A model generated the notes under the pieces. That model searched no databases. It was not told the DNA's origin and worked only from the letters and a program-made list of their open reading frames with translations. The translations under genes were made by a program, and so were the position numbers. A stretch of DNA of 64,000 nt from Betaproteobacteria bacterium. GTDB lineage: Bacteria > Pseudomonadota > Gammaproteobacteria > Burkholderiales > Burkholderiaceae_F. The stretch covers positions 1 to 64,000 of the forward strand of contig BOKW01000003.1 in assembly GCA_016861185.1 (NCBI GenBank). Direction: 5' to 3'. Of this stretch, positions 1 through 64,000 are shown piece after piece. How positions within the stretch are numbered: the stretch's first letter is position 1; each line of letters opens with the position of its first letter.

Positions 1-17
1 TTCGCCGAGGCGGACCG

Positions 18-23
18 TATAAT
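18..23 (+). promoter_or_regulatory. Candidate -10 box upstream of ribF
   Basis: A perfect TATAAT lies 35 bases before the ribF start codon. The matching -35 region would fall at or beyond the window edge, so only half of the promoter can be judged. It would drive the ribF-ileS-lspA-coaBC run. Confidence 0.5.
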
Positions 24-58
24 CCGCCGCTTCCGTTGCATCGCATGAACCGGGTTCG

Positions 59-997
59 ATGAAGGTCTACCGCGGCGTTCCGCATGCCGGCGATCGCGTG
101 CCCTGTGCGCTGACGATCGGCAATTTCGACGGCGTGCATCGCGGCCACGCGGCGCTGCTCGCGCGCGTCGTCGAGGCGGCGCGCGCGCGCGGGCTCGTGG
201 CGGCGGTGATGACCTTCGAGCCGCATCCGCGCGAATTTTTCACGCCGGCGCAGGCGCCGGCGCGCGTGGCCAACATCCGCGACAAGCTCGAGGCGCTGCG
301 CGAAGCGGGCATCGAGCGCGTGTACATCGAGCACTTCAACCGCCGCTTCGCGTCGCTCACGGCCGAGCAGTTCATCGACGACGTGCTGGTCGCCGGCTGC
401 CGGGTGCGCTGGCTGATGGTCGGCGACGACTTTCGCTTTGGGGCGCGTCGCGCCGGCGATCTGGCGCTGCTGCGCGCGCGGGCGCCGGTCGGCGGCTACG
501 TCGTCGAGCAACTGCCGACCGTGCTCGACGGCAACGAGCGCGTGTCCAGCTCCGCGGTGCGCGCCGCGCTCGATGCGGGCGATCTGGCGCGCGCACAGCA
601 GTTGCTCGGGCGGCCGTACATGATCAGCGGCCGCGTGCAGCACGGTGCGAAGCTCGGCCGCACGATCGGCTTTCCGACGCTGAACCTGCGCATCGCGCAC
701 AAGCGCCCTGCCGTGCACGGCGTCTACGCCGTGAAGGTGCACGGCATCGACGCGCGCGCCTGGCCCGGCGTGGCGAGCGTGGGACTGCGGCCGACGGTGG
801 ATGACACCGGCCGCTGGCTGCTCGAGGTGCATCTGTTCGACTTCGCGCAGCAGGTCTACGGCAAGCTCGTGCGCGTCGAATTCCTCGCCAAGCTGCGCAA
901 CGAGGAGAAGTACGGCACGCTCGACGAGCTGACCGCCGCGATCGCGCGCGACGCGCAGCGCGCGCGCGATCTTTTCAACGGCGCGCTCGCGCCGTAG
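59..997 (+). CDS. ribF: Bifunctional riboflavin kinase / FAD synthetase
   Basis: Phosphorylates riboflavin to FMN and adenylylates FMN to FAD in the cytoplasm. The 312-residue length is normal for bacterial RibF. The N-terminal nucleotidyltransferase domain shows TIGNFDGVHRGH at residues 19-30, the HxGH-type nucleotide site. The C-terminal riboflavin kinase domain shows GRTIGFPTLNL around residue 200. The ATG follows a TATAAT by 35 bases and no better start lies downstream. The gene heads a same-strand run and sits 48 bases before ileS, the usual ribF-ileS-lspA order in proteobacteria. Assignment is by motif and synteny and is firm. Confidence 0.96.
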   Translation: MKVYRGVPHAGDRVPCALTIGNFDGVHRGHAALLARVVEAARARGLVAAVMTFEPHPREFFTPAQAPARVANIRDKLEALREAGIERVYIEHFNRRFASLTAEQFIDDVLVAGCRVRWLMVGDDFRFGARRAGDLALLRARAPVGGYVVEQLPTVLDGNERVSSSAVRAALDAGDLARAQQLLGRPYMISGRVQHGAKLGRTIGFPTLNLRIAHKRPAVHGVYAVKVHGIDARAWPGVASVGLRPTVDDTGRWLLEVHLFDFAQQVYGKLVRVEFLAKLRNEEKYGTLDELTAAIARDAQRARDLFNGALAP

Positions 998-1045
998 TCC
1001 AAACCCTTCTTCAACCTGACTCGAAGAGTCCGAGGGGACCGAGCC

Positions 1046-3919
1046 ATGGCCGAATCCGGCGACACCAGGAAATATCAGCTGAACCTGCCCGACACGCCGT
1101 TTCCGATGCGCGGCGACCTGCCCAAGCGCGAGCCGCAGTGGGTCAAGGACTGGGACGAACGCAAGGTCTACCGGGCGATCCGCGCTGCGCGCCGGGGCGC
1201 GCCGAAGTTCGTGCTGCACGACGGGCCGCCGTACGCGAACGGCGAGATCCACCTCGGCACGGCGGTCAACAAGATCCTGAAGGACATGGTCAACAAGTCG
1301 AAGATCCTCGCGGGCTTCGACGGTGTCTACGTGCCGGGCTGGGACTGCCACGGCATGCCGATCGAGGTGCACATCGAGAAGCAGCACGGCAAGAATCTGC
1401 CGCGCGACGAGGTGCAGGCGCGCGCGCGCGCCTTCGCGACCGAGCAGATCGCGCTGCAGATGAAGGACTTCAAGCGGCTCGGCGTGCTCGGGGACTGGGA
1501 CAACCCGTACAGGACGATGAACTTCAGGACCGAGGCGGACGAGATCCGCGCGCTCGGTCGCATGATCGAACGCGGATTCGTCTACCGCGGGCTGAAGCCG
1601 GTCAACTGGTGCTTCGACTGCAGTTCCGCGCTCGCCGAGGCCGAGGTCGAGTACATCGACAAGAAGACACCGGTCGTCGACGTCGCGTTTCCGCTGGCGG
1701 CCGAGGACGAAGCGAAGGTCGCCTCGGCTTTCGGGCTGGCGGCGCTGGGCAAGCCGACCTTCACGTCGATCTGGACCACTACACCGTGGACGATCCCGGC
1801 CAACCAGGCGCTGAACTTCCATCCCGAGCTGGTCTATGCGCTGGTCGATTGCGGCGATCGCCTGCTGATCCTCGCGCGCGAACTCGTCGAATCCTGCCTG
1901 CAGCGTTACGGGCTGAAGGGACGCGTCGTCGGCGAGGCGCTGGGGGCGGCGCTCGAACGCGTGCGCTTCGTCCATCCGCTGGCGAAACTGCACGCGGGAT
2001 ACCAGCGTTTCTCGCCGGTCTATCTCGGCACGTACGTCGAGTCGGGCGCCGGCACCGGCGTCGTGCACTCGGCGCCGGCGTACGGCATCGAGGACTTCGA
2101 CTCGTGCAAGTCGTACGGCATGAGCAACGACGAGATCCTCAACCCCGTGCAGGGCGACGGCGTGTACGCGGCCGAGCTGCCGCTGTTCGGCGGGATGAAG
2201 ATCTGGGACGCGAACCCGAAGATCGTCGACGCGCTGCGCGTGGCAGGTCACCTGCTGCACGCGTCGACCGACACGCACAGCTACATGCACTGCTGGCGCC
2301 ACAAGACGCCGCTCGTCTACCGCGCGACCTCGCAGTGGTTCGTGCGGATGGACGGCCCGACCGCCGACACGCGCGGGGTCATGCAGCGCGAAACCGTCGG
2401 CGAAACGCTGCGCGAAACCGCGCTGCGCGCGATCGAGGCAACGTCGTTTTTCCCGCACTGGGGCAAGGCGCGGCTGCACGGGATGATCGCCAACCGGCCC
2501 GACTGGTGCATCTCGCGCCAGCGCAACTGGGGGGTGCCGCTGCCGTTTTTCCTGCACAAGGCGACCGGCGAGCTGCACCCGCGCACGCTCGAGCTGCTCG
2601 AACTCGCCGCGCAGAAGGTCGAGGCCGGCGGCGTCGAAGCGTGGTCGAAGGCGAAGGTCGAGGACTTCCTGCCGCCCGACGAGGCCGCGCAGTACGAGAA
2701 GACCAACGACATCCTCGACGTCTGGTTCGATTCCGGAACGACGCACCGCACGGTGATGCGCGGCTCGCACGCCGACGACCTCGCGTATCCGGCGGATCTG
2801 TATCTGGAAGGCTCGGACCAGCACCGCGGCTGGTTCCATTCGTCGCTGCTGACCGGCGCCGCGATCGACGGCCGCGCGCCGTACAAGGGGCTGCTCACCC
2901 ACGGCTTCACGGTCGACCCGCAGGGCCGCAAGATGAGCAAGTCGCTCGGCAACGTGATCCGGCCGCAGGAAGTCAGCGACAAGCTCGGCGCCGAGATCAT
3001 CCGCCTGTGGGTCGCTTCGACCGACTACTCGGGCGAGCTGTCGATCGGCGACGAGATCCTCAAGCGCGTCGTGGAAAGCTACCGCCGCATCCGCAACACG
3101 CTGCGCTTCCTGCTCGCCAACACGAGCGACTTCGACATCGCGGGGCACGCAGTGCCGGTCGGCGAACTGCTGGAGATCGACCGCTACGCGCTCGCGCTCA
3201 CGGCGCAGATGCAGGCCGAAGCGCTCGCCTGCTATGAGCGCTATGAGTTCCATCCGGTCGTCGCCAAGCTGCAGACATTCTGCTCGGAGGACCTCGGCGC
3301 GTTCTACCTCGACATCCTGAAGGACCGCCTGTACACGACCGCGGCCGGCTCGCGCGCGCGCCGCTCGGCGCAGACCGCGCTGTGGCACATCACGGCGAGC
3401 CTGCTGCGGCTGATGGCGCCGTTCCTGAGCTTCACCGCCGAGGAGGCGTACGCAGTGTTCGCGCCGGCCGAGCGCGAGCGGCTCGGCGGAACGATCTTCG
3501 CGAGCGTCTATCACGAGCTGCCGCCGGTGCCCGGGTACGAGGCGCTGCTCGCCAAGTGGGCGCAGATCCGCGCGATCCGCGCCGACGTGCTGAAGCGGAT
3601 CGAGGCGCTGCGCGAGGCGGGCAAAGTCGGCTCTTCGCTGCAGGCCGAAGTCGACCTGCACCTGTACGGGGAACGGCACGCGCAGCTCGCCACCCTCGGC
3701 GACGATCTGAAGTTCGTGCTGATCACCAGCCGCGCGACGCTGCACGTCGCGGCTTCGCCCGAGACCGAGTCGATCACGGTGACGCCGAGCGCGCATGCCA
3801 AATGCGAGCGGTGCTGGCACTGGCGCGCCGACGTCGGCAGCCACCGCGAGCATCCGACGCTGTGCGGGCGCTGCGTCTCCAACCTTTTCGGCGCGGGCGA
3901 ATCGCGGACGGTGGCCTGA
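1046..3919 (+). CDS. ileS: Isoleucyl-tRNA synthetase
   Basis: Charges tRNA-Ile with isoleucine and edits misactivated valine. At 957 residues it is full length for bacterial class Ia IleRS. The HIGH-type signature appears as GEIHLG near residue 67 and KMSKS at residues 629-633. The insert between them carries the editing (CP1) domain with the [10 protein letters not shown] stretch. A C-terminal zinc finger is visible as CERCWHWR followed by CGRC. The ATG is preceded by a GAGGGGACC ribosome-binding site. Its TGA abuts the lspA ATG without a gap, so the two are probably translationally coupled. Confidence 0.98.
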
Positions 3920-4420
3920 ATGGCGTGGGGCAACTCGAAGTCGTGGTGGCAGAAGCTCTGGCCCTGGCTATCGGTCGCGATCGTGGTGATCGCGGCCGAT
4001 CAGGCGAGCAAGTTCGTCATCGAAAAGTCCTTCAACTTCGGCGACGTGCGTCCGGTCACGAGCTTCTTCAACCTCGTGCTCACGTACAACAAGGGGGCCG
4101 CGTTCTCGTTCCTGGCCACCGCGTCGGGATGGCAGCACACGTTCCTGCTCGCGGTCGGCGTGGGCGCGTCGCTGTTCATCCTGTACCTGCTCGCGCGGCA
4201 CGGCACGCAGAAGCTCTTTTCGCTGGCGCTCGCGCTGATCCTCGGCGGCGCGGTCGGCAACGTGATCGACCGGCTGATCCACGGCCATGTAATCGATTTC
4301 CTCGACTTCCACTGGCGCGGCTGGCACTGGCCGGCGTTCAACGTCGCCGACAGCGCGATCGTCTGCGGGGCGGGCTTGTTGATACTCGACGAACTCCTGC
4401 GCGTAAGGAAGTCCAGGTAG
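3920..4420 (+). CDS. lspA: Lipoprotein signal peptidase (signal peptidase II)
   Basis: Inner-membrane aspartyl protease that removes signal peptides from diacylated prolipoproteins. The 166 residues contain four hydrophobic segments, as expected. The catalytic Asp residues lie in GNVIDRL and FNVADSAI, and the family block [11 protein letters not shown] is present. The start codon directly follows the ileS stop, so translation is likely coupled. coaBC follows after 17 bases. Lipoproteins elsewhere in the window, such as the Ggt at 50.5 kb with its VAGC lipobox, would be substrates. Confidence 0.97.
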
Positions 4421-4437
4421 CCTGACCGGGAGCGAAG

Positions 4438-5631
4438 ATGCAACTGCAAGGCAAGCGGATCGTGGTGGGCATGACCGGCGGCATCGCCGCGTACAAGATC
4501 TGCGAGCTCGTGCGTCGTGCGCAGGACGAGGGCGCGCAGGTGACGGTCGTGATGACGCGCGCCGCGCGGCAGTTCGTCACCGCGACGACGATGCAGGCGC
4601 TGTCCGGGCGCCCGGTGTTCACCGACGCGTGGGGCGCCGAAGGCGGCACGGTCGCCAACGCGATGCCGCACATCGACCTGTCGCGCGAGGCGGACGCGAT
4701 CCTGGTGGCGCCGGCCTCGGCCGACTTCATCGCCAAGCTCGCGCACGGGCTCGCCGACGATCTGTTGTCCACGCTCGCTGTCGCGCGCTCGTGCCCGCTG
4801 CTGGTCGCGCCGGCGATGAACGTCGAGATGTGGAGCAACGCCGCCACGCAACGCAACGTGCAACAGATCCGCGCCGACGGCGTAAACGTGCTCGGCCCCG
4901 CCAGCGGCGACCAGGCCTGTGGCGAAGTCGGCGCCGGCCGCATGCTCGAGCCGAACGAGCTGCTGGAGGAGCTGATCGCGTTCTTCCAGCCGAAGCTGCT
5001 GCAGGACAAGCGCGTGCTGATCACCGCCGGGCCGACGTTCGAGCCGATCGATCCGGTGCGCGGCATCACGAACCTGTCGTCCGGCAAGATGGGCTTTGCG
5101 CTCGCGCGCGCCGCCCGTGATGCGGGCGCGAAGGTCACGCTGATCGCAGGGCCCACCACGCTGCCCACCCCGCGCGGCGTGCGCCGGCTCGACGTGCGCA
5201 CCGCGCAAGAGATGTACGACGACGTGATGGCCTACGTGAACCACGCGCAGGTGTTCATCGCCGTGGCGGCGGTCGCCGACTGGCGCGTCAAGGCGCCGAG
5301 CACGTCGAAGCTGAAGAAGGCAAAGGGGCCGCCGCAGCTCGACTTCGAGCCGAACCCCGACATCCTCGCCGCGGTCGCCGCGCTGCCCTCGCCGCCCTAC
5401 TGCGTCGGCTTCGCCGCCGAAAGCGACAACGTGATCGAGTACGCGCAGGCCAAGCTCAGGGCCAAGAACGTGCCGCTGATCGTCGCCAACCGCGCGCAGG
5501 ATGCCTTCGGCGCCGACGACAACGAGCTGCATCTGGTCGACGCGCAAGGCGTGGTGACGCTGGCGAAGGACGACAAGCTCGCGCAGGCGCGACGCATCGT
5601 TGCCGAAATCGCGGCGAGGCTCGGCGGATGA
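4438..5631 (+). CDS. coaBC: Bifunctional phosphopantothenoylcysteine decarboxylase / phosphopantothenate-cysteine ligase
   Basis: Carries out two steps of coenzyme A synthesis, joining cysteine to phosphopantothenate and decarboxylating the product. The 397 residues divide into an N-terminal flavoprotein CoaC domain (GGIAAYK near the start, APAMN, and the active-site Cys in [12 protein letters not shown]) and a C-terminal CoaB domain ([30 protein letters not shown]). The ATG has a GGGAGCGAAG ribosome-binding region. The end overlaps the next small gene by four bases (ATGA). Older literature calls the gene dfp. Confidence 0.97.
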
Positions 5632-6074
5632 ACTCCGACCGCGAAGGCCGCGCGCCGGGCGAGCCGCCGAACGGCGACTTCGTCGCCTATCTGGAGGACA
5701 TCGAGCGCCGCCAGCTCGCCGACATGAACCGGCCGCACGCGCTCGCGCACCCGTCGCCGCAGGGCGGCGCGCAGGTCGCAGCCGCCAAACCGCTGTCGCG
5801 CGACGAGGCGCGCGCGCTGATCGGGCGGCTGCGCGCCCGACGCGGGGCCTTGCCCCTTTCGGCAGGCTCGCTGCTGATGCTGATCGTCGGCGCGCTCGCG
5901 CTCGCCAACGCGCTGTTCGGCGACGGCGGGATCCTCGCGCTCGCCATCGGCGTGGCGCTGCTGTGGCGTCCGGTCCGCCGACTGATCGGGGCCTTCCGCA
6001 CTGCCGCGGCAACCTCACCCGGGCCGCGCGACGCGCTCGACGCGGCGTTCGGCAAGAGCAAGTCCCATCGATGA
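5628..6074 (+). CDS. Small membrane protein of unknown function
   Basis: Not recognised. The 148 residues consist of a polar N-terminal half of about 75 residues rich in Arg, Pro and Ala, then two closely spaced hydrophobic helices at about residues 77-115 ([18 protein letters not shown] and [14 protein letters not shown]), and a basic tail. It overlaps coaBC by four bases (ATGA) and its stop overlaps the dut start by four bases, so it is read as part of the operon. The tight packing argues that it is a real gene. Membrane topology is the only supportable inference. Confidence 0.75.
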
Positions 6075-6520
6075 AGCGACTCGACGTCAAGGTGCTCGAC
6101 GCGCGCCTGCGCGACCAACTGCCCCACTACGCGACCGCGGGCGCAGCGGGGCTGGACCTGCGCGCTTGCATCGATGCGCCGCTCGCGCTCGCGCCGGGCG
6201 ACGCGCAACTCGTCCCTACCGGCATCGCGATCCACCTCGACGATGCCGGTTACGCCGCGCTCGTGCTGCCGCGCTCCGGACTCGGGCACAAGCACGGCAT
6301 CGTGCTCGGCAACCTGATCGGCCTGATCGACTCCGACTACCAGGGGCAGATCATGGTGTCGTGCTGGAACCGCGGACGCGAACCGTTCACGATCCAGCCG
6401 CTCGAGCGCATCGCGCAACTGGTCGTCGTTCCGGTCCTGCAGGTCGAGCTGAACGTGGTGGATGAATTCGCCGCCAGCGAACGCGGCGCGGGCGGCTTCG
6501 GCAGCACCGGCAAGCACTGA
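6071..6520 (+). CDS. dut: dUTP diphosphatase (dUTPase)
   Basis: Hydrolyses dUTP to dUMP and pyrophosphate, keeping uracil out of DNA and feeding dTMP synthesis. The 149-residue protein has the trimeric dUTPase motifs in order: [32 protein letters not shown], and a Gly-rich C-terminal flap [10 protein letters not shown]. The ATG at 6071 overlaps the preceding stop (ATGA); upstream in-frame codons belong to the neighbour. The gene after it begins on the base following the dut stop. Confidence 0.97.
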
Positions 6521-7105
6521 ATGTTGTCGCGGTTCGCGCGCGCGCTGCTCGCCTTGTTCGGCTGGCGCGTCGATTTCGACGGCCTGCCCGGCCCGAAAGG
6601 CATCCTGATCGTCTATCCGCACACGTCGAACTGGGACTTCGTCCTCGGCCTGCTCGCGAAGTGGACGGTCGGGCTGCCGATCCGCTGGGTCGGCAAGGAA
6701 AGCCTTTTTCGCGGTCTCACCGGCGCGACGCTCGGGCGGCTGATGCGCGCCTGGGGCGGCCGGCCGGTCGACCGCCATACGGCGAGCGGCGCGGTCGAGC
6801 AGCTCGCCCGCCTGATGCAGTCGGAAGACTGGTTCTGGCTCGGGCTGTCGCCCGAGGGCACGCGCAAGCATCAGGACTATCTGCGTTCGGGCTTCTACCA
6901 TCTCGCGCTGAAGCTCGACGTTCCGGTAGGTTTGGCCTTCATCGATTTCCCGCGCAAGGTGATCGGCGTGCGCGACTTCGTGCGCATGAGCGGCGATCTG
7001 GCGCGCGACCTCGCGCTGCTGCGCGCCTTCTATGCGGACAAGGTGGGCCGCTATCCGGACCAGGCCAGCACAATCGCCTTCCGTGAGCACACGAGCGTCG
7101 ATTGA
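6521..7105 (+). CDS. Lysophospholipid acyltransferase family protein
   Basis: A PlsC-type acyltransferase that would transfer an acyl group to a lysophospholipid or related glycerol acceptor at the membrane. The 194 residues show the catalytic H(x4)D motif in PHTSNWDFV near residue 27 and the second block SPEGTRK, which binds the acceptor phosphate. Its start codon directly follows the dut stop. The protein is shorter than typical PlsC, like the small phosphate-acyltransferase homologues of proteobacteria. The exact acceptor cannot be deduced. Confidence 0.85.
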   Translation: MLSRFARALLALFGWRVDFDGLPGPKGILIVYPHTSNWDFVLGLLAKWTVGLPIRWVGKESLFRGLTGATLGRLMRAWGGRPVDRHTASGAVEQLARLMQSEDWFWLGLSPEGTRKHQDYLRSGFYHLALKLDVPVGLAFIDFPRKVIGVRDFVRMSGDLARDLALLRAFYADKVGRYPDQASTIAFREHTSVD

Positions 7106-7172
7106 CGCGCTGCCCGCGGGCGAGCTGCCGGGACGGCGCACGCCGCCCGCCGCAACAGCGAGGAGTGAGCGG

Positions 7173-7913
7173 ATGAGCTGGACGATGCGACTGCTGGGGC
7201 TGGCCTGCGCGCTCGTCGCCGGTGCGGCGGCCGCGCAGGATTACGACCGCGAGGCGCGCTGGCGCGCCGAGGTCGTGCCCGGGCTGGTGGTCGGCGAAGC
7301 CGTCGATTTGCGCGCATCGAGCGGTCGCAGCTTCCTGGGCGTGTACACGCCCGCCAATGAGGCGAAGACGGCGCTGGTCATCGTGCACGGCATCGGCGTC
7401 CATCCGGACCACGGCATCATCGGCCGGCTGCGGATGGAGTTGGCCGATCGCGGCTTTTCGACGCTGTCGATTCAAATGCCCGTGCTGGCAGCCGAGGCCG
7501 AAGCGTCCCAGTACGCGAAGACCTTTCCGGAAGCGGCGCAGCGCATCGCCGCGGCCGCGGACTGGCTGCAGGCCAAAGGCTACCGCGCGTTGTCGCTCGT
7601 ATCGCACAGTCTGGGCAGTCGCATGGCGAATACGTACTTTGACGCACACGAACGACCTGCCTTCCGTACGTGGGTCACGCTCGGCCTGTCGGGCGATTTC
7701 ACGTCGGCGTTCGCCAAACGTCGTCCGGTGCCGGTGCTCGACGTGTTCGGCGAGCGCGATCTGGCGGCCGTGGTCGACGCAGCACCCCGGCGCGCGCGCC
7801 TTCTCGGCACGATCGACGGTGCGCGCCAATTGCGCATCGCGGGCGCCGATCACTTCTACGCGGGCCGCGAAGCGGAACTGGTCGACGCGATCGACGCGTA
7901 CCTGCGCCGCTAG
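7173..7913 (+). CDS. Exported alpha/beta-hydrolase-like protein (DUF3530-type)
   Basis: The product of 246 residues begins with a signal peptide (LLGLACALVAGAAAAQ) and has an alpha/beta-hydrolase plan: VIVHGIGVHPD as oxyanion-hole strand, a nucleophile elbow SLVSHSLGS with Ser flanked by His and Leu, and a late Asp in FGERD. The ATG at 7173 is preferred over the upstream in-frame extension because it puts the signal peptide at the N-terminus and has a GAGGAGTGAGCGG ribosome-binding region. Substrate unknown; the periplasm is the likely location. Confidence 0.75.
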   Translation: MSWTMRLLGLACALVAGAAAAQDYDREARWRAEVVPGLVVGEAVDLRASSGRSFLGVYTPANEAKTALVIVHGIGVHPDHGIIGRLRMELADRGFSTLSIQMPVLAAEAEASQYAKTFPEAAQRIAAAADWLQAKGYRALSLVSHSLGSRMANTYFDAHERPAFRTWVTLGLSGDFTSAFAKRRPVPVLDVFGERDLAAVVDAAPRRARLLGTIDGARQLRIAGADHFYAGREAELVDAIDAYLRR

Positions 7914-8017
7914 CCGCGGGGGGCGATTTGATCCGCGTTCATTCTCACCGGACGTGCGCGGAGTTAAGCTCCGGCAAAACGTCTCGCATGAGCGGGGAAC
8001 ACACCAAGGAGGAAACC

Positions 8018-8323
8018 GTGTACCGAACCACCATCGTCGCGGCGTTTCTGCTCGCCGCCGGCTCTGCGCTCGCGCAAGACGATCCGAACCTCGGCCGCAA
8101 CATCGCCGCCACCTGCGCCAACTGCCACGGCACGGGCGGGGCGAGCGCCGGAGGCAACGAGCCGCTGGCGGGCAAGCCGAAGGCCGACATCGTGCAGAAG
8201 ATGCAGGACTTCAAAGCCGGGCGAAAACCGGCGACGATCATGCACCAGCTCGCCAAGGGCTACACCGACGCGCAGATCGACGCGGTCGCCGCGTACTTCG
8301 CGGCGCAGAAGCCGGCCCGCTAG
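8018..8323 (+). CDS. fccA: Periplasmic c-type cytochrome, subunit of sulfide dehydrogenase
   Basis: A 101-residue class I cytochrome c with a signal peptide (AAFLLAAGSALAQ), one heme site CANCH and a likely axial Met in IMHQLAKGY. The GTG at 8018 is chosen because AAGGAGG lies five bases upstream and the signal peptide then starts the protein. It is followed 19 bases later by a flavoprotein of the sulfide-dehydrogenase family. The pair would form a flavocytochrome c that oxidises sulfide and passes electrons to the heme. The fccA/soxE-type name is inferred mainly from that neighbour. Confidence 0.85.
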   Translation: MYRTTIVAAFLLAAGSALAQDDPNLGRNIAATCANCHGTGGASAGGNEPLAGKPKADIVQKMQDFKAGRKPATIMHQLAKGYTDAQIDAVAAYFAAQKPAR

Positions 8324-8342
8324 CGAATCGAGGGAGACAGCG

Positions 8343-9629
8343 ATGGCAATGCAACGACGTGAATTCCTGGAAGTCCTGGGCGCGGGCTCCGTGCTGGCAG
8401 CGCTCGGCGGCTGCGCGACGATGGGCGGCAGCAGCGGCGGGCGCGTAGTCGTGATCGGCGGCGGTTATGCCGGCGCAACCGCCGCCAAGTACATCCGCAT
8501 GTGGAGCGACGGCAGGATCGACGTAACGATGGTCGAGCCGCGCGAACGCTTCATCTCCTGCCCGATGTCGAACCTCGTCATCGGCGGCAGCAGGTCGCTG
8601 GAGTTCGTCACCCACTCGTACGACAACCTCGCCAAGCGCTGGGGCGTGCGCGTGGTCCGCAGCACCGCCGTTGCGGTCGATACCGACAAGCGGACCGTGC
8701 GGACGGCGGGCGGCGAGACGCTGCCTTACGACCGCCTGATCGTCGCGCCGGGGATCGACTTCATGTGGGAGCAGATCCCCTCGATGGCGAAGAACCCGGA
8801 CGCCGGCGCGCAGGTTGTGCCGCACGCGTGGATCGCCGGCCCGCAGACGCTGCTGCTGCGCCAGCAGCTCGAGGCGATGCCCGATGGCGGCGTGGCGGTG
8901 ATCGCGATTCCGAAGTCGCCGTATCGCTGCCCGCCGGGACCCTACGAGCGCGCCTGTCAGATGGCCTGGTACTTCAAGGCGAAGAAGCCGAAGTCGAAGG
9001 TGCTGATCCTCGATGCCAACGAGGACATCCAGTCGAAGAAGGGGCTGTTCACGAAGGTCTGGAACGAGGACTACAAGGGTCTCGTCGAGTACCGTCCGAA
9101 CCACGTGCTGACCGACATCGACCTGGCCACGCGCACGCTGAAGTTCGAGACGGCCGAGGACGTCAAGGCAAACGTCGTCAACCTGATCCCGAACCAGCGC
9201 GCCGGGGCGATCGCGCAGGCGGCGGGCGTGGTCACCGCCAACAACCGCTGGTGCGAGGTCGATTTCCTCACCTACGAGTCGATCAAGGTGAAGAACGTGC
9301 ACGTGCTGGGCGATGCGATCCAGATCGCTCCCGGCATGCCGAAGTCGGGCCATATGGCGAACCAGCAGGCGAAGGTGTGCGCGGCCGCGGTCGTCGCGCT
9401 GTTGTCGGGCGGCAGCGTCAGCACGACGCCGGTCGTCAACAACACCTGCTACAGCATGACCAACGACACCGACACGGTGCACGTCGCGTCGGTGCACCAG
9501 TACGACACGGCCAAGAAGACGATGCTGACCGTGCCCGGATCGGGCGGTTTGTCGGCCGCGCCGACCGCGCTCGAAGGCAAGTACGCGTTCGCGTGGGCGC
9601 AGAACATCTGGGCTGACATGCTCGCCTGA
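8343..9629 (+). CDS. fccB: Flavocytochrome c sulfide dehydrogenase, flavoprotein subunit
   Basis: FAD-dependent oxidoreductase that oxidises sulfide to polysulfide or sulfur in the periplasm. It is 428 residues long, the usual length. It starts with a twin-arginine-like leader (QRREFLEVLGAGS), then the FAD-binding GGGYAGATAAKYI. Cysteines in ERFISCPMSNL, SPYRCPPGPYERACQ and NNTCYSM include those that make the redox-active disulfide in this family. The C-terminal part (NLIPNQRAGAIAQAAGV) matches the FCSD flavin-binding domain. Co-transcribed with the cytochrome before it, and followed by a strong terminator. SoxF is an alternative name for the same family. Confidence 0.92.
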   Translation: MAMQRREFLEVLGAGSVLAALGGCATMGGSSGGRVVVIGGGYAGATAAKYIRMWSDGRIDVTMVEPRERFISCPMSNLVIGGSRSLEFVTHSYDNLAKRWGVRVVRSTAVAVDTDKRTVRTAGGETLPYDRLIVAPGIDFMWEQIPSMAKNPDAGAQVVPHAWIAGPQTLLLRQQLEAMPDGGVAVIAIPKSPYRCPPGPYERACQMAWYFKAKKPKSKVLILDANEDIQSKKGLFTKVWNEDYKGLVEYRPNHVLTDIDLATRTLKFETAEDVKANVVNLIPNQRAGAIAQAAGVVTANNRWCEVDFLTYESIKVKNVHVLGDAIQIAPGMPKSGHMANQQAKVCAAAVVALLSGGSVSTTPVVNNTCYSMTNDTDTVHVASVHQYDTAKKTMLTVPGSGGLSAAPTALEGKYAFAWAQNIWADMLA

Positions 9630-9654
9630 CGTCGCCACCGAAGCTGCAAACGAC

Positions 9655-9682
9655 GGCGGCGGGCGATCCCCGCCGCCTTTTT
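9655..9682 (+). terminator. Rho-independent terminator after fccB
   Basis: GGCGGCGGG pairs with CCCGCCGCC across a five-base loop and is followed by TTTTTC. It lies 25 bases after the fccB stop and separates fccAB from the convergent cytochrome c4 gene. Confidence 0.85.
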
Positions 9683-9697
9683 CTTGCTCGCGCCGCG

Positions 9698-10321
9698 CTA
9701 CTTCTTGCCCGACAGATACTCGGCGACGGCCTTGATCTCGAGTTCGGTCATGCGCGCCACGATCGCGTGCATCACCGGGTTGTCCCTGCTGCGCTCCGGC
9801 GCGTTGAACTGCTTGATCCGGTTCTCGATGTAGAGGGCGTTCTGCCCGGCCAGGCGCGGCAGCTCGGCGCTGCCGGCGGCGTCGGGGCCATGGCAGCCCG
9901 CGCAGGCCGCTACGCCGGAATAGCGGTTGCCGTGGTGGTACACGTAGCGCCCGACGGCGGCCAGATCGGGATCCTTGACTTCGTTGGCAGACGCGCTCTT
10001 CTGACTGAAGTAGACGCCGAGCGCCTTCATGTCGGCGTCGCTCAGGTCCTTGACCATGTCCTGCATCGCGCTCGACTTGCGCGCGCCGCTCTTGAAATTG
10101 GCGAGCTGACGCGCGACGTAACCGGCGTTTTGGGCGGCCAGCTTGGGAAACAGCTCGCTCGAGCTTTCGCCGTCGATGCCGTGGCACAGCAGGCAGCCGC
10201 CCGCGACGATCTTGCGAGCGCGCTCCTGGTCGCTGGCGGTCTGCGCCTGCGACGGCGCAGTCAGGCCCGCCAGAAGTCCCGCCGCCAGCAGCACGCGCCA
10301 AGCGAACCTACCCGTGCGCAC
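9698..10321 (-). CDS. Di-heme cytochrome c4
   Basis: Periplasmic electron carrier with two tandem class I cytochrome domains. The 207-residue product has a signal peptide (LLAAGLLAGLTAPSQAQ) and two CxxCH sites, CLLCH in the first half and CAGCH in the second, each domain ending with a Met-containing helix. The GTG at 10321 lies just after the clpA terminator and has GGGGG a few bases upstream. The reading frame stays open far upstream inside clpA, but that is a GC-rich artefact. It faces fccAB and could receive electrons from it and pass them to a terminal oxidase; that link is inference. Confidence 0.9.
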   Translation of the reverse strand: MRTGRFAWRVLLAAGLLAGLTAPSQAQTASDQERARKIVAGGCLLCHGIDGESSSELFPKLAAQNAGYVARQLANFKSGARKSSAMQDMVKDLSDADMKALGVYFSQKSASANEVKDPDLAAVGRYVYHHGNRYSGVAACAGCHGPDAAGSAELPRLAGQNALYIENRIKQFNAPERSRDNPVMHAIVARMTELEIKAVAEYLSGKK

Positions 10322-10334
10322 GGATCGCCCCCGA

Positions 10335-10369
10335 AAAAGAAACCGCCCCGATCCTAGGGGTCGGGGCGG
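10335..10369 (-). terminator. Rho-independent terminator of clpSA
   Basis: On the minus strand CCGCCCCGA pairs with TCGGGGCGG (10343-10369) and is followed by a T-rich run (10335-10342). It lies about 50 bases beyond the clpA stop and just ahead of the cytochrome c4 start. Confidence 0.88.
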
Positions 10370-10416
10370 CAACGGGATATATCCGTGTTGGGTTACCCGC
10401 CGGCTGCGGACGCAGG

Positions 10417-12732
10417 CTACTCCGACAATACCGGCTCGCCGCGCGCTTCCTCGGGTGTGCCGCCGCCGTCGGACGACGGGAACTCGAGCTTGATCTCGCC
10501 CGCATCGTCGACGTCGACGCTGACCTTGCCGCCGTTGACCAGCCGCCCGAACAGCAGCTCGTCGGCGAGCGCCTTGCGGATCGTGTCCTGGATCAGCCGC
10601 GCCATTGGCCGCGCGCCCATCACCGGGTCGAAGCCCTTTTTCGCCAGGTGCTTGCGCAGCGCGTCGGAGAAGGTCACGTCGACCTTCTTCTCGTGCAACT
10701 GGTCCTCGAGCTGCATCAGGAACTTGTCGACCACGCGCAGGATGATCTCCTCGTCGAGCGCGCGGAAGCTGATGATCGCATCGAGCCGGTTGCGGAACTC
10801 CGGCGTGAACATGCGCTTGATGTCGGCCATCTCGTCGCCGGCCTCGCGCGCGTTGGTGAAGCCGATCGAGCGCCTCTGCAGCGTCTCGGCACCCGCGTTG
10901 GTCGTCATGATCAGGATCACGTTGCGGAAGTCCGCCTTGCGGCCGTTGTTGTCGGTCAGCGTGCCGTGATCCATCACCTGCAGCAGGATATTGAAGATGT
11001 CCGGGTGCGCCTTTTCGATCTCGTCCATCAGCAGCACCGCGTGCGGCTTCTTGCTGATCGCCTCGGTCAGCAATCCGCCCTGGTCGAAGCCGACGTACCC
11101 CGGCGGCGCGCCGATCAGGCGGCTCACCGCGTGACGCTCCATGTACTCCGACATGTCGAAGCGGATCAACTCGATGCCCAGCGTGAACGCGAGTTGCTTG
11201 GCGACTTCGGTCTTCCCCACACCGGTCGGCCCCGAGAAGAGGAAACTGCCGATCGGCTTGTCCGGTTTGCCCAGCCCCGAGCGCGCCATCTTGATCGCGG
11301 AAGCGAGCGCCTCGATCGCCGGATCCTGGCCGAACACGACGTTCTTCAGATTGCGCTCGAGGTTCTTCAGTTGCGCGCGATCGTCGCTGGAGACGGTCTG
11401 CGGCGGGATGCGTGCGATCTTGGCGATGATGTCTTCGACCTCGTTCTTGCCGATGGTCTTCTTGCGTTTTGACACCGGCAGGATGCGCTGGGCCGCCCCG
11501 GCCTCGTCGATCACGTCGATCGCCTTGTCGGGCAGATGGCGGTCGTTGATGAACTTGGCCGACAGTTCCGCCGCCGCGGTGATCGCACCGGCCGAGTACT
11601 TGACGCCGTGGTGCTCCTCGAAGCGCGACTTCAGTCCCTTCAGGATCTCGATCGTTTGCGCCACCGTCGGCTCGCTCACATCGATCTTCTGGAAGCGGCG
11701 CGACAGGGCGTGATCCTTCTCGAAGATGCCGCGGTACTCGTTGTAGGTCGTCGCGCCGATGCACTTCAACTGCCCGGTCGCGAGCGCCGGTTTCAGCAGG
11801 TTGGACGCGTCGAGCGTGCCGCCGGACGCGGAGCCGGCGCCGATCAGCGTGTGGATCTCGTCGATGAACAGGATCGCATGCGCATTGCTCTTCAGCTGCT
11901 TGAGCACGGCCTTGAGCCGCTGCTCGAAGTCGCCGCGATACTTCGTGCCGGCCAGCAGCGCGCCCATGTCGAGCGAGTAGACGTTGGACTTCTCGAGGAT
12001 CTCGGGCACGTCGCCCTTGACGATGCGCCACGCCAGGCCCTCCGCGATCGCGGTCTTGCCGACGCCGGCTTCGCCGACCAGCAGCGGGTTGTTCTTGCGA
12101 CGGCGGCACAGCACCTGGATCACGCGTTCGACCTCGGGTTCGCGGCCGATCAGAGGATCGATCTTGCCGTCGCGGGCGAGCGCGTTCAGGTTCATCGTGT
12201 ACTGCTCGAGCGGAGAGGTCTGCTCGCGGCCTTCGCTCTGCTGCTCCTCCTGCTCTCCGCCCTGGCCCTTGCCCGACTTCTCGCCATCGGACGGCGCCTT
12301 GGTAATGCCGTGGCTGATGAAGTTGACCACATCCAGGCGCGTCACACCCTGCTGGTGCAGGTAGTACACGGCGTGCGAGTCCTTCTCGCCGAAGATAGCC
12401 ACCAGCACGTTGGCGCCGGTCACTTCCTTCTTGCCGTTGCTGGTGGACTGCACGTGCATGATCGCGCGCTGGATCACGCGCTGGAAGCCGAGGGTCGGCT
12501 GCGTGTCTGCCTCCGAGTTCGGCGGCAGAACGGGGGTGTTGTCGGCGATGAAATTCTGCAGGCTCTTGCGCAGGTCCTCGATGTTGCACGCGCAGGCGCG
12601 CAGCACCTCGGCGGCGGACGGGTTGTCCAGCAGCGCCAGCAGCAGGTGCTCGACGGTGATGAATTCGTGTCGCGCCTGCCGAGCCTCGACGAAGGCCATA
12701 TGCAAGCTGACTTCCAGTTCCTGCGCGATCAT
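10417..12732 (-). CDS. clpA: ATP-dependent Clp protease ATP-binding subunit ClpA
   Basis: AAA+ unfoldase that feeds substrates, including N-degron proteins brought by ClpS, into ClpP. The 771 residues comprise an N-domain with two Clp repeats, a first ATPase module (Walker [14 protein letters not shown], Walker [14 protein letters not shown]) and a second (Walker [14 protein letters not shown], Walker [13 protein letters not shown]). No M-domain is present, which separates it from ClpB. The ATG at 12732 overlaps the clpS stop by four bases (ATGA); the in-frame extension upstream lies inside clpS. clpP is not in the window. Confidence 0.97.
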
Positions 12733-13037
12733 GCTTCCTCCATCACGCACTGCAGCGGGTGCTGATGCTGGCGTGAATAACTGCAAACCTGCTCGACCTT
12801 GCTGGCGGCGATGTCGCGCGGATAGACGCCGCACACGCCGCGCCCCTCATGATGCACCTTCAGCATGATCTGGGTCGCCTGCTCACGCCCCTTGCCGAAG
12901 AACTTCTGCAGCACGCCGACGACGAACTCCATCGGTGTGAAATCGTCGTTGAGCAGGACCACCTGATACATCGGCGGCGGCTTGACGCGCGAAGCCTGCT
13001 TCTCGACGACCGTGCTCTCGCCGATCCGCTCACTCAT
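12729..13037 (-). CDS. clpS: ATP-dependent Clp protease adaptor ClpS
   Basis: Adaptor that recognises N-terminal degradation signals and docks on the ClpA N-domain. The 102 residues include [20 protein letters not shown], the core with the substrate-binding Asn-Asp pair, and [16 protein letters not shown], the family's second block. It is first in a two-gene operon with clpA, overlapping it by four bases. A short sigma54-like sequence lies upstream (see 13074-13091). Confidence 0.96.
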
Positions 13038-13553
13038 GAGGCCATTCTAGGAAATTCGCTCGCCCTGCACGGGATTCAATAAGCGTGCCAATCATAAGTT
13101 ATCTCGACGGCGGGTCAGCCCGCGCGCGGCGCCGCGTTTCGTCCGCCGATCCGCGCGCCGCGCAGCGTTTGCGACGACGCGACGGCCCGGCGTCTCCCCG
13201 CGTGGCCGACGACTTCGGCGCCCCAGGTTTGTACGTTCTCGCCGCCGCGCACAAAAGCGCAGGATTCGCGCTCATTGCCCCCGTTTTCGGTCCTTCCCGG
13301 TGTGCTGTCGCTCGCGCGCGACGACCGGTGGCGCTGCACCCGGGTTCCCGGCGGCCCCGGCTCTTGACGCCCAGCGACCTAGCTCCAAGAATGCAGCGTC
13401 CGTCCGCAGTAACAAGAAGGCGAACGACGGATCGTCGGCGGTCTTGCGTATCCCGCGCGCCGCCGGCGGGGAGAGGAGTCGAGGAGACACCGCAGCCGCG
13501 CGCCGCGGCGCGCCATGACCCCTCGCGTGAGGATGCAGGAAGAGGAAGGCTTT
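13038..13553 (+). other. Intergenic region between clpS and the cold-shock gene
   Basis: About 515 bases without a supportable gene. Long reading frames on both strands here lack any family resemblance and overlap one another. The part next to the cold-shock gene is a plausible long 5' leader, as is common for cspA-type mRNAs, and it contains several GC-rich inverted segments. Promoters for clpS (minus) and csp (plus) must lie here, but no clear sigma70 pair was found. Confidence 0.5.
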
Positions 13554-13760
13554 ATGGCAACAGGTACCGTCAAGTGGTTCAACGACGCGAAGGGGTACGG
13601 CTTCATCACGCCGGACGATGGCGGCGAGGATCTGTTCGCCCATTTTTCGGCGATCCAGATGAACGGCTTCAAGACGCTGAAGGAGGGTCAGAAGGTCGTT
13701 TTCGAAGTCGTGCAGGGTCCAAAGGGCAAGCAGGCGTCGAACATCACGACCGGCAGCTAG
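13554..13760 (+). CDS. Cold-shock protein, CspA family
   Basis: A 68-residue single cold-shock domain that binds single-stranded RNA or DNA and melts RNA structure. Both RNP motifs are present: [10 protein letters not shown] (RNP1) and DLFAHFSAI (RNP2), with the N-terminal [12 protein letters not shown]. The ATG at 13554 is preceded by AGGAAGG at good spacing; the in-frame ATG 39 bases upstream would add residues not found in the family. A strong terminator follows. Regulation through the long 5' leader is likely but inferred. Confidence 0.95.
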
Positions 13761-13804
13761 AGCCTGTCCCCGACCCGATCGGGGATCGGGCGCAGTGCGT
13801 CGAC

Positions 13805-13832
13805 GAAAAACCCCGCCGAAGCGGGGTTTTTC
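13805..13832. terminator. Bidirectional terminator between csp and icd
   Basis: GAAAAACCCCGC and GCGGGGTTTTTC form a perfect 12-base-pair stem with a CGAA loop. T runs exist on both strands, so it can end csp (plus) and icd (minus), which converge here. Confidence 0.92.
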
Positions 13833-13850
13833 TCTGGGCGTCCGGCCGCT

Positions 13851-15098
13851 CTACATGTGATCGATCATCACCTGGCCGAAACCCGAGCAGCTCACCTGTG
13901 TCGCGCCCTCCATGAGCCGCGCGAAGTCGTAGGTCACCTTCTTGCTCAGGATCGCGCGCTCCATCGACTTGATGATCAGGTCGGCCGCCTCGGTCCAGCC
14001 CATGTGCCGCAGCATCATCTCCGCGGACAGGATCTCCGAGCCCGGGTTCACGTAGTCCTTGCCGGCGTACTTCGGTGCCGTGCCGTGGGTGGCCTCGAAC
14101 ATCGCCACCGAGTCCGACAGGTTGGCACCCGGCGCGATGCCGATACCGCCGACCTGCGCGGCCAGCGCGTCCGAGATGTAGTCGCCATTGAGGTTCATCG
14201 TCGCGATCACGTCGTATTCGGCCGGTCGCAGCAGGATCTGCTGCAGGAAGGCGTCGGCGATCACGTCCTTGACGACGATCTCGCCGTGCTTGGCCTTGAT
14301 CTTCATCCACGGGCCGCCATCGAGCAGCTCGGCGCCGAACTCCTTCTGCGCCAGCCCATAGCCCCACTTGGCAAAGGCGCCCTCGGTGAACTTCATGATG
14401 TTGCCCTTGTGCACGAAGGTCACGCTCTTGCGCTTGTTGTCGATCGCATACTGGATCGCCTTGCGCACGAGCCGCTCGGTGCCTTCGCGCGACACCGGCT
14501 TGATGCCGATGCCGGAGGTGTTGGGGAAGCGGATCTTCTTGACTCCCATCTCCTCCTGCAGGAACTTGATGACCTTCTTCGCCTTGTCGCTTTCGGCCTC
14601 GTACTCGATGCCGGCATAGATGTCCTCCGAGTTCTCCCGGAAGATCACCATGTCGGTCTTCTCCGGCTCGCGCACGGGGCTCGGCACGCCCTTGAAGTAG
14701 CGCACCGGGCGCAGGCACACGTACAGATCGAGTTCCTGGCGTAGCGCGACGTTGATCGAGCGGATGCCGCCGCCCACCGGCGTGGTCAGCGGCCCCTTGA
14801 TCGACACCACGTAGTCCTTGAGCACCTGCAGCGTCTCTTCGGGCAGCCACACGTCCGGACCGTAGACCTTGGTCGACTTCTCGCCGGCGTAGATCTCCAT
14901 CCAGACGATCTTGCGCCTGCCGCCGTAGGCCTTCGCGACCGCCGCGTCGACCACCTTGATCATCACCGGCGTGATGTCGATGCCGGTGCCGTCGCCCTCG
15001 ATGTACGGGATGATCGGCTGGTCTGGCACGTTCAGCGTGTAATCCTTGTTGACGGTGATCTTCTGGCCTGAACTGGGCACCTTGATGTGCTGGTACAT
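13851..15098 (-). CDS. icd: NADP-dependent isocitrate dehydrogenase
   Basis: TCA-cycle enzyme converting isocitrate to 2-oxoglutarate with NADPH formation. The 415 residues match the E. coli-type dimeric enzyme. Visible blocks are [13 protein letters not shown], substrate-site [13 protein letters not shown] with the phosphorylatable Ser, and [19 protein letters not shown]. The start at 15098 ([14 protein letters not shown]) is chosen because it is the family N-terminus, although the frame is open well upstream. It is a single gene convergent with csp. Confidence 0.96.
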
Positions 15099-15187
15099 GA
15101 CGTCTCCGCTCGTCCTTCGCTCGTTGTTCGCGGTTCCGGCCAACCGGGTTTCCTCGTCCGTTGCACCGCCCCGACGCGGCGAGTTTA

Positions 15188-15268
15188 CTCGTCCGCGGTC
15201 GCCGCACCGGTCAACCCACCGCGTCGCGGCGCCGTTATCCGCTCGACGAGTTCTCGTCCGCGGTCGCC
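15188..15268. repeat. Short direct repeat upstream of icd
   Basis: CTCGTCCGCGGTCGCC occurs twice (15188-15203 and 15253-15268), 65 bases apart, and a weaker version (CTCGTCCGTTGCACCG) lies further towards icd. Sits in the 220-base gap between the divergent icd and the small Lys-rich gene. Could be an operator or simple local duplication. Confidence 0.5.
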
Positions 15269-15320
15269 CATCCGGGCCATCGTCGTCATGTTCCAACTTG
15301 AGTTCTCCAGGGAGAAACGC

Positions 15321-15551
15321 ATGAACAAGCTGCTCGCCGCCCTCGTCTCGACGCTCTTCGCCGGTGCCGTGTTCGCGCAGGCCCAGCCGGCCACCCCCGC
15401 TACGCCGGCGCAGCCCGCCGCACCCGCCAAGGCCGAAGCCAAGGCGGAAGCCAAGGGCGAGATGAAAGGCGAAACCAAAAAGGTCGCCAAGAAGACCAAG
15501 GCCAAGGCCAAGAAAACCGGCGACGCCAAGCCGGCCGAAGCCAAGAAGTAA
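15321..15551 (+). CDS. Small exported Ala/Lys-rich protein
   Basis: A 76-residue product with a clear signal peptide ([18 protein letters not shown]), a Pro/Ala stretch and a strongly basic tail made of AKAEAKAE- and [13 protein letters not shown] repeats. The ATG at 15321 has GGGAGAAAC just upstream. A terminator follows immediately, so it is a single-gene unit. Similar low-complexity basic periplasmic proteins are common in betaproteobacteria. No function can be assigned; acid-shock-like or nucleic-acid/envelope-binding roles are only guesses. Confidence 0.8.
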
Positions 15552-15569
15552 TCGATCCGCACGATCGGC

Positions 15570-15596
15570 AAAGGCAGGGGCGACCCTGCCTTTTTC
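15570..15596 (+). terminator. Rho-independent terminator after the Lys-rich gene
   Basis: AAAGGCAGGG pairs with CCCTGCCTTT around a GCGA loop, followed by further T residues. It lies 19 bases after the stop codon. Confidence 0.88.
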
Positions 15597-15675
15597 GTTC
15601 CGGCGCCGCCGCCTCGCCGCGCGACCGCGAACGCGCCTCCTTAGAATGCCGACGCCCCGCTGCCACCGTCGATCG

Positions 15676-16134
15676 ATGGAGTTCGCCGCCCTCCGCAAAC
15701 GCCTGGCCGCTTTCGCGCTGGCGCTCGCCTGTATCGCTCCGGCAAGCGCCCAGGGGCCGCAGCCCGCGTTGCCGACGATCAAGCTGAGCGCAGGCATCCA
15801 CCTGATCACCGCCGAAGTCGCCGCCAGCGACCCGAGCCGCATGCGCGGGCTGATGTTCCGCGAGTCGCTCGCGCCGAACCACGGCATGTTGTTCGTGTTC
15901 GACCACAAGGCGATCCACTGCATGTGGATGCGCAACACGCTGATTCCGCTGTCGGTCGCTTTCGTCGACGACGACGGCGCGATCGTCAACATCGAGGACA
16001 TGGCGCCGCGGACCGAAACCAGCCACTGCGCGCGGCGCCCGGTGCGCTTCGCGCTCGAGATGGAAAAGGGCTGGTTCGCCCGGCGCGGCATCGCCCCGGG
16101 CGCGAGGCTCGGGGGACTGCCGGGCTCGCGCTAG
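15676..16134 (+). CDS. DUF192 family exported protein
   Basis: A DUF192 protein of 152 residues with a signal peptide ([18 protein letters not shown]). Family blocks are visible: [38 protein letters not shown] and a C-terminal [13 protein letters not shown]. The ATG at 15676 is favoured over the upstream ATG at 15646, because it places the signal peptide at the start. The function of DUF192 is not established. It converges on the PuuD-like gene with a shared hairpin between them. Confidence 0.85.
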
Positions 16135-16163
16135 CCGGCGCTGCGGCCGCGCCGGCCATCAAG

Positions 16164-16190
16164 AAAAAGAGGGGCCTGCCGGCCCCTCTT
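16164..16190 (-). terminator. Rho-independent terminator of the PuuD-like gene
   Basis: AAGAGGGGCC and GGCCCCTCTT form a 10-base-pair stem with a four-base loop (16167-16190). On the minus strand it runs into TCTTTTTCTT, so it serves the PuuD-like gene and may also end the DUF192 gene. Confidence 0.85.
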
Positions 16191-16213
16191 CGACTTCCGG
16201 GTCGCGCTGCGCC

Positions 16214-16807
16214 TCAGAGTCCGGCGTTCTGCTGCGCGACCATGCAGTACAGCATCGGGATCGACAGCATCGTGTTGAAGCGCGAGGTCAGCATCGCCAT
16301 ACGTGCGGCCTTGGCCTTGGCGTCGGCATCGACCTGCACGATGCCCAGCGCCTTCTTCTGGTTCGGCCAGATGATGAACCAGACGTTGAAGGCCATGATC
16401 AGCCCGAGCCACATGCCGATGCCGATCGCATGCACGCCCTTGGTGAACGCGAGCGCCTGCAGCAGATAGGCGTTCATCCACGCGAGCAACAGGCCGGTGA
16501 CGACCGTCGCGAGCGCCGCCCAGCGGAACCAGAACAGCGCGGCCGGCGCGATTACCTTGCCGACCGCCGGCTTCTGCTCGTCGGGGATTTTCGGCATCGA
16601 CGGGATCTGCACGAAGTTGAAGTACCACAGCAGTCCGATCCACATCACGCCCGACAGCACGTGCAGCCAACGCATGAAGAAGCGTGACCATCCCATGTCG
16701 ATCGCGATGTACTGACCCGTCAACGCGCCGGCCAGCAGCACGATGATCACGAGCAGGACGACGCCGGCCGTCACCGTGCGGCCCAGCGATTGAAAGATGG
16801 CTCCCAT
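16214..16807 (-). CDS. PuuD-like (urate oxidase N-terminal type) membrane protein
   Basis: An integral membrane protein of 197 residues with about five hydrophobic helices. It resembles the membrane part of urate hydroxylase PuuD: WLHVLSGVMWIGLLWYFNF, WNRAALATVV-like second block (FWFRWAALATVVTG) and WLGLIMAFNVWFIIWPNQKK. The C-terminal cytochrome c domain of true PuuD is absent, so urate oxidation is not assured. Conserved His residues suggest heme binding. The ATG at 16807 has GAGGAGAG seven bases upstream. No purine-degradation genes are nearby. Confidence 0.75.
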   Translation of the reverse strand: MGAIFQSLGRTVTAGVVLLVIIVLLAGALTGQYIAIDMGWSRFFMRWLHVLSGVMWIGLLWYFNFVQIPSMPKIPDEQKPAVGKVIAPAALFWFRWAALATVVTGLLLAWMNAYLLQALAFTKGVHAIGIGMWLGLIMAFNVWFIIWPNQKKALGIVQVDADAKAKAARMAMLTSRFNTMLSIPMLYCMVAQQNAGL

Positions 16808-16930
16808 CTGCGACTCTCCTCGTAAGGACACACGCGGCCGCGCTTGTGCTGCGTCTTGCCTGCGGCCGCCCGGTAAGGGCCGCGAATCTAGCACAGGGTC
16901 GCCAGTGAATTCGCGGCGCGCCGCGTCGCT

Positions 16931-18307
16931 TCAGTAGCTGTCCTCGACGCGTGCGCGCGCGCCGCCGTCGGCGAAGCGGATGTCGAGCCGTTCGCCGCGT
17001 GCGAGCCCGCGGCCTTCGCGCAGGACGCGGCCGGACGCGTCGCGCACGACGCTGTAGCCGCGCGCCAGCACGGCCAGCGGATCGAGTGCCTGCAGCCGCG
17101 CGTCGAGCCGCGCGAGCTTCAGACGGTCCCCGTGCAGGCGCGCCGTCGCGGCCGCAGTCAGGCGCACGGCGTTCGCCTGCACGCGCGGCGCCGCACGCAG
17201 CGGCACGGGCGCGGACTGCGCGAACCGGCGCAGCGCGCCGGCGAACTGTTCCCGCAGCGCATCCGCGATCCGGGCGGCGCCGCGCGCCAGACGCGTGCGG
17301 CGGTCAAACAGGCGCAGTTCGAGCCCGCGCAACGGTGCGCGCGGCGCGGCCAGCGCGCGCTGCGCGTAGTCCAGACGCTGCTGCGCGCGCTCGAAGACCG
17401 ACGCGAGCCGTCGCCGCAGCGCGGCCGCGCGCTCGTCGAGCGCCGCGACCAGCGCGTCGCGTTCCGGAGCGACCAGTTCGGCCGCGGCGGTCGGCGTCGG
17501 CGCGCGCAGATCGGCGGCGAAGTCGGCGATCGTGAAGTCCGACTCGTGGCCGACGCCGACGATCACGGGAACGCGGCATGCGCGGATCGCGCGCGCGACC
17601 GCCTCCTCGTTGAACGCCCACAGATCCTCGATCGAGCCGCCGCCGCGCACCAGCAGCAGCGCGTCGACCTCGGCGCGTCGGCTCGCGGTCTTGAGCATCG
17701 CCGCGATGCGTTCCCCCGCCCCGGCGCCCTGCACCGGCACCGGATAGACGATCAGACGCAGGTACGGCGCGCGCCGCACGAGCGTGGTCACCACGTCGCG
17801 CAACGCGGCCGCCTGCAGCGAGGTCACGATGCCGACTGCGCGCGGAAACCGCGGCAACGCGCGCTTGCGCGCCTCGTCGAACAGACCCTCGGCGGCGAGC
17901 CGCGCTTTCAGGCGCAGGAACTCCTCGAACAGCCGGCCCTGCCCAGCGCGACGCATCGACTCGAGCGTGAGCTGATACTCGCCGCGCGGCTCGTACAGGC
18001 CGACCTGCCCGAGCACTTCCACCGCGTCGCCGTCGCGCGGCGAAAAGTCGACCAGCGCATTGCGCCCACGGAACATCACGCAGCGCACCTGCGCGGCATC
18101 GTCCTTGAGCGTCAGATACCAGTGCCCGCTCGCGGCACGCGTGAAGTTGGCGATCTCCCCGCGAACCCGCACCAGCGGGAAACCTCGCGCAAGCAGCCCA
18201 GCAACGGCGCGGTTAAGCAGGGAAACCGTCAGCGCTTCCCGCGCCGTTGCTGGATTCTCTTCGCCGGATTCAAGCGCCATGCGGGTTTCCGGGCCGAACC
18301 TGTCCAC
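16931..18307 (-). CDS. xseA: Exodeoxyribonuclease VII large subunit
   Basis: Catalytic subunit of the single-strand exonuclease that trims DNA from both ends into oligonucleotides. Up to 458 residues. An N-terminal OB fold (VRGEIANFTRAASGHWYLTLKD) is followed by the nuclease domain (VGIVTSLQAAALRDVV, VRGGGSIEDLWAFN, VGVGHESDFTIADF) and a helical C-terminal region rich in Arg and Ala. The usual LTVSLLNRAV opening appears at residue 27, so the start at 18280 (MALESGEEN) is also possible. The small subunit xseB is not in the window. Confidence 0.95.
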   Translation of the reverse strand: MDRFGPETRMALESGEENPATAREALTVSLLNRAVAGLLARGFPLVRVRGEIANFTRAASGHWYLTLKDDAAQVRCVMFRGRNALVDFSPRDGDAVEVLGQVGLYEPRGEYQLTLESMRRAGQGRLFEEFLRLKARLAAEGLFDEARKRALPRFPRAVGIVTSLQAAALRDVVTTLVRRAPYLRLIVYPVPVQGAGAGERIAAMLKTASRRAEVDALLLVRGGGSIEDLWAFNEEAVARAIRACRVPVIVGVGHESDFTIADFAADLRAPTPTAAAELVAPERDALVAALDERAAALRRRLASVFERAQQRLDYAQRALAAPRAPLRGLELRLFDRRTRLARGAARIADALREQFAGALRRFAQSAPVPLRAAPRVQANAVRLTAAATARLHGDRLKLARLDARLQALDPLAVLARGYSVVRDASGRVLREGRGLARGERLDIRFADGGARARVEDSY

Positions 18308-18465
18308 ACAGCCACGCCGTGGCCGGCCGCATCCCGCGCACCCGGCAGGTACATCTCGTCTTTTTGGACAAGACTTTGATTTGCATGCGTTTTTCTCCCT
18401 GCTCAGCGAGCGTGCAAGCCACCGAAAGCGCGTGGCGACGCGGGTTTGCCGCGCATGGGCACGGC

Positions 18466-18497
18466 TTGTTCACATAGTTGTCCACAGATTCTGTGGA
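18466..18497. promoter_or_regulatory. Inverted repeat with DnaA-box-like sequences
   Basis: TCCACAG-ATT-CTGTGGA (18481-18497) is a perfect 7-base inverted repeat. TTGTTCACA (18466-18474) and TTGTCCACA (18478-18486) each differ slightly from the DnaA box TTATNCACA. It lies in the gap between xseA and the exbB-like gene. It could be an operator; as an origin it is far too small and not AT-rich. Confidence 0.4.
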
Positions 18498-18571
18498 AAT
18501 TTGCCCGCGATTTCCGAGCCACTAAACTGCGCCCTTTCTTTGCAGCACCCGCATCGGGAAGGACGTCGCTC

Positions 18572-19189
18572 TTGTTCGCGATCGTACAAGCCATCGGCTG
18601 GCCGATCTGGCCGCTCATCATCGCCTCGATCATCGCGCTCGCGCTGATCATCGAGCGCAGCGCTTCGTTGCGCCGCCCCCGCATCGTCCCGGCCACGCTG
18701 CTGCAGGACGTCTTGTCGCTGCACGCCAGGCGCCAGGTCACCCCCGAGGTGATCGCCAAGCTCGAGCAGAACTCGCCGCTCGGCCGCGTGCTCGCGGCGG
18801 CGCTGCGCAACGAGCGCGCCCCGCGCGACATCGCCGGCGAGGCGGTCGCCAACGCCGGCAGCCACGTCGCGCACGACCTGTCGCGCTACCTGACGCTGCT
18901 CGGCTCGATCGGATCGATCGCCCCGCTGCTCGGCCTGCTCGGGACCGTCGTCGGCATGATCGAGATCTTCGCCTCGCAGCAGGCGGGTTCGAGCCCGCAG
19001 CAGCTCGCGCACGGCATCTCGATCGCGCTGTACTGCACGGCCTTCGGCATCATCGTCGCCGTGCCCGCGGTGCTGTTCTACCGCCACTTCCGCACGCGCG
19101 TCGAGGACATGCTGGTCGACATGGAGGACCAGGCGCAGCGCCTGCTCGACACGCTGTACAACGAGCGGCTGATGGGCCGGGGCGGCTGA
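18572..19189 (+). CDS. exbB: MotA/TolQ/ExbB-family proton channel protein
   Basis: Inner-membrane protein that, with an ExbD/TolR partner, uses the proton gradient to energise an outer-membrane process. At 205 residues it has three hydrophobic segments, WPIWPLIIASIIALALIIE, LLGSIGSIAPLLGLLGTVVG and the segment containing ALYCTAFGIIVAVP. The TTG start at 18572 is chosen because GGAAGGA sits eight bases upstream and it gives the family-typical opening FAIVQAIGWPIWP. The stop overlaps the exbD-like start by one base. TonB is absent here, so the true client (TonB, Tol or other) is open. Confidence 0.88.
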   Translation: MFAIVQAIGWPIWPLIIASIIALALIIERSASLRRPRIVPATLLQDVLSLHARRQVTPEVIAKLEQNSPLGRVLAAALRNERAPRDIAGEAVANAGSHVAHDLSRYLTLLGSIGSIAPLLGLLGTVVGMIEIFASQQAGSSPQQLAHGISIALYCTAFGIIVAVPAVLFYRHFRTRVEDMLVDMEDQAQRLLDTLYNERLMGRGG

Positions 19190-19617
19190 TGCGCTTTCGC
19201 CGCCCGCTGGACGAGGAACCGGAGATGAATCTGATTCCTCTGATCGACGTGATGCTGATCGTGCTGATCTTCCTCGCGGTCAGCACGACCTATGCCCGTT
19301 TCGCCGAGCTGCAGATCGAGCTGCCGCGCGCCGATGCCGCCAAGACCCAGAACCGGCCGAACGAGATCCAGATCGGCATCACGGCCGACGGCCGCGTGGC
19401 GATCGACCGCGCGCTGACGCCGTTCACCGACGCCGCCGCCTTCGCCGAAGTCCTGCAGCGCGCGGCCAAGGGGCGCGACAACCCGCTGCTGGTCATCAAC
19501 GCCGACGCGCAGGCGCCGCACCAGTCGGTGATCAACGTGATGGAAGCCGCGCGGCTCGCCGGCTTGGCGCGCATCAGCTTCGCCACCCAGCGGCAGTCCG
19601 CGGCTGCGGGCAAGTAG
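19189..19617 (+). CDS. exbD: ExbD/TolR-family biopolymer transport protein
   Basis: Partner of the proton channel before it. The 142 residues have a cytoplasmic start (EPEMNLIPLIDVMLIVLIF) containing the channel Asp within the single N-terminal membrane helix, then a periplasmic domain. The start overlaps the upstream stop by one base, indicating translational coupling. lpxK follows after 11 bases. This exbBD-lpxK-trm112-kdsB-adk order is typical of Burkholderiales. Confidence 0.92.
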   Translation: MRFRRPLDEEPEMNLIPLIDVMLIVLIFLAVSTTYARFAELQIELPRADAAKTQNRPNEIQIGITADGRVAIDRALTPFTDAAAFAEVLQRAAKGRDNPLLVINADAQAPHQSVINVMEAARLAGLARISFATQRQSAAAGK

Positions 19618-19628
19618 GCGCGCGGGCC

Positions 19629-20744
19629 ATGACCCTGCGCGCGCGTCTGCAGCAAGCGCTGCTCCGCCTGTGGCAGAAGCGCGGCTTCGGCGCGCGACTG
19701 CTCTATCCGCTGGCGATCGCGCATCGCGCCTGGCGCGGCCTCGATGTCTGGCGCTACCGCAGCGGGCTCGCACGGCCGCATGGCATCGGCGTGCCCGTCG
19801 TCGTGGTCGGCAATCTGTATGTCGGCGGCACCGGCAAGACGCCCCTCGTGATCGAGATCGTGCGCGCGCTAAAGACGCGCGGCTGGCACCCGGGCATCGT
19901 CGCTCGTGGCTACGGCGCGGCCGTCGGTGAGCCGCGCGAAGTCGATCCGCGTGGCGCGGCGCGCGACTTCGGCGACGAGCCGCTGCTGATGGCCAATGCC
20001 ACCGGCGTTCCGGTGGCGGTCGGTCGCGATCGCGTCGCCGCCGCGAAGCTGCTGCGCAACCTGCACCCGCGCGTCGACGTGATCGTCACCGACGACGGCC
20101 TGCAGCACCGTCGGCTCGCGCGCGACGTGGAGATTGCGGTGATCCACTACCGCGGGCTGGGCAACGGATGGCTCCTGCCCGCCGGCCCGTTGCGCGACCC
20201 GCCCGAGCGGCTGCAGGAGGTGAGTGCCGTCGTCTTCCACGGTGACATCTTGCCGGTACGCATCTATTCGCCGCACTTCTTCATGCGAACGCAGCTCGGC
20301 ACCGTCTACGCGCTGAAGGATCCGTCGCGCAGGGTCGAACTGCCAGAGCTTGCGCGCGAGCAGCGCGACAAGGGCGTGCGCCTGCTCGCCGCCGCCGGCA
20401 TCGGCATGCCCGACCGGTTCTTCGCGATGCTGCGCGCGCACGGGCTGCAATTCGACGAGCTGCCGCTGCCCGACCACTACGACTACGCCGCCAACCCGTT
20501 TGCCAACCGCCGCTTCGACTGCGCGCTGATCACCGAGAAGGACGCCGTAAAATGCCGCGGCAATCCGGCGCTCGCGGCCGATGGCCGCATCTGCGTGGTG
20601 CCGCTGCAGGCGACGGTGCACGCCGCACTGATCGATCTGATCGAACGACGCATCCGCGCGGCCGCGCACGCGGACGAGGCGCCCGCACAGCGCGCGGACG
20701 AGTTCAGCAAGGCGAAGGCTGCCGATGGATCACCGACTGCTTGA
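19629..20744 (+). CDS. lpxK: Tetraacyldisaccharide 4'-kinase
   Basis: Inner-membrane kinase that phosphorylates the lipid A precursor at the 4' position. It has 371 residues, with an N-terminal membrane-associated helix and the P-loop [13 protein letters not shown] near residue 61. [15 protein letters not shown] is the characteristic LpxK block, and ITEKDAVK lies near the C-terminus. The C-terminal tail is a little longer than usual and runs 20 bases into the trm112 gene. With kdsB it supports LPS synthesis. Confidence 0.96.
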
Positions 20745-20907
20745 AATCCTCGTTTGTCCGGTCACCAAGGGCCCGCTCGAGTACGACAAGGCGCGGCAGG
20801 AGCTGATCTCGCGCTCGGCGGGACTGGCCTATCCGATCCGCGACGGCATCCCGGTGATGCTGGAGAGCGAGGCGCGCCGGCTCGACGAGCCGGCGCCATC
20901 GAAGTGA
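20725..20907 (+). CDS. Trm112 family protein (YcaR-like)
   Basis: A 60-residue Trm112-domain protein: [16 protein letters not shown], then [20 protein letters not shown]. In eukaryotes Trm112 activates methyltransferases; the bacterial role is unsettled. Only one of the usual zinc-ligand cysteines is present, as in many proteobacterial forms. Its start lies inside the last 20 bases of lpxK. The position between lpxK and kdsB is conserved in betaproteobacteria. Confidence 0.9.
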
Positions 20908-20938
20908 CGGCGCTGCGGCTCCGGTCGGCCCCGCGTCG

Positions 20939-21712
20939 ATGAGCGTCCCGCCGTTCGTCGCTATCGTGCCGGCGCGGCTGGCGTCGACGCGGCTGCCGCG
21001 CAAGCCGCTCGCCGATCTCGGCGGCGCGCCGATGGTCGTCCGCGTCGCGCAGCGGGCGGCCGCCGCCGGCGCGCGGTTGGTCGTCGTCGCGGCCGACGGC
21101 GAAGAGATCGCCGCCGCCTGCCGCGCGCACGGCGTCGAGGCCGTGCTGACATCGCCCGACCACCCGACCGGTACAGACCGCCTCGCCGAAGCCTGCGCGC
21201 TGCTCGATCTGGCCGACGACGCGATCGTCGTCAACGTGCAAGGCGACGAGCCGCTGATCCCGCCGGCGGTGATCGCCGACGTGGCCGCGCTGCTCGTGCG
21301 GCAGCCGGACTGCGCGATCGCCACGGCCGCGCATCCGCTGCACGACGCGGCCGAGTTCTTCAGCCCGAGCGTCGTCAAGGTCGTCGTCGACCGGGCGGGC
21401 CGCGCGCTGCTCTTTTCGCGCGCGCCGATCCCGTGGGCGCGCGACGCGTTCGCGGCCGATCGCTCCGCGCTGCCCGCCGGGCTGCCCGCCCTGCGGCACG
21501 TCGGGCTGTATGCCTATCGGGCCGCCTTCCTGCGCGCCTACCCGAAGCTCGCGCGCGATCCGCTCGAAGTGTTCGAGAGCCTCGAGCAGTTGCGCGCGCT
21601 CGCGCACGGCTACCGCATCGCGGTGCTCATGCTTGCGGGGGCGCTGCCGCCGGGGGTGGACACGCCCGAGGATCTCGAACGCGCGCGCGCCGCCATACAC
21701 GGGCGAAGTTAG
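20939..21712 (+). CDS. kdsB: 3-deoxy-manno-octulosonate cytidylyltransferase
   Basis: Activates KDO to CMP-KDO for the LPS inner core. The 257 residues carry the nucleotidyltransferase opening [20 protein letters not shown], the metal-binding [12 protein letters not shown], and [12 protein letters not shown] later on. The ATG at 20939 follows a 31-base gap after trm112. In related genomes adk usually comes next; here an orphan peptide-binding protein and a palindromic element lie in between. Confidence 0.96.
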
Positions 21713-21744
21713 ACTGCCCGCCTCTTCCAGGAGGAGGACAGAAG

Positions 21745-23325
21745 ATGAAGCGACTGATGGCCGTCGCCGCGCTCGCCGCGGCGCTCGCCTGCGGCGCCGC
21801 GGGCGGCAAGACACTGCGCTTCGCCTCGCAGGGCGATCCGCAGACCGCCGACCCCTATTCGCAGAACGAGAGCTTCACCAACATGTTTGCGCAGGCGGTG
21901 CACGACACGTTGGTCATGCGCGACAACACGCTGAAGCTCGTACCCGGGCTGGCGATCTCGTGGGAACAGGTCAATCCGACGACGTGGCGATTCACCCTGA
22001 GGCGCGGCGTCAGGTTCCACGACGGCTCGCCGTTCACCGCCGACGACGTCGTGTTCAGTTTCGAGCGCGCGCAGCACCCGAATTCGCAGATCCGGCAGTA
22101 CGCGAACGCGGTCGGCAAGCCGCGCAAAGTGGACGACTACACCGTCGAGTTCGTTCAGGAGCGGCCCAATCCGATCACGCTCGAGCACGCGACCACGGTG
22201 TTCGTCATGAGCAAGGCCTGGGCGGAGAAGTACAAGGTCGAGCGGCCGCTCGACTTCAAGGCCAAGGAGGAGACCTACGCGTCGCGCAACGCCAACGGCA
22301 CCGGCCCATGGATCCTCGTGTCGCGCGAGCCGGGCGTGAAGACCGTGCTGAAGCGCAATCCCGACTGGTGGGGCATCAAGGAGGGGCGCGCGCCGGGCAA
22401 CGTGACCGAGGTCGTCTACACGCAGGTGAGCGCCGACGCCACCCGCACCGCGGCACTGCTCGGCGGTCAGATCGACTTCGTGCTCGACCCGCCCCCGCAG
22501 GATCTCGCGCGGCTCGAGAACAACAAGGACACGAAGGTCGTCCGCGGACAGGAGAACCGCGTCGTGTTCTTCGGCTTCGACCAACACCGCGACGAATTGC
22601 TGTACTCGAACGTCAAGGGCCGCAACCCGTTCAAGGACGTGCGCGTGCGGCAGGCCGTGTATCACGCGATCGACATCGAAGCGATCCGCACGCGCACGAT
22701 GCGCGGCTCGGCGCTGCCTACCGGCGGCATCACGCCGTCGATCCTGGCGTCGAACCCGGAGGCAGAGCGCCGCCTGTCGTTCGACCCGCAGCGCGCGCGC
22801 CAACTGCTGGCCGACGCCGGCTACCCGAACGGCTTCGAGGTCACGCTCGACTGCCCGAACAACCGCTACATCAACGACGAGGAGATCTGTATCGCAGTGG
22901 CGGCGATGCTGACCAGGGTCGGCATCGCGACAAGGGTCACGGCGATGCCGCGCGCCACCTACTTTCCGAAGCTGGAGAAGTACGACACCAGCTTCTACAT
23001 GCTGGGTTGGGGCGGCGCGATCACCGACGCGCAGACGACGCTGTGGCCGGTGCTGCGTTCGAAGGACGACAAGACCGGCAACGGCGGCTTCAACTACGGC
23101 CGCTATGTAAACCCGAAGCTCGATGCGCTGATCGATGCCGCCGGCGTGGAGATGAACGCGGAGAAGCGGCGCGAGTTGATCCGGCAGGCGCTCGCCGAGC
23201 ACAACGCGCAGGTGCACCATGTGCCGCTGCACCGGCAGATGATCCCGTGGGCGATGCGCAGCAACGTCCACGTCGTGCACCGGGCCGACAATTGGCTGAA
23301 TCTCGAGTCAGTCCGAATGGACTGA
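21745..23325 (+). CDS. ABC transporter substrate-binding protein, family 5 (peptide/DppA-like)
   Basis: Periplasmic solute receptor of the oligopeptide/dipeptide group, 526 residues with a signal peptide (MAVAALAAALACGAAGG). Family-5 blocks include TLRFASQGDPQTADP, WRFTLRRGVRFHDGSPFTADDVVFS and NPDWWG. AGGAGGAGG precedes the ATG at 21745. No permease or ATPase genes are near, so it is an orphan receptor between kdsB and adk. The last codons (NWLNLESVRMD) partly reappear after the palindromic element that follows, as NVLNLE plus a stop. Confidence 0.92.
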   Translation: MKRLMAVAALAAALACGAAGGKTLRFASQGDPQTADPYSQNESFTNMFAQAVHDTLVMRDNTLKLVPGLAISWEQVNPTTWRFTLRRGVRFHDGSPFTADDVVFSFERAQHPNSQIRQYANAVGKPRKVDDYTVEFVQERPNPITLEHATTVFVMSKAWAEKYKVERPLDFKAKEETYASRNANGTGPWILVSREPGVKTVLKRNPDWWGIKEGRAPGNVTEVVYTQVSADATRTAALLGGQIDFVLDPPPQDLARLENNKDTKVVRGQENRVVFFGFDQHRDELLYSNVKGRNPFKDVRVRQAVYHAIDIEAIRTRTMRGSALPTGGITPSILASNPEAERRLSFDPQRARQLLADAGYPNGFEVTLDCPNNRYINDEEICIAVAAMLTRVGIATRVTAMPRATYFPKLEKYDTSFYMLGWGGAITDAQTTLWPVLRSKDDKTGNGGFNYGRYVNPKLDALIDAAGVEMNAEKRRELIRQALAEHNAQVHHVPLHRQMIPWAMRSNVHVVHRADNWLNLESVRMD

Positions 23326-23335
23326 CTCGAAGCCG

Positions 23336-23396
23336 ATTGCGTCGCAGGCTGGCTGCGCAGCGCGCGGTCAAGCGGCGCAGCCGCGGCCGGAGACAC
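23336..23396 (+). repeat. Palindromic 3'-end element, copy C
   Basis: A 61-nt core in the same layout as copies at 50199 and 61958. The left arm (23336-23350) ends in CGCAGGCT. A first hairpin has stems GGCTGCGC and GCGCGGTC (8 pairs, two wobbles), then AA, and a second hairpin GCGGC-GCA-GCCGC. The right arm (23385-23396) is GGCCGGAGACAC. It begins 10 bases after the stop of the peptide-binding protein gene, on the same strand. The stems differ in sequence from the other copies but still pair. Confidence 0.8.
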
Positions 23397-23417
23397 AACG
23401 TACTGAACCTCGAATGA
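23397..23417 (+). repeat. Repeated gene end after element C
   Basis: Directly after the core, seven codons read N-V-L-N-L-E-stop. The upstream gene's own end at 23290 reads N-W-L-N-L-E and continues five codons further. Asn, Leu, Asn and Glu are kept, with synonymous changes at both Asn codons and at Glu; the second codon differs in meaning. The match is shorter and weaker than at copies A and B, so this copy may be older and decayed. Confidence 0.6.
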
Positions 23418-23433
23418 CCGCTCACCCCACCCT

Positions 23434-23459
23434 CTCTCCCTGCGGCGCGAGAGGGAGAG
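23434..23459. repeat. CTCTCCC/GGGAGAG inverted repeat
   Basis: CTCTCCC (23434-23440) pairs with GGGAGAG (23453-23459) across a GC-rich loop. Short palindromes of this form are scattered between genes in many proteobacteria. There is no T run, so it is not a typical terminator. Confidence 0.55.
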
Positions 23460-23500
23460 GCACTGCCCAGCGCGGATTGCTTACGCGAAGCTGACTCGCA

Positions 23501-23532
23501 GCGAGCGCAAGCTACGAATCGCTTGCGCTCGC
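23501..23532. repeat. Perfect 12-bp inverted repeat upstream of adk
   Basis: GCGAGCGCAAGC and GCTTGCGCTCGC are perfect complements around the loop TACGAATC. No T run follows. It stands 122 bases before adk and could be an operator, a terminator for the upstream unit or a REP-like unit. Confidence 0.6.
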
Positions 23533-23582
23533 GCAAGTGCAACTGCAGCGCACCGCGCTGGGGTGCGAGCCTTTGCCGCTAG

Positions 23583-24311
<729 letters not shown>

Positions 24312-24352
24312 ACGAAAACAAACCGACTGTCGTCACTGAGAGGAGAAGACCC

Positions 24353-26485
24353 ATGTCTGGATTGACGCTCGCCCTGCTCTGCGGCCTCGCGGCCGTGGTC
24401 TTCGGCGCGTGGTCGATTTCCTGGATCCTGAAGCAGCCCGCGGGCAACCCGCGGATGCAGGAAATCGCCGCCGCCGTGCAGACCGGTGCGCAGGCCTATC
24501 TGAACCGCCAGTACCGCACGATCGCGATCGTCGGCGTCGTGCTGGCCATCATCATCGCGGTCGTGCCGCAGCTCGGGTTGTGGACGGCGATCGGCTTCGT
24601 GATGGGCGCGGTGCTGTCCGGCGCCGCGGGCTATATCGGCATGAACGTGTCGGTGCGGTCGAACGTGCGCACCGCGCAGGCGGCGACCGGCGGCCTGAAC
24701 GCGGCGCTCAATATCGCGTTCCGCGGCGGCGCGATCACCGGGCTGCTGGTGGTCGGCCTGGGTCTCCTCGGCGTGGCGGGCTTCTACTGGTTGCTGCTCA
24801 GGACGCACGCCGGCGCCGACACGCGCGAACTGCTGCACCCGATGATCGGCTTCGCGTTCGGCGCGTCGCTGATCTCGATCTTCGCCCGTCTCGGCGGCGG
24901 CATCTTCACCAAGGGCGCCGATGTCGGCGCCGACCTCGTCGGCAAGGTCGAAGCCGGCATTCCGGAAGACGATCCGCGCAACCCGGCGGTGATCGCCGAT
25001 AACGTCGGCGACAACGTCGGCGACTGCGCCGGCATGGCCGCCGACCTGTTCGAGACGTTTGCCGTGACCGTGGTCGCGACCATGCTGATCGGCGGCCTCG
25101 TGTTCAAGGGCAGCGACGCCGGCATCATCTACCCGCTCGCCATCTCCGGCGTGTCGATCATCGCGTCGATCATCGGCTGCTTCTTCGTCAAGGCACGCGA
25201 GGGCGGCAAGATCATGAACGCGCTTTATCGCGGGCTGATCGTCGCCGGCGTCATTTCGCTGGTGCTGTTCTATCCGGTCACCAACTGGCTGCTCGGGCCG
25301 GTCGCCGCGGGCGCCAACGTCACGGTGACGAACCTGTACCTGTCGGCGGTGGTCGGCCTCGTGCTGACCGCGGCGCTGGTCTACATCACCGAGTACTACA
25401 CCGGCACGCAGTTCGCGCCGGTCAAGTACGTCGCGCAGGCGTCGACCACCGGGCATGCGACCAACATCATCGCGGGCCTGGCGGTGTCGATGAAGGCGAC
25501 CGCCTGGCCGGTGATCGCGATCTCGGCCGCGATCCTGGTTTCGTACTGGCTCGCCGGCCTGTATGGCATTGCCGTCGCCGCGACCGCGATGCTGTCGATG
25601 ACCGGCATCATCGTCGCGCTCGACGCCTACGGCCCGATCACCGACAACGCTGGCGGCATCGCCGAGATGGCGGGCCTGCCTAAGGAAGTGCGCAACATCA
25701 CCGACCCGCTCGACGCGGTCGGCAACACGACGAAGGCGGTGACCAAGGGCTACGCGATCGGCTCCGCGGGGCTGGCCGCGCTGGTGCTGTTCGCCGATTA
25801 CACCGGCGGGCTGGAGCAGGCGGGCATCAAGGTGACGTTCGACCTGTCGAACCACATGGTGATCATCGGTCTGTTCATTGGCGGGCTGATCCCGTTCCTG
25901 TTCGGCGCGATGGCGATGGAAGCGGTCGGCCGCGCCGCCGGCTCGGTGGTCGAGGAAGTGCGCCGCCAGTTCCGCGAGATCAAGGGGATCATGGAAGGCA
26001 AGGCCAAGCCCGACTACTCCAAGGCGGTCGACATGCTGACCAGCGCGGCGATCAAGGAGATGATGATCCCGTCGATCCTGCCGGTGCTGGTGCCGATCCT
26101 GGTCGGCGTGATCCTCGGACCGGAAGCGTTGGGCGGCGTACTGATGGGCACGATCGTCACGGGCCTCTTCGTCGCCATTTCGATGACCACCGGCGGCGGC
26201 GCATGGGACAACGCCAAGAAGTACATCGAGGAAGGCAACCACGGCGGCAAGGGCTCGGACGCGCACAAGGCGGCCGTGACCGGCGACACGGTCGGCGACC
26301 CGTACAAGGACACTGCCGGCCCGGCCGTCAACCCGCTGATCAAGATCATCAACATCGTGGCGCTGCTGATCGTGCCGATCATCGCGACGATCCACGGCGG
26401 CAAGCCGGCCAAAGCCGCGGCCGAAGCGGCGCCGGTGGCTGTCGTCGCGCCGGCCGGCGCGACGGTGCCGGGCGACACGAAGTAG
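24353..26485 (+). CDS. hppA: Membrane-bound proton-translocating pyrophosphatase
   Basis: Couples hydrolysis of pyrophosphate to proton pumping across the inner membrane. The 710 residues contain about 16 hydrophobic helices and the pyrophosphate-binding stretch [20 protein letters not shown] followed by [19 protein letters not shown]. The motif GNTTKA places Lys at residue 461; families that need potassium have Ala here, so this should be the potassium-independent, proton-pumping type. The ATG at 24353 has AGAGGAGAAG upstream. The C-terminus ends in an Ala/Pro-rich tail. Confidence 0.97.
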
Positions 26486-26506
26486 CCGCCGCGAGGAGCG
26501 CGACCG

Positions 26507-26965
26507 ATGTTCGACGAACACGATCCCGAAACCGGCTTTGCGGTCGGATTCGCGCTCGCGGTCGCCATCTTCGTCGCGCTGTTCACGATCGGCGTCGCGC
26601 TGTTCGTGACGAATCCGCAGCGGCCGGCGCCGGCCGCTGCGCTGGCCACGCCGCTCGCGCCGATCAAGGTCTACTTCGGCGTGGGCGAAGCGCTGATGCC
26701 GGCGGAAGCCGGCGCCCGGCTCGCGTCGGTGATCGCGGTCGCGCACGCCGATGCCGGCAGGAAGATCGTAATCTCCGGCTACCACGACCAGACCGGCGAC
26801 GCGAGCTTCAACGCCGAACTGGCCAAGCAGCGCGCGTACGTGGTGCGCGACTTCTTCCGCGCCGCCGGCATCGCCGACGATCGCATCGTGCTCGACAAGC
26901 CGCAGGAAACCACGGGCGGCGCCGACGATCGCGAAGCGCGGCGCGTCGAGGTCATGCTGCAGTAG
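26507..26965 (+). CDS. OmpA-domain envelope protein
   Basis: A 152-residue protein with one N-terminal membrane helix (AVGFALAVAIFVALFTIGVA) and an OmpA-like C-terminal peptidoglycan-binding domain (KIVISGYHDQTGDASFN, LAKQRAYVVRDFF, ARRVEVML). It probably anchors the inner membrane to peptidoglycan. The consensus Asp/Arg ligands of the OmpA domain appear in the ...NAELAKQRA... segment. It lies 21 bases after hppA with AGGAGCG as ribosome-binding site and is followed by a strong terminator. Confidence 0.85.
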   Translation: MFDEHDPETGFAVGFALAVAIFVALFTIGVALFVTNPQRPAPAAALATPLAPIKVYFGVGEALMPAEAGARLASVIAVAHADAGRKIVISGYHDQTGDASFNAELAKQRAYVVRDFFRAAGIADDRIVLDKPQETTGGADDREARRVEVMLQ

Positions 26966-26987
26966 CGCCGGAAGTCGGCCAGAATCG

Positions 26988-27022
26988 GGGCGGCGCGCAG
27001 TGATGCGCGCCGCCCTTTTTTT
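26988..27022 (+). terminator. Rho-independent terminator after the hppA-ompA unit
   Basis: GGGCGGCGCGC (26988-26998) and GCGCGCCGCCC (27005-27015) form a perfect 11-pair stem with a six-base loop, followed by seven T residues. The next gene's ATG lies one base after the T run. Confidence 0.9.
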
Positions 27023-27023
27023 C

Positions 27024-27566
27024 ATGAACGCGACCCTGCGACCCGCCGCGCACGCCGATCTCGCGCAGATCACCGCGATCTACGCGCACCACGTGCTGCA
27101 CGGGCTCGCGAGCTTCGAGATCGAACCGCCCGATGAGGCCGAAGTGCGCAGGCGATTCGATGCGATCGTCGCCGGCGGCTTTCCCTACTTCGTCGCGGAA
27201 GCCGGCGGCCGCGTGCTCGGCTACGCGTACGCGGGCCCTTATCGCACGCGACCTGCCTACCGCTATTCGGTCGAGGACTCGATCTACGTCGCGCCCGACG
27301 CCGTCGGCCGCGGGCTCGGCAAACGGCTGTTGCTCGCGCTGATCGAAGCATGCGCGCAGCACGGCTACCGCCAGATGCTCGCCGTGATCGGCGACTCGGC
27401 CAACGCGGCCTCGATCGAGTTGCACCGCGCCTGCGGCTTCGCGCAGGTCGGCCTGCTGCCGTCGATCGGCTTCAAGTTCGGCCGCTGGGTCGACAGCGTG
27501 CTGATGCAGCGCGCGCTCGGCGAAGGCGATCGGACCGCACCTGGGGACCGACCGCCGCGCGCTTGA
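27024..27566 (+). CDS. GNAT N-acetyltransferase, phosphinothricin-acetyltransferase-like
   Basis: A 180-residue acetyltransferase. It has the Pat/Bar-type layout: TLRPAAHADLAQITAIYAHHV, then FVAEAGGRVLGYAYAGPYRTR, VAPDAVGRGLGKRLL as acetyl-CoA site and GFKFGRWVDSVLMQ near the end. It would acetylate an amino-acid-like substrate such as phosphinothricin or methionine sulfone. The ATG at 27024 is taken; the GTG/ATG at 27000/27003 fall inside the terminator hairpin. No good ribosome-binding site is visible, so the exact start is uncertain. Confidence 0.85.
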   Translation: MNATLRPAAHADLAQITAIYAHHVLHGLASFEIEPPDEAEVRRRFDAIVAGGFPYFVAEAGGRVLGYAYAGPYRTRPAYRYSVEDSIYVAPDAVGRGLGKRLLLALIEACAQHGYRQMLAVIGDSANAASIELHRACGFAQVGLLPSIGFKFGRWVDSVLMQRALGEGDRTAPGDRPPRA

Positions 27567-27586
27567 ATCCGCGCGGCGCGCCCCGC

Positions 27587-28384
27587 TCACAACGAGCGCA
27601 CGACGCGCACCGTGTCGCGGTCCTCGGGGTCGTGCTGCGGCGCGAATCCCAGTTGACGCGTGAACTTCAGCATCCGCGTGTTGGTCGCGAGCACGCTGCC
27701 TTCCATCGTCGCCAGACCGCGGGTGCGCGCGATGTCGATCAGCGCGTTCATCAGGATGCCCGCCAGCCCTGTGCCCTGCCATGCATCGTCGACCGCGATC
27801 GCGAATTCGCAACCCGTACCGGACGCATCGACGACGTAGCGCGCCACGCCCACCAGCGCCTCGCGCCCGTCCCGCTCGACCGTGGCCGCCAGCGCGACGT
27901 GGCGTACCTGGTCGACGTCGGTCAGATACCTCAGCTTCGACTCCGGCAGCTCGCGCACCGTGACCATGAAGCGCTTGTAGCGGTTGTCCATCGACAGGTG
28001 GCGGACGAAGTCCGCCTCCAGCGTCATGTCGGCCGCGCGCAGCGGCCGCACGGTGACCGGCGTGCCCTCGACGACGTGATGCGCCGTCGGCAATTCGGCG
28101 AGCGTTTTCGCTGGCGCGCGCGAAGGCGCGCGGCGGCGCTCCGCTCGGCCCGCCGTCAGGTACGCCACGATCGAGTCGACCGTGGCGAGCCGTCCGTAGT
28201 CGGCTTCCGGGATCTCGACGCAAAGCCGCTCGCACAGACCGGCGACGACATTGAGCCAGTCGATCGAATCGAGGTCGATCTGTTGGCGCAACGGCCGGTC
28301 GGGCCGGATGCGCTGAACGTCCGCCTCCGGCGCGATCGATGCGATCGTCGCCAGCACGGCGCTGCGAGTCTCATCGGGTTCCAT
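27587..28384 (-). CDS. Acyl-carrier-protein domain fused to a GNAT acetyltransferase
   Basis: 265 residues in two parts. Residues about 1-80 resemble an acyl carrier protein, with the phosphopantetheine-type serine in IDLDSIDWLN (Ser40). After a basic linker (RAERRRAPSRAPAK), residues about 105-260 form a GNAT domain (VTVRPLRAADMTLEADFVRHL, WQGTGLAGILMNALIDIA). A carrier domain tied to an acetyltransferase suggests that the acyl donor or acceptor is carrier-bound, or that the domain senses acyl state. The start at 28384 is backed by GGGGGGAGTG. The gene converges on the preceding GNAT gene. Confidence 0.8.
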   Translation of the reverse strand: MEPDETRSAVLATIASIAPEADVQRIRPDRPLRQQIDLDSIDWLNVVAGLCERLCVEIPEADYGRLATVDSIVAYLTAGRAERRRAPSRAPAKTLAELPTAHHVVEGTPVTVRPLRAADMTLEADFVRHLSMDNRYKRFMVTVRELPESKLRYLTDVDQVRHVALAATVERDGREALVGVARYVVDASGTGCEFAIAVDDAWQGTGLAGILMNALIDIARTRGLATMEGSVLATNTRMLKFTRQLGFAPQHDPEDRDTVRVVRSL

Positions 28385-28798
28385 GCGCTTCACTCCCCCC
28401 GGCGGCACGGACGATCCCGGTGCGGCCTGCAGATGATCGTCAGTCTAGGACGGCGCTCGCGCGCGCACGGGGCGGCGTGCGACCGGTCTCTTGGGCCTCG
28501 TGTTGATTCAAGGCAAGAGCGGGCGTCGATCGAGCGGCGCGTCGGTCGACGCCGGCCGTCCGCGCGCCGCTTCCTGCGGGCCGCCCCGTCCCGTGAGCCT
28601 GCGGTTGCCGTTCGTCGGTCGGCATCGCCCCGCCAGGGTTGCGTTGGCTCTTTCGCAACGCCCATCGCGATCGCTGATCTGCCGCAACCGCCTGCACCGG
28701 CAGCGGCGAATGATGCGCTCGATTCGACCGAATATCGCGCGCTCCCGAGTGGCTGGGAGGCCTACGTCGCTCCCGAGCGCTTCTTGGGAGAGATGTCG
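28385..28798 (+). other. Upstream region of the giant autotransporter
   Basis: About 410 bases with no supportable gene between two divergent genes. The autotransporter frame stays open through it because of GC bias, but signal-peptide and ribosome-binding evidence place the start at its end. The last 50 bases hold two tandem CTCCC...GGGAG stem-loops (28742-28759 and 28770-28790); the second covers the ribosome-binding site. No clear sigma70 promoter was found. Confidence 0.5.
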
Positions 28799-31700
28799 AT
28801 GTCACGCCAAACCCGTCTGACGCGCGCAGCCGCGCGCGTTGCGCTTTCCGTCGCCGCGCTGTCCGCGCTTCCGCTGGTCGTTCGCGCCGCAACGCAGCCC
28901 TGCCCGACCGACTTCGCCGAGGACGATTTCGGCGTCTGCGTGGGCGGCATCGGGTCGCCATCCCTGAGACGGTCGCCGGCGCCCTTCGCACTCAAGCCGG
29001 CCGCAGCCGCGACGCGCGGCGCTCTGCGCTTCGCGCTGATGCCGTCGATGGCAGTCGCGCAGCGGTTCGAGCTGCAGCTTCCGATCACGACGACCGCTTT
29101 CGACGGCGAACGGATCGCCGCACGCAGCGGGTTGCGCGTCGCGAGCGTGGCGGCGCTGCACGCGGGCGGCCACGGCGAGATCGTCAACGACGGCACGCTC
29201 ACGGTGCGCGCGACCGGCGACAGCGCTGCGCCCGTGGTCGCCGTCGGCATTCGGGGCGGCAACGGCAAGGACCGCATCACCAACACGGCGAGCGGCACGG
29301 TCGACGTGCAGGCGAGCGCCACCGAGGCGCCGTTCACGAAATCGATCTCGCTGATCGGCGGCGAGCGCTCGACGTCGGATACAAGCTTGAGCGCGACCGC
29401 GATCGGCATCAGCGGCGGCAACGGCAAGGACACGATCGCCAACGCCGGCATGGTCACCGCGCTGGCGACCGCGGCGATCGACGGCGTCAATCTCGAACTG
29501 AACCTGCTCGACACCTCGCACGCGAGCGCGCAGACCGACATCAGCGCCAGCGCGATCGGCATCGACGGCGGCAACGGCCGCGATACGGCGGCGGTGGCCA
29601 ACACCGGCACCGTCAGCGCGACGGCCAAAGCGCGCAGCAGCAGCATCAACGTCGAGGTCAACGGCGCCGACGCCGCGATGGCCGACACGCGGCTCGCCAT
29701 CGACGCGAACGCGGTGGGCATTTCTACCGGCCGCGCGCGCGACGTCATCGAGAACGGCGGGACCGTGGCCGCGCACGCGGATGCCGAGCTGAAGGAGTTC
29801 GGGCTGAACGCGAGCTTCGTCGACGTGACGATCTTCGACCGCAACCCGAGCACGATGGAGACCACGCTGAATGCGCAGGCGGTCGGCATCGACGCCGGCA
29901 GTGCGAAGAACGCGGTCGGCATCGGCAACACCGGCAGCGTGACGGCCACTGCGCGCGCGTTCGCCAGCTCGACCGGGGTGTCGCTCGCCTCCGAGGGCGT
30001 GCCGGCGACGGTCGAGACCTTCTTCGAGGAAGGCAAGCTCGCGGGCGTGGGCATCACCAGCGTGAGCGACGCAACCGCCCTGCGCGGCGGCGGCCACGGC
30101 GACCGGATTTCCAACGACGGCACGTTGACGGCGCGCGCCGATGCCGGCACGCACCAGCAGGGCGTGAACGTCGGCGCCACCGTCTTCAACTGGCACGTTC
30201 CGACGCCCGGCTTCGTGCTCGGTTCGGCCGGCACGCGCGCCGAAGCGAAGGCGACCGGCATCGCGGGGGAAGGCGGAGGCGACGAGATCGTCAACACGAA
30301 GACGATCGACGTCGATGCGGTGGCGAGCGCGTCGAGCACGGTGGTGTCGATGAACATCGCGGAGCTGGCAATCGATCTGGCGCCGAAAGCCTGGTCGTTC
30401 CCGATCCCGTTGAGCCCCGTGCTGGTCGTCTCCGACTCGACCACCGAAGCGAGTGCGACCGCGCGCGGGATCGACGGCGGCCAGGGCGACGACACGATCC
30501 GCAACGCGGGCACGATCGACGTGTTCGCGCAGGCCAAGGGCGGCGCCGCCGATGCGGCCGCGGCGATCGGGCTGAAATTCGAGGACTCGGCCAAGCCGGA
30601 TCCCAATGCGCCGAAGCCGCCGCCGTTGTCGATCGAGGGCGACGTCACGCTGGCGCGCGCCGAGAGCAAGGGCGACAGCACGGCGCGCGGCATCGACGGC
30701 GGCAGCGGGCGCGACCGGATCACCAACGAAGGCACGATCACCGCGACGGCCAACACCTACGGCTACGCAGTGACGGTCAACCTCGACGTGCTCGGCTCGC
30801 TCGAAGGCAAGCAGGGCGACGCGCCGTCGATCCTCGGCGGCGGCATCGCCGGCGACACGTCGAACACGGCAACGGCCGTCGCCACCGGCATCGCCGGCGG
30901 CGGCGACGACGACCGCATCGTCAACCGCGGCACGGTGACCTCGACGGCAGACGCCGAGACGGTGAACGTCAACGCCGGCGTCAACCTCGCGCTCGAGAAG
31001 AACGGCGCGGTGATCGGCGTCTCGCTCGCGAAATCGCGCTCGAGCGCGACCGCCGATGCGATTGGCATCGAAGGCGGCGAAGGCGACGACCTCATCGACA
31101 ACCGGGGCCGGGTGAGCTCGACCGCGAACGCGGACGCGACCTCGGTGGCCGTGCTCGTGAACATCGAGGGGATGGCCAAGAAGGGCCTCGGCGCCGGCGC
31201 GACCGTGATCGATGCCGAAGCGACGGCGACGGCCAGCGCCGTCGGACTGCGCGCCGGCGGGGTCGTCGACGGCGACGGCGCTCACTGCGGCGGCGATGCG
31301 AACGTGACGGCGCTGAGCGGTTCGTCGCAGTGCCAGTCGAAACCGCCCGGCGATCTGACGAACGGCGGCAGCATCGCGGTCGATGCGGACGCCAACACGA
31401 CCGCGGTGAACGTCGGCGCGAGCGTCGCCATCGTCAAGGGAACCGGCGTGGTGGCCGGCGTGACGTTGAGCGACACCAGCGCGACGGCGCGCGCGAACGC
31501 GACCGGCATCGAGGGCGACGACGCGGCGAACGAGGTCGCCAACAGCGGCTCGATCGGGCTCACGTCGACCTCGCAGGCGGTGGCGGTCGGTGTCAACGTC
31601 AGCGTCGAAGGGATAGCGACGGGGCTTGCCGCCGGCGCTGCGCTGACGCGCTCGGCCGTGAACGCCAGCGCGACGGCGACCGGCATCGCCGGCGGCGCCG

Positions 31701-34700
31701 GCGACGACGCGATCGTCAACTCCGGGACGATTGCGACGCAGGCGCGCTCCGGCGAGACGAACGGCGTGCAGGCGACCGCGACGACGGTCAGCGTCGGCCT
31801 CGAAGCGACCGTCGACACCAAGCAGGGTGCGGCGATCGGCGCTGCGCTGACCGACACGCGCGCGACTTCGGCCGCGAACGTCGCCGGCATCGGCGGCGGA
31901 GAAGGCGACGACGAGATCACCAACCGCGGCAACATCGAGCTGCGCAGCATCGGCTCGGACACGACCGCCGTGGGCGTGTCGCTGAACGGGCAGTTCTCGA
32001 AGCAAGGGCTGACCGCGGGCGCGGCGCTCGCGCTGAGCGACGCCGTCAGCACCGCGACCGTCGCCGGCATCGCCGGCGGCGCAGGCGACGACGCGCTCGC
32101 CAACGAGAAGTCGATCGCCATCGGCGGCGTGAAGAGCGACAGCAACGCGGTCAGCGTGTCGCTCGACATCGCCGGCGCGAAAGACGGCCTCGTGCTCGGC
32201 GCGGCGCTGGTCGACGCCGATGCGACGGCGACGACGACCGCCGCGGCAATGTCCGGCGGCGAAGGGCGCGACCACCTGTCGAACACCGGCGCGATCGTGC
32301 TCGAAGACATCGAGGCCGAGTCCGACTCGGTCGGCGTCAGCGTCGACATCAAGTTCGCGAAGGACGGGCTGGCGGTCGGCGCAGCGCTCGTCGAAACGGG
32401 CGTGAATTCCACCAGCGAGGCGAGCGGACTGGCCGCTGGCGCCGGCAAGGACGTGCTGGCGAACGAAGGCAGCATCACCGTGCAGCGCGTGAACGCGGCG
32501 GCCGACGCGGTCGGCGTGTCGGTCGGGCTGAGCGGCTCGGCGAACGGACTCGACATCTCCGCGGGGCTCGCCGACGGCAGCGCCACCGCGACCGCGGTCG
32601 CGCGCGGACTCGACGGCGGCGCGGGCGACGATCTCGCGATCAACCGCGGCAGGATTGCGATCACCGATGTCGGCGCCGACGGCGACGCGACCGTCGTGTC
32701 GGTCGCGCTGACCGGCGCCAACAACGGCGTGGCGGCCGGCGTCACGCTGGCCGACTCGAGCGCCACCTCGATCGCGCGCGCGATCGGCATCGACGGCGGT
32801 GCGGGCGACGACGCGCTGTGGAACAAGGACGAGATCACGCTCGCGCGCATCGGCGCCGACACCGACTCGGTGACGGTGGGCGCGACGCTCGCCGGCGTGT
32901 TCAATGGCGGTATCGCCGGCGGCGCTTCGCTCGGCCGCTCGCGCGCCGCTGCGGAAGCCGAGGCGATCGGCATCGACGGCGGCAGCGGCAACGACTGGAT
33001 ACTCAACAAGGGTCGCATCGGCATCGACGGCGTGACGGCCAACACCGACAGCACCGACGTGAGCGTCCAACTGTCGGTCGTCAACAACGGGCTCGCGGTC
33101 GGCGCGGCGCTGCTCGACACCAGCGCGAGTGCGAAGAGCGCGGCGAGCGGGTTGCACGGCGGCAGCGGCAACGACGTGCTCGCCAACACCGGCAGCATTT
33201 CGGTGCAGAACGTCACCGCCGACGCCGATGCGATCAGCGTCGGCGTGAGCCTGAACGCCGCCATCACGGCGGGCGTGGCCGCCGGCGTGTCGATGGTCGA
33301 CGGCAAGGGCACGGCCGAAGTGCGCGCGACCGGCATGGCCGGCGGCGAAGGCAACGACGTGCTCGTCAACACCGGCACGATTGCGGTCGGTTCGCTGCCG
33401 GACTACGCGCCGGCCACCGTGCAGGCAACCGCGCACGCCACCGGCGTCAGCGTCAGCGGCAACCTTTCGCTCGCCGGCGCCGCAGGCGGCGCGGCGATCG
33501 CCAACACCAGCGCAACCGCGACCTCGGTCGTCAGCGGCATCGACGGCGGCGCGGGCGACGACGTGCTCGTCAACGAAGGCGGCGTCGACGTGAAGGGCAA
33601 GGCCAAGACCGACGCGCTGAGCATCGGCGTCAACGTGTCGCTCGCGATCGGCCTCGCCGGCGGCGCGGCGATCACCGACGCCAGCAGCACGGCGACCAGC
33701 GAGGCGTACGGGTTGGACGGCGGCGGCGGGCGCGACAGGATCTTCAACGAAGGGTCCGTGCGCGCCTCGTCCGAGGCGCAGGTCAAAGCGACCGGCGCAT
33801 CGATCAGCGCGTGGGGCCTCGGCTTCACGACCGCGAACGTGACGACCACCGCCACGTCGACGGCGGTCGGCATCCGCAACGGCAGCGCGCCGGCGGCATG
33901 CGGCGACGGCGTCGCGGCGATGAGCGGCGGCCACGGCCACTGCGATCGCGACAAGGGCAGCGAGATCGCCAACCGCGGCGACGTGAGCGCCGTGTCGATC
34001 GCCAGCGCCGAGGGCCTGAGCATCTCGGGCACGCTGTTCGGCGCGGCGATGGGCGACATGAGCAACACGGCGACCGCACGCGCGACCGGCATCCAGTTCG
34101 GCGACGGCGGCGCGAAGATCCTCAACGAAAGCAACGTCTCGGCGGCGAGCGGCGCCTCGGTGTACGGGCTGTCGGTGAGCGCGACGCTGATCGGCGGCAC
34201 CTTCGGCGACGCCAACGGTACGGCCACCGCCGAGTCCACCGGTGTGGCGGCCGGCGCCGGCAACGACGCGATCGAGAATCGCGGCGCGCTGACGGCCAGT
34301 GCGAACAGCGGCGCGAGCGCCGATTCGATTTCCGTGTCGCTGATCGGGGCCGCGGACGCGTCGGCCGCGAAGACCGCGAGCGCGACCGCGCGCGGCATCG
34401 CCAGCGGCGAAGGCGACGACGAAGTCCTGAATGCCGCGCAGATGACCGTGACGGCCGGCCTGCCTTCGCTGCGCGACGGCAGCGCGCAGTGCGTGCTCGG
34501 CGGCGGCGCCTGCGCGACGGCCACCTCGGTCGGCGTCACGCTCGTCGGCGGCGGGTTCGTCGATGCGTCCACCACGGCCGCGGCCGCGGGCATCGGCATC
34601 GACGGCGGGCGCGGCAACGACGCGCTCGACAACGAAGGAACGTTGACGGTCGCTGCGCTCGCGCGCAGCCGCGCCGACAGCATCGGCGTGAGCGTCATCG

Positions 34701-37700
34701 GCGCGAGCAGCGCCGATGCGAACACGCTCGCGAGCGCGAGCGTCGCCGGCATTGCGGGCGGCGAAGGCAAGGACCGCCTCACCAACAGCGGCACGCTCGA
34801 CGCCAGCGCCGCGGCCGAGACCTACGCGAAGTCGTTCTCGCTGTCGGTGATCGGCATGGCCGGCTCCGAAGGCAACTCGGTGACGAGCAGCCAGGCGAGC
34901 GGCATCGACGGCGGCGACGACGACGACGCGATCGTCAACCGGTCCGCCGGCACGCTGAAGGTCGGCTCGGTCGCCAGCGCCGGCATGAGCGGTTCGTCGT
35001 GGAGCATCGTCGGCTATGCGCCGACCACCTTCACGCTCGGCGCCGCAGCGGGCGCGACGGGTCTCGCGGGCGGCAGCGGCGACGACTGGATCGCCAACGA
35101 GGGAAAGGCCGAGATCGGCAGCACGGCGTCGATGAGCGCCGCCGGCGGCGGCAAGGCGATCTTCGGCGGCGCCGCGGCCGATTCGCAGGTGCACGCGATC
35201 GCGACGGCGACCGGCATCGACGGCGGCGAAGGCGGCGACGCGATCAGGAACCGCGGCACGCTCGACGTGTCGGCGACGTCGCTGCTGAACTCACAGGCGA
35301 CGTCGTTCGCCTTTGCCGGCGGCGCGGCTTCGCAGGAAGTGCTGTCGGCGCGCACCGGCGCGATCGGCATCGCGGCGGGCGCGGGCCACAACTTCGTCGT
35401 GAACCTCGGGCGCCTTTCCGTCGCGTCCAAGGCCACGCTGACCTCGAGCGGCGGCGCCGAAGCGGTGTTCGGCAGCGCGCGCTCGGCGGCGTCGGTCGCC
35501 GCGCGGACGACCGCCACCGGCGTTGCCGCCGGCAGCGGCGACGACGCGCTGATCAACGCGAGCGACGCGCTGATCGACGTCCGGCTCGAAGCGGCGCCGA
35601 CGGCGGGCAGCGACGCGCGCTCGGGCGCTTTCATCTTCTCCGACGGCGTGTCGCGCGCGCAAGCGGTCTCCAGCCTGTCGGCGCGCGGCGTTGACCTCGG
35701 CGACGGCGACAACGCCGCGATCAACAATGGAACGATCGCGCTGGCGTTGGGCGGCACCGCGGCGGCCAACAGCCGCGCGGATGCGCAACTGCTGTCGAAC
35801 TTCCTCGGCATCGATGTCGACGCGTACGCGACCTCGACCGCGGCGCTCGAACCGGGCATCGTGTTCGGCATCCGCACCGGCAGCGGCAGCGACCGCATCG
35901 ACAACGCCGGCGCGATCCGCATCGACGCGCAGCCGCAGGTCTCGGCGCTCGCCGAGGGCTACGGCGACGCGATCGTGTCCGGCGACGGCACGGGAACGGC
36001 TTCGGCCGAAGCGCGCGGCCTGCAGGTGAGCGGCATCGACGCCGGCGGCGGCGACAACGAAGTGACCAACCGCGGCGAACTGCGCGTGCTCGCCAGCCCG
36101 AAGGCGGCGGCCGAGGCGAAAAGCGATGCCGACGGCGCCGACCTCTTCCGCGATCCGGACTCGCGCGCGACGGCCGCCGCGGCGGCAAGCCACACGCGCG
36201 CGCTGGGCATCGGCGCGACCGGCGGCGACAACGTCGTGCGTAACGAAGGGACGATCGTCGTGCGCGCGACGCCGACGGCCGACGCCAGCGTCTACGCCGG
36301 CTACGGCAGCGACATCCTGTCGATCGATTCGTTCGCCACCACGTCGTCCGAGGTAAGCGCGACCGAGGCGATCGGCGTGCAGGTCGCCGGCACGCGCGCC
36401 GAAGTGCACAACGCGCAGGACGCGACGATCGACGTGCTCGCGCAACCGCTCGCGACGGCGTTCAGCTACGCGAACGCGGTGGGCGCCGACGGCGATGTCG
36501 AGGCGCGGGCGACGGCCGAGATCGAAGGCGCACGCGCGACCGGCATTCTGGCCGCGGGCGAGCAGACGAAGGTCGTCAACGAGGGCACGATCAAGGTCGT
36601 GGCTGACGCGCGTGCACAGGCGCGCTCGCTGGTCGATCCGGGCTGGGGCGGCGAGATCGACGCCTTCCTCGAGTACACGGACGCGCGCGGCGTCGGCGCC
36701 ACCGGCATCGCCGCTTTTGGCGCGGCGAACACGTTGAAGAACACCGGCACGATCGAGGTCGGCGCAACGGCGCAGGCGGCGCCGTACAACGGCGCCGGTT
36801 CGGCGATAGCCGGCAGCGAGGCCTATGGACTGCACACCGGCGACGGCGCGACGGTCGTGCGCAACGACGGCACGCTGCGCGTGACGGGCGTGGCCGCTAC
36901 GGCAGCGCCTCTGTCGTCGATGCTGCCCGAGGGCCTCGTCGAGGCGCGCGCGACCGCGTACGGCGCCTTGCTCGGCAACGGTGTCAACCGGGTCGACAAC
37001 CTCGGCACGCTGCAGGTTCGCGCCGAGGCGGGCGGCGGCAGCCGATCGGGGTCCGAGCTGTTCGGCCTCAGATTCGGCAGCACCGCCCACGCCGCGGCGG
37101 TCGGCATCGCCGGCGGGCACGGCGGCAACGCGATCGTCAACACCGGCACGATCGCGATCGAGGCGGTCGGCGAGGGCTACCTCGGCGGCGCGACGGCCGT
37201 CGGCATCGCGACCGGCAGCGGCAACGACACGGTGATCAACCGCGGCACGATCACGACGACGCAAACGTTCAACGGCGGCTCGGCGGCAGGCACGGCGATC
37301 GACGTCGGCGCCGGCAACGACCTCGTCGTGCTCGGCGACGGTTCGGTCACGCGCGGCGACATCAATCTGGGCGGCGGCACCGACGTGCTGACGCTGGAAG
37401 GAACGCCCGTGATCGAGGGCGCCGTCATCGACGACGGCCGCCTCGCGCTGCAGTTTGCAGGCAGCGGCAGCTTCGGCGGCACGCTGCCGGGCACCGAGGT
37501 TGTCAAGCGCGGTGAAGGCACGTTCACGCTCGCCGCTCTGCCGACGATGCAGCGTCTCGACATGCAGCAGGGCACGCTGCGCGTCGAGAGCGACTACCGC
37601 TTCGCCGGCGACGGGCTGTTCCTCGCCGCGATCGACGGCGACGGCTCGCACGGCAGGTTCCAGGTGACCGGCGGGGCGCGGCTCGGCGGCAGCCTGCGCG

Positions 37701-39064
37701 TGCAGCGCGGCGCCGGGCCATACGTGAACGGCACCACTTACGAGGTGCTGCGCGCCGACGGTGGGTTCGCGGCGGGCACGACGTTCGACCGGATCGAGTT
37801 GCCCGCGCCGACGCGGCTGGTCGGCTTCTCGACGCAACAGCTCGCCGACGCGTTCAACGTCCGCGCCGACGTGCTGAGCTTCACGACGGTCGCCGGCGCT
37901 CCCAACGCGCAGCGCGTCGCGGGACACCTCGACCGCGTGCTGCCCACGGCGCACGGCGATCTGCGGCGGGCGCTGGGAACGATCCAGGGCATGGCGAGCG
38001 ATGCGGAGTTCGCGACCGCGTTCGCGAGCCTGAGCCCCGCGATGTACGAACAGGGCACCCGCGCCGGCATGACGAGCGCAACGCAGTTCGTGCAGACGGT
38101 CGAGCAGCGCACCGGCGCGCTGCAGGTGGGCGCGCGCGCCGATGCGGCGAGGCTCGCGGAGCAGCCGATCCGCCTCGCGTCGAGCGGCGGCGCGCGGCAG
38201 GTGCTGGAGGCGGCCGAGCAGCGGCAGGCGCAGCCGTACGGCGTTTGGATGCAGGCGTTCGCGCAGCGCGGCGATCAGGATCCCGCGACCGAGTTCGCCG
38301 GCTACGGATTCGATCTCGCGGGTTTCGCGATCGGCATCGATCATCGCTTCGGCAACGCGTTCAGCGCTGGACTGAGCTTCGGTCGCGTGCGGAACACGGT
38401 CGAGTCCGACCTCGCCGGCAACGCGGCCGACGTCGACTCGAACCTGCTCGCGCTGTACGGCAGCTACGCGCGCGGCACTGCCTACGTCGACGGCACGCTG
38501 TCGGCAGGCAACGTCCGCTACGACAGCCGCCGCACGATCGTCGTCGGCAGCACGATTACGCTGGTAGCGAGCAGGCACGACGCGAAGGTGCTCGCCCTCG
38601 GGCTCGGCGCCGGCGTGCTCGCGCGCGCCGGCGAACACTGGCTCGACCCGTTCGTCAAGCTGCGCTACACGCGGCTGAAGGAGGACGGCTTCAGCGAGGC
38701 CGGCAGCGGCATCGCGCTCGCGGTCGCGCCGCGCACGACCGAAGCGCTGGTTTCCGAGCTGGGCGTACGCTGGACGCGGGTCTACGCTGCGCGCGGAAAC
38801 GCGAGCTTCGCGCCGGAAGCGAGCCTGGCGTGGCTGCACGACTTCGGCCGCGACAACCGTCTGATCAACGCCGCGTATCTGGACGCGCCGGACGCGAGCT
38901 TCGCGATCGAAGGGCAGCCGGTCGAGCGCAACGGCGCGCGCGCAAGCCTCGGCGTAACGTACCGCTCGAACAGCGGGTTCATCTCGTTCCTGCGCTACAC
39001 GGCCGAGCTGCGGTCCGGCTATCGCGCGCAGGCGGTGATCGGCGAGATCCGCTACGAGTTCTGA
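28799..39064 (+). CDS. Giant autotransporter (type Va) with RTX-like repeats
   Basis: About 3,421 residues. Signal peptide: ARVALSVAALSALPLVVRA. A passenger of about 48 imperfect repeats spans roughly 29160-37340. Each repeat of 45-80 residues ends with a block such as GIDGGAGDDAIVNSGTI: a turn that often fits the RTX nonapeptide GGxGxDxxx, then an N-x-G-T-I/V/L strand. This suggests a long beta-helix. Next comes a linker (ALGTIQGMASDAEFATAFAS) and a beta-barrel of about 277 residues (PYGVWMQAF to the final EIRYEF, with terminal Phe). All eight cysteines occur as four close pairs. Start chosen at 28799 because GGGAG lies eight bases upstream; 28793 is the alternative. Likely a surface adhesin or biofilm factor; function is inferred from architecture. 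Confidence 0.9.
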   Translation: MSRQTRLTRAAARVALSVAALSALPLVVRAATQPCPTDFAEDDFGVCVGGIGSPSLRRSPAPFALKPAAAATRGALRFALMPSMAVAQRFELQLPITTTAFDGERIAARSGLRVASVAALHAGGHGEIVNDGTLTVRATGDSAAPVVAVGIRGGNGKDRITNTASGTVDVQASATEAPFTKSISLIGGERSTSDTSLSATAIGISGGNGKDTIANAGMVTALATAAIDGVNLELNLLDTSHASAQTDISASAIGIDGGNGRDTAAVANTGTVSATAKARSSSINVEVNGADAAMADTRLAIDANAVGISTGRARDVIENGGTVAAHADAELKEFGLNASFVDVTIFDRNPSTMETTLNAQAVGIDAGSAKNAVGIGNTGSVTATARAFASSTGVSLASEGVPATVETFFEEGKLAGVGITSVSDATALRGGGHGDRISNDGTLTARADAGTHQQGVNVGATVFNWHVPTPGFVLGSAGTRAEAKATGIAGEGGGDEIVNTKTIDVDAVASASSTVVSMNIAELAIDLAPKAWSFPIPLSPVLVVSDSTTEASATARGIDGGQGDDTIRNAGTIDVFAQAKGGAADAAAAIGLKFEDSAKPDPNAPKPPPLSIEGDVTLARAESKGDSTARGIDGGSGRDRITNEGTITATANTYGYAVTVNLDVLGSLEGKQGDAPSILGGGIAGDTSNTATAVATGIAGGGDDDRIVNRGTVTSTADAETVNVNAGVNLALEKNGAVIGVSLAKSRSSATADAIGIEGGEGDDLIDNRGRVSSTANADATSVAVLVNIEGMAKKGLGAGATVIDAEATATASAVGLRAGGVVDGDGAHCGGDANVTALSGSSQCQSKPPGDLTNGGSIAVDADANTTAVNVGASVAIVKGTGVVAGVTLSDTSATARANATGIEGDDAANEVANSGSIGLTSTSQAVAVGVNVSVEGIATGLAAGAALTRSAVNASATATGIAGGAGDDAIVNSGTIATQARSGETNGVQATATTVSVGLEATVDTKQGAAIGAALTDTRATSAANVAGIGGGEGDDEITNRGNIELRSIGSDTTAVGVSLNGQFSKQGLTAGAALALSDAVSTATVAGIAGGAGDDALANEKSIAIGGVKSDSNAVSVSLDIAGAKDGLVLGAALVDADATATTTAAAMSGGEGRDHLSNTGAIVLEDIEAESDSVGVSVDIKFAKDGLAVGAALVETGVNSTSEASGLAAGAGKDVLANEGSITVQRVNAAADAVGVSVGLSGSANGLDISAGLADGSATATAVARGLDGGAGDDLAINRGRIAITDVGADGDATVVSVALTGANNGVAAGVTLADSSATSIARAIGIDGGAGDDALWNKDEITLARIGADTDSVTVGATLAGVFNGGIAGGASLGRSRAAAEAEAIGIDGGSGNDWILNKGRIGIDGVTANTDSTDVSVQLSVVNNGLAVGAALLDTSASAKSAASGLHGGSGNDVLANTGSISVQNVTADADAISVGVSLNAAITAGVAAGVSMVDGKGTAEVRATGMAGGEGNDVLVNTGTIAVGSLPDYAPATVQATAHATGVSVSGNLSLAGAAGGAAIANTSATATSVVSGIDGGAGDDVLVNEGGVDVKGKAKTDALSIGVNVSLAIGLAGGAAITDASSTATSEAYGLDGGGGRDRIFNEGSVRASSEAQVKATGASISAWGLGFTTANVTTTATSTAVGIRNGSAPAACGDGVAAMSGGHGHCDRDKGSEIANRGDVSAVSIASAEGLSISGTLFGAAMGDMSNTATARATGIQFGDGGAKILNESNVSAASGASVYGLSVSATLIGGTFGDANGTATAESTGVAAGAGNDAIENRGALTASANSGASADSISVSLIGAADASAAKTASATARGIASGEGDDEVLNAAQMTVTAGLPSLRDGSAQCVLGGGACATATSVGVTLVGGGFVDASTTAAAAGIGIDGGRGNDALDNEGTLTVAALARSRADSIGVSVIGASSADANTLASASVAGIAGGEGKDRLTNSGTLDASAAAETYAKSFSLSVIGMAGSEGNSVTSSQASGIDGGDDDDAIVNRSAGTLKVGSVASAGMSGSSWSIVGYAPTTFTLGAAAGATGLAGGSGDDWIANEGKAEIGSTASMSAAGGGKAIFGGAAADSQVHAIATATGIDGGEGGDAIRNRGTLDVSATSLLNSQATSFAFAGGAASQEVLSARTGAIGIAAGAGHNFVVNLGRLSVASKATLTSSGGAEAVFGSARSAASVAARTTATGVAAGSGDDALINASDALIDVRLEAAPTAGSDARSGAFIFSDGVSRAQAVSSLSARGVDLGDGDNAAINNGTIALALGGTAAANSRADAQLLSNFLGIDVDAYATSTAALEPGIVFGIRTGSGSDRIDNAGAIRIDAQPQVSALAEGYGDAIVSGDGTGTASAEARGLQVSGIDAGGGDNEVTNRGELRVLASPKAAAEAKSDADGADLFRDPDSRATAAAAASHTRALGIGATGGDNVVRNEGTIVVRATPTADASVYAGYGSDILSIDSFATTSSEVSATEAIGVQVAGTRAEVHNAQDATIDVLAQPLATAFSYANAVGADGDVEARATAEIEGARATGILAAGEQTKVVNEGTIKVVADARAQARSLVDPGWGGEIDAFLEYTDARGVGATGIAAFGAANTLKNTGTIEVGATAQAAPYNGAGSAIAGSEAYGLHTGDGATVVRNDGTLRVTGVAATAAPLSSMLPEGLVEARATAYGALLGNGVNRVDNLGTLQVRAEAGGGSRSGSELFGLRFGSTAHAAAVGIAGGHGGNAIVNTGTIAIEAVGEGYLGGATAVGIATGSGNDTVINRGTITTTQTFNGGSAAGTAIDVGAGNDLVVLGDGSVTRGDINLGGGTDVLTLEGTPVIEGAVIDDGRLALQFAGSGSFGGTLPGTEVVKRGEGTFTLAALPTMQRLDMQQGTLRVESDYRFAGDGLFLAAIDGDGSHGRFQVTGGARLGGSLRVQRGAGPYVNGTTYEVLRADGGFAAGTTFDRIELPAPTRLVGFSTQQLADAFNVRADVLSFTTVAGAPNAQRVAGHLDRVLPTAHGDLRRALGTIQGMASDAEFATAFASLSPAMYEQGTRAGMTSATQFVQTVEQRTGALQVGARADAARLAEQPIRLASSGGARQVLEAAEQRQAQPYGVWMQAFAQRGDQDPATEFAGYGFDLAGFAIGIDHRFGNAFSAGLSFGRVRNTVESDLAGNAADVDSNLLALYGSYARGTAYVDGTLSAGNVRYDSRRTIVVGSTITLVASRHDAKVLALGLGAGVLARAGEHWLDPFVKLRYTRLKEDGFSEAGSGIALAVAPRTTEALVSELGVRWTRVYAARGNASFAPEASLAWLHDFGRDNRLINAAYLDAPDASFAIEGQPVERNGARASLGVTYRSNSGFISFLRYTAELRSGYRAQAVIGEIRYEF
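29163..37340 (+). repeat. Coding repeat array in the autotransporter passenger
   Basis: About 48 imperfect in-frame repeats. The most regular stretch (about 31.7-33.7 kb) has units near 60 codons with the pattern VGVSVxLxG, then GAALxDxxATA, then GIxGGxGDDxxxNxGxI. Later units are more diverged and lose the GGxGxD turn. The DNA varies more than the protein pattern, so the array is old and not a recent expansion. Confidence 0.85.
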
Positions 39065-39132
39065 GCGCGTGCGGCGCCGCGTCCGCTCGACACGGGCGCG
39101 GCGCCGGTCGGTCGATCGGACGAGGTTGCCGC

Positions 39133-39222
39133 TCGGCGACGCGCCTCCAGCGTCAGGTTGAACGGCGTCGCGGCGGCCCTACGGAAGCGCGAGAACCCCG
39201 CCGTGCGGAACATCTCGGCAAG
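39133..39222 (-). pseudogene. Remnant of a methyltransferase 3' end
   Basis: Read on the minus strand, 29 codons give LAEMFRTAGFSRFRRAAATP then FNLTLEARR. The intact methyltransferase at 42327-43400 ends LAEVFRKAGFSHFRRAAETP then FNLILEARR, so 24 of 29 residues agree. The codon where the stop should be is CGA instead of TGA. Homology fades upstream of 39222 and no N-terminal part or SAM motif is present. This is a broken paralogue just 3' of the regulator gene. Confidence 0.85.
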
Positions 39223-39283
39223 CCGCATCGCGCAGGCTTCGAGCTCCGCCGCCGCGCGCGCGAACCGACGTGTCCGCGCACAG

Positions 39284-40819
39284 CTAGCAAAGCCCGAGCG
39301 CTTTCAGGCTGCCGAGCAGGCGTTCGCGCGCCTCGGCCAATCTCGGCTCGTCACCGGGCAGCCGTTCCGCGACATGCATGGATGTGAAGGCGGGATGGCG
39401 CGCCAGGAAGTCGCTGAACACTCGCCCCGCTTCTTCCGCGTGCCCGAGCCGGTGCATCGCCGCGGCGTGCACGGGCGGCCACGGCAGGTTCGGGTTGGTC
39501 AGCGCGGCGGTCTGCGCCCAGTCGCACGCCAGTTCGTAGCGTTCGGCGACGAAGTGCGCCATCGCCAGCCGGTACTGCCATTCGGCGCACACCGGCTCGC
39601 GCGGCGCGAGCCGCAAAGCCCGCTCCAATGCCGCCACCGCCTCGTCGGCGCGCCCGTGCAGCAGCAGCGCGTAGCCGCGCGCGCCGAAGGCGTTCGGATG
39701 CTGGGAGCGCTCGGCCCACGTTTCCGTCAGGCGCAGCATCGCCGTCCAGTCCTGCTTCACGAACGATTGGATCACCTTGGCCTGGTGCGTCGAGAAGGCA
39801 TCGCCGTCGAGCCGCTCGAGCTGCGCCGTCGCCTCGTCGATGCGGCAAACCATCGCCGCGCGATCGGTCACCCAGCCGTTGAGCAGGGCGTGCACGCCGA
39901 TGAACGTGATGCAGAACCAGCCGCGCGCCGAATCCGGATCGAGCGCGACCGCGCGTTCGGCGAGCTGCAGCGCTTCGGCGAGGTTGTCGGCACGCAGGCC
40001 GCGGTACCACAGCACCGCCGCGCGCATCGCCAGATCGTCGGCCGACACTTCGAGCGCTGACAGTGCCGCGCGGCGCTCGACTGCCGAGCGATACAGCTGC
40101 GGCAGCAACGCGCGGCCGATCCGCATCGCCAGCTCGGCGATCAGCTGCGGCAGCCGCGCGCGCTCGGCGACGAAGGTTTCCGTCCAGCGCTGCACGCCGC
40201 TCGCGCCATCGACCAGCGCAATGCTCAGTCGAACGACGGCGTCCTCGTGACGCAGGCTGGCGAGCACCACGTGCCGAACGCGCAGCTCGCGCGCCACCTG
40301 GCGCGGATCGACCGCGCGGTCCTTGTACGTCGCCATCGTGCCGCGCCCGATCACGAGCGTGCCGTGCATGCGTGTCAGCTCGCCGACGAGGTCCCCGTGC
40401 AACGCGTCGGCGAACCAGTCGCCCTCGCCGGCGACGCCCTCGATCGTGAACGGCATCACCGCGATCGACAGCTCGGGCGCGTCGCCCGGCGCATCGGCGA
40501 CCAGCATGTAGCCGCGCCGCGCGACGTTGCGCACCAGCCGGTGCTCGGCGTCGCCGAGCGCGCGGCGGATTTCGGCGATCGCCTGCGTCAGCGACCCTTC
40601 GCCGACGACGACGCGCGGCCACACGAGGTCCATCAGTTCGTCCTTGCCGACGACCTGCCCGGCGCGGCGCCCGAGCGCGAGCAGCACCTCGAGCGCCTGC
40701 TTGCGCAGGCCGGCGAGTTGCCGTTCGGGCGTCAGCAGTTCGCCCGCCGCCAGGTCGAGCACGTAGCCGCCGAGCGCAAGCCGGTCCGGATTTCGTTCGC
40801 GCGCGTTTGGTTCGCTCAT
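39284..40819 (-). CDS. CadC-like winged-helix regulator with TPR region
   Basis: 511 residues. The N-terminal domain of about 100 residues is an OmpR/PhoB-type winged helix (LGGYVLDLAAGELLTP, LMDLVWPRVVVGEGSLTQAI, RLVRNVARRGYMLVA). No membrane helix follows; instead comes a domain with SIAVMPFTIEGVAGEGDWFA, as in adenylate-cyclase-linked regulators, and then TPR-like helices (LAEALQLAERAVALDPDSA, ADEAVAALERALRLAPREP). It is probably a soluble one-component transcription factor. The ATG at 40819 is nearest to the divergent methyltransferase gene, a likely target. Confidence 0.88.
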   Translation of the reverse strand: MSEPNARERNPDRLALGGYVLDLAAGELLTPERQLAGLRKQALEVLLALGRRAGQVVGKDELMDLVWPRVVVGEGSLTQAIAEIRRALGDAEHRLVRNVARRGYMLVADAPGDAPELSIAVMPFTIEGVAGEGDWFADALHGDLVGELTRMHGTLVIGRGTMATYKDRAVDPRQVARELRVRHVVLASLRHEDAVVRLSIALVDGASGVQRWTETFVAERARLPQLIAELAMRIGRALLPQLYRSAVERRAALSALEVSADDLAMRAAVLWYRGLRADNLAEALQLAERAVALDPDSARGWFCITFIGVHALLNGWVTDRAAMVCRIDEATAQLERLDGDAFSTHQAKVIQSFVKQDWTAMLRLTETWAERSQHPNAFGARGYALLLHGRADEAVAALERALRLAPREPVCAEWQYRLAMAHFVAERYELACDWAQTAALTNPNLPWPPVHAAAMHRLGHAEEAGRVFSDFLARHPAFTSMHVAERLPGDEPRLAEARERLLGSLKALGLC

Positions 40820-40922
40820 GGCACCCAATCGTAGTTCTTTCACTGCGATTTGAGATTTCGCTTAGGACTTCGCGCGCGCGGGCGCCTAGCCTGCACGGCA
40901 GTTCCAACCCGTCGTCACGCCC

Positions 40923-41756
40923 ATGCCGCAAACTCTCCATACCGCCGCCGAAACCCCCGACTTCGCCGCCATCAAGCGGCGGCAGCAAGCCACCTGGGCA
41001 AGCGGGGACTTCGCCGTCATCGGCACCACGCTGCAGATCGTCGGCGAATCGCTTGCCGAGGCGGTCGACGTGCGCGCCGGCGAGCGCGTCCTCGACGTGG
41101 CCGCCGGCAACGGCAACGCCACGCTCGCCGCCGCGCGCCGCTTCGCGCAGGTCACCTCGACCGACTACGTGCCGGCGCTGCTCGACAAGGGCCGCGAACG
41201 CGCGCGCGCCGAAGGCCTGACCGTGCACTTCGAGGTCGCCGATGCCGAGGCGCTGCCTTTCGACGCCGCGCGCTTCGACGTCGTGCTGTCGACGTTCGGC
41301 GCGATGTTCGCGCCCGATCATCAGCGCGTCGCCGGCGAGATGCTGCGCGTGGTCCGCGCCGGCGGACGCATCGGGCTGGCCAACTGGACGCCCGACGGCT
41401 TCATCGGCCGCGTGTTCCGCGTGATCGGCGCGCACGTGCCTCCGCCGCGCGGGCTGCAGTCCCCGGCGCTGTGGGGAACGGAGTCGCATCTGACGGCGCT
41501 CTTCGGCGCACACGCGGCCGTCATCCGCTGCCAGCGCCGGCATTTCAACTTCCGCTACCGGTCGGCGGCGCACTGGATCGACGTGTTCCGCCAGTTCTAT
41601 GGGCCGATCCACAAGGCGTTCGCAGTGCTCGACCCCGAAGGCCGCCGGGCGCTCGAAGACGACCTCACGGTGCTGCTCGACGAAATGAACATCGCCGGTG
41701 CGGCGTCGCTGGTCGTGCCGGCCGAATACCTCGAAGTCGTCATCACCTGCCGGTGA
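40923..41756 (+). CDS. Class I SAM-dependent methyltransferase
   Basis: 277 residues with the SAM-binding motif VLDVAAGNGNATLAAAR around residue 60, the acidic tip TSTDYVPALLDKGRERA, and VLSTFGAMFAPDHQRVAGEM as motif IV/V. The overall build is UbiE/Cyclopropane-like, acting on a small molecule. It diverges from the winged-helix/TPR regulator 103 bases away and is followed 34 bases later by a cupin gene, so the pair may be one unit under that regulator. Substrate unknown. Confidence 0.88.
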   Translation: MPQTLHTAAETPDFAAIKRRQQATWASGDFAVIGTTLQIVGESLAEAVDVRAGERVLDVAAGNGNATLAAARRFAQVTSTDYVPALLDKGRERARAEGLTVHFEVADAEALPFDAARFDVVLSTFGAMFAPDHQRVAGEMLRVVRAGGRIGLANWTPDGFIGRVFRVIGAHVPPPRGLQSPALWGTESHLTALFGAHAAVIRCQRRHFNFRYRSAAHWIDVFRQFYGPIHKAFAVLDPEGRRALEDDLTVLLDEMNIAGAASLVVPAEYLEVVITCR

Positions 41757-41790
41757 CGCATTCCACCCTCACCTCGATTCGGAGGCTCGC

Positions 41791-42276
41791 ATGAAACACG
41801 TCCACTGCACCATCCTTCTCGGCTCGCTGCTCGCATCGATCGCCGCCGCGCCAGCGCCCGCAGCCGCACAGGGCACCGACGCAAAGTTGACCGTTACCAC
41901 GGTCGACGCAACCACGTGGGGCCCGGCGCCCAAGTCGCTGCCGCCTGGTGCGCAGGCGGCGATGCTGCTTGGTCACCCGACCAAGGAGGGACCGTTCGTG
42001 ATGCGGCTGAAGTTTCCCGCCGGCTTCGTCGTGCCGCCGCACCGCCATTCGAAGGACGAGTTCGTCACCGTGATCTCGGGGCAGTTCGCGATCACGAACG
42101 GCGAGAAGGTCGATCGCGCGGCCGCGAAGCCGCTGCCCGCGGGGAGCTTTGTCCACATTCCGGCCGGCACGCCGCACTACGCGTGGGTCGGCGGCGAAAC
42201 GGTCGTGCAGATCATCGGCATGGGTCCGTTCGACGTGAAGTACGTCGATCCGAAGGACGACCCGCGCTCGCAGTAG
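41791..42276 (+). CDS. Exported cupin-domain protein
   Basis: 161 residues with a signal peptide (ILLGSLLASIAAAPAPAAAQ). The cupin motif 1 reads PPHRHSKDEFVTVISG, with His, His and Glu metal ligands; motif 2 is FVHIPAGTPHYAW with a further His. It is a single-domain beta-barrel metalloprotein, in the periplasm by its signal. GGAGG lies eight bases before the ATG at 41791. The role is unknown; possibilities include a small-molecule dioxygenase or a sensor. Confidence 0.85.
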   Translation: MKHVHCTILLGSLLASIAAAPAPAAAQGTDAKLTVTTVDATTWGPAPKSLPPGAQAAMLLGHPTKEGPFVMRLKFPAGFVVPPHRHSKDEFVTVISGQFAITNGEKVDRAAAKPLPAGSFVHIPAGTPHYAWVGGETVVQIIGMGPFDVKYVDPKDDPRSQ

Positions 42277-42285
42277 CGCAGGACT

Positions 42286-42314
42286 CAGCGCGGCGCGGTG
42301 CGCGCGCCGCGCTG
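42286..42314. terminator. GC-rich hairpin between convergent genes
   Basis: CAGCGCGGCGCG and CGCGCCGCGCTG form a perfect 12-pair stem with a five-base loop, 10 bases after the cupin stop and 13 bases from the methyltransferase stop. There is no T run, so it is a weak or factor-dependent terminator serving both strands. Confidence 0.55.
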
Positions 42315-42326
42315 CTCGAACGCGGA

Positions 42327-43400
42327 TCAGCGCCGCGCTTCGAGGATCAGATTGAACGGCGTCTCCGCGGCTCTGCGGAAGTGCGAGAACCCGGCCTTGC
42401 GGAACACCTCCGCAAGCTGCGCCTCGCCCGCCTGCGCGCCGAGCACCAGGTGGCCGCCCTCGGAGATCGCGTGCGCGCAGCAGATCGTCGTCGACGCCGC
42501 GTAGTACAGCCGCGCGACCGGCGAGCGGTTGTCCTCCACCCGATCGTTCGCGAACGGCTCGACCAGCATCACCGTGCCGTCGCGCGCCAGCCGCGTGGCC
42601 GCGTGCCGCGCGGCGGCGACCGGATCGCCCATGTCGTGCAGGCAGTCGAAGAAACAGATCAGGCCGTAGTCGCGGCCGGGATAGTCGACCGCCCTGGCGA
42701 CCTCGAAGCTCACGCGGTCGGCCACGCCCGCCTCGGCGGCGTTGCGCCGCGCCTCCGCGATCGACTCGGCGTGCACGTCGAAGCCGTGGAAGCGCGAGTT
42801 CGGATAGGCCTGCGCCATCAGGATCGTCGAGTGGCCGTGGCCGCAGCCCACGTCGGCCACCGAGATGCCGGCCTCGAGCCGCTCGACGACGCCGTCGAGC
42901 GCAGGCAGCCACTGCGACACCAGGCTGCCGCGGTACGCGTTGCGATAGAACGCCGCCACACCGCAGAAGAGGCGCCCGTCGTGGTCGCCCCACGCCACGC
43001 CTTTGCCGGTGCGGAAGGCCTCGACGGCCTTGTGCTCGTCGAACCACATCGACGCCGGCACGTTCCACGCGTGCGGGATGTACACGGGGCTGTCCTCGTC
43101 GGCGAGCACCAGCGCCTGCTCGGGCGACAGCTCGTACGTGTCGCCGACCGCGTGGTAGTCGACGTAGCCGCCGGCCGCCTGCGCGTTCAGCCACTCGCGG
43201 ACGTAGCGCTCGGCGCAACCGGCGCGCGCCGCCAGTTCTTTCGCGCTGATCGGGCCGGCGCCCGCCATCGCTTTGTAAAGGCCGAGTTTGGCGCCCAGGC
43301 TCACCATCACGCCGCCGTACGCGGCAGACAGGTCGCCGACGGCGCGCATGACGAAGGCTTCGAGTTTCGTTTGATCGACGACGGGTGTGCTCATGTCCAT
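42327..43400 (-). CDS. SAM-dependent methyltransferase with N-terminal winged helix
   Basis: 357 residues. The N-terminal part (ISAKELAARAGCAERYVREW) is a winged-helix dimerisation domain; the SAM motif is VADVGCGHGHSTILMAQ, with GFDVHAES as motif II and ICFFDCLHDMGDP as motif IV. This layout matches small-molecule O-/C-methyltransferases of the Rv2258c type. Its C-terminus has a broken paralogue at 39133-39222. It converges with the cupin gene and runs 35 bases behind the haloperoxidase-like gene, so those two may be co-transcribed. Confidence 0.88.
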   Translation of the reverse strand: MDMSTPVVDQTKLEAFVMRAVGDLSAAYGGVMVSLGAKLGLYKAMAGAGPISAKELAARAGCAERYVREWLNAQAAGGYVDYHAVGDTYELSPEQALVLADEDSPVYIPHAWNVPASMWFDEHKAVEAFRTGKGVAWGDHDGRLFCGVAAFYRNAYRGSLVSQWLPALDGVVERLEAGISVADVGCGHGHSTILMAQAYPNSRFHGFDVHAESIAEARRNAAEAGVADRVSFEVARAVDYPGRDYGLICFFDCLHDMGDPVAAARHAATRLARDGTVMLVEPFANDRVEDNRSPVARLYYAASTTICCAHAISEGGHLVLGAQAGEAQLAEVFRKAGFSHFRRAAETPFNLILEARR

Positions 43401-43434
43401 GGTTCTGACTCCTCGTGGATGGGTGGCAAGAAAC

Positions 43435-44736
43435 TCAGCGCAACGGCGCGAGCAGCGTCTTGACCGCGTACTCGCCGATGCGCTCGCCGAGCGCGAGGCC
43501 GGCGTCGGTCGCGAAGCGGAAGTGAATGCCGGCGCGCACGCGCGAGTCGGCGTTCTCCTTTGCGGCGGCGCTGAAGCTCGCGAAGCTGCGCACAGGCGCC
43601 TCGGGCAGCGCGGTCGGCGAAGCCATCGTGAACGTCGTGCGATCGCCGAACGCGTGTGCCAGCACCACCGCGGCCGCCGCGCCGAGCACGCTGTGCGTCG
43701 ACGGATGGTCCTGCACCGGCGGTGTGGTCAGCAGCGGCGTCCACGTCGCATCGGCTGCGGTCACGGGATTGCCGTCCTGGTCCGCCTGCCGGATCGCGGT
43801 CACCGGCCGCCAGAAGTCGTAGTGCATCTTCGCATCCCAGCCGGCGATGTAGCCGTCGGCCATCGCCGCGTTCAGCAGCGCGAACGTGCGCGCGCGCTGC
43901 CACAGGTCCTGCTTCTTGTCGCGCGCCACGACGCGGGCGATGCGGTTCCAGCCGATGTCGGAAAACTCGTACCAGTAGGCGGCGTACTGCGTCTGCTCGC
44001 GGCTGCGCTTCGCATCGGCGGCATTGCTGCCGGCGGCCTTCACCTCGTTGAAGGCCGCTGCGTATTCGGCGCTCGTCAGCGCGGGCGGCGGCGCGACGCG
44101 AAACTGGTCCGGCGTGCGCAGCGCGAACGGCGTCACCGCGCGCCAGTGCGGCGCGGCGAGGAAGTCGAAGCCGGGCGTGAACTGGTAATTGCCGGGACGC
44201 GTGCCTGGCCGGTACGCCTCGTCGGCATTGGCGCCGTCGTCGGCGCGCTTGGCAAGCACTGCCGCAGCCGCCGCGGCGCCGAGCTGTTTGCCCCGTTCGA
44301 CCGCGCTTCCGACGCCGGCGTCGAGCAGCGTCGTGTCGAGCGCGGCGCGCACGAGGTCCTTCTGTTTCGGATACAGCGCCGCCAGCACGTCGTGCGCGGC
44401 GACTGCGGCCGCGACCGTCGCGTCGGCGTCGGTATTCGCGCCGGCCGCGGGCGAATAGGCGTAAGCGCGATAACGCGGCCGCGCGGCGTTTACCGCGTCG
44501 TGCATCGCCAGATGCACCATCGCCAGCACGCGCGACGCGGCCATCGGGTTCGTGTAGCCCTCGGCGGTCTTGATGACCTGGTGCGTCTGCAGGTTCCAGT
44601 CAATGACGATCTGGTCGCAGCGATCGGCGCACCACGCCCGGGTCGCCGCGACGGCGTGGGACGATGCAGCGAACGCCGCGAGGACGAGCGCCGCGTGCAG
44701 CAGGCGGCGGGCTTTCGAGCGGGAAGAAGTCGACAT
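43435..44736 (-). CDS. Exported vanadium-haloperoxidase/PAP2-like protein
   Basis: 433 residues with a signal peptide (LHAALVLAAFAASSHAVAA). Late in the protein the vanadate/phosphate-binding pattern of the PAP2/haloperoxidase superfamily is seen: KMHYDFWRPVTAIR, HPSTHSVLGAAAAV in place of PSGH, and RVRAGIHFRFATDAG. This group oxidises halides or hydrolyses phosphate esters. Which activity this protein has cannot be told. The ATG at 44736 puts the signal peptide first. A similar frame continues upstream without support. Confidence 0.82.
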   Translation of the reverse strand: MSTSSRSKARRLLHAALVLAAFAASSHAVAATRAWCADRCDQIVIDWNLQTHQVIKTAEGYTNPMAASRVLAMVHLAMHDAVNAARPRYRAYAYSPAAGANTDADATVAAAVAAHDVLAALYPKQKDLVRAALDTTLLDAGVGSAVERGKQLGAAAAAAVLAKRADDGANADEAYRPGTRPGNYQFTPGFDFLAAPHWRAVTPFALRTPDQFRVAPPPALTSAEYAAAFNEVKAAGSNAADAKRSREQTQYAAYWYEFSDIGWNRIARVVARDKKQDLWQRARTFALLNAAMADGYIAGWDAKMHYDFWRPVTAIRQADQDGNPVTAADATWTPLLTTPPVQDHPSTHSVLGAAAAVVLAHAFGDRTTFTMASPTALPEAPVRSFASFSAAAKENADSRVRAGIHFRFATDAGLALGERIGEYAVKTLLAPLR

Positions 44737-45053
44737 GTTCGATCTCCGTGGTTGCAATGAAAGAAGGCGGTTGTTCTTGTCGCTGGGTCGGACGCACGGG
44801 TTGGACGCACGGTTCGGCCCCAACAGCACCGATCTACGAGGCGAACTCGTGACCGGATGCAAAGCGGATCGAACCGCTGCTTGCGCCCTCGCCGCATTCG
44901 GGGAGGGAGTCGCTACCGACCCCTGCGAGAGCGGTCCGAAAGGCGCGCATAATCGCGCCCGCGGCGGGCCGACGGCAGAGGCGGAACTGCTCGAAATCGG
45001 TTCATTCGTGCCATTGCGACCCGGCGCTTTGTGGTCGAGCGGGAGCAAGCGCC
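44737..45053. other. Intergenic region between the haloperoxidase-like gene and the GlxA-type regulator
   Basis: About 317 bases between divergent genes with no gene I can support. A CATAAT box at 44949-44954 is a possible -10 for the regulator but has no good partner. No strong inverted repeat or attachment-like sequence was found. Confidence 0.4.
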
Positions 45054-46091
45054 TTGATCAAGCAGTCGGTTCAGCCCGGATCGAGCCCGCGTCGCGTGAG
45101 CCTGGTGGCGCTGCCCGACGCGGCGGTGTCCACGCTGTTCGGCATCTACGACGTGCTGAACGCTTTTGCGCTGATGGGGCCGGCCGGCGCGGGAGGTGAC
45201 GCGCACGCGCCGTTTTTTACCGAGGTCGTCGGCGAGACGGTGGGGCCGCTCGAAGTGGCGAGCCGTGTGGCGGTCGACGTGCAGAGGACGGTCGATACGA
45301 TCGAGAAGACCGACGTCGTGATCGTGCCTTCGATCGTGCTGCGCGCCGAGGGATGGGAAAAGGGCCGCTATCGGCGCCTGGTCGAATGGCTGCACGCGAT
45401 GCACGAGCGCGGTGCCGTGCTGTGCTCGGCGTGTTCAGGCATTTTCCTGCTGGCGGAGACGGGGCTTTTCGACGGCAAGGACGCGACTGTGCACTTTGGC
45501 TACGCGCGGGCGTTCGCGGCCGCTTATCCGGCCGTGCCGATCCATCCGGAGCGCGTGCTCGTGATCTCCGGCCGGCGCGAAGACCTGATCAGCTCGGGCG
45601 CCTCGGCCACGTGGCACGACCTGGTGCTGTATCTGATCGCACGTTACGCCGGCGCCGCCCTCGCGCAGGAGGTCGCGCGCATGTTCGCGCTGCAATGGCA
45701 CCACGACGGATTGACGCCTTACATCGTCTTCGAAGGCCGCAGCGACCACGGCGACGCCGTGATCGCGAGCGCGCAGCAGTGGCTGAGCAGGCACTTCTCG
45801 GTCGCCAACCCCGTCGAGGAGATGGTCAGGCGCTCGAAGCTCGCGGAACGCACGTTCAAGCGGCGCTTCACGGGCGCGACGGGTTTGACTCCGATCGCCT
45901 ACGTGCAGCGCCTGCGCATCGAAGACGCCAAGCGCCGACTCGAACGGACCGACGCTCCGGTCGACGAGATCAGTTGGCGCGTCGGCTACGAGGACGCCGC
46001 CTTCTTCCGGCGCCTGTTCAAGCGCACCACGGGGCTGTCCCCCGGCGCCTATCGCAGGCGCTTTCGCATTCCCGACTTCGCCCGGCCGTAG
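45054..46091 (+). CDS. GlxA-type transcriptional regulator (DJ-1/PfpI plus AraC HTH)
   Basis: 345 residues. The N-terminal DJ-1/PfpI-like domain (LVALPDAAVSTLFGIYDVLN) holds CSACSGIFLLAETGLFDG, where the nucleophile-elbow Cys would lie; it serves as a ligand sensor in this family. The C-terminal third is an AraC helix-turn-helix (RTFKRRFTGATGLTPIAYVQ and DEISWRVGYEDAAFFRRLF). The TTG start at 45054 has GGGAG upstream; GTG at 45096 is an alternative. It is divergent from the haloperoxidase-like gene, which it may regulate. Confidence 0.9.
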   Translation: MIKQSVQPGSSPRRVSLVALPDAAVSTLFGIYDVLNAFALMGPAGAGGDAHAPFFTEVVGETVGPLEVASRVAVDVQRTVDTIEKTDVVIVPSIVLRAEGWEKGRYRRLVEWLHAMHERGAVLCSACSGIFLLAETGLFDGKDATVHFGYARAFAAAYPAVPIHPERVLVISGRREDLISSGASATWHDLVLYLIARYAGAALAQEVARMFALQWHHDGLTPYIVFEGRSDHGDAVIASAQQWLSRHFSVANPVEEMVRRSKLAERTFKRRFTGATGLTPIAYVQRLRIEDAKRRLERTDAPVDEISWRVGYEDAAFFRRLFKRTTGLSPGAYRRRFRIPDFARP

Positions 46092-46133
46092 CGCCGTAAG
46101 GCGCTTGCGGTCGCTGCCTGCGTTGCAGCCGCG

Positions 46134-48137
46134 TCACGCATCGCGCACGTGCTCGAGCGCCGCGTGCGGCGACTCGTAGATGTGCGGCGCCACACCGCGG
46201 CGCTTCAGCGCGCGGCCGAGCTTCGCGCGCAGGAAGCCCGAGGTCGTGTAGCGCGACACGCCGTCGTAGTAGCGGTCGACCAGCCCCTTGACCATCGCGG
46301 CGTAGTCGTCCTCGACCTCGGGCGCCAGCTCGAAGTGGTCGTAGTTGACGATCGCGTAGACGCGGTGACCGATCGGTTTCAGGTGCGCGTCGACTTCGCG
46401 TTCGATCGCGGCGACGTCGGCCTTGGTCGCGACGCGCAGCCGCTCGAAGTTGATGAACAGGATGTTCTGCTGGTCGTCGTAGGCGAAGCGCGAGGAAAGC
46501 GGAATCGCGAGCATGCGTTCACGCAGCCCCATCGGCTCCTCGGCGAAGATCGCCGCGTCCATCGTGCGCGGCGTGCCGCGGACGATCGGCGCAAAGTCCA
46601 TGCGTGCGAGGATGTCCCGCTCGATGTCCACGCCCGGCGCGACCTCGATCAGCTCCATGCCATCGGGCGTCAGCTCGAACACGCAGCGCTCGGTGACGTA
46701 CAGCACCGGCTGGCCGCGCTTGATCGCGTACGCGCCGGAGAAAGTGCGGTGCTCGACTTCCCGCACGAACTTCTTCGGCCCGTTGTCGTTGTGGATCGCG
46801 AGCCTGCCGTCCTCGACGCGCACCTGCAGATCGCCGGCGGTGAAGGTGCCGACGAAGACGATCCTCTTCGCCGACTGCGAGATGTTGACGAAGCCGCCGG
46901 CGCCGGCGAGCCGCGGCCCGAACTTGCTGACGTTCAGATTGCCTTCGCGGTCGGCCTGCGCGAGACCGAGAAAGGCAAGGTCGAGCCCGCCGCCGTCGTA
47001 GAAATCGAACTGATACGGCTGGTCGATGATCGCCTGCGTGTTGACCGCGGCGCCGAAGTTCAGGCCGGATGCGGGAATGCCGCCGATCACGCCGGGTTCG
47101 GCGGTCAGCGTCAGCAGGTCGGTGACCTTCTCCTCGGCAGCGACGGCGGATACGCCTTCGGGCATGCCGATGCCGAGGTTGACGACGCTGTTGGCTCTCA
47201 GCTCCAGCGCCGCGCGGCGCGCGATGATCTTGCGCTCGCTCATCGGCATCGGCAGGACCATCGACGCCGGCACGCGGATCTCGCCGGAAAACGCCGGGCT
47301 GTACGGCTCGGCGAAGGTCTGGTGGTGGTACTCGGGTTTTTCGGCAACGACCACGCAGTCGACCAGCACGCCGGGGATCTTGACCTGCCGCGGATTGAGC
47401 GAACCGCGCTCGGCGATGCGCTCGACCTGAACGATCACGATGCCGCCCGAGTTGCGCGCGGCCATCGCGATCGCGAGCGCCTCGAGCGTCAGCGCCTCGC
47501 GCTCCATCGTGATGTTGCCGTCGACGTCCGCGGTCGTCCCGCGCACGATGCCGACGTCGATCGGGAACGCCTTGTAGAACAGGTACTCCTCGCCGCCAAT
47601 CGTCATCAACTGCACGAGATCCTCGGTCGCGCGTTCGTTGATCTTGCCGCCCGAGATGCGCGGATCGACGAAGGTGCCGAGGCCGATACGCGTGAGATGC
47701 CCCGGCTTGCCGGCGGCGATGTCGCGGAACAGGTGCGTGATCACGCCCTGCGGGAGGTTGTACGCGGCGATGCGGTTGGCGACCGCGAGCGCCTGCAGCT
47801 TGGGCACGAGCCCCCAGTGCCCGCCGATTACGCGGCGCACGAGCCCTTCGTGGCCGAGGTGGTTGAGCCCGCGGTCCTTGCCGTCGCCCTGCCCCGCTGC
47901 GTAGACGAGCGTCAGATCGCGCGGCCGGCCGATGCCGTTCGGCTCCTGCTCGGCGCTTTCGACGAAGCGCGCCTCGAGCGCGACCGCGATGTTCTCCGGA
48001 AAGCCGATGCCGACGAAACCGCCAGTGGCAATCGTGTCGCCGTCCTGGACGAGCTGCACCGCTTCGCGCGCAGTGACGACCTTGCCCTTCTCGAACGTCC
48101 GCAACGCATTCAGCAGCTCGCGACCGTGCACGCTCAT
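46134..48137 (-). CDS. Fused acyl-CoA:acetate/3-ketoacid CoA-transferase
   Basis: 667 residues combining the alpha and beta subunits of a family I CoA-transferase. The alpha part has [16 protein letters not shown]; the beta part has [14 protein letters not shown] and [16 protein letters not shown] with the likely catalytic Glu. About 130 residues beyond the usual beta subunit follow (after [13 protein letters not shown]), including [19 protein letters not shown]. It moves CoA between short- or medium-chain acids. GAGGAGGAG precedes the ATG at 48137. A tandem 10-bp repeat lies upstream. Confidence 0.88.
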
Positions 48138-48199
48138 GGTCTCCTCCTCGCCTTCTGCGCGCGTGAAGTCTCGCGCCACCGACTGTAAACGCGCCCTGC

Positions 48200-48219
48200 G
48201 ATTGCGCAAGATTGCGCAG
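48200..48219. promoter_or_regulatory. Tandem 10-bp repeats upstream of the CoA-transferase
   Basis: GATTGCGCAA is followed directly by GATTGCGCAG, so two near-identical sites are spaced exactly one helical turn apart. They lie about 65 bases before the minus-strand start at 48137, a good place for a regulator-binding site. Confidence 0.5.
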
Positions 48220-48332
48220 CATCGACCGGGCAAATCATGCATTCCGGACGCCGCAGATCATGCGTTCGCATGCTTGCCCGGGAACCGGGTTCGGCGCCAT
48301 AGTGGGTCCGTCGTATTGCTGTGCGGATCCGT

Positions 48333-48806
48333 ATGCGCTCCGGCCGACTTTCGCTCCGATGCAGGCCATTCGGCAGCCTCGTCGCCCACGCGCTGCTGGT
48401 CCTGCCGCTGGCAGCGGCGGCCCAGCTGAAGGCACCCGTGGATTCCGATCCGTTGATGCCGCAGCGCTTCGCATACGCGGTCCCGCCCGACGCGTTCGCG
48501 CCGCGGATCGGCGGTCACGCACGGCAGTCCGCACCGGACGAACGCGATGCACTGCCGGCGCTGCGCGCGAACCGCTGGAGTTCGGCGAGTCTCGTGGAGA
48601 TGCCGCGCGACGCCATACCCGGCCGGTACCAGCGTCCGCGCTACGCGCTCGGTTTCCGCTCGGAAGCGCTGCGCAACTGGATGAAGGAAGCGGGGGTCGA
48701 CGCACAAACCTGCATCGCGCCGGTGCTGCGGCTGCGCACCAAGCTGTCCGGCGAAGGCGGCCTGAGCGGCACGCTCTGGCTGTACGCGCGCTGCTCGTTC
48801 CACTGA
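48333..48806 (+). CDS. Exported protein of unknown function, paralogue 1
   Basis: 157 residues, not recognised. It has an N-terminal signal segment (LVAHALLVLPLAAAAQ), a variable middle and a conserved C-terminal half: LVEMPRDAIPG, RYALGFRSEALRNWM, then one Cys in DAQTCIAPVLRLRTKL and a final GTLWLYARCSFH. The next gene encodes the same C-terminal pattern with both Cys kept, so a disulfide is likely. ATG at 48333 is preferred over GTG at 48321. It probably acts in the periplasm or outer membrane. Confidence 0.7.
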   Translation: MRSGRLSLRCRPFGSLVAHALLVLPLAAAAQLKAPVDSDPLMPQRFAYAVPPDAFAPRIGGHARQSAPDERDALPALRANRWSSASLVEMPRDAIPGRYQRPRYALGFRSEALRNWMKEAGVDAQTCIAPVLRLRTKLSGEGGLSGTLWLYARCSFH

Positions 48807-48917
48807 CCCGCCCCGCTGCCTGCGCGTTCAGGCGCGTCCGACAAACGGCCGACTTGCAGATTAAGTTGGTGCCGGCGACAGTGCGGCTGTCGCGCATTGA
48901 CGTAGAGTGCGAGCGCT

Positions 48918-49370
48918 GTGTCCGCGTTGCGGTTGTCGGTCGGGTCGATGTTCGCCGTGTCGCTCGGTTGGGGACTCGCGCTCGCCTCACCCAGCACCAC
49001 GGCGACTGAACGCCTGCCGGACCCGCCGATCTATACCGCGCCGCACGTCAGCGAACCGGTTGCGCACGGCGTCGCCCATTCCGAGCCGCACGACTCCGCC
49101 GGTACGTCCCCGCTGCAACGCCCGTTCGCCGAACGCGTCTCGGGCGTGACGCTGATGGAACTGCCGCGCGAAGGTATGCCCGGCACCGGCTACCAGCGGC
49201 CGCACCATGCGCTGGGTTTCCGTTCCTCCGCCGCCGAGTCGTGGCTGCACGAGCATGGCATCGACGCCGGCAGCTGCTATCTGCCGCTCGTCCGCCTGCA
49301 CACCAAGCTGTCCAACGCGGGCACCGCCAGCGGTTCCCTTTGGATCTACGCGCGCTGCGCGCTGCGCTGA
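48918..49370 (+). CDS. Exported protein of unknown function, paralogue 2
   Basis: 150 residues. Signal peptide GSMFAVSLGWGLALAS, a His- and Pro-rich middle, and a C-terminal half homologous to the preceding gene: LMELPREGMPG, HALGFRSSAAESWL, DAGSCYLPLVRLHTKL and SLWIYARCALR. About half of these residues match paralogue 1, while the N-terminal halves do not. The GTG at 48918 starts the signal peptide; ATG at 48948 would shorten it. The tandem arrangement suggests duplication followed by divergence. Confidence 0.7.
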   Translation: MSALRLSVGSMFAVSLGWGLALASPSTTATERLPDPPIYTAPHVSEPVAHGVAHSEPHDSAGTSPLQRPFAERVSGVTLMELPREGMPGTGYQRPHHALGFRSSAAESWLHEHGIDAGSCYLPLVRLHTKLSNAGTASGSLWIYARCALR

Positions 49371-49418
49371 CGAGCGGCCGGCCTCTAGAATCTTCGCTTT
49401 CGACGAAGCGGAGAGGCC

Positions 49419-50180
49419 ATGGAAATCAGGAACAACGCGTTCATCGTCACCGGCGGCGCGTCGGGGCTCGGCGGCGCGACTTCGCGCATGCTCGCCGCGC
49501 AGGGGGGCAAGGTCGTCATCGCCGATGTGCAGGCGGACAAGGGCGAGGCGCTGGCGAAGGAGTTGGGCAGCGCGACCTTCGTCAAGTGCGACGTGACCAG
49601 CGAAGCGGACGGCCAGGCCGCGGTCGCTGCGGCGCTGGCGCTCGGGCCGCTGCGCGGGCTGGTCAACTGCGCGGGCATCGCGATCGGCGAGAAGACCGTC
49701 GGCAAGGACGGCCCGCACCGGCTCGACGCGTTTGCGAAGGTGATCAACGTCAATCTGGTCGGCAGCTTCAACATGATCCGGCTCGCCGCCGACGCGATGG
49801 CCAAGCAGGACACCGCAGCCGACGGCGAACGTGGCGTGCTAATCAACACCGCGTCGGTGGCGGCGTTCGACGGTCAGATCGGGCAGGCCGCGTATTCGGC
49901 GTCGAAAGGCGGCATCGTCGGCATGACGCTGCCGATCGCGCGCGACCTGTCGCGCGCCGGCATCCGCTGCATGACGATCGCGCCTGGCATCTTCGAGACG
50001 CCGATGCTGCTCGGCATGCCGCCCGAAGTGCAGGAGTCGCTCGGCAAGATGGTCCCGTTCCCGCAGCGCCCCGGCAAACCCGCTGAATACGCCGCCCTCG
50101 TCCGCCACATCATCGAAAACGTGATGTTGAACGGCGAGGTGATCCGCCTCGACGGCGCGATCCGCATGCAACCGAAGTGA
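49419..50180 (+). CDS. Short-chain dehydrogenase, 3-hydroxyacyl-CoA dehydrogenase type 2-like
   Basis: NAD-dependent SDR of 253 residues. Cofactor motif [12 protein letters not shown] at residues 10-21, NCAGIA, catalytic Ser in [12 protein letters not shown] and the Y-x-x-x-K pair in [22 protein letters not shown] and the ending match HSD17B10-like 3-hydroxyacyl-CoA dehydrogenases used in fatty-acid or branched-chain degradation. The last 63 bases (from the Asn codon at 50118) recur after the palindromic element that follows. Confidence 0.92.
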
Positions 50181-50198
50181 GCCGACATCGGGAGTCAC

Positions 50199-50261
50199 GT
50201 TTGGGCGCAGGCTGACGTGCGAAGCACGTCAAGCGCGCCGCAGGCGCGCGGCCGGAGCCAG
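50199..50261 (+). repeat. Palindromic 3'-end element, copy A
   Basis: 63-nt core, 18 bases after the SDR stop. The left arm is GTTTGGGCGCAGGCT. Hairpin 1 is GACGTGC-GAA-GCACGTC, then AA, then hairpin 2 GCGCGCC-GCA-GGCGCGC. The right arm is GGCCGGAGCCAG. Both stems are perfect 7-pair stems closed by G-N-A triloops, which are unusually stable in single-stranded DNA. Arms match copy B almost base for base while the stem sequences differ. Confidence 0.9.
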
Positions 50262-50324
50262 AACGTGATGTTGAACGGCGAGGTGATCCGCCTCGACGGC
50301 GCGATTCGAATGCAGCCAAAGTAA
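50262..50324 (+). repeat. Repeated gene end after element A
   Basis: 63 bases that repeat the SDR gene end (50118-50180). They read 20 codons and a stop, [10 protein letters not shown] and so on to M-Q-P-K. Five bases differ and every change is synonymous, including TGA to TAA at the stop. All five lie in the last 21 bases. The copy follows the right arm of the element with no gap. Confidence 0.92.
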
Positions 50325-50410
50325 TCCGATCCAGACAGGCGGGACCGGACGTGGACGGGCGCGCGATGCGCGTTGCGCTGCGTCGGCGCTGTTGCGAATG
50401 ACGATCCGGA

Positions 50411-50426
50411 TTCCCGCGTTCGCGGG
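50411..50426. repeat. REP-like palindrome
   Basis: TTCCCGCG and its near complement CGCGGG meet at a TT loop, within the sequence GGATTCCCGCGTTCGCGGG. Palindromes of this form are dispersed in many betaproteobacterial genomes. The rest of the 50325-50497 gap shows nothing else clear. Confidence 0.5.
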
Positions 50427-50497
50427 TTGACCGCGTCGCACGCGGCGAGTGTGATGCGCGCGGATTCCCATCGCACACCGAACGTCGGAGGAACAAC

Positions 50498-52327
50498 ATG
50501 AAGACATCGCCCGCGTTCCGTCTCGCCGTCCTTGCCGCCGCGCTCGCCGTCGCCGGATGCGCGACGCAGCCGCCCGCGCCTCCCGCACCTGATCGGGGGC
50601 AACCCGAGGCGCCGTCCGGCTTCCGCGCGGGCCTGAACACGGCAACGGCCACGCGCCACATGGCCGCGGCGGCGAATCCGCTCGCGGCGGAGGCGGGTCG
50701 CGAAATCCTGCGCGCGGGCGGCTCTGCCGTCGATGCGGCGATCGCGATGCAGATGGTCCTGACCCTGGTCGAGCCGCAGAGCTCGGGCATCGGCGGAGGC
50801 GCGTTCCTGCTGCACTGGAACGGGCAGCGCGTGCAGTCCTTCGACGGCCGCGAGACGGCACCGATGACGGCCGACGAGAATCTCTTCGTAACGCCGCAGG
50901 GCCGCGCGATGGGTTTCGTCGACGCGGTCGTCGGCGGCCGCTCGGTCGGCGCGCCGGGGCTGTTGCGCATGCTCGAGATGGCGCACAAGCAGCACGGCAA
51001 GCTGCCGTGGGCGCGGCTGTTCGAGCCGGCGATTCGGCTCGCCGATGACGGCTTTCCGGTGTCGCCGCGGCTGCATACGCTGCTCGCCGGCGAAAAACAC
51101 CTCGCGAAGAACGACGCCGGGCGCGCGCACTTCTACAACGCCGACGGCACGCCGAAAGCCGTCGGCACGCTGCTGAAGAACCCCGAGCTGGCCGCCACGC
51201 TGCGCGCGATCGCACAGGGCGGTGCCGACGCGCTTTATCGGGGGCCGATCGCCGCCGACATCGTCGCCGCCGTGCGCGGCCACGCGACCAATCCCGGGCG
51301 ACTCGCCGAAAGCGATCTCGCCGGCTATCAGGCCAAGGAGCGCGCACCGCTGTGCACCGACTACCAGCAATGGCGCGTCTGCGGCATGGGCCCGCCGTCG
51401 TCGGGCGGCATCGCGGTCGCGCAGATGCTGGGCGTGCTGAACTTCCGCAACATCGCGGCGGTGCCGCCGGTCGCGGTCGGCGGCAAACTCGAACCGCAGT
51501 CGGACGCGGTTCATCTGTTCAGCGAGGCGGGACGGCTCGCGTTCGCCGATCGCAACCAGTACGTCGCCGACGGCGACTTCGTACCCGTCGATGTCGCCGC
51601 GCTGACGAGTCCCGCGTACCTCGCCGAGCGCGCGAAGCTGATCGGCGATCGCAGCATGGGACGCGCTTCGGCCGGCACGCCTTCCGGGATGAAGGCCGCG
51701 TGGGCCGACGACGTGTCGCCGGACCGGATCGCGACCTCGCATATCTCGGCGGTCGACGGTTTCGGGAACGCGGTTGCGATGACGACGTCGATCGAGGACG
51801 CCTTCGGGGCGCGGCTGATGGTGCGCGGCTTCCTGCTGAACAACCAGTTGACCGACTTCTCCTTCCTGCCGCGCGAGTCCGACGGCAAGGGCGGCATCAA
51901 ACCCGACGGCGCGCCCGTCGCCAACCGCGTGCAGTCCGGCAAGCGGCCGCGTTCGTCGATGGCGCCGACGCTCGTGTTCGACCGCCGGACGAATCAGCTC
52001 GTCGCAACGCTCGGCTCGCCGGGCGGCTCGCTGATCATCAACTACGTCGCCAAGACGATCGTCGGGCTGCTCGACTGGCAGCTCGACGTGCAGCAGGCCA
52101 TTTCGCTGCCGAACTTCGGCAGCCGCAACACCGGTCCCACCGAGGTCGAGGACGGCCAGATCAGCGCGGGCCTGATCGAGGGGCTGAAGGCGCGCGGCCA
52201 CGACGTGCGCGCGATCCCGATGACGAGCGGACTGCAGGGTATCGTACGCGTACGCCTGCCCGACGGCCGCAACGGCTGGGCGGGCGGCGCCGATCCGCGG
52301 CGCGAAGGGGTCGCGCTGGGCGATTGA
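50498..52327 (+). CDS. ggt: Gamma-glutamyltranspeptidase, lipoprotein form
   Basis: Hydrolyses glutathione and other gamma-glutamyl compounds or transfers the glutamyl group. The precursor has 609 residues with a lipoprotein signal (LAVAGC). It self-cleaves before the catalytic Thr413 in IATSHISAVDGFGNA. The conserved substrate stretches include GGSAVDAAIAMQ, GIGGGAFLLHWNG and SSMAPTLVF then LGSPGGS. Cleavage would give a large and a small subunit. The ATG has GGAGGAACA upstream. The lipobox suggests an envelope-anchored enzyme rather than a free periplasmic one. Confidence 0.95.
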   Translation: MKTSPAFRLAVLAAALAVAGCATQPPAPPAPDRGQPEAPSGFRAGLNTATATRHMAAAANPLAAEAGREILRAGGSAVDAAIAMQMVLTLVEPQSSGIGGGAFLLHWNGQRVQSFDGRETAPMTADENLFVTPQGRAMGFVDAVVGGRSVGAPGLLRMLEMAHKQHGKLPWARLFEPAIRLADDGFPVSPRLHTLLAGEKHLAKNDAGRAHFYNADGTPKAVGTLLKNPELAATLRAIAQGGADALYRGPIAADIVAAVRGHATNPGRLAESDLAGYQAKERAPLCTDYQQWRVCGMGPPSSGGIAVAQMLGVLNFRNIAAVPPVAVGGKLEPQSDAVHLFSEAGRLAFADRNQYVADGDFVPVDVAALTSPAYLAERAKLIGDRSMGRASAGTPSGMKAAWADDVSPDRIATSHISAVDGFGNAVAMTTSIEDAFGARLMVRGFLLNNQLTDFSFLPRESDGKGGIKPDGAPVANRVQSGKRPRSSMAPTLVFDRRTNQLVATLGSPGGSLIINYVAKTIVGLLDWQLDVQQAISLPNFGSRNTGPTEVEDGQISAGLIEGLKARGHDVRAIPMTSGLQGIVRVRLPDGRNGWAGGADPRREGVALGD

Positions 52328-52363
52328 TTAGACTGGCGGCCCATCGACACGGAGTGCAGACAA

Positions 52364-52867
<504 letters not shown>

Positions 52868-52912
52868 AAGAACCCGCAAGGCGCGCCGCCGGCGACGGCG
52901 CGCTCATTCAGA

Positions 52913-53746
52913 TCAGTTAAGACTTCTCGCGGCGTCCCGCAGCTCTTTCAGCCTCGAGCGCAGCTCCCGCGCGTCGCGCGGCTCCGGGCGAGCGGCAAGG
53001 TAAGCGCTCAGGTCCTCGGCGGCAGCGCGCGGGCACTCCAGCCGTTCGAACACGAAGGCGCGGTCGCGGCGTTCCTCCGGCGCATCCGGCAGCAGCGCGA
53101 CGAGCCGGTGCTGGATCTCGAGCAGCGCCGGCCACTCCTCGTGCTCCGCGTGGATCGCCTTCAGGTTGCGCAGCAGGCGCGCGAGCACCTCGCGTTCGCT
53201 CGCCGCGCGCAGGTACGGCGCAAGCGGCGGCTCCGCGCTCCCGCGCAGCACGGCTTTGAGCCGCGCGCGCAGCGCATCGGCCGAAAGCGTCTGCCCGCGT
53301 CCGAAGACGTCGATAAACAGCGCCCCTTCGCTCATCGCCAGCTTGACGAGGAAATGGCCCGGGAAGCCGACGCCGGCCAGCTTCAGCCCGATCGCGCGCC
53401 CGACCTCGATGTACAGCAGCGAAAGCGTGATCGGAATGCCGGTGCGCCGCTCGACCACGCGATGCAGGTAGCTGTTGTCGACGCTGTAGTACTCGTCCTC
53501 GTTGGGACGGAAGCCCAGCTCGTCGAAGTAGAAGTGATTCAGCATGCGCAGCCGGCTGACGGTCGAGGCGTCGGGCGCGATGCGCGCGCGCAGCCGCTCG
53601 CCCCACGCCCGGACCGTCCGCACGACCTGCGCCGGGTCGAAGTCCTGCCGGGCGTACAGCGGAACGCTGGCGGCGGCTTCGAGCAGCGCCAGCGGCGCCT
53701 CGCAGCGCGCGCCGATGAGTCGCTCGAAGGATTCGAGAGCGTTCAT
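52913..53746 (-). CDS. SirB1-family transglutaminase-like/TPR protein
   Basis: 277 residues of the SirB1 type. An N-terminal transglutaminase-like fold (HFYFDELGFRPNEDEYY, RRTGIPITLSLLYIEVGRA, VGFPGHFLVKL) is followed by a TPR-like region (LARLLRNLKAIHAEHEEWPA, RAAAEDLSAYLAARPEP). Most members lack a proven enzymatic role. The ATG at 53746 overlaps the murJ stop by four bases, so it is translated downstream of murJ. Confidence 0.85.
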   Translation of the reverse strand: MNALESFERLIGARCEAPLALLEAAASVPLYARQDFDPAQVVRTVRAWGERLRARIAPDASTVSRLRMLNHFYFDELGFRPNEDEYYSVDNSYLHRVVERRTGIPITLSLLYIEVGRAIGLKLAGVGFPGHFLVKLAMSEGALFIDVFGRGQTLSADALRARLKAVLRGSAEPPLAPYLRAASEREVLARLLRNLKAIHAEHEEWPALLEIQHRLVALLPDAPEERRDRAFVFERLECPRAAAEDLSAYLAARPEPRDARELRSRLKELRDAARSLN

Positions 53747-55290
53747 TTCAGCCGCAGCAGAAAGTCGCGCGGGCGGAACCCCATCAGCCACAACGCGCCG
53801 AAATACACGGCCATCGCGCCCGCGATCACCGCGGCGAGCAGGCCCGCGCGCATGGGCCAGTGCGCCTGCAGAGCGATCCAGTCGATGCGCCGTTCCACCG
53901 CCCAAAGTAGCACCGCGAGCAGCGCCAGCGCAACGGCAAGCCTGGCGGCGAAGGCGCCCCAGCCCGGACGCGGCCGATAGATGCCGCGCCGCCTCAGCCC
54001 GACCAGCAGCATCGTCGCGTTGGCCAGCGCCCCCAGGCTGATCGCCAGCGCCAGTCCTGCGTGCGCGAGCCAGGGCACGAGCACCAGGTTGGCGAGCTGC
54101 GTGGCCACCAGCACCACCAGCGCGATCTTCACCGGCGTCCTGATGTCCTGCTGCGCGTAAAACCCCGGCGCGAGGATCTTCACCGCAATCAGCCCGAACA
54201 GACCGACCGCGTAGCCGACGAGCGCCGCCGCGGTCTGCGCGACGTCCTGCGCGCCGAAGCGCCCGCCCTGGAACAGCACGGCGATCACGCCTTCGGCCAG
54301 CAGACCGAGGCCCAAGGCGGCCGGCAGCGCGATCAGGCAGGTGAGCCGCAGGCCCCAGTCGAGCAGACCGCTGTAGTCGTCGGCGCGCCGCTCGGCGTTC
54401 GCGCGCGACAGGTTGGGCAGCAACACCGTGCCGAGCGCCACGCCCAGCAGCGCGGTCGGGAACTCCATCAGCCGGTCGGCGTACGCGAGCCACGACACGC
54501 TGCCGGTCGCCAGATGCGAGGCGATGTTCGTATTGATGATCAGGCTCACCTGGGCGACCGACACCGCGAAGATCGCCGGCAGCATCAGGCGCAGGATGCG
54601 GCGCACCGCGTCGTCGCGCAGCGCCGCGCGCAATCCGGTCAAGCGCGGGAGCCGGCCGATGCGCGCGAGCGCCGGCAGCTGCACCGCGAGCTGCAGCACG
54701 CCGCCGACGACCACCGCCGCGGCGAGCGCGAAGATCGGCGGATCGAACCGCTGCGCCAGCAGCCCGGCGAACACGATGAAGCTGAGGTTCAGCAGGATCG
54801 GCGTCACCGCGGGCACGGCGTAGCGGTTGAACGTGTTCAGCACGCCGGCGGCGAAGGCCACCAGCGACATGAACAGGATGTACGGGAACATCCAGCGCGT
54901 CATCGCGGTGGCCAGATCGAACGCCGCGGGGTTCTTCGAGAACCCGCTCGCGATCAGCCACACCAGCACCGGCGCGCCGAGCGCGCCTGCGATCGACACC
55001 GCGAGCAGCGTCCAGAACAGCGCGGAGGCGACGTGCGACAGCAGGTCCTGCGTGCGCGCGTCGCCGTGCCGCGTGCGCACCTCGGCCAGGATCGGCACGA
55101 AGGCCTGCGAGAACGCGCCCTCGGCGAACATCCGCCGCAGCAGGTTCGGCAGCCGGAACGCGACGTTGAACGCGTCCATCTCCGCGCCGGCGCCGAAGGC
55201 GCGCGCGACGATCAGTTCGCGCGCGAGCCCCGTGATGCGCGACAGCAGCGTCATGCTGCTCACGGTCGCCGCTGCGCGTAGAAGATTCAC
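53743..55290 (-). CDS. murJ: Lipid II flippase MurJ
   Basis: Inner-membrane MOP-family flippase that moves lipid II outward for peptidoglycan synthesis. The 515 residues have about 14 hydrophobic helices. The opening [20 protein letters not shown] and [22 protein letters not shown] contains the conserved Arg residues. It diverges from rpsT, an arrangement common in betaproteobacteria. The last bases overlap the SirB1-like gene (ATGA). Confidence 0.96.
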
Positions 55291-55335
55291 CGGAGGGAGA
55301 GGCTTTCGCAGAGGGGAATCGACGGGGCCGCGCGT

Positions 55336-55364
55336 TTGTTCGCGCAGGCGCGTTTTGCTATAGT
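55336..55364 (+). promoter_or_regulatory. Promoter of rpsT
   Basis: TTGTTC (55336-55341) and TATAGT (55359-55364) are separated by 17 bases, close to the sigma70 consensus. The -10 lies about 59 bases before the rpsT ATG. Confidence 0.7.
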
Positions 55365-55422
55365 TCGCCGCCTTTCGGCGCCCCTATTCTCTCATCGACC
55401 GCGCCGCGACAGGATTCGAACC

Positions 55423-55686
55423 ATGGCGAACACCAAACAAGCCCGCAAGCGCGCCCGCCAGGCCAATGCGCGCAACTCGCTCGCAACCTCGCAGCGCTCG
55501 AAGGTGCGCACCGCGATCAAGTCGGTGCGCAAGGCGATCGCCGCCGGCGACAAGAAGGCCGCGGCCGAGATCTTCCGCAAGGCCACCGGCGTAATCGACT
55601 CGATCGCCGACAAGAAGGTCGTCCACAAGAACACCGCCGCGCGCAACAAGAGCCGGCTCGCCGCCGCAATCAAAGCGATGGCGTAA
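55423..55686 (+). CDS. rpsT: 30S ribosomal protein S20
   Basis: 87-residue 16S rRNA-binding ribosomal protein. It begins [17 protein letters not shown] and carries the basic helices [14 protein letters not shown] and [12 protein letters not shown]. The ATG at 55423 follows GACAGGATTCGAACC; the frame extends upstream without support. It has its own promoter and terminator, so it is a single-gene unit. S20 commonly regulates its own translation. Confidence 0.97.
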
Positions 55687-55709
55687 GCGGCAACCGGACG
55701 AGTTCACCG

Positions 55710-55743
55710 GCGCGGGCCCGCGGAAGCGGGCCCGCGCTTTTTT
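55710..55743 (+). terminator. Rho-independent terminator of rpsT
   Basis: GCGCGGGCCCGC and GCGGGCCCGCGC form a perfect 12-pair stem with a GGAA loop, followed by six T residues. It also separates rpsT from the convergent DUF3579 gene. Confidence 0.93.
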
Positions 55744-56073
55744 CTACTTCCGCTCCGGCTCGGGCAGCGAACAGCCTTCGTACACCGGCAGCTCGTTGTC
55801 GCGCGCGAAGTTCATCACGAAGTTGAACGCCATCAGCTCGATGTCCCTGAGCCGCTCGTCGACGACGACGCACTTGACGCCGCCGATGGTCACGGGCCGC
55901 ACGTACGGCGAGTAGCCGATGAAGGCGTCGCGCCCCGCACCGGCGGCGCCCGGTCGATAGCTCGACAGCACGCCGCACAGGCGCTCGGCCCAGTCGCTCG
56001 GGCGGAACGGCCTGCCGTGTACGGTGACGCCGTGGATGAAGAACTCCCTGGGCTTGGCCTCTGGATCGGCCAC
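55744..56073 (-). CDS. DUF3579 family protein
   Basis: A 109-residue cytoplasmic protein found mainly in betaproteobacteria. Recognisable stretches are FFIHGVTVHGRPFRPSDWAE, YSPYVRPVTIGGVKCVVVD and MAFNFVMNFARDN. No function is established. It stands alone on the minus strand, convergent with rpsT. Confidence 0.85.
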   Translation of the reverse strand: MADPEAKPREFFIHGVTVHGRPFRPSDWAERLCGVLSSYRPGAAGAGRDAFIGYSPYVRPVTIGGVKCVVVDERLRDIELMAFNFVMNFARDNELPVYEGCSLPEPERK

Positions 56074-56406
56074 GATGAATGACTCCGCAATGGATCGCGC
56101 GGGCGTTCGGAGGCGACGCGGCTCCGGCGCCGCGCGTCGGCACTCCCCCTGCGAGCGAGGGCGTATCTTATATAAGACTTCGGCGCCAGCCCGGCGCGGA
56201 CGGCTTCACCGACTGACGCGCGTCAACGAAGGCAGTCGAAGGCACGGCTGCCGCACCGTCAGACCGCGGTGCCGGGACGGCGACGCAGGTCAACCGCGGT
56301 GCGGATCGACCCGTTGGCTGCGCTTGCTTTCACATCGCAAATCACGCATAAATCCGGTCGCGCGCCGGTCCGACCATTACAAGAACGCTGCCCGAACCAC
56401 GACTGC
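56074..56406 (+). other. Upstream region of the Orn/Lys/Arg decarboxylase
   Basis: About 333 bases between divergent genes. It contains the 12-base palindrome TCTTATATAAGA at 56166-56177, the most AT-rich spot nearby; TATAAG on either strand could act as a -10 box for both genes. The decarboxylase frame is open through the last 140 bases, but the family start is at 56407. Nothing else is clear. Confidence 0.45.
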
Positions 56407-58440
56407 ATGTCCAAACCCACATCGAAAGTGCTCGTCATCAACGACGAGCCCTTGATCCTGAAGGATCTGCTCAAGGGACTGAACGCGGCGGCGCGGACAC
56501 TCGACAACCCCTTCGGCCTCACCTTCGTCGGCGCGCTGACCGCGCGCGAAGGGCTGCAACTGATCGAAAGAGACGGCGACATCCAGATCGTCATCGTCGA
56601 CGACAAGCTGTACGCCGTGCAGGAGGGCCCGCGCAAGGCACCGCCGGCGCGCAACGGCAGCAAGGAGTCGCCGCGCAGCCTGCAGGTCAGCGCGCTGAAG
56701 CTGGTGCAGAAGATCACCGCGCTGCGGCCCGAGCTCGACATCTACATCCTGATCGAGAAGGAGAAGGAGGACCAGGTCGTCGACGCGCTTTTCGCCGAGG
56801 CGGTCGACGGCTACTTCTACCGCGAGGAGCGCGACTACCGCGGCATCTACCGCATCCTCAACGCGCAGATCGCCGAGCGCGCGCGCACGCCCTTCTACGA
56901 CGCGCTGCGCGCTTACGTGCTGTCGGCCAAGGACGCGTGGCATACGCCCGGGCATTCGAGCGGCGACTCGCTGCGCGGCAGCCCCTGGGTCGACGAGTTC
57001 TACGAATTCATGGGCGAGCACGTGTTCGACGCCGACCTGTCCGTGTCGGTCAAGGCGCTCGACTCGCTGATGGAGCCGACCGGCGTGATCGCCGAGGCGC
57101 AGCAGATGGCGGCCAACGCCTTCGGCGCACGCAAGACGTTCTTCGCCACCAACGGCACCTCGACCGCGAACAAGGTGATCCTGCAGACGCTGATCGCGCC
57201 GGGCGAGAAGCTGCTGCTCGACCGCAACTGCCACAAGAGCGTGCACCACGGCGTCGTGCTGTCGGGCGCGCAGCCGATCTACCTCGATTCCAGCGTCAAC
57301 CGCAAGTACGGCGTATTCGGCCCGGTGCCGAAGAAGACGCTGCTGCGCGCGATCGAGGAGCACCCCGATGCGCAGCTCCTGGTGCTGACGTCGTGCACCT
57401 ACGACGGCCTCAGATACGATCTGAAGCCGATCATCGACGCGGCGCACGCGCGCAACATCAAGGTGCTGATCGACGAGGCGTGGTTCTCGCACGCGCGCTT
57501 CCACCCCGATCTGCGTCCGACCGCACTCGAGTCCGGCGCCGACTACGCGACGCAGTCGGCGCATAAGACGCTGTCGGCGTTCTCGCAGGCCGCCTTCATC
57601 CACGTCAACGACCCGACGTTCAAGGAGCACCTGTTCCGCGAGAACTTCAACATGCACACGTCGACCAGCCCGATGTACAGCATGATCGCGAGCCTCGACG
57701 TGAGCCGCAAGCAGATGATGATGGAGGGTTACAAGCTGCTCGAGCGCACGCTGATGCTGGCGGGCGAGCTGCGCCAGCAGATCAACTCGACCGGCGCGTT
57801 CCGCGTGCTTGAGCTCGAGGATCTGCTGCCCGACGAGGTCAAGGACGACAACATCCGTCTCGACCCCACCAAGATCACGGTCGACATCTCCTCGTGCGGC
57901 ATGACAGTCGACGAGCTGCAGGCCGAGCTGTTCACGCGTTTCAACATCACGATCGAGAAATCGACTTTCAACACGATCACGCTGCTGCTGACGGTCGGCA
58001 CGACGCGCTCGAAGTGCTCGCGGCTGTACGACGCGCTGATGCGGATCGCGCGCGAAAAGCGCGCGCCGCGCCGGCTGTACCGCACGCCTGATCTGCCGCC
58101 GTTCACCGAGCTGGTCTATCTGCCGCGCGACGCGTACTACTGCGGCGGCGAACTGGTGCCGCTGCTCGACGAAAACGACCAGGCCAACGCCTCGCTCGCC
58201 GGCCGCATCTGCGCCGACCAGATCGTCCCCTACCCGCCCGGCATCCCGGTGCTGGTGCCGGGCCAGTTGATCACCGAGAACATCGTCGAGTACCTGATCC
58301 GCTACCTGCGCGTGCAGAACAAGGTCGAGTTGCACGGCGTGGCCTATCAGGGCTATTTCCCCAGCATCCGCGTGCTGAGCGCCGCCGAGGAGCGGCGCCT
58401 GTCGTCGCTGCGCGAACTGCCGCGACAGAAGGCCGCGTAG
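56407..58440 (+). CDS. Orn/Lys/Arg decarboxylase, biodegradative (wing-domain) type
   Basis: PLP-dependent fold-type I decarboxylase of 677 residues, likely for arginine, lysine or ornithine. The N-terminal receiver-like wing domain (KVLVINDEPLILKDLLKG) is of the acid-induced decarboxylase kind. The PLP lysine is Lys387 in SAHKTLSAF, with HTSTSPMYSMIASLD after it. GTSTANKVILQTLIAPGE and DRNCHKSVHHG are cofactor-site blocks. No amino acid/polyamine antiporter gene is adjacent. Which amino acid it uses cannot be told from motifs alone. Confidence 0.93.
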   Translation: MSKPTSKVLVINDEPLILKDLLKGLNAAARTLDNPFGLTFVGALTAREGLQLIERDGDIQIVIVDDKLYAVQEGPRKAPPARNGSKESPRSLQVSALKLVQKITALRPELDIYILIEKEKEDQVVDALFAEAVDGYFYREERDYRGIYRILNAQIAERARTPFYDALRAYVLSAKDAWHTPGHSSGDSLRGSPWVDEFYEFMGEHVFDADLSVSVKALDSLMEPTGVIAEAQQMAANAFGARKTFFATNGTSTANKVILQTLIAPGEKLLLDRNCHKSVHHGVVLSGAQPIYLDSSVNRKYGVFGPVPKKTLLRAIEEHPDAQLLVLTSCTYDGLRYDLKPIIDAAHARNIKVLIDEAWFSHARFHPDLRPTALESGADYATQSAHKTLSAFSQAAFIHVNDPTFKEHLFRENFNMHTSTSPMYSMIASLDVSRKQMMMEGYKLLERTLMLAGELRQQINSTGAFRVLELEDLLPDEVKDDNIRLDPTKITVDISSCGMTVDELQAELFTRFNITIEKSTFNTITLLLTVGTTRSKCSRLYDALMRIAREKRAPRRLYRTPDLPPFTELVYLPRDAYYCGGELVPLLDENDQANASLAGRICADQIVPYPPGIPVLVPGQLITENIVEYLIRYLRVQNKVELHGVAYQGYFPSIRVLSAAEERRLSSLRELPRQKAA

Positions 58441-58443
58441 TCC

Positions 58444-58524
58444 GCGCGATTCGCGGCGCCGGCTGGCGAAACCTGCGAATCGCGCCCGCCCCGACTGGGC
58501 GGCGCCGCCGCCGTGCCAGCCGGC
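58444..58524. repeat. Interleaved inverted repeats after the decarboxylase
   Basis: Three perfect inverted repeats: GCGCGATTCGC/GCGAATCGCGC (58444-58454, 58475-58485), GCCGGCTGGC/GCCAGCCGGC (58458-58467, 58515-58524) and CCGCCC/GGGCGG (58486-58502). The left arm of the second lies in the loop of the first, so they could form a pseudoknot. There is no T run. It may be an RNA element or compact terminator region. Confidence 0.6.
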
Positions 58525-58645
58525 GGATCCCGACATCGGAGCGCCAAGCCGCCGCATCCGCCCTGCGGCGTACCGCGTATCTGCGCTGCCGACCCCGCGA
58601 AGCCGCGGGGCGGCGCCGTGTCTGATCTAGTCGGGAGCGAATCGT

Positions 58646-59287
58646 ATGTTCAACGCGCAGATCGTTTCCGCTCACAATGCCGCGGCCGCCGCTGGCCGCT
58701 TCGTCTGGTTCACCGCCTCAGCGCTCGCCGTGGTGTTCTTCGTTCACGCGGCGATGCGGTTCCTGGTCATTACCGAGGCTTCGTACAAGGTCTTCTGAGT
58801 CAACCGCTACGCGCTGCTCGCGCACTTCGTCGGCGGCTCGATTGCACTGCTCGCCGGCATCTTCCAGTTCTGGGCCGGGCTGCGCGAGCGCCACCCCGCT
58901 GTGCATCGCTTCACCGGCCGGCTGTACCTGGCCGGCGGCGCGCTCGGCGCCGCCGCGGCGTTCGACATGTCGTTCAACTCGGTCGTGAGTTGGACGTTCG
59001 GCGTTACCGGCTTCACGATGGCCAGCGCCTGGACGATCTGCACTGCGATGGCCTTTGCGGCGATCCGCCGGCGGCAGGTGCAGGCCCACCGCGAATGGAT
59101 GATCCGCGGTTACGTCGTGCTGTTCGGCTTCGTCGTCTTTCGCGCGCTGTTCGCCGAGCTGGGCACGCTGCAGGAGCGGCTGACCGCCATCATGTGGCTG
59201 TGCTGGGTCGCGCCGCTGCTCGTGGCCGAAGTCGTGCTGCAATGGCGGCGTACGTTCGGCCCGCTCGAACGAAAGCCGCCCCGATGA
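58646..59287 (+). pseudogene. DUF2306 membrane protein gene with an in-frame stop
   Basis: From the ATG at 58646 (with GGGAG upstream) the frame encodes MFNAQIVSAHNAAAAAG and so on for 50 codons, meets TGA at 58796-58798, and continues to 59287 as VNRYALLAHFVGGSIALLAG and a typical DUF2306 membrane protein (HPAVHRFTGRLYLAGGALG). The continuous homology across the stop shows one gene broken by a single codon, possibly TGG to TGA. A GTG at 58901 could restart a 128-residue product. Its end overlaps the GNAT gene by four bases, so loss of expression may affect coupling. Confidence 0.8.
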
Positions 59288-59727
59288 ATCGTTTTCGAAC
59301 CGCCTGCGAAGCCGACCTCGACGCGATCGTCGGCCTGATGCGGCGTTACTACGCCGAAGACGCTTATGCCTTCGCCGAAGACGAAGCGCGGCAGGCCGCG
59401 CTTGCGCTGATCCACGACGAGCGCCTGGGACGGCTGTGGGTCGCCGAAGTCGAAGGCCGCGTCGTCGGCTACCTCGCCGTGACGCTGGGTTTCAGCCTCG
59501 AGTATCGCGGCGTCGATGCCTTCGTCGACGAGTTGTACATCGCCGAAGGGAGCCGCGGCCGCGGACTGGGTACCGATGCGCTGGCGACGGCGGAGCGCTA
59601 CTGCCGCAGCCGCGGCGTCAAGGCGATCCACCTCGAGGTCGAACGCCATCGGACCGCGGCGCTCGCGATCTACCGCCGCGCGGGTTTCGAGGACCACGAC
59701 CGGTACCTGCTCAGCAAACGGCTTTGA
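59284..59727 (+). CDS. GNAT family N-acetyltransferase
   Basis: 147 residues with the acetyl-CoA motif IAEGSRGRGLGTDAL and the C-terminal RRAGFEDHDRYLL. RFRTACEADLDAIVGLMRRY opens the domain. The ATG overlaps the stop of the DUF2306 gene (ATGA). Substrate unknown; the next genes make arginine, but no functional link is shown. Confidence 0.88.
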   Translation: MNRFRTACEADLDAIVGLMRRYYAEDAYAFAEDEARQAALALIHDERLGRLWVAEVEGRVVGYLAVTLGFSLEYRGVDAFVDELYIAEGSRGRGLGTDALATAERYCRSRGVKAIHLEVERHRTAALAIYRRAGFEDHDRYLLSKRL

Positions 59728-59752
59728 GCCGCGGCCGCGGCTCGCGTCTTCC

Positions 59753-59758
59753 TATAAT
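59753..59758 (+). promoter_or_regulatory. Candidate -10 box of argD
   Basis: A perfect TATAAT 55 bases before the argD ATG. A GC-rich hairpin (CGCGGCGCG-CTT-CGCGCCGCG) follows in the leader and ends with ATTTCG; it might affect expression. No clear -35 at the right spacing. Confidence 0.5.
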
Positions 59759-59812
59759 TCGCCCGTCGCGGCGCGCTTCGCGCCGCGATTTCGTTTCCGC
59801 GCCGGAGCCGCC

Positions 59813-61006
59813 ATGTCGTCGCATCTGATGAATACCTACAACCGCCTGCCGGTCGCGTTCACGCACGGCAAGGGCGCGTGGCTGTACGGCGACGACGGCA
59901 ACGCGTACCTGGACGCGCTCGCGGGCATCGCGGTCAACGGGCTCGGCCACGCCCATCCGCGGCTCGTCCGTGCGCTCGCCGACCAGGTCGGCAAGCTGAT
60001 CCATACGTCGAACGTCTATCGGGTCCGCGAGCAGGAGGCGCTCGCGGACCGCATCTGCGCGCTGTCGGACATGGACGAGGTGTTCTTCGCCAACTCCGGC
60101 TCCGAGGCGAACGAAGGCGCGCTGAAGCTCGTGCGCTTCTACGGCCACAAGCACGGCAACCCCGAAGCGCAGACGATCGTGATGGAGCATGCGTGGCACG
60201 GGCGCACGCTCGCCACGCTCGCCGCCACCGGCAGCGAGAAGGCGCGCAAGGGCTTCGATCCGCTGCCGTCGGGCTTCATCCGCGTGCCTTACAACGATCT
60301 GGCGGCGATCGAGCGCGTCGCCGCGCAGGATGGGCGCGTGCAGGCCGTCTGGCTCGAGGTGCTGCAGGGCGAAGGCGGCATCCGTGTGGCCGAGCGCGAC
60401 TACGTGCGTGCGTTGCGCCGCCTGTGCGACGAGCGCGGCTGGTTGCTGATGATCGACGAGGTGCAATCGGGCATCGGCCGCACCGGCAAGTGGTTCGGCT
60501 ACCAGTGGGCCGACATCCGGCCCGACGTGATCACGCTCGCGAAGGGACTGGGGTCGGGCGTGCCGATCGGCGCGGTGGTGGCGCGCGGACGCGCCGCCGG
60601 CGTGCTCGGCCCGGGCAATCACGGTTCGACCTTCGGCGGCGGACCGCTCGCGTGCCGCGCGGGGCTGGAGACGCTGGCGATCGTCGAGGAAGAGAACCTG
60701 ATGGCCAACGCCGCCGCGCAGGGCGAACGGATCCGCGCCGGCTTCGCGCGCGAACTGGCCGGTGTGCCGGGCGTGGTCGCGATCCGCGGCCAGGGGCTGA
60801 TGATCGGCATCGAGCTGGACCGCCCGTGCGGCGACCTGGTCAAACGCGCGCTCGACGCGAAGCTGCTGATCAACGTCACCCAGGAGCGCGTGATCCGGCT
60901 GCTGCCGCCGCTGGTGATCGACGCGCACGAAGCCGACGAGATCGTCGCGCGGCTGGCGCCTCTCGTGCGCGCTTTCCTGGCCGAAGCGGCGCCGCGGGCC
61001 ACATAG
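59813..61006 (+). CDS. argD: Acetylornithine aminotransferase
   Basis: PLP-dependent class III aminotransferase of the arginine pathway, exchanging the amino group between glutamate and N-acetylglutamate semialdehyde; in many bacteria it also acts in lysine synthesis. The 397 residues show ANSGSEANEGALKL, DEVQSGIGRTGKW and the PLP lysine, Lys244, in TLAKGLGSGVPIGA. The start at 59813 (MSSHLMNTYNRLPV) is the family N-terminus. argF follows after eight bases, supporting argD over other class III transaminases. Confidence 0.94.
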   Translation: MSSHLMNTYNRLPVAFTHGKGAWLYGDDGNAYLDALAGIAVNGLGHAHPRLVRALADQVGKLIHTSNVYRVREQEALADRICALSDMDEVFFANSGSEANEGALKLVRFYGHKHGNPEAQTIVMEHAWHGRTLATLAATGSEKARKGFDPLPSGFIRVPYNDLAAIERVAAQDGRVQAVWLEVLQGEGGIRVAERDYVRALRRLCDERGWLLMIDEVQSGIGRTGKWFGYQWADIRPDVITLAKGLGSGVPIGAVVARGRAAGVLGPGNHGSTFGGGPLACRAGLETLAIVEEENLMANAAAQGERIRAGFARELAGVPGVVAIRGQGLMIGIELDRPCGDLVKRALDAKLLINVTQERVIRLLPPLVIDAHEADEIVARLAPLVRAFLAEAAPRAT

Positions 61007-61014
61007 GAGTCGCC

Positions 61015-61938
61015 ATGCCGGACGGATCGATCAGGCACTTCCTGCAACTCGCCGACTTCACGCGCGACGAGATCGAGCACGTGTTCGAGCGCTCGCGCGT
61101 GATCAAGGACCGCTTCAAGCGCTACGAGTTCTACCAGCCGCTGCGCGACCGCACGCTCGCGATGGTGTTCGAGAAGGCGAGCACGCGCACGCGCGTGAGC
61201 TTCGAGGCCGGCATGTACCAGATGGGCGGCTCGGTGATCCACATCACGACCGGCGACTCGCAGCTCGGGCGTGCCGAGCCGATTGAGGACACGGCGCGCG
61301 TGATCTCGCGCATGGTCGACCTCGTGATGATCCGCACCTACGAGCAGACGAAGATCGAGCGCTTCGCCGCGTATTCGCGCGTGCCGGTGATCAACGGTTT
61401 GACTAACGAATACCACCCCTGCCAGATCCTCGCCGACATCTTCACCTTCATCGAGCAGCGCGGAGCGATCGCGGGGCGCACGGTCGCGTGGATCGGCGAC
61501 GCGAACAACATGGCGTACACCTGGCTGCAGGCCGCGAAGCTGCTCGGCTTCACCGTGCACGTGTCCACACCGCCCGCGTACGCGCTCGACCCGAAGCTCG
61601 CGCCGCCTGGGCCGCACTTCAAGGTCTTCGACAATCCGCGCGACGCCGCGCGCGGCGCGCACCTCGTGACGACCGATGTCTGGACCAGCATGGGCTACGA
61701 GGCGGAGAACGAAGCGCGCCGCCAGGCTTTCACGCACTGGCGCGTCGACGCCGCGCTGATGAAGTTCGCCGCGCCCGATGCGCTCTTCATGCACTGCCTG
61801 CCGGCGCACCGCGGCGAGGAGGTCACCGAAGAGGTGCTCGAGGGCCCGCAGTCGGTCGTCTGGGATGAAGCTGAAAACAGGCTGCACGTGCAAAAGGCGC
61901 TCATGGAATACCTTCTGCTTGGACGCGATGTTCACTAA
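61015..61938 (+). CDS. argF: Ornithine carbamoyltransferase
   Basis: Makes citrulline from ornithine and carbamoyl phosphate. The 307 residues are full length. The carbamoyl-phosphate loop is STRTRVSFEAG, then HPCQILADIFT, and the ornithine site contains MHCLPAHRGEEV. The last 63 bases, from the Asn codon at 61876, are repeated with synonymous changes after the palindromic element that follows. The eight-base gap to argD indicates an operon. Confidence 0.97.
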   Translation: MPDGSIRHFLQLADFTRDEIEHVFERSRVIKDRFKRYEFYQPLRDRTLAMVFEKASTRTRVSFEAGMYQMGGSVIHITTGDSQLGRAEPIEDTARVISRMVDLVMIRTYEQTKIERFAAYSRVPVINGLTNEYHPCQILADIFTFIEQRGAIAGRTVAWIGDANNMAYTWLQAAKLLGFTVHVSTPPAYALDPKLAPPGPHFKVFDNPRDAARGAHLVTTDVWTSMGYEAENEARRQAFTHWRVDAALMKFAAPDALFMHCLPAHRGEEVTEEVLEGPQSVVWDEAENRLHVQKALMEYLLLGRDVH

Positions 61939-61957
61939 GGACGCCTTCGTGCAGCCT

Positions 61958-62020
61958 GTTTCGGCGCAGGCTAACCCGCGCAGCGGGTTAAGCCGCGCGC
62001 AGCGCGGCGGCCGAAGCCAG
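61958..62020 (+). repeat. Palindromic 3'-end element, copy B
   Basis: 63-nt core, 19 bases after the argF stop. The left arm is GTTTCGGCGCAGGCT. Hairpin 1 is AACCCGC-GCA-GCGGGTT, then AA, then hairpin 2 GCCGCGC-GCA-GCGCGGC. The right arm is GGCCGAAGCCAG. The outer arms can also pair (TTTCGGC with GCCGAAG), giving a three-way junction. It matches copy A in length and layout exactly. Confidence 0.92.
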
Positions 62021-62083
62021 AATCGGCTGCACGTGCAGAAGGCACTCATGGAATACCTGCTCCTTGGTCGGGACGTTCACTGA
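62021..62083 (+). repeat. Repeated gene end after element B
   Basis: 63 bases that repeat the argF end (61876-61938): 20 codons from N-R-L-H-V to R-D-V-H plus a stop. Ten bases differ and every difference is synonymous, including AGG to CGG for Arg and TAA to TGA at the stop. The copy joins the right arm of the element directly. Confidence 0.94.
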
Positions 62084-62101
62084 CCCGATGGTGCTGCGTA
62101 T

Positions 62102-63079
62102 ATGAACGCGAATCGCCGCAGGCTTCTTGCTTCCGCGGGCGGCTTGACATTGCTGGCTATGCGCCGCGCGACGGCGCAATCGTGGCCCGCAAAACCGATC
62201 CGGCTGGTCCTGACCGCACCGCCCGGCTCTTCGATCGACGTGCTCGGCCGTCTGATCGCCGGCGAGCTGCGCGCGCGGCTCGGCCAGCCGGTCGTGCCCG
62301 ACAATCGTCCGCAAGGGGGCGGCACCGTCGGCACCGACACGGTCGCGAAGGCCGAGCGCGACGGCTACACCATCGGGCTGTCGTTCACCGGACCGCTCGC
62401 GCTGGCGCCGCTGCTGTACGCCAGGCTGCCGTACGACCCCGCGCGCGATCTCGCGCCGATCGTGCTGGTCGGCTCCGCGCCGAACCTGCTCGCGGTCAAC
62501 AGTGCGTTGCCGGTGCAGAGCGCACGCGAGTTCATCGACTACGTTCGCCGGCGGCCGGGCCAGTTGAACTACGCCTCGGTCGGCAACGGCAGCAGCTCGC
62601 ACCTGGCGATGGAAATGCTGAAGGCGCAGGCCGGCCTGTACCTCGTGCATATCCCGTACAACGGCGCGCCGCCGGCGGTACAGGCGACCGCCGCGGGCGA
62701 CGTGCAGGCGATCATGTCGAACCCGACGTCGCTGATGCCCTTGATCCGCGCGGGTCGCGTTCGGCCGCTCGCAGTGACGAGCGCACAGCGCTGGCCTGGC
62801 ATCAAGGAACTGCCGACGATCGCGGAACTCGGCTACCCGGGATTCGAGGCGGTTGCATGGAACGGATTCGTCGCGCCGGCCGGCGCCCCGCGCGAGGTCG
62901 TCGAGCGGCTGAACCGCGAGATCAACGCCATCCTGCAGGTGCCCGACGTGCGCCAGCGCGTCGAGGCGGCAGGCTGGGATCCCGTCGGCGGGACGCCCGA
63001 GCAGTTCGCCGCCTACCTGAAGGCCGAGCGCACACGCTGGGCGCCGATCGTCAAGCGCGCCGGGGCGCGCGTCGACTGA
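62102..63079 (+). CDS. Bug-type (TctC family) solute-binding protein
   Basis: 325-residue periplasmic receptor of the tripartite tricarboxylate transporter family. A leader (RRRLLASAGGLTLLAMRRATAQ) precedes WPAKPIRLVLTAPPGSSID, and GGGTVGTDTVAKAERDGYT and HIPYNGAPPAVQATAAGDVQ are family blocks. Such receptors are numerous in Burkholderiales and often lack a neighbouring transporter, as here. The start lies 18 bases after the repeated argF end. Confidence 0.92.
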   Translation: MNANRRRLLASAGGLTLLAMRRATAQSWPAKPIRLVLTAPPGSSIDVLGRLIAGELRARLGQPVVPDNRPQGGGTVGTDTVAKAERDGYTIGLSFTGPLALAPLLYARLPYDPARDLAPIVLVGSAPNLLAVNSALPVQSAREFIDYVRRRPGQLNYASVGNGSSSHLAMEMLKAQAGLYLVHIPYNGAPPAVQATAAGDVQAIMSNPTSLMPLIRAGRVRPLAVTSAQRWPGIKELPTIAELGYPGFEAVAWNGFVAPAGAPREVVERLNREINAILQVPDVRQRVEAAGWDPVGGTPEQFAAYLKAERTRWAPIVKRAGARVD

Positions 63080-63169
63080 AGCCCGTCCGCCAAGGCGCGG
63101 CACAGTGCGGCCGGCCGACGCCGCGTATTCTTGACGCCCATCTCGAATAGCGTTTCGTTGCGATCGACG

Positions 63170-64000
63170 ATGTCCCTGCGCGGAGGATGTGCGGTCTGGC
63201 TTGTGTGCGGGTTGTTGTGGGCGGCGCCTTGCGCCGTCGGCGCTCGGACGTTCGCGCTGCCGCCCGAAGGCGACGCGCTCATCGGCTCGATCGCGACGGT
63301 GACCGCGCGGCACGAAGACACGCTGCTGGACATCGCCCGCGCGCACGAAGTCGGCTACGCGGAGATCGCGGCGGCCAACCCGGGCGTGGACCCGTGGCTG
63401 CCCGGTGAAGGCACGGACATCGTGCTGCCGACCCGGCACGTCCTGCCGGACGCCGCGCGGACGGGGCTCGTGCTCAACCTGCCGGAGTTTCGCCTCTACT
63501 ACTACGGCGCGCGTCGGCCCGGCGAACCGGGGCAAGTATCAACGTATCCGGTGAGCATCGGCGACGCGGACTGGCGCACGCCGCTGGGGCTCACCCGCGT
63601 CGTGTCCAAAGTGAAAAACCCTTCGTGGCGTCCGCCTGCGTCGATCCGCGCAGAACATGCGCGCAACGGCAACACGTTGCCCGTGGTGGTGCCGCCGGGC
63701 CCGGACAATCCCCTCGGCGAGTTCGCGCTGCGCCTCGCGCTGCCCGGTTACCTCATTCACGGCACCAACAAACCGTACGGCATTGGGATGCGGGTAACGC
63801 ACGGCTGCGTGCGTCTGTATCCCGAACATATCGCGCGGCTGTACCGCGAGCTGCCCGTCGGCACGCCGGTGCGCATCATCGACCAGCCGGTCAAGGCCGG
63901 CTGGGACGACGGCGTGCTTTACCTCGAGGTCCACCCGCCGCTGGCGGAAAGCCGGTCGGACGCCGGCGTCACCGCAGCGGTGCGCGCCGTGATCGCGGCC
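63170..64000 (+). CDS. L,D-transpeptidase (YkuD/ErfK type), partial
   Basis: The frame runs off the window end; 277 codons are present. A signal peptide (VWLVCGLLWAAPCAVGA) is followed by a LysM-like segment (HEDTLLDIARAHEVGYAEIA, AANPGVDPW) and the YkuD domain with GYLIHGTNKPYGIG and the catalytic Cys in RVTHGCVRLYPE. It crosslinks peptidoglycan or attaches lipoprotein to it in the periplasm. The ATG at 63170 is chosen as the first codon giving a signal peptide. The C-terminus is outside the window. Confidence 0.92.
   Translation, partial: MSLRGGCAVWLVCGLLWAAPCAVGARTFALPPEGDALIGSIATVTARHEDTLLDIARAHEVGYAEIAAANPGVDPWLPGEGTDIVLPTRHVLPDAARTGLVLNLPEFRLYYYGARRPGEPGQVSTYPVSIGDADWRTPLGLTRVVSKVKNPSWRPPASIRAEHARNGNTLPVVVPPGPDNPLGEFALRLALPGYLIHGTNKPYGIGMRVTHGCVRLYPEHIARLYRELPVGTPVRIIDQPVKAGWDDGVLYLEVHPPLAESRSDAGVTAAVRAVIAA

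Follow-up and report, generated by a model that had tools for sequence, protein, structure and literature searches.

A non-coding unit behind argF likely brings its own gene end and replaces the old one at a conserved Glu-Asn site

Why does the end of argF occur twice, with a palindromic element between the two copies and no change of residue from one copy to the other? We addressed this question in a window of 64,000 nt (the whole stretch of DNA analysed). The initial annotation had reported that the last 63 bases of argF recur after a hairpin core, and counting on the sequence we find this to be exact. The two copies, which comprise the last 21 codons, differ at 10 of 63 bases and every difference is synonymous. 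The differing codons are AAC/AAT, AGG/CGG, CAA/CAG, GCG/GCA, CTT/CTG, CTG/CTC, GGA/GGT, CGC/CGG, GAT/GAC and TAA/TGA, with one base changed in each. The repeat finder reports the pair as a direct repeat of 57 nt with 88% identity. The features of the locus are as follows.

61015..61938, + strand: argF, ornithine carbamoyltransferase (TIGR00658 and NF001986 of NCBIfam above cut-off; frame read); its last 21 codons are part of the unit
61873..61878, + strand: left edge of the insertion, GAA AAC (Glu-Asn); the usual target is Glu or Asp before Asn or Lys
61876..61938, + strand: tail probably carried by the unit, the first copy of the argF end, now joined to the gene body (sequence and repeat search; by analogy with the extent of identity between genomes G384 and G388)
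61875..61888, + strand: arm X, the start of the tail, complementary to X' (inverted repeat, 14/14)
61948..61961, + strand: arm X', an inverted copy of X that runs into the first four bases of the core (inverted repeat; statistics over 63 units)
61958..62018, + strand: core, 61 nt long and dispersed, in which a foot helix closes two hairpins (61973-61989 and 61993-62007) (model R1, E 6.9e-18)
62021..62083, + strand: displaced, probably older argF end, the second copy, with a TGA stop (sequence and repeat search)

The order of elements is thus gene body, X, tail, stop, X', core, displaced X and displaced tail. The argF stop codon TAA lies at 61936-61938, and the core begins 19 bases downstream, at 61958. 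The perfect 14-bp inverted repeat of 61875-61888 with 61948-61961, found by the repeat finder, was absent from the initial annotation. Folding 61870-62090 as single-stranded DNA, we obtained a z value of -4.2 that was equalled by none of 200 shuffles, and the predicted linear-strand fold contains the X:X' stem along with the core hairpins. The unit at argF is non-coding and measures 145 nt. It holds no ORF of at least 60 aa wholly within it and is too short for an integrase. Searching 61600-62300 against Rfam 15, we got two matches, both below the gathering score (21.4 vs 35 and 18.1 vs 90 bits), which rules out an Rfam-known RNA. Both tails encode identical residues, and a foreign origin of the tail is therefore not evident at this argF. 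Two outcomes had been named beforehand as speaking against the insertion of a recoded gene end, namely a tandem duplication without the core and a dominance of missense differences; neither was seen at argF.

We then asked how far the core is dispersed. Blast with the core found related places in the window's genome, and an alignment of six cores gave a three-way-junction model (R1), in which 12 of 23 pairs show double changes. R1 finds 31 good copies in this genome (32 among the matches listed at E up to 1). It places three cores in the window, at 61958-62018, 50199-50259 and 23336-23394. The features at the latter two are given below.

50199..50259, + strand: second core, after a short-chain dehydrogenase-like gene at 49419-50180 (R1 E 1.2e-14; NCBIfam matches to the gene strong, below curated cut-offs)
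50118..50180, + strand: tail of the second unit, which recurs at 50262-50324 with 5 synonymous and 0 missense changes
50262..50324, + strand: displaced end of the dehydrogenase-like gene (sequence repeat)
23336..23394, + strand: third core, after a peptide/nickel ABC transporter substrate-binding protein-like gene that ends at 23325 (R1 E 7.9e-11; NCBIfam matches below curated cut-offs)
23397..23417, + strand: short displaced tail (NVLNLE stop) like the end of the substrate-binding protein-like gene (seen by eye; missed by the repeat search)

Among relatives, the core is present in 19 of 61 (own genome included; E 0.001). Within the order, 95 of 349 genomes contain it (E 1e-4), with a per-genome count of 15 standing for at least 15. 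A sample of the phylum showed it in 6 of 249 genomes (E 1e-5); five of these belong to the order and the sixth to another part of the class. R1 overlooks variant cores, giving no matches in G376, G384 and G388, so that all counts of core-free genomes are upper bounds. The phage and plasmid collections held no match to the window's core, which rules out a phage or plasmid origin. Pattern scans of viral sequences yielded 11 loci with the pattern; two of them (L257 and L258) have the look of a true core, and neither has an adjoining direct repeat.

At 79 of 164 distinct cores, part of the flank, in many cases a gene end, recurs as a direct repeat that begins no more than 14 nt from the core. The controls, 137 random positions in the same loci, gave 5 such repeats. 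The first repeat test had taken 166 of 168 listed cores, and this recount took 164 of 166 distinct cores. Since the core is a dispersed family and repeats adjoin it far more often than they adjoin control positions, the argF pattern is not due to chance, and a plain tandem duplication is ruled out on the same grounds. The initial annotation had also advised checking whether each hit of the arm sequences in the genome is followed by a repeated gene end. Of the 164 cores, 85 showed no adjoining direct repeat in the 350 nt searched upstream of each.

The units stand at many different genes, whose names are our reading of the translations except for argF and the two window genes with NCBIfam matches. 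Duplicated gene ends flank cores at gapA-like, sucD-like, alaS-like, atpG-like and dps-like genes, and duplicated gene starts do so at nuoD and at an acetyl-CoA acetyltransferase-like gene. Halves of tRNA genes are duplicated in the same way. The same genes recur in different families, namely argF, nuoD and those with the ends KPRNLAKSVTVE, DNPECEACQ (Asp for Glu in one genome) and NYMPPEA. The cores at the nuoD starts run antisense to the gene; this speaks for an event at the DNA level and rules out an insertion at the RNA level. At the tRNA loci L026, L028, L043 and L047 of G000, L060 of G019 and L057 of G002, the insertion is found within the anticodon loop or close to it, next to an intact tRNA gene. 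In those of the tRNA loci that were checked, a short hairpin forms from X and X', with no gene tail between the arms.

The edges are alike from gene to gene. Of 35 curated gene-end units, 32 have GAA, GAG, GAC or GAT (Glu/Asp) as the left edge codon, and 124 of 166 cores have ANAA as the junction on their right. In 30 of 32 units, counted from the table, the base N of the right junction fits Glu or Asp just as the left codon does. The junctions read ANAAC and GTTTCGG/GTTGCGT. Tandem arrays hold several diverged tails, five in L025-L033 and three in G264, as if new units had been added in front of old ones. Behind one gene end of G055 (L150), five near-identical units stand in tandem about 145 nt apart, which suggests a recent expansion.

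The frame GTT TCG GCG is open through the core in 101 of 155 distinct cores, compared to 84 for the next frame and 18 for the third. In 74 of the 155 the core length is in phase with the following Asn codon (chi-square p 6e-4), and 58 are both open in this frame and in phase. In G078, the core is read through in frame inside lysS-like (L144:981-1044) and mpl-like (L136:1028-1088) genes (names and frame by eye), where it adds about 24-28 residues and no tail is duplicated. An older in-frame stage of the core possibly preceded tail capture. In G078 (L138-L146) and G055 (L151-L152), the core also lies inside a larger multi-copy repeat. The copies of this repeat in G078 end in CAGGCCGTTGAAAAA / TTTTTCAACGGCCTG, and the core therefore seems to have been captured there by another mobile repeat.

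Does the inverted arm belong to the tail in front of it or to the displaced one? Counted over 63 units, 6.48 of the 10 positions beyond the Asn codon pair between X' and its own X; the figure is 5.19 for the displaced X and 2.76 for the X of other units. The own X pairs better than the displaced X in 35 units, worse in 6 and equally in 22 (p 5e-6); the 63 units were chosen by score and distance and include a few repeats of one locus or array. Furthermore, by our own reading, the nuoD units of G000 and G010 show a paired difference, at one base of X and at the X' base opposite it. The better pairing with the own X and this joint change suggest that both arms are parts of a single mobile unit and that their pairing is maintained.

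We compared argF among relatives with and without the element, as the initial annotation had advised. The genus of G264 was sampled with 61 genomes, many of them incomplete; 55 gave an argF match and 30 argF ends were read. Ten ends carry a full unit, one a mini-core and 19 none, one of the 19 retaining a scrap of the core end. Seven of the 10 full units match R1. The units of G388 and G384, together with their tails, are identical at 148 of 148 nt. The preceding 500 nt of gene body agree at 454 positions (91%) and the displaced tails at 74%. The block of exact identity stretches 3 nt to the left and 8 nt to the right beyond the unit, and the core of this unit is a variant that R1 does not detect. 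G388 was also compared with the closer G421. Their gene bodies agree at 487 of 500 nt (97%), the oldest remnants at 62 of 66 and argG at 280 of 300, whereas different units, of 297 and 108 nt, stand between the same edges. The units of the genus bring C-termini unlike the displaced ones, for instance GKIAS versus GKIK or GRVA.

These comparisons strongly suggest that the unit moves, on the strength of one clean identical pair of genomes. Comparing 229 other cores between genomes (argF loci of the genus excluded; 61 of 77 cores taken in from one set), we found no second clean identical unit. This comparison gave mainly other mobile repeats, repeated loci and arrays; L123/L212 proved to be the same locus twice, and L216/L219 share one unit type inside arrays. 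As judged by comparison, the moving unit appears to consist of X, tail, stop, X' and core, with the Glu-Asn codons as its left edge and the core-ANAA junction as its right. Such a unit, together with its tail, appears letter for letter in two genomes with differing flanks; units with other gene ends appear at other genes, and cores at tRNA genes as well. The initial annotation had held that the element arrives with a recoded gene end, so that the gene stays whole. The relatives bear this out with the identical unit between diverged flanks, the C-termini that differ from the displaced ones and the arm that fits its own tail (35 versus 6 units).

Searching a collection of 84,980 species for the X' and core pattern without argF, we found four loci, all of them at argF ends. 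In the argF units of the genus (L226-L233, L237, L239), X is of either the AACAGR or the AATCGN type, and 9 of the 10 full units stand before a displaced end with the other class of Arg codon. A rule that would demand different Arg codon classes (AGR vs CGN) in X and displaced X was rejected: it holds for these 9 and for the window's unit, but for 1 of 4 named loci and not for the mini-unit.

How do the two tails evolve? Across 39 gene-end pairs we counted 238 synonymous and 79 missense differences, giving a pN/pS of 0.098, a value lowered because the rows had already passed a filter of 50% amino-acid identity. The pairs were picked by hand from 64 rows marked as gene ends (END); second frames, array repeats, tRNA loci taken as frames and copies within arrays were rejected. 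In 16 of the 39 pairs the differences are synonymous only and the same residues are encoded, so that a foreign tail is not evident in those pairs. The tails appear to evolve as protein ends, and a copy that had been dead since the insertion would not look like this. Most simply, the low pN/pS would mean that each tail was selected in a different genome. The earlier view that both ends look selected agrees with the ratio over the 39 pairs and needs refining in one respect. At the gapA-like locus the displaced tail has decayed, with a Trp codon that now reads as stop (our own reading), and displaced tails can therefore decay later.

Taking these observations together, we think it likely that the 145-nt non-coding unit, carrying its own argF end, inserts at a conserved Glu-Asn site and replaces the tail of the gene, and we predict that it is moved by a recombinase encoded elsewhere that would act on a folded single strand. 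From the anatomy, a possible course of events can be outlined. X would pair with X' in an excised single strand. Closed to a circle, this strand would form a dumbbell, whose stem is X:X' with an AAC:GTT attachment site and whose loops are the gene tail and the core. One strand would be opened beside AAC/GTT and linked to that same site in the target gene, and the old tail would be left behind the core. Neither an excised form nor a reaction was observed. More tentatively, and with rather less confidence than even, we propose that a cargo-free single-strand dumbbell of this kind could be a new class of mobile element, with a captured gene end as attachment stem and loop. One core might then adopt the end, the start or the half-tRNA of almost any conserved gene and swap it between species harmlessly, with a recombinase that reads structure, for example an integron integrase working outside the integron, as the driving enzyme.

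Which enzyme could move the unit? No enzyme gene is encoded within it, and from its size of 145 nt it is a fair inference that the enzyme would act in trans. The leading candidate is an integron integrase or a relative of it, a candidacy that we regard as more doubtful than probable. In the order, an integron integrase occurs in 68 of 95 core-bearing and 63 of 254 core-free genomes (Fisher p 3e-15, with kinship ignored), and in a first set it occurred in 16 of 24 core-bearing and 3 of 24 core-free genomes. The window's own genome has a full-length integron integrase above the TIGR02249 cut-off, at G000:C4:358791-359735. In G055, with 41 cores among the matches listed, the gene is in pieces (G055:C1:1442478-1442823). 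Within the genus of G264, the integrase occurs in 22 of 37 core-bearing versus 9 of 24 core-free genomes (p 0.12). Among 26 genomes with at least 5 cores, seven (G103, G134, G173, G198, G264, G290 and G357) gave no integron integrase match at E 1e-60. Ten integrase loci were searched for the core, with a best match of E 0.07; four of them, read by eye, have other, attC-like palindromes beside the integrase. The R box of attC reads RYYYAAC, and its letters are not present at the core. Folding of the core as an attC in the usual polarity was also rejected, since the core has GTT on its 5' side and AAC on its 3' side; it is the X-tail-X' hairpin that shows the attC-like polarity. As for cleavage, a 5'-GNT-3' triplet is all that IntI1 is reported to require, and its cut usually falls between A and C on the opposite strand (PMC10127599). 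The core edges at ANAA|C fit this, although the cut itself is not visible in sequence. Because the R boxes are absent, no core was found at the ten integrase loci searched, the association within the genus is weak and seven core-rich genomes gave no match to the gene at E 1e-60, we name the integron integrase as a candidate only.

Can the pattern arise in another way? Core and tail might enter by natural transformation from related species, with recombination inside the gene body and inside the displaced tail and no dedicated enzyme at work. The tails do resemble orthologous ends of other species, and the gene order behind argF differs among relatives. However, the identity of G384 and G388 stops 3 nt and 8 nt outside the unit, and such homologous import would need two breakpoints at just these edges; it also leaves unexplained the first insertions at many genes with the same edge type and, by our own reading, those in tRNA anticodon loops. 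We consider it unlikely. A local duplication through replication template switching at the hairpin, with the tail copied in place together with an inverted arm and both copies diverging later, is less probable still. On this view, displaced tails should have decayed like any non-coding DNA, but the pN/pS is 0.098. The duplication also has to face the units of the genus of G264, whose C-termini differ from those they displaced, and the one unit common to two genomes. It would account for the inverted arm, which is the expected product of a fold-back copy, and for the pairs that are identical or nearly so (L110, L064, L222 and L188).

A guide-like arm and a hairpin beside both edges would also suit single-strand transposition by a Y1 transposase (IS200/IS605 or RAYT), with X' guiding to the cut sites. 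Among the 24 core-bearing genomes searched, eight core-rich ones (G055, G134, G174, G206, G264, G273, G350 and G357) have no match to PF01797, the Y1 family. This family occurs in 16 of 24 core-bearing and 17 of 24 core-free genomes; for want of co-occurrence with the core, we rejected a Y1 mover, whose involvement appears very improbable. Finally, the locus might be the scar of a larger integrative element, a prophage or island at a gene-end attachment site, deleted down to attL, a common hairpin and attR. Integrative elements go into gene ends and tRNAs and may supply a new stop codon (PMC6563490). Versions with cargo are possible too, as the repeat was sought within 350 nt upstream only and 85 of 164 cores are without one. 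Against this stand the 95 of 349 genomes in which a single 60-70-nt core recurs beside many unrelated genes, the lack of any match to the window's core in the phage and plasmid collections, and the mere two of 11 viral loci (L257 and L258) that resemble true cores. A scar is hardly to be expected. We retain the insertion of a mobile unit with its own gene end as the preferred reading.

If this reading is true, a mobile element would avoid damage to host genes by replacing the gene end, with one short core for many targets. It would provide a natural route for the exchange of protein C-termini between species, and it could help to explain the rise of recombination sites with new letters. Finding the enzyme would suggest a tool for scarless swapping of gene ends. 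For annotation, caution is in place, as diverged gene-end copies behind genes need not be usual pseudogenes.

How does the unit compare with known systems? In a literature search that covered mainly freely accessible papers, we found no description of gene-end-carrying palindromic units. Integrative elements, such as phages, islands and casposons, encode their own integrase and typically use one site per family. Like our unit, they insert at gene ends or tRNA genes and leave direct repeats behind, may occur in tandem and are able to supply a new stop codon (PMC6563490). In contrast to them, the unit has about 145 nt and encodes no integrase, and one core serves at many genes with its own end and inverted arm in each unit. 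The bringing of an own version of the gene end was found in relatives and would apply to the window's argF by extension. Integron cassettes are likewise non-autonomous and stand in tandem arrays; an AAC/GTT-side cleavage would fit the edges, and the integrase co-occurs with the core order-wide. The R box of attC is given as GTTRRRY in PMC10127599. The unit differs in that it lacks this consensus, is absent at the 10 integrase loci, stands at the ends of coding genes and has a gene tail as its hairpin loop.

Rickettsia palindromic elements, MITE, REP and YPAL are short palindromic dispersed repeats, as the core is. The Rickettsia elements can be read in frame inside genes (PMC2229807), as the core seems to be in the lysS-like and mpl-like genes of G078; argF is no such case. 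By the descriptions compared, PMC2229807 among them, such small mobile repeats are not said to bring a gene end. The window's unit has neither the terminal inverted repeats nor the TA target duplication of a MITE, X' being internal and the repeat a 63-nt gene end. A REP/RAYT system would call for a Y1 transposase, to which the eight core-rich genomes gave no match. By analogy, the unit appears to work like an integrative element that brings a gene end, with one short non-coding core serving many genes, each with its own end and arm.
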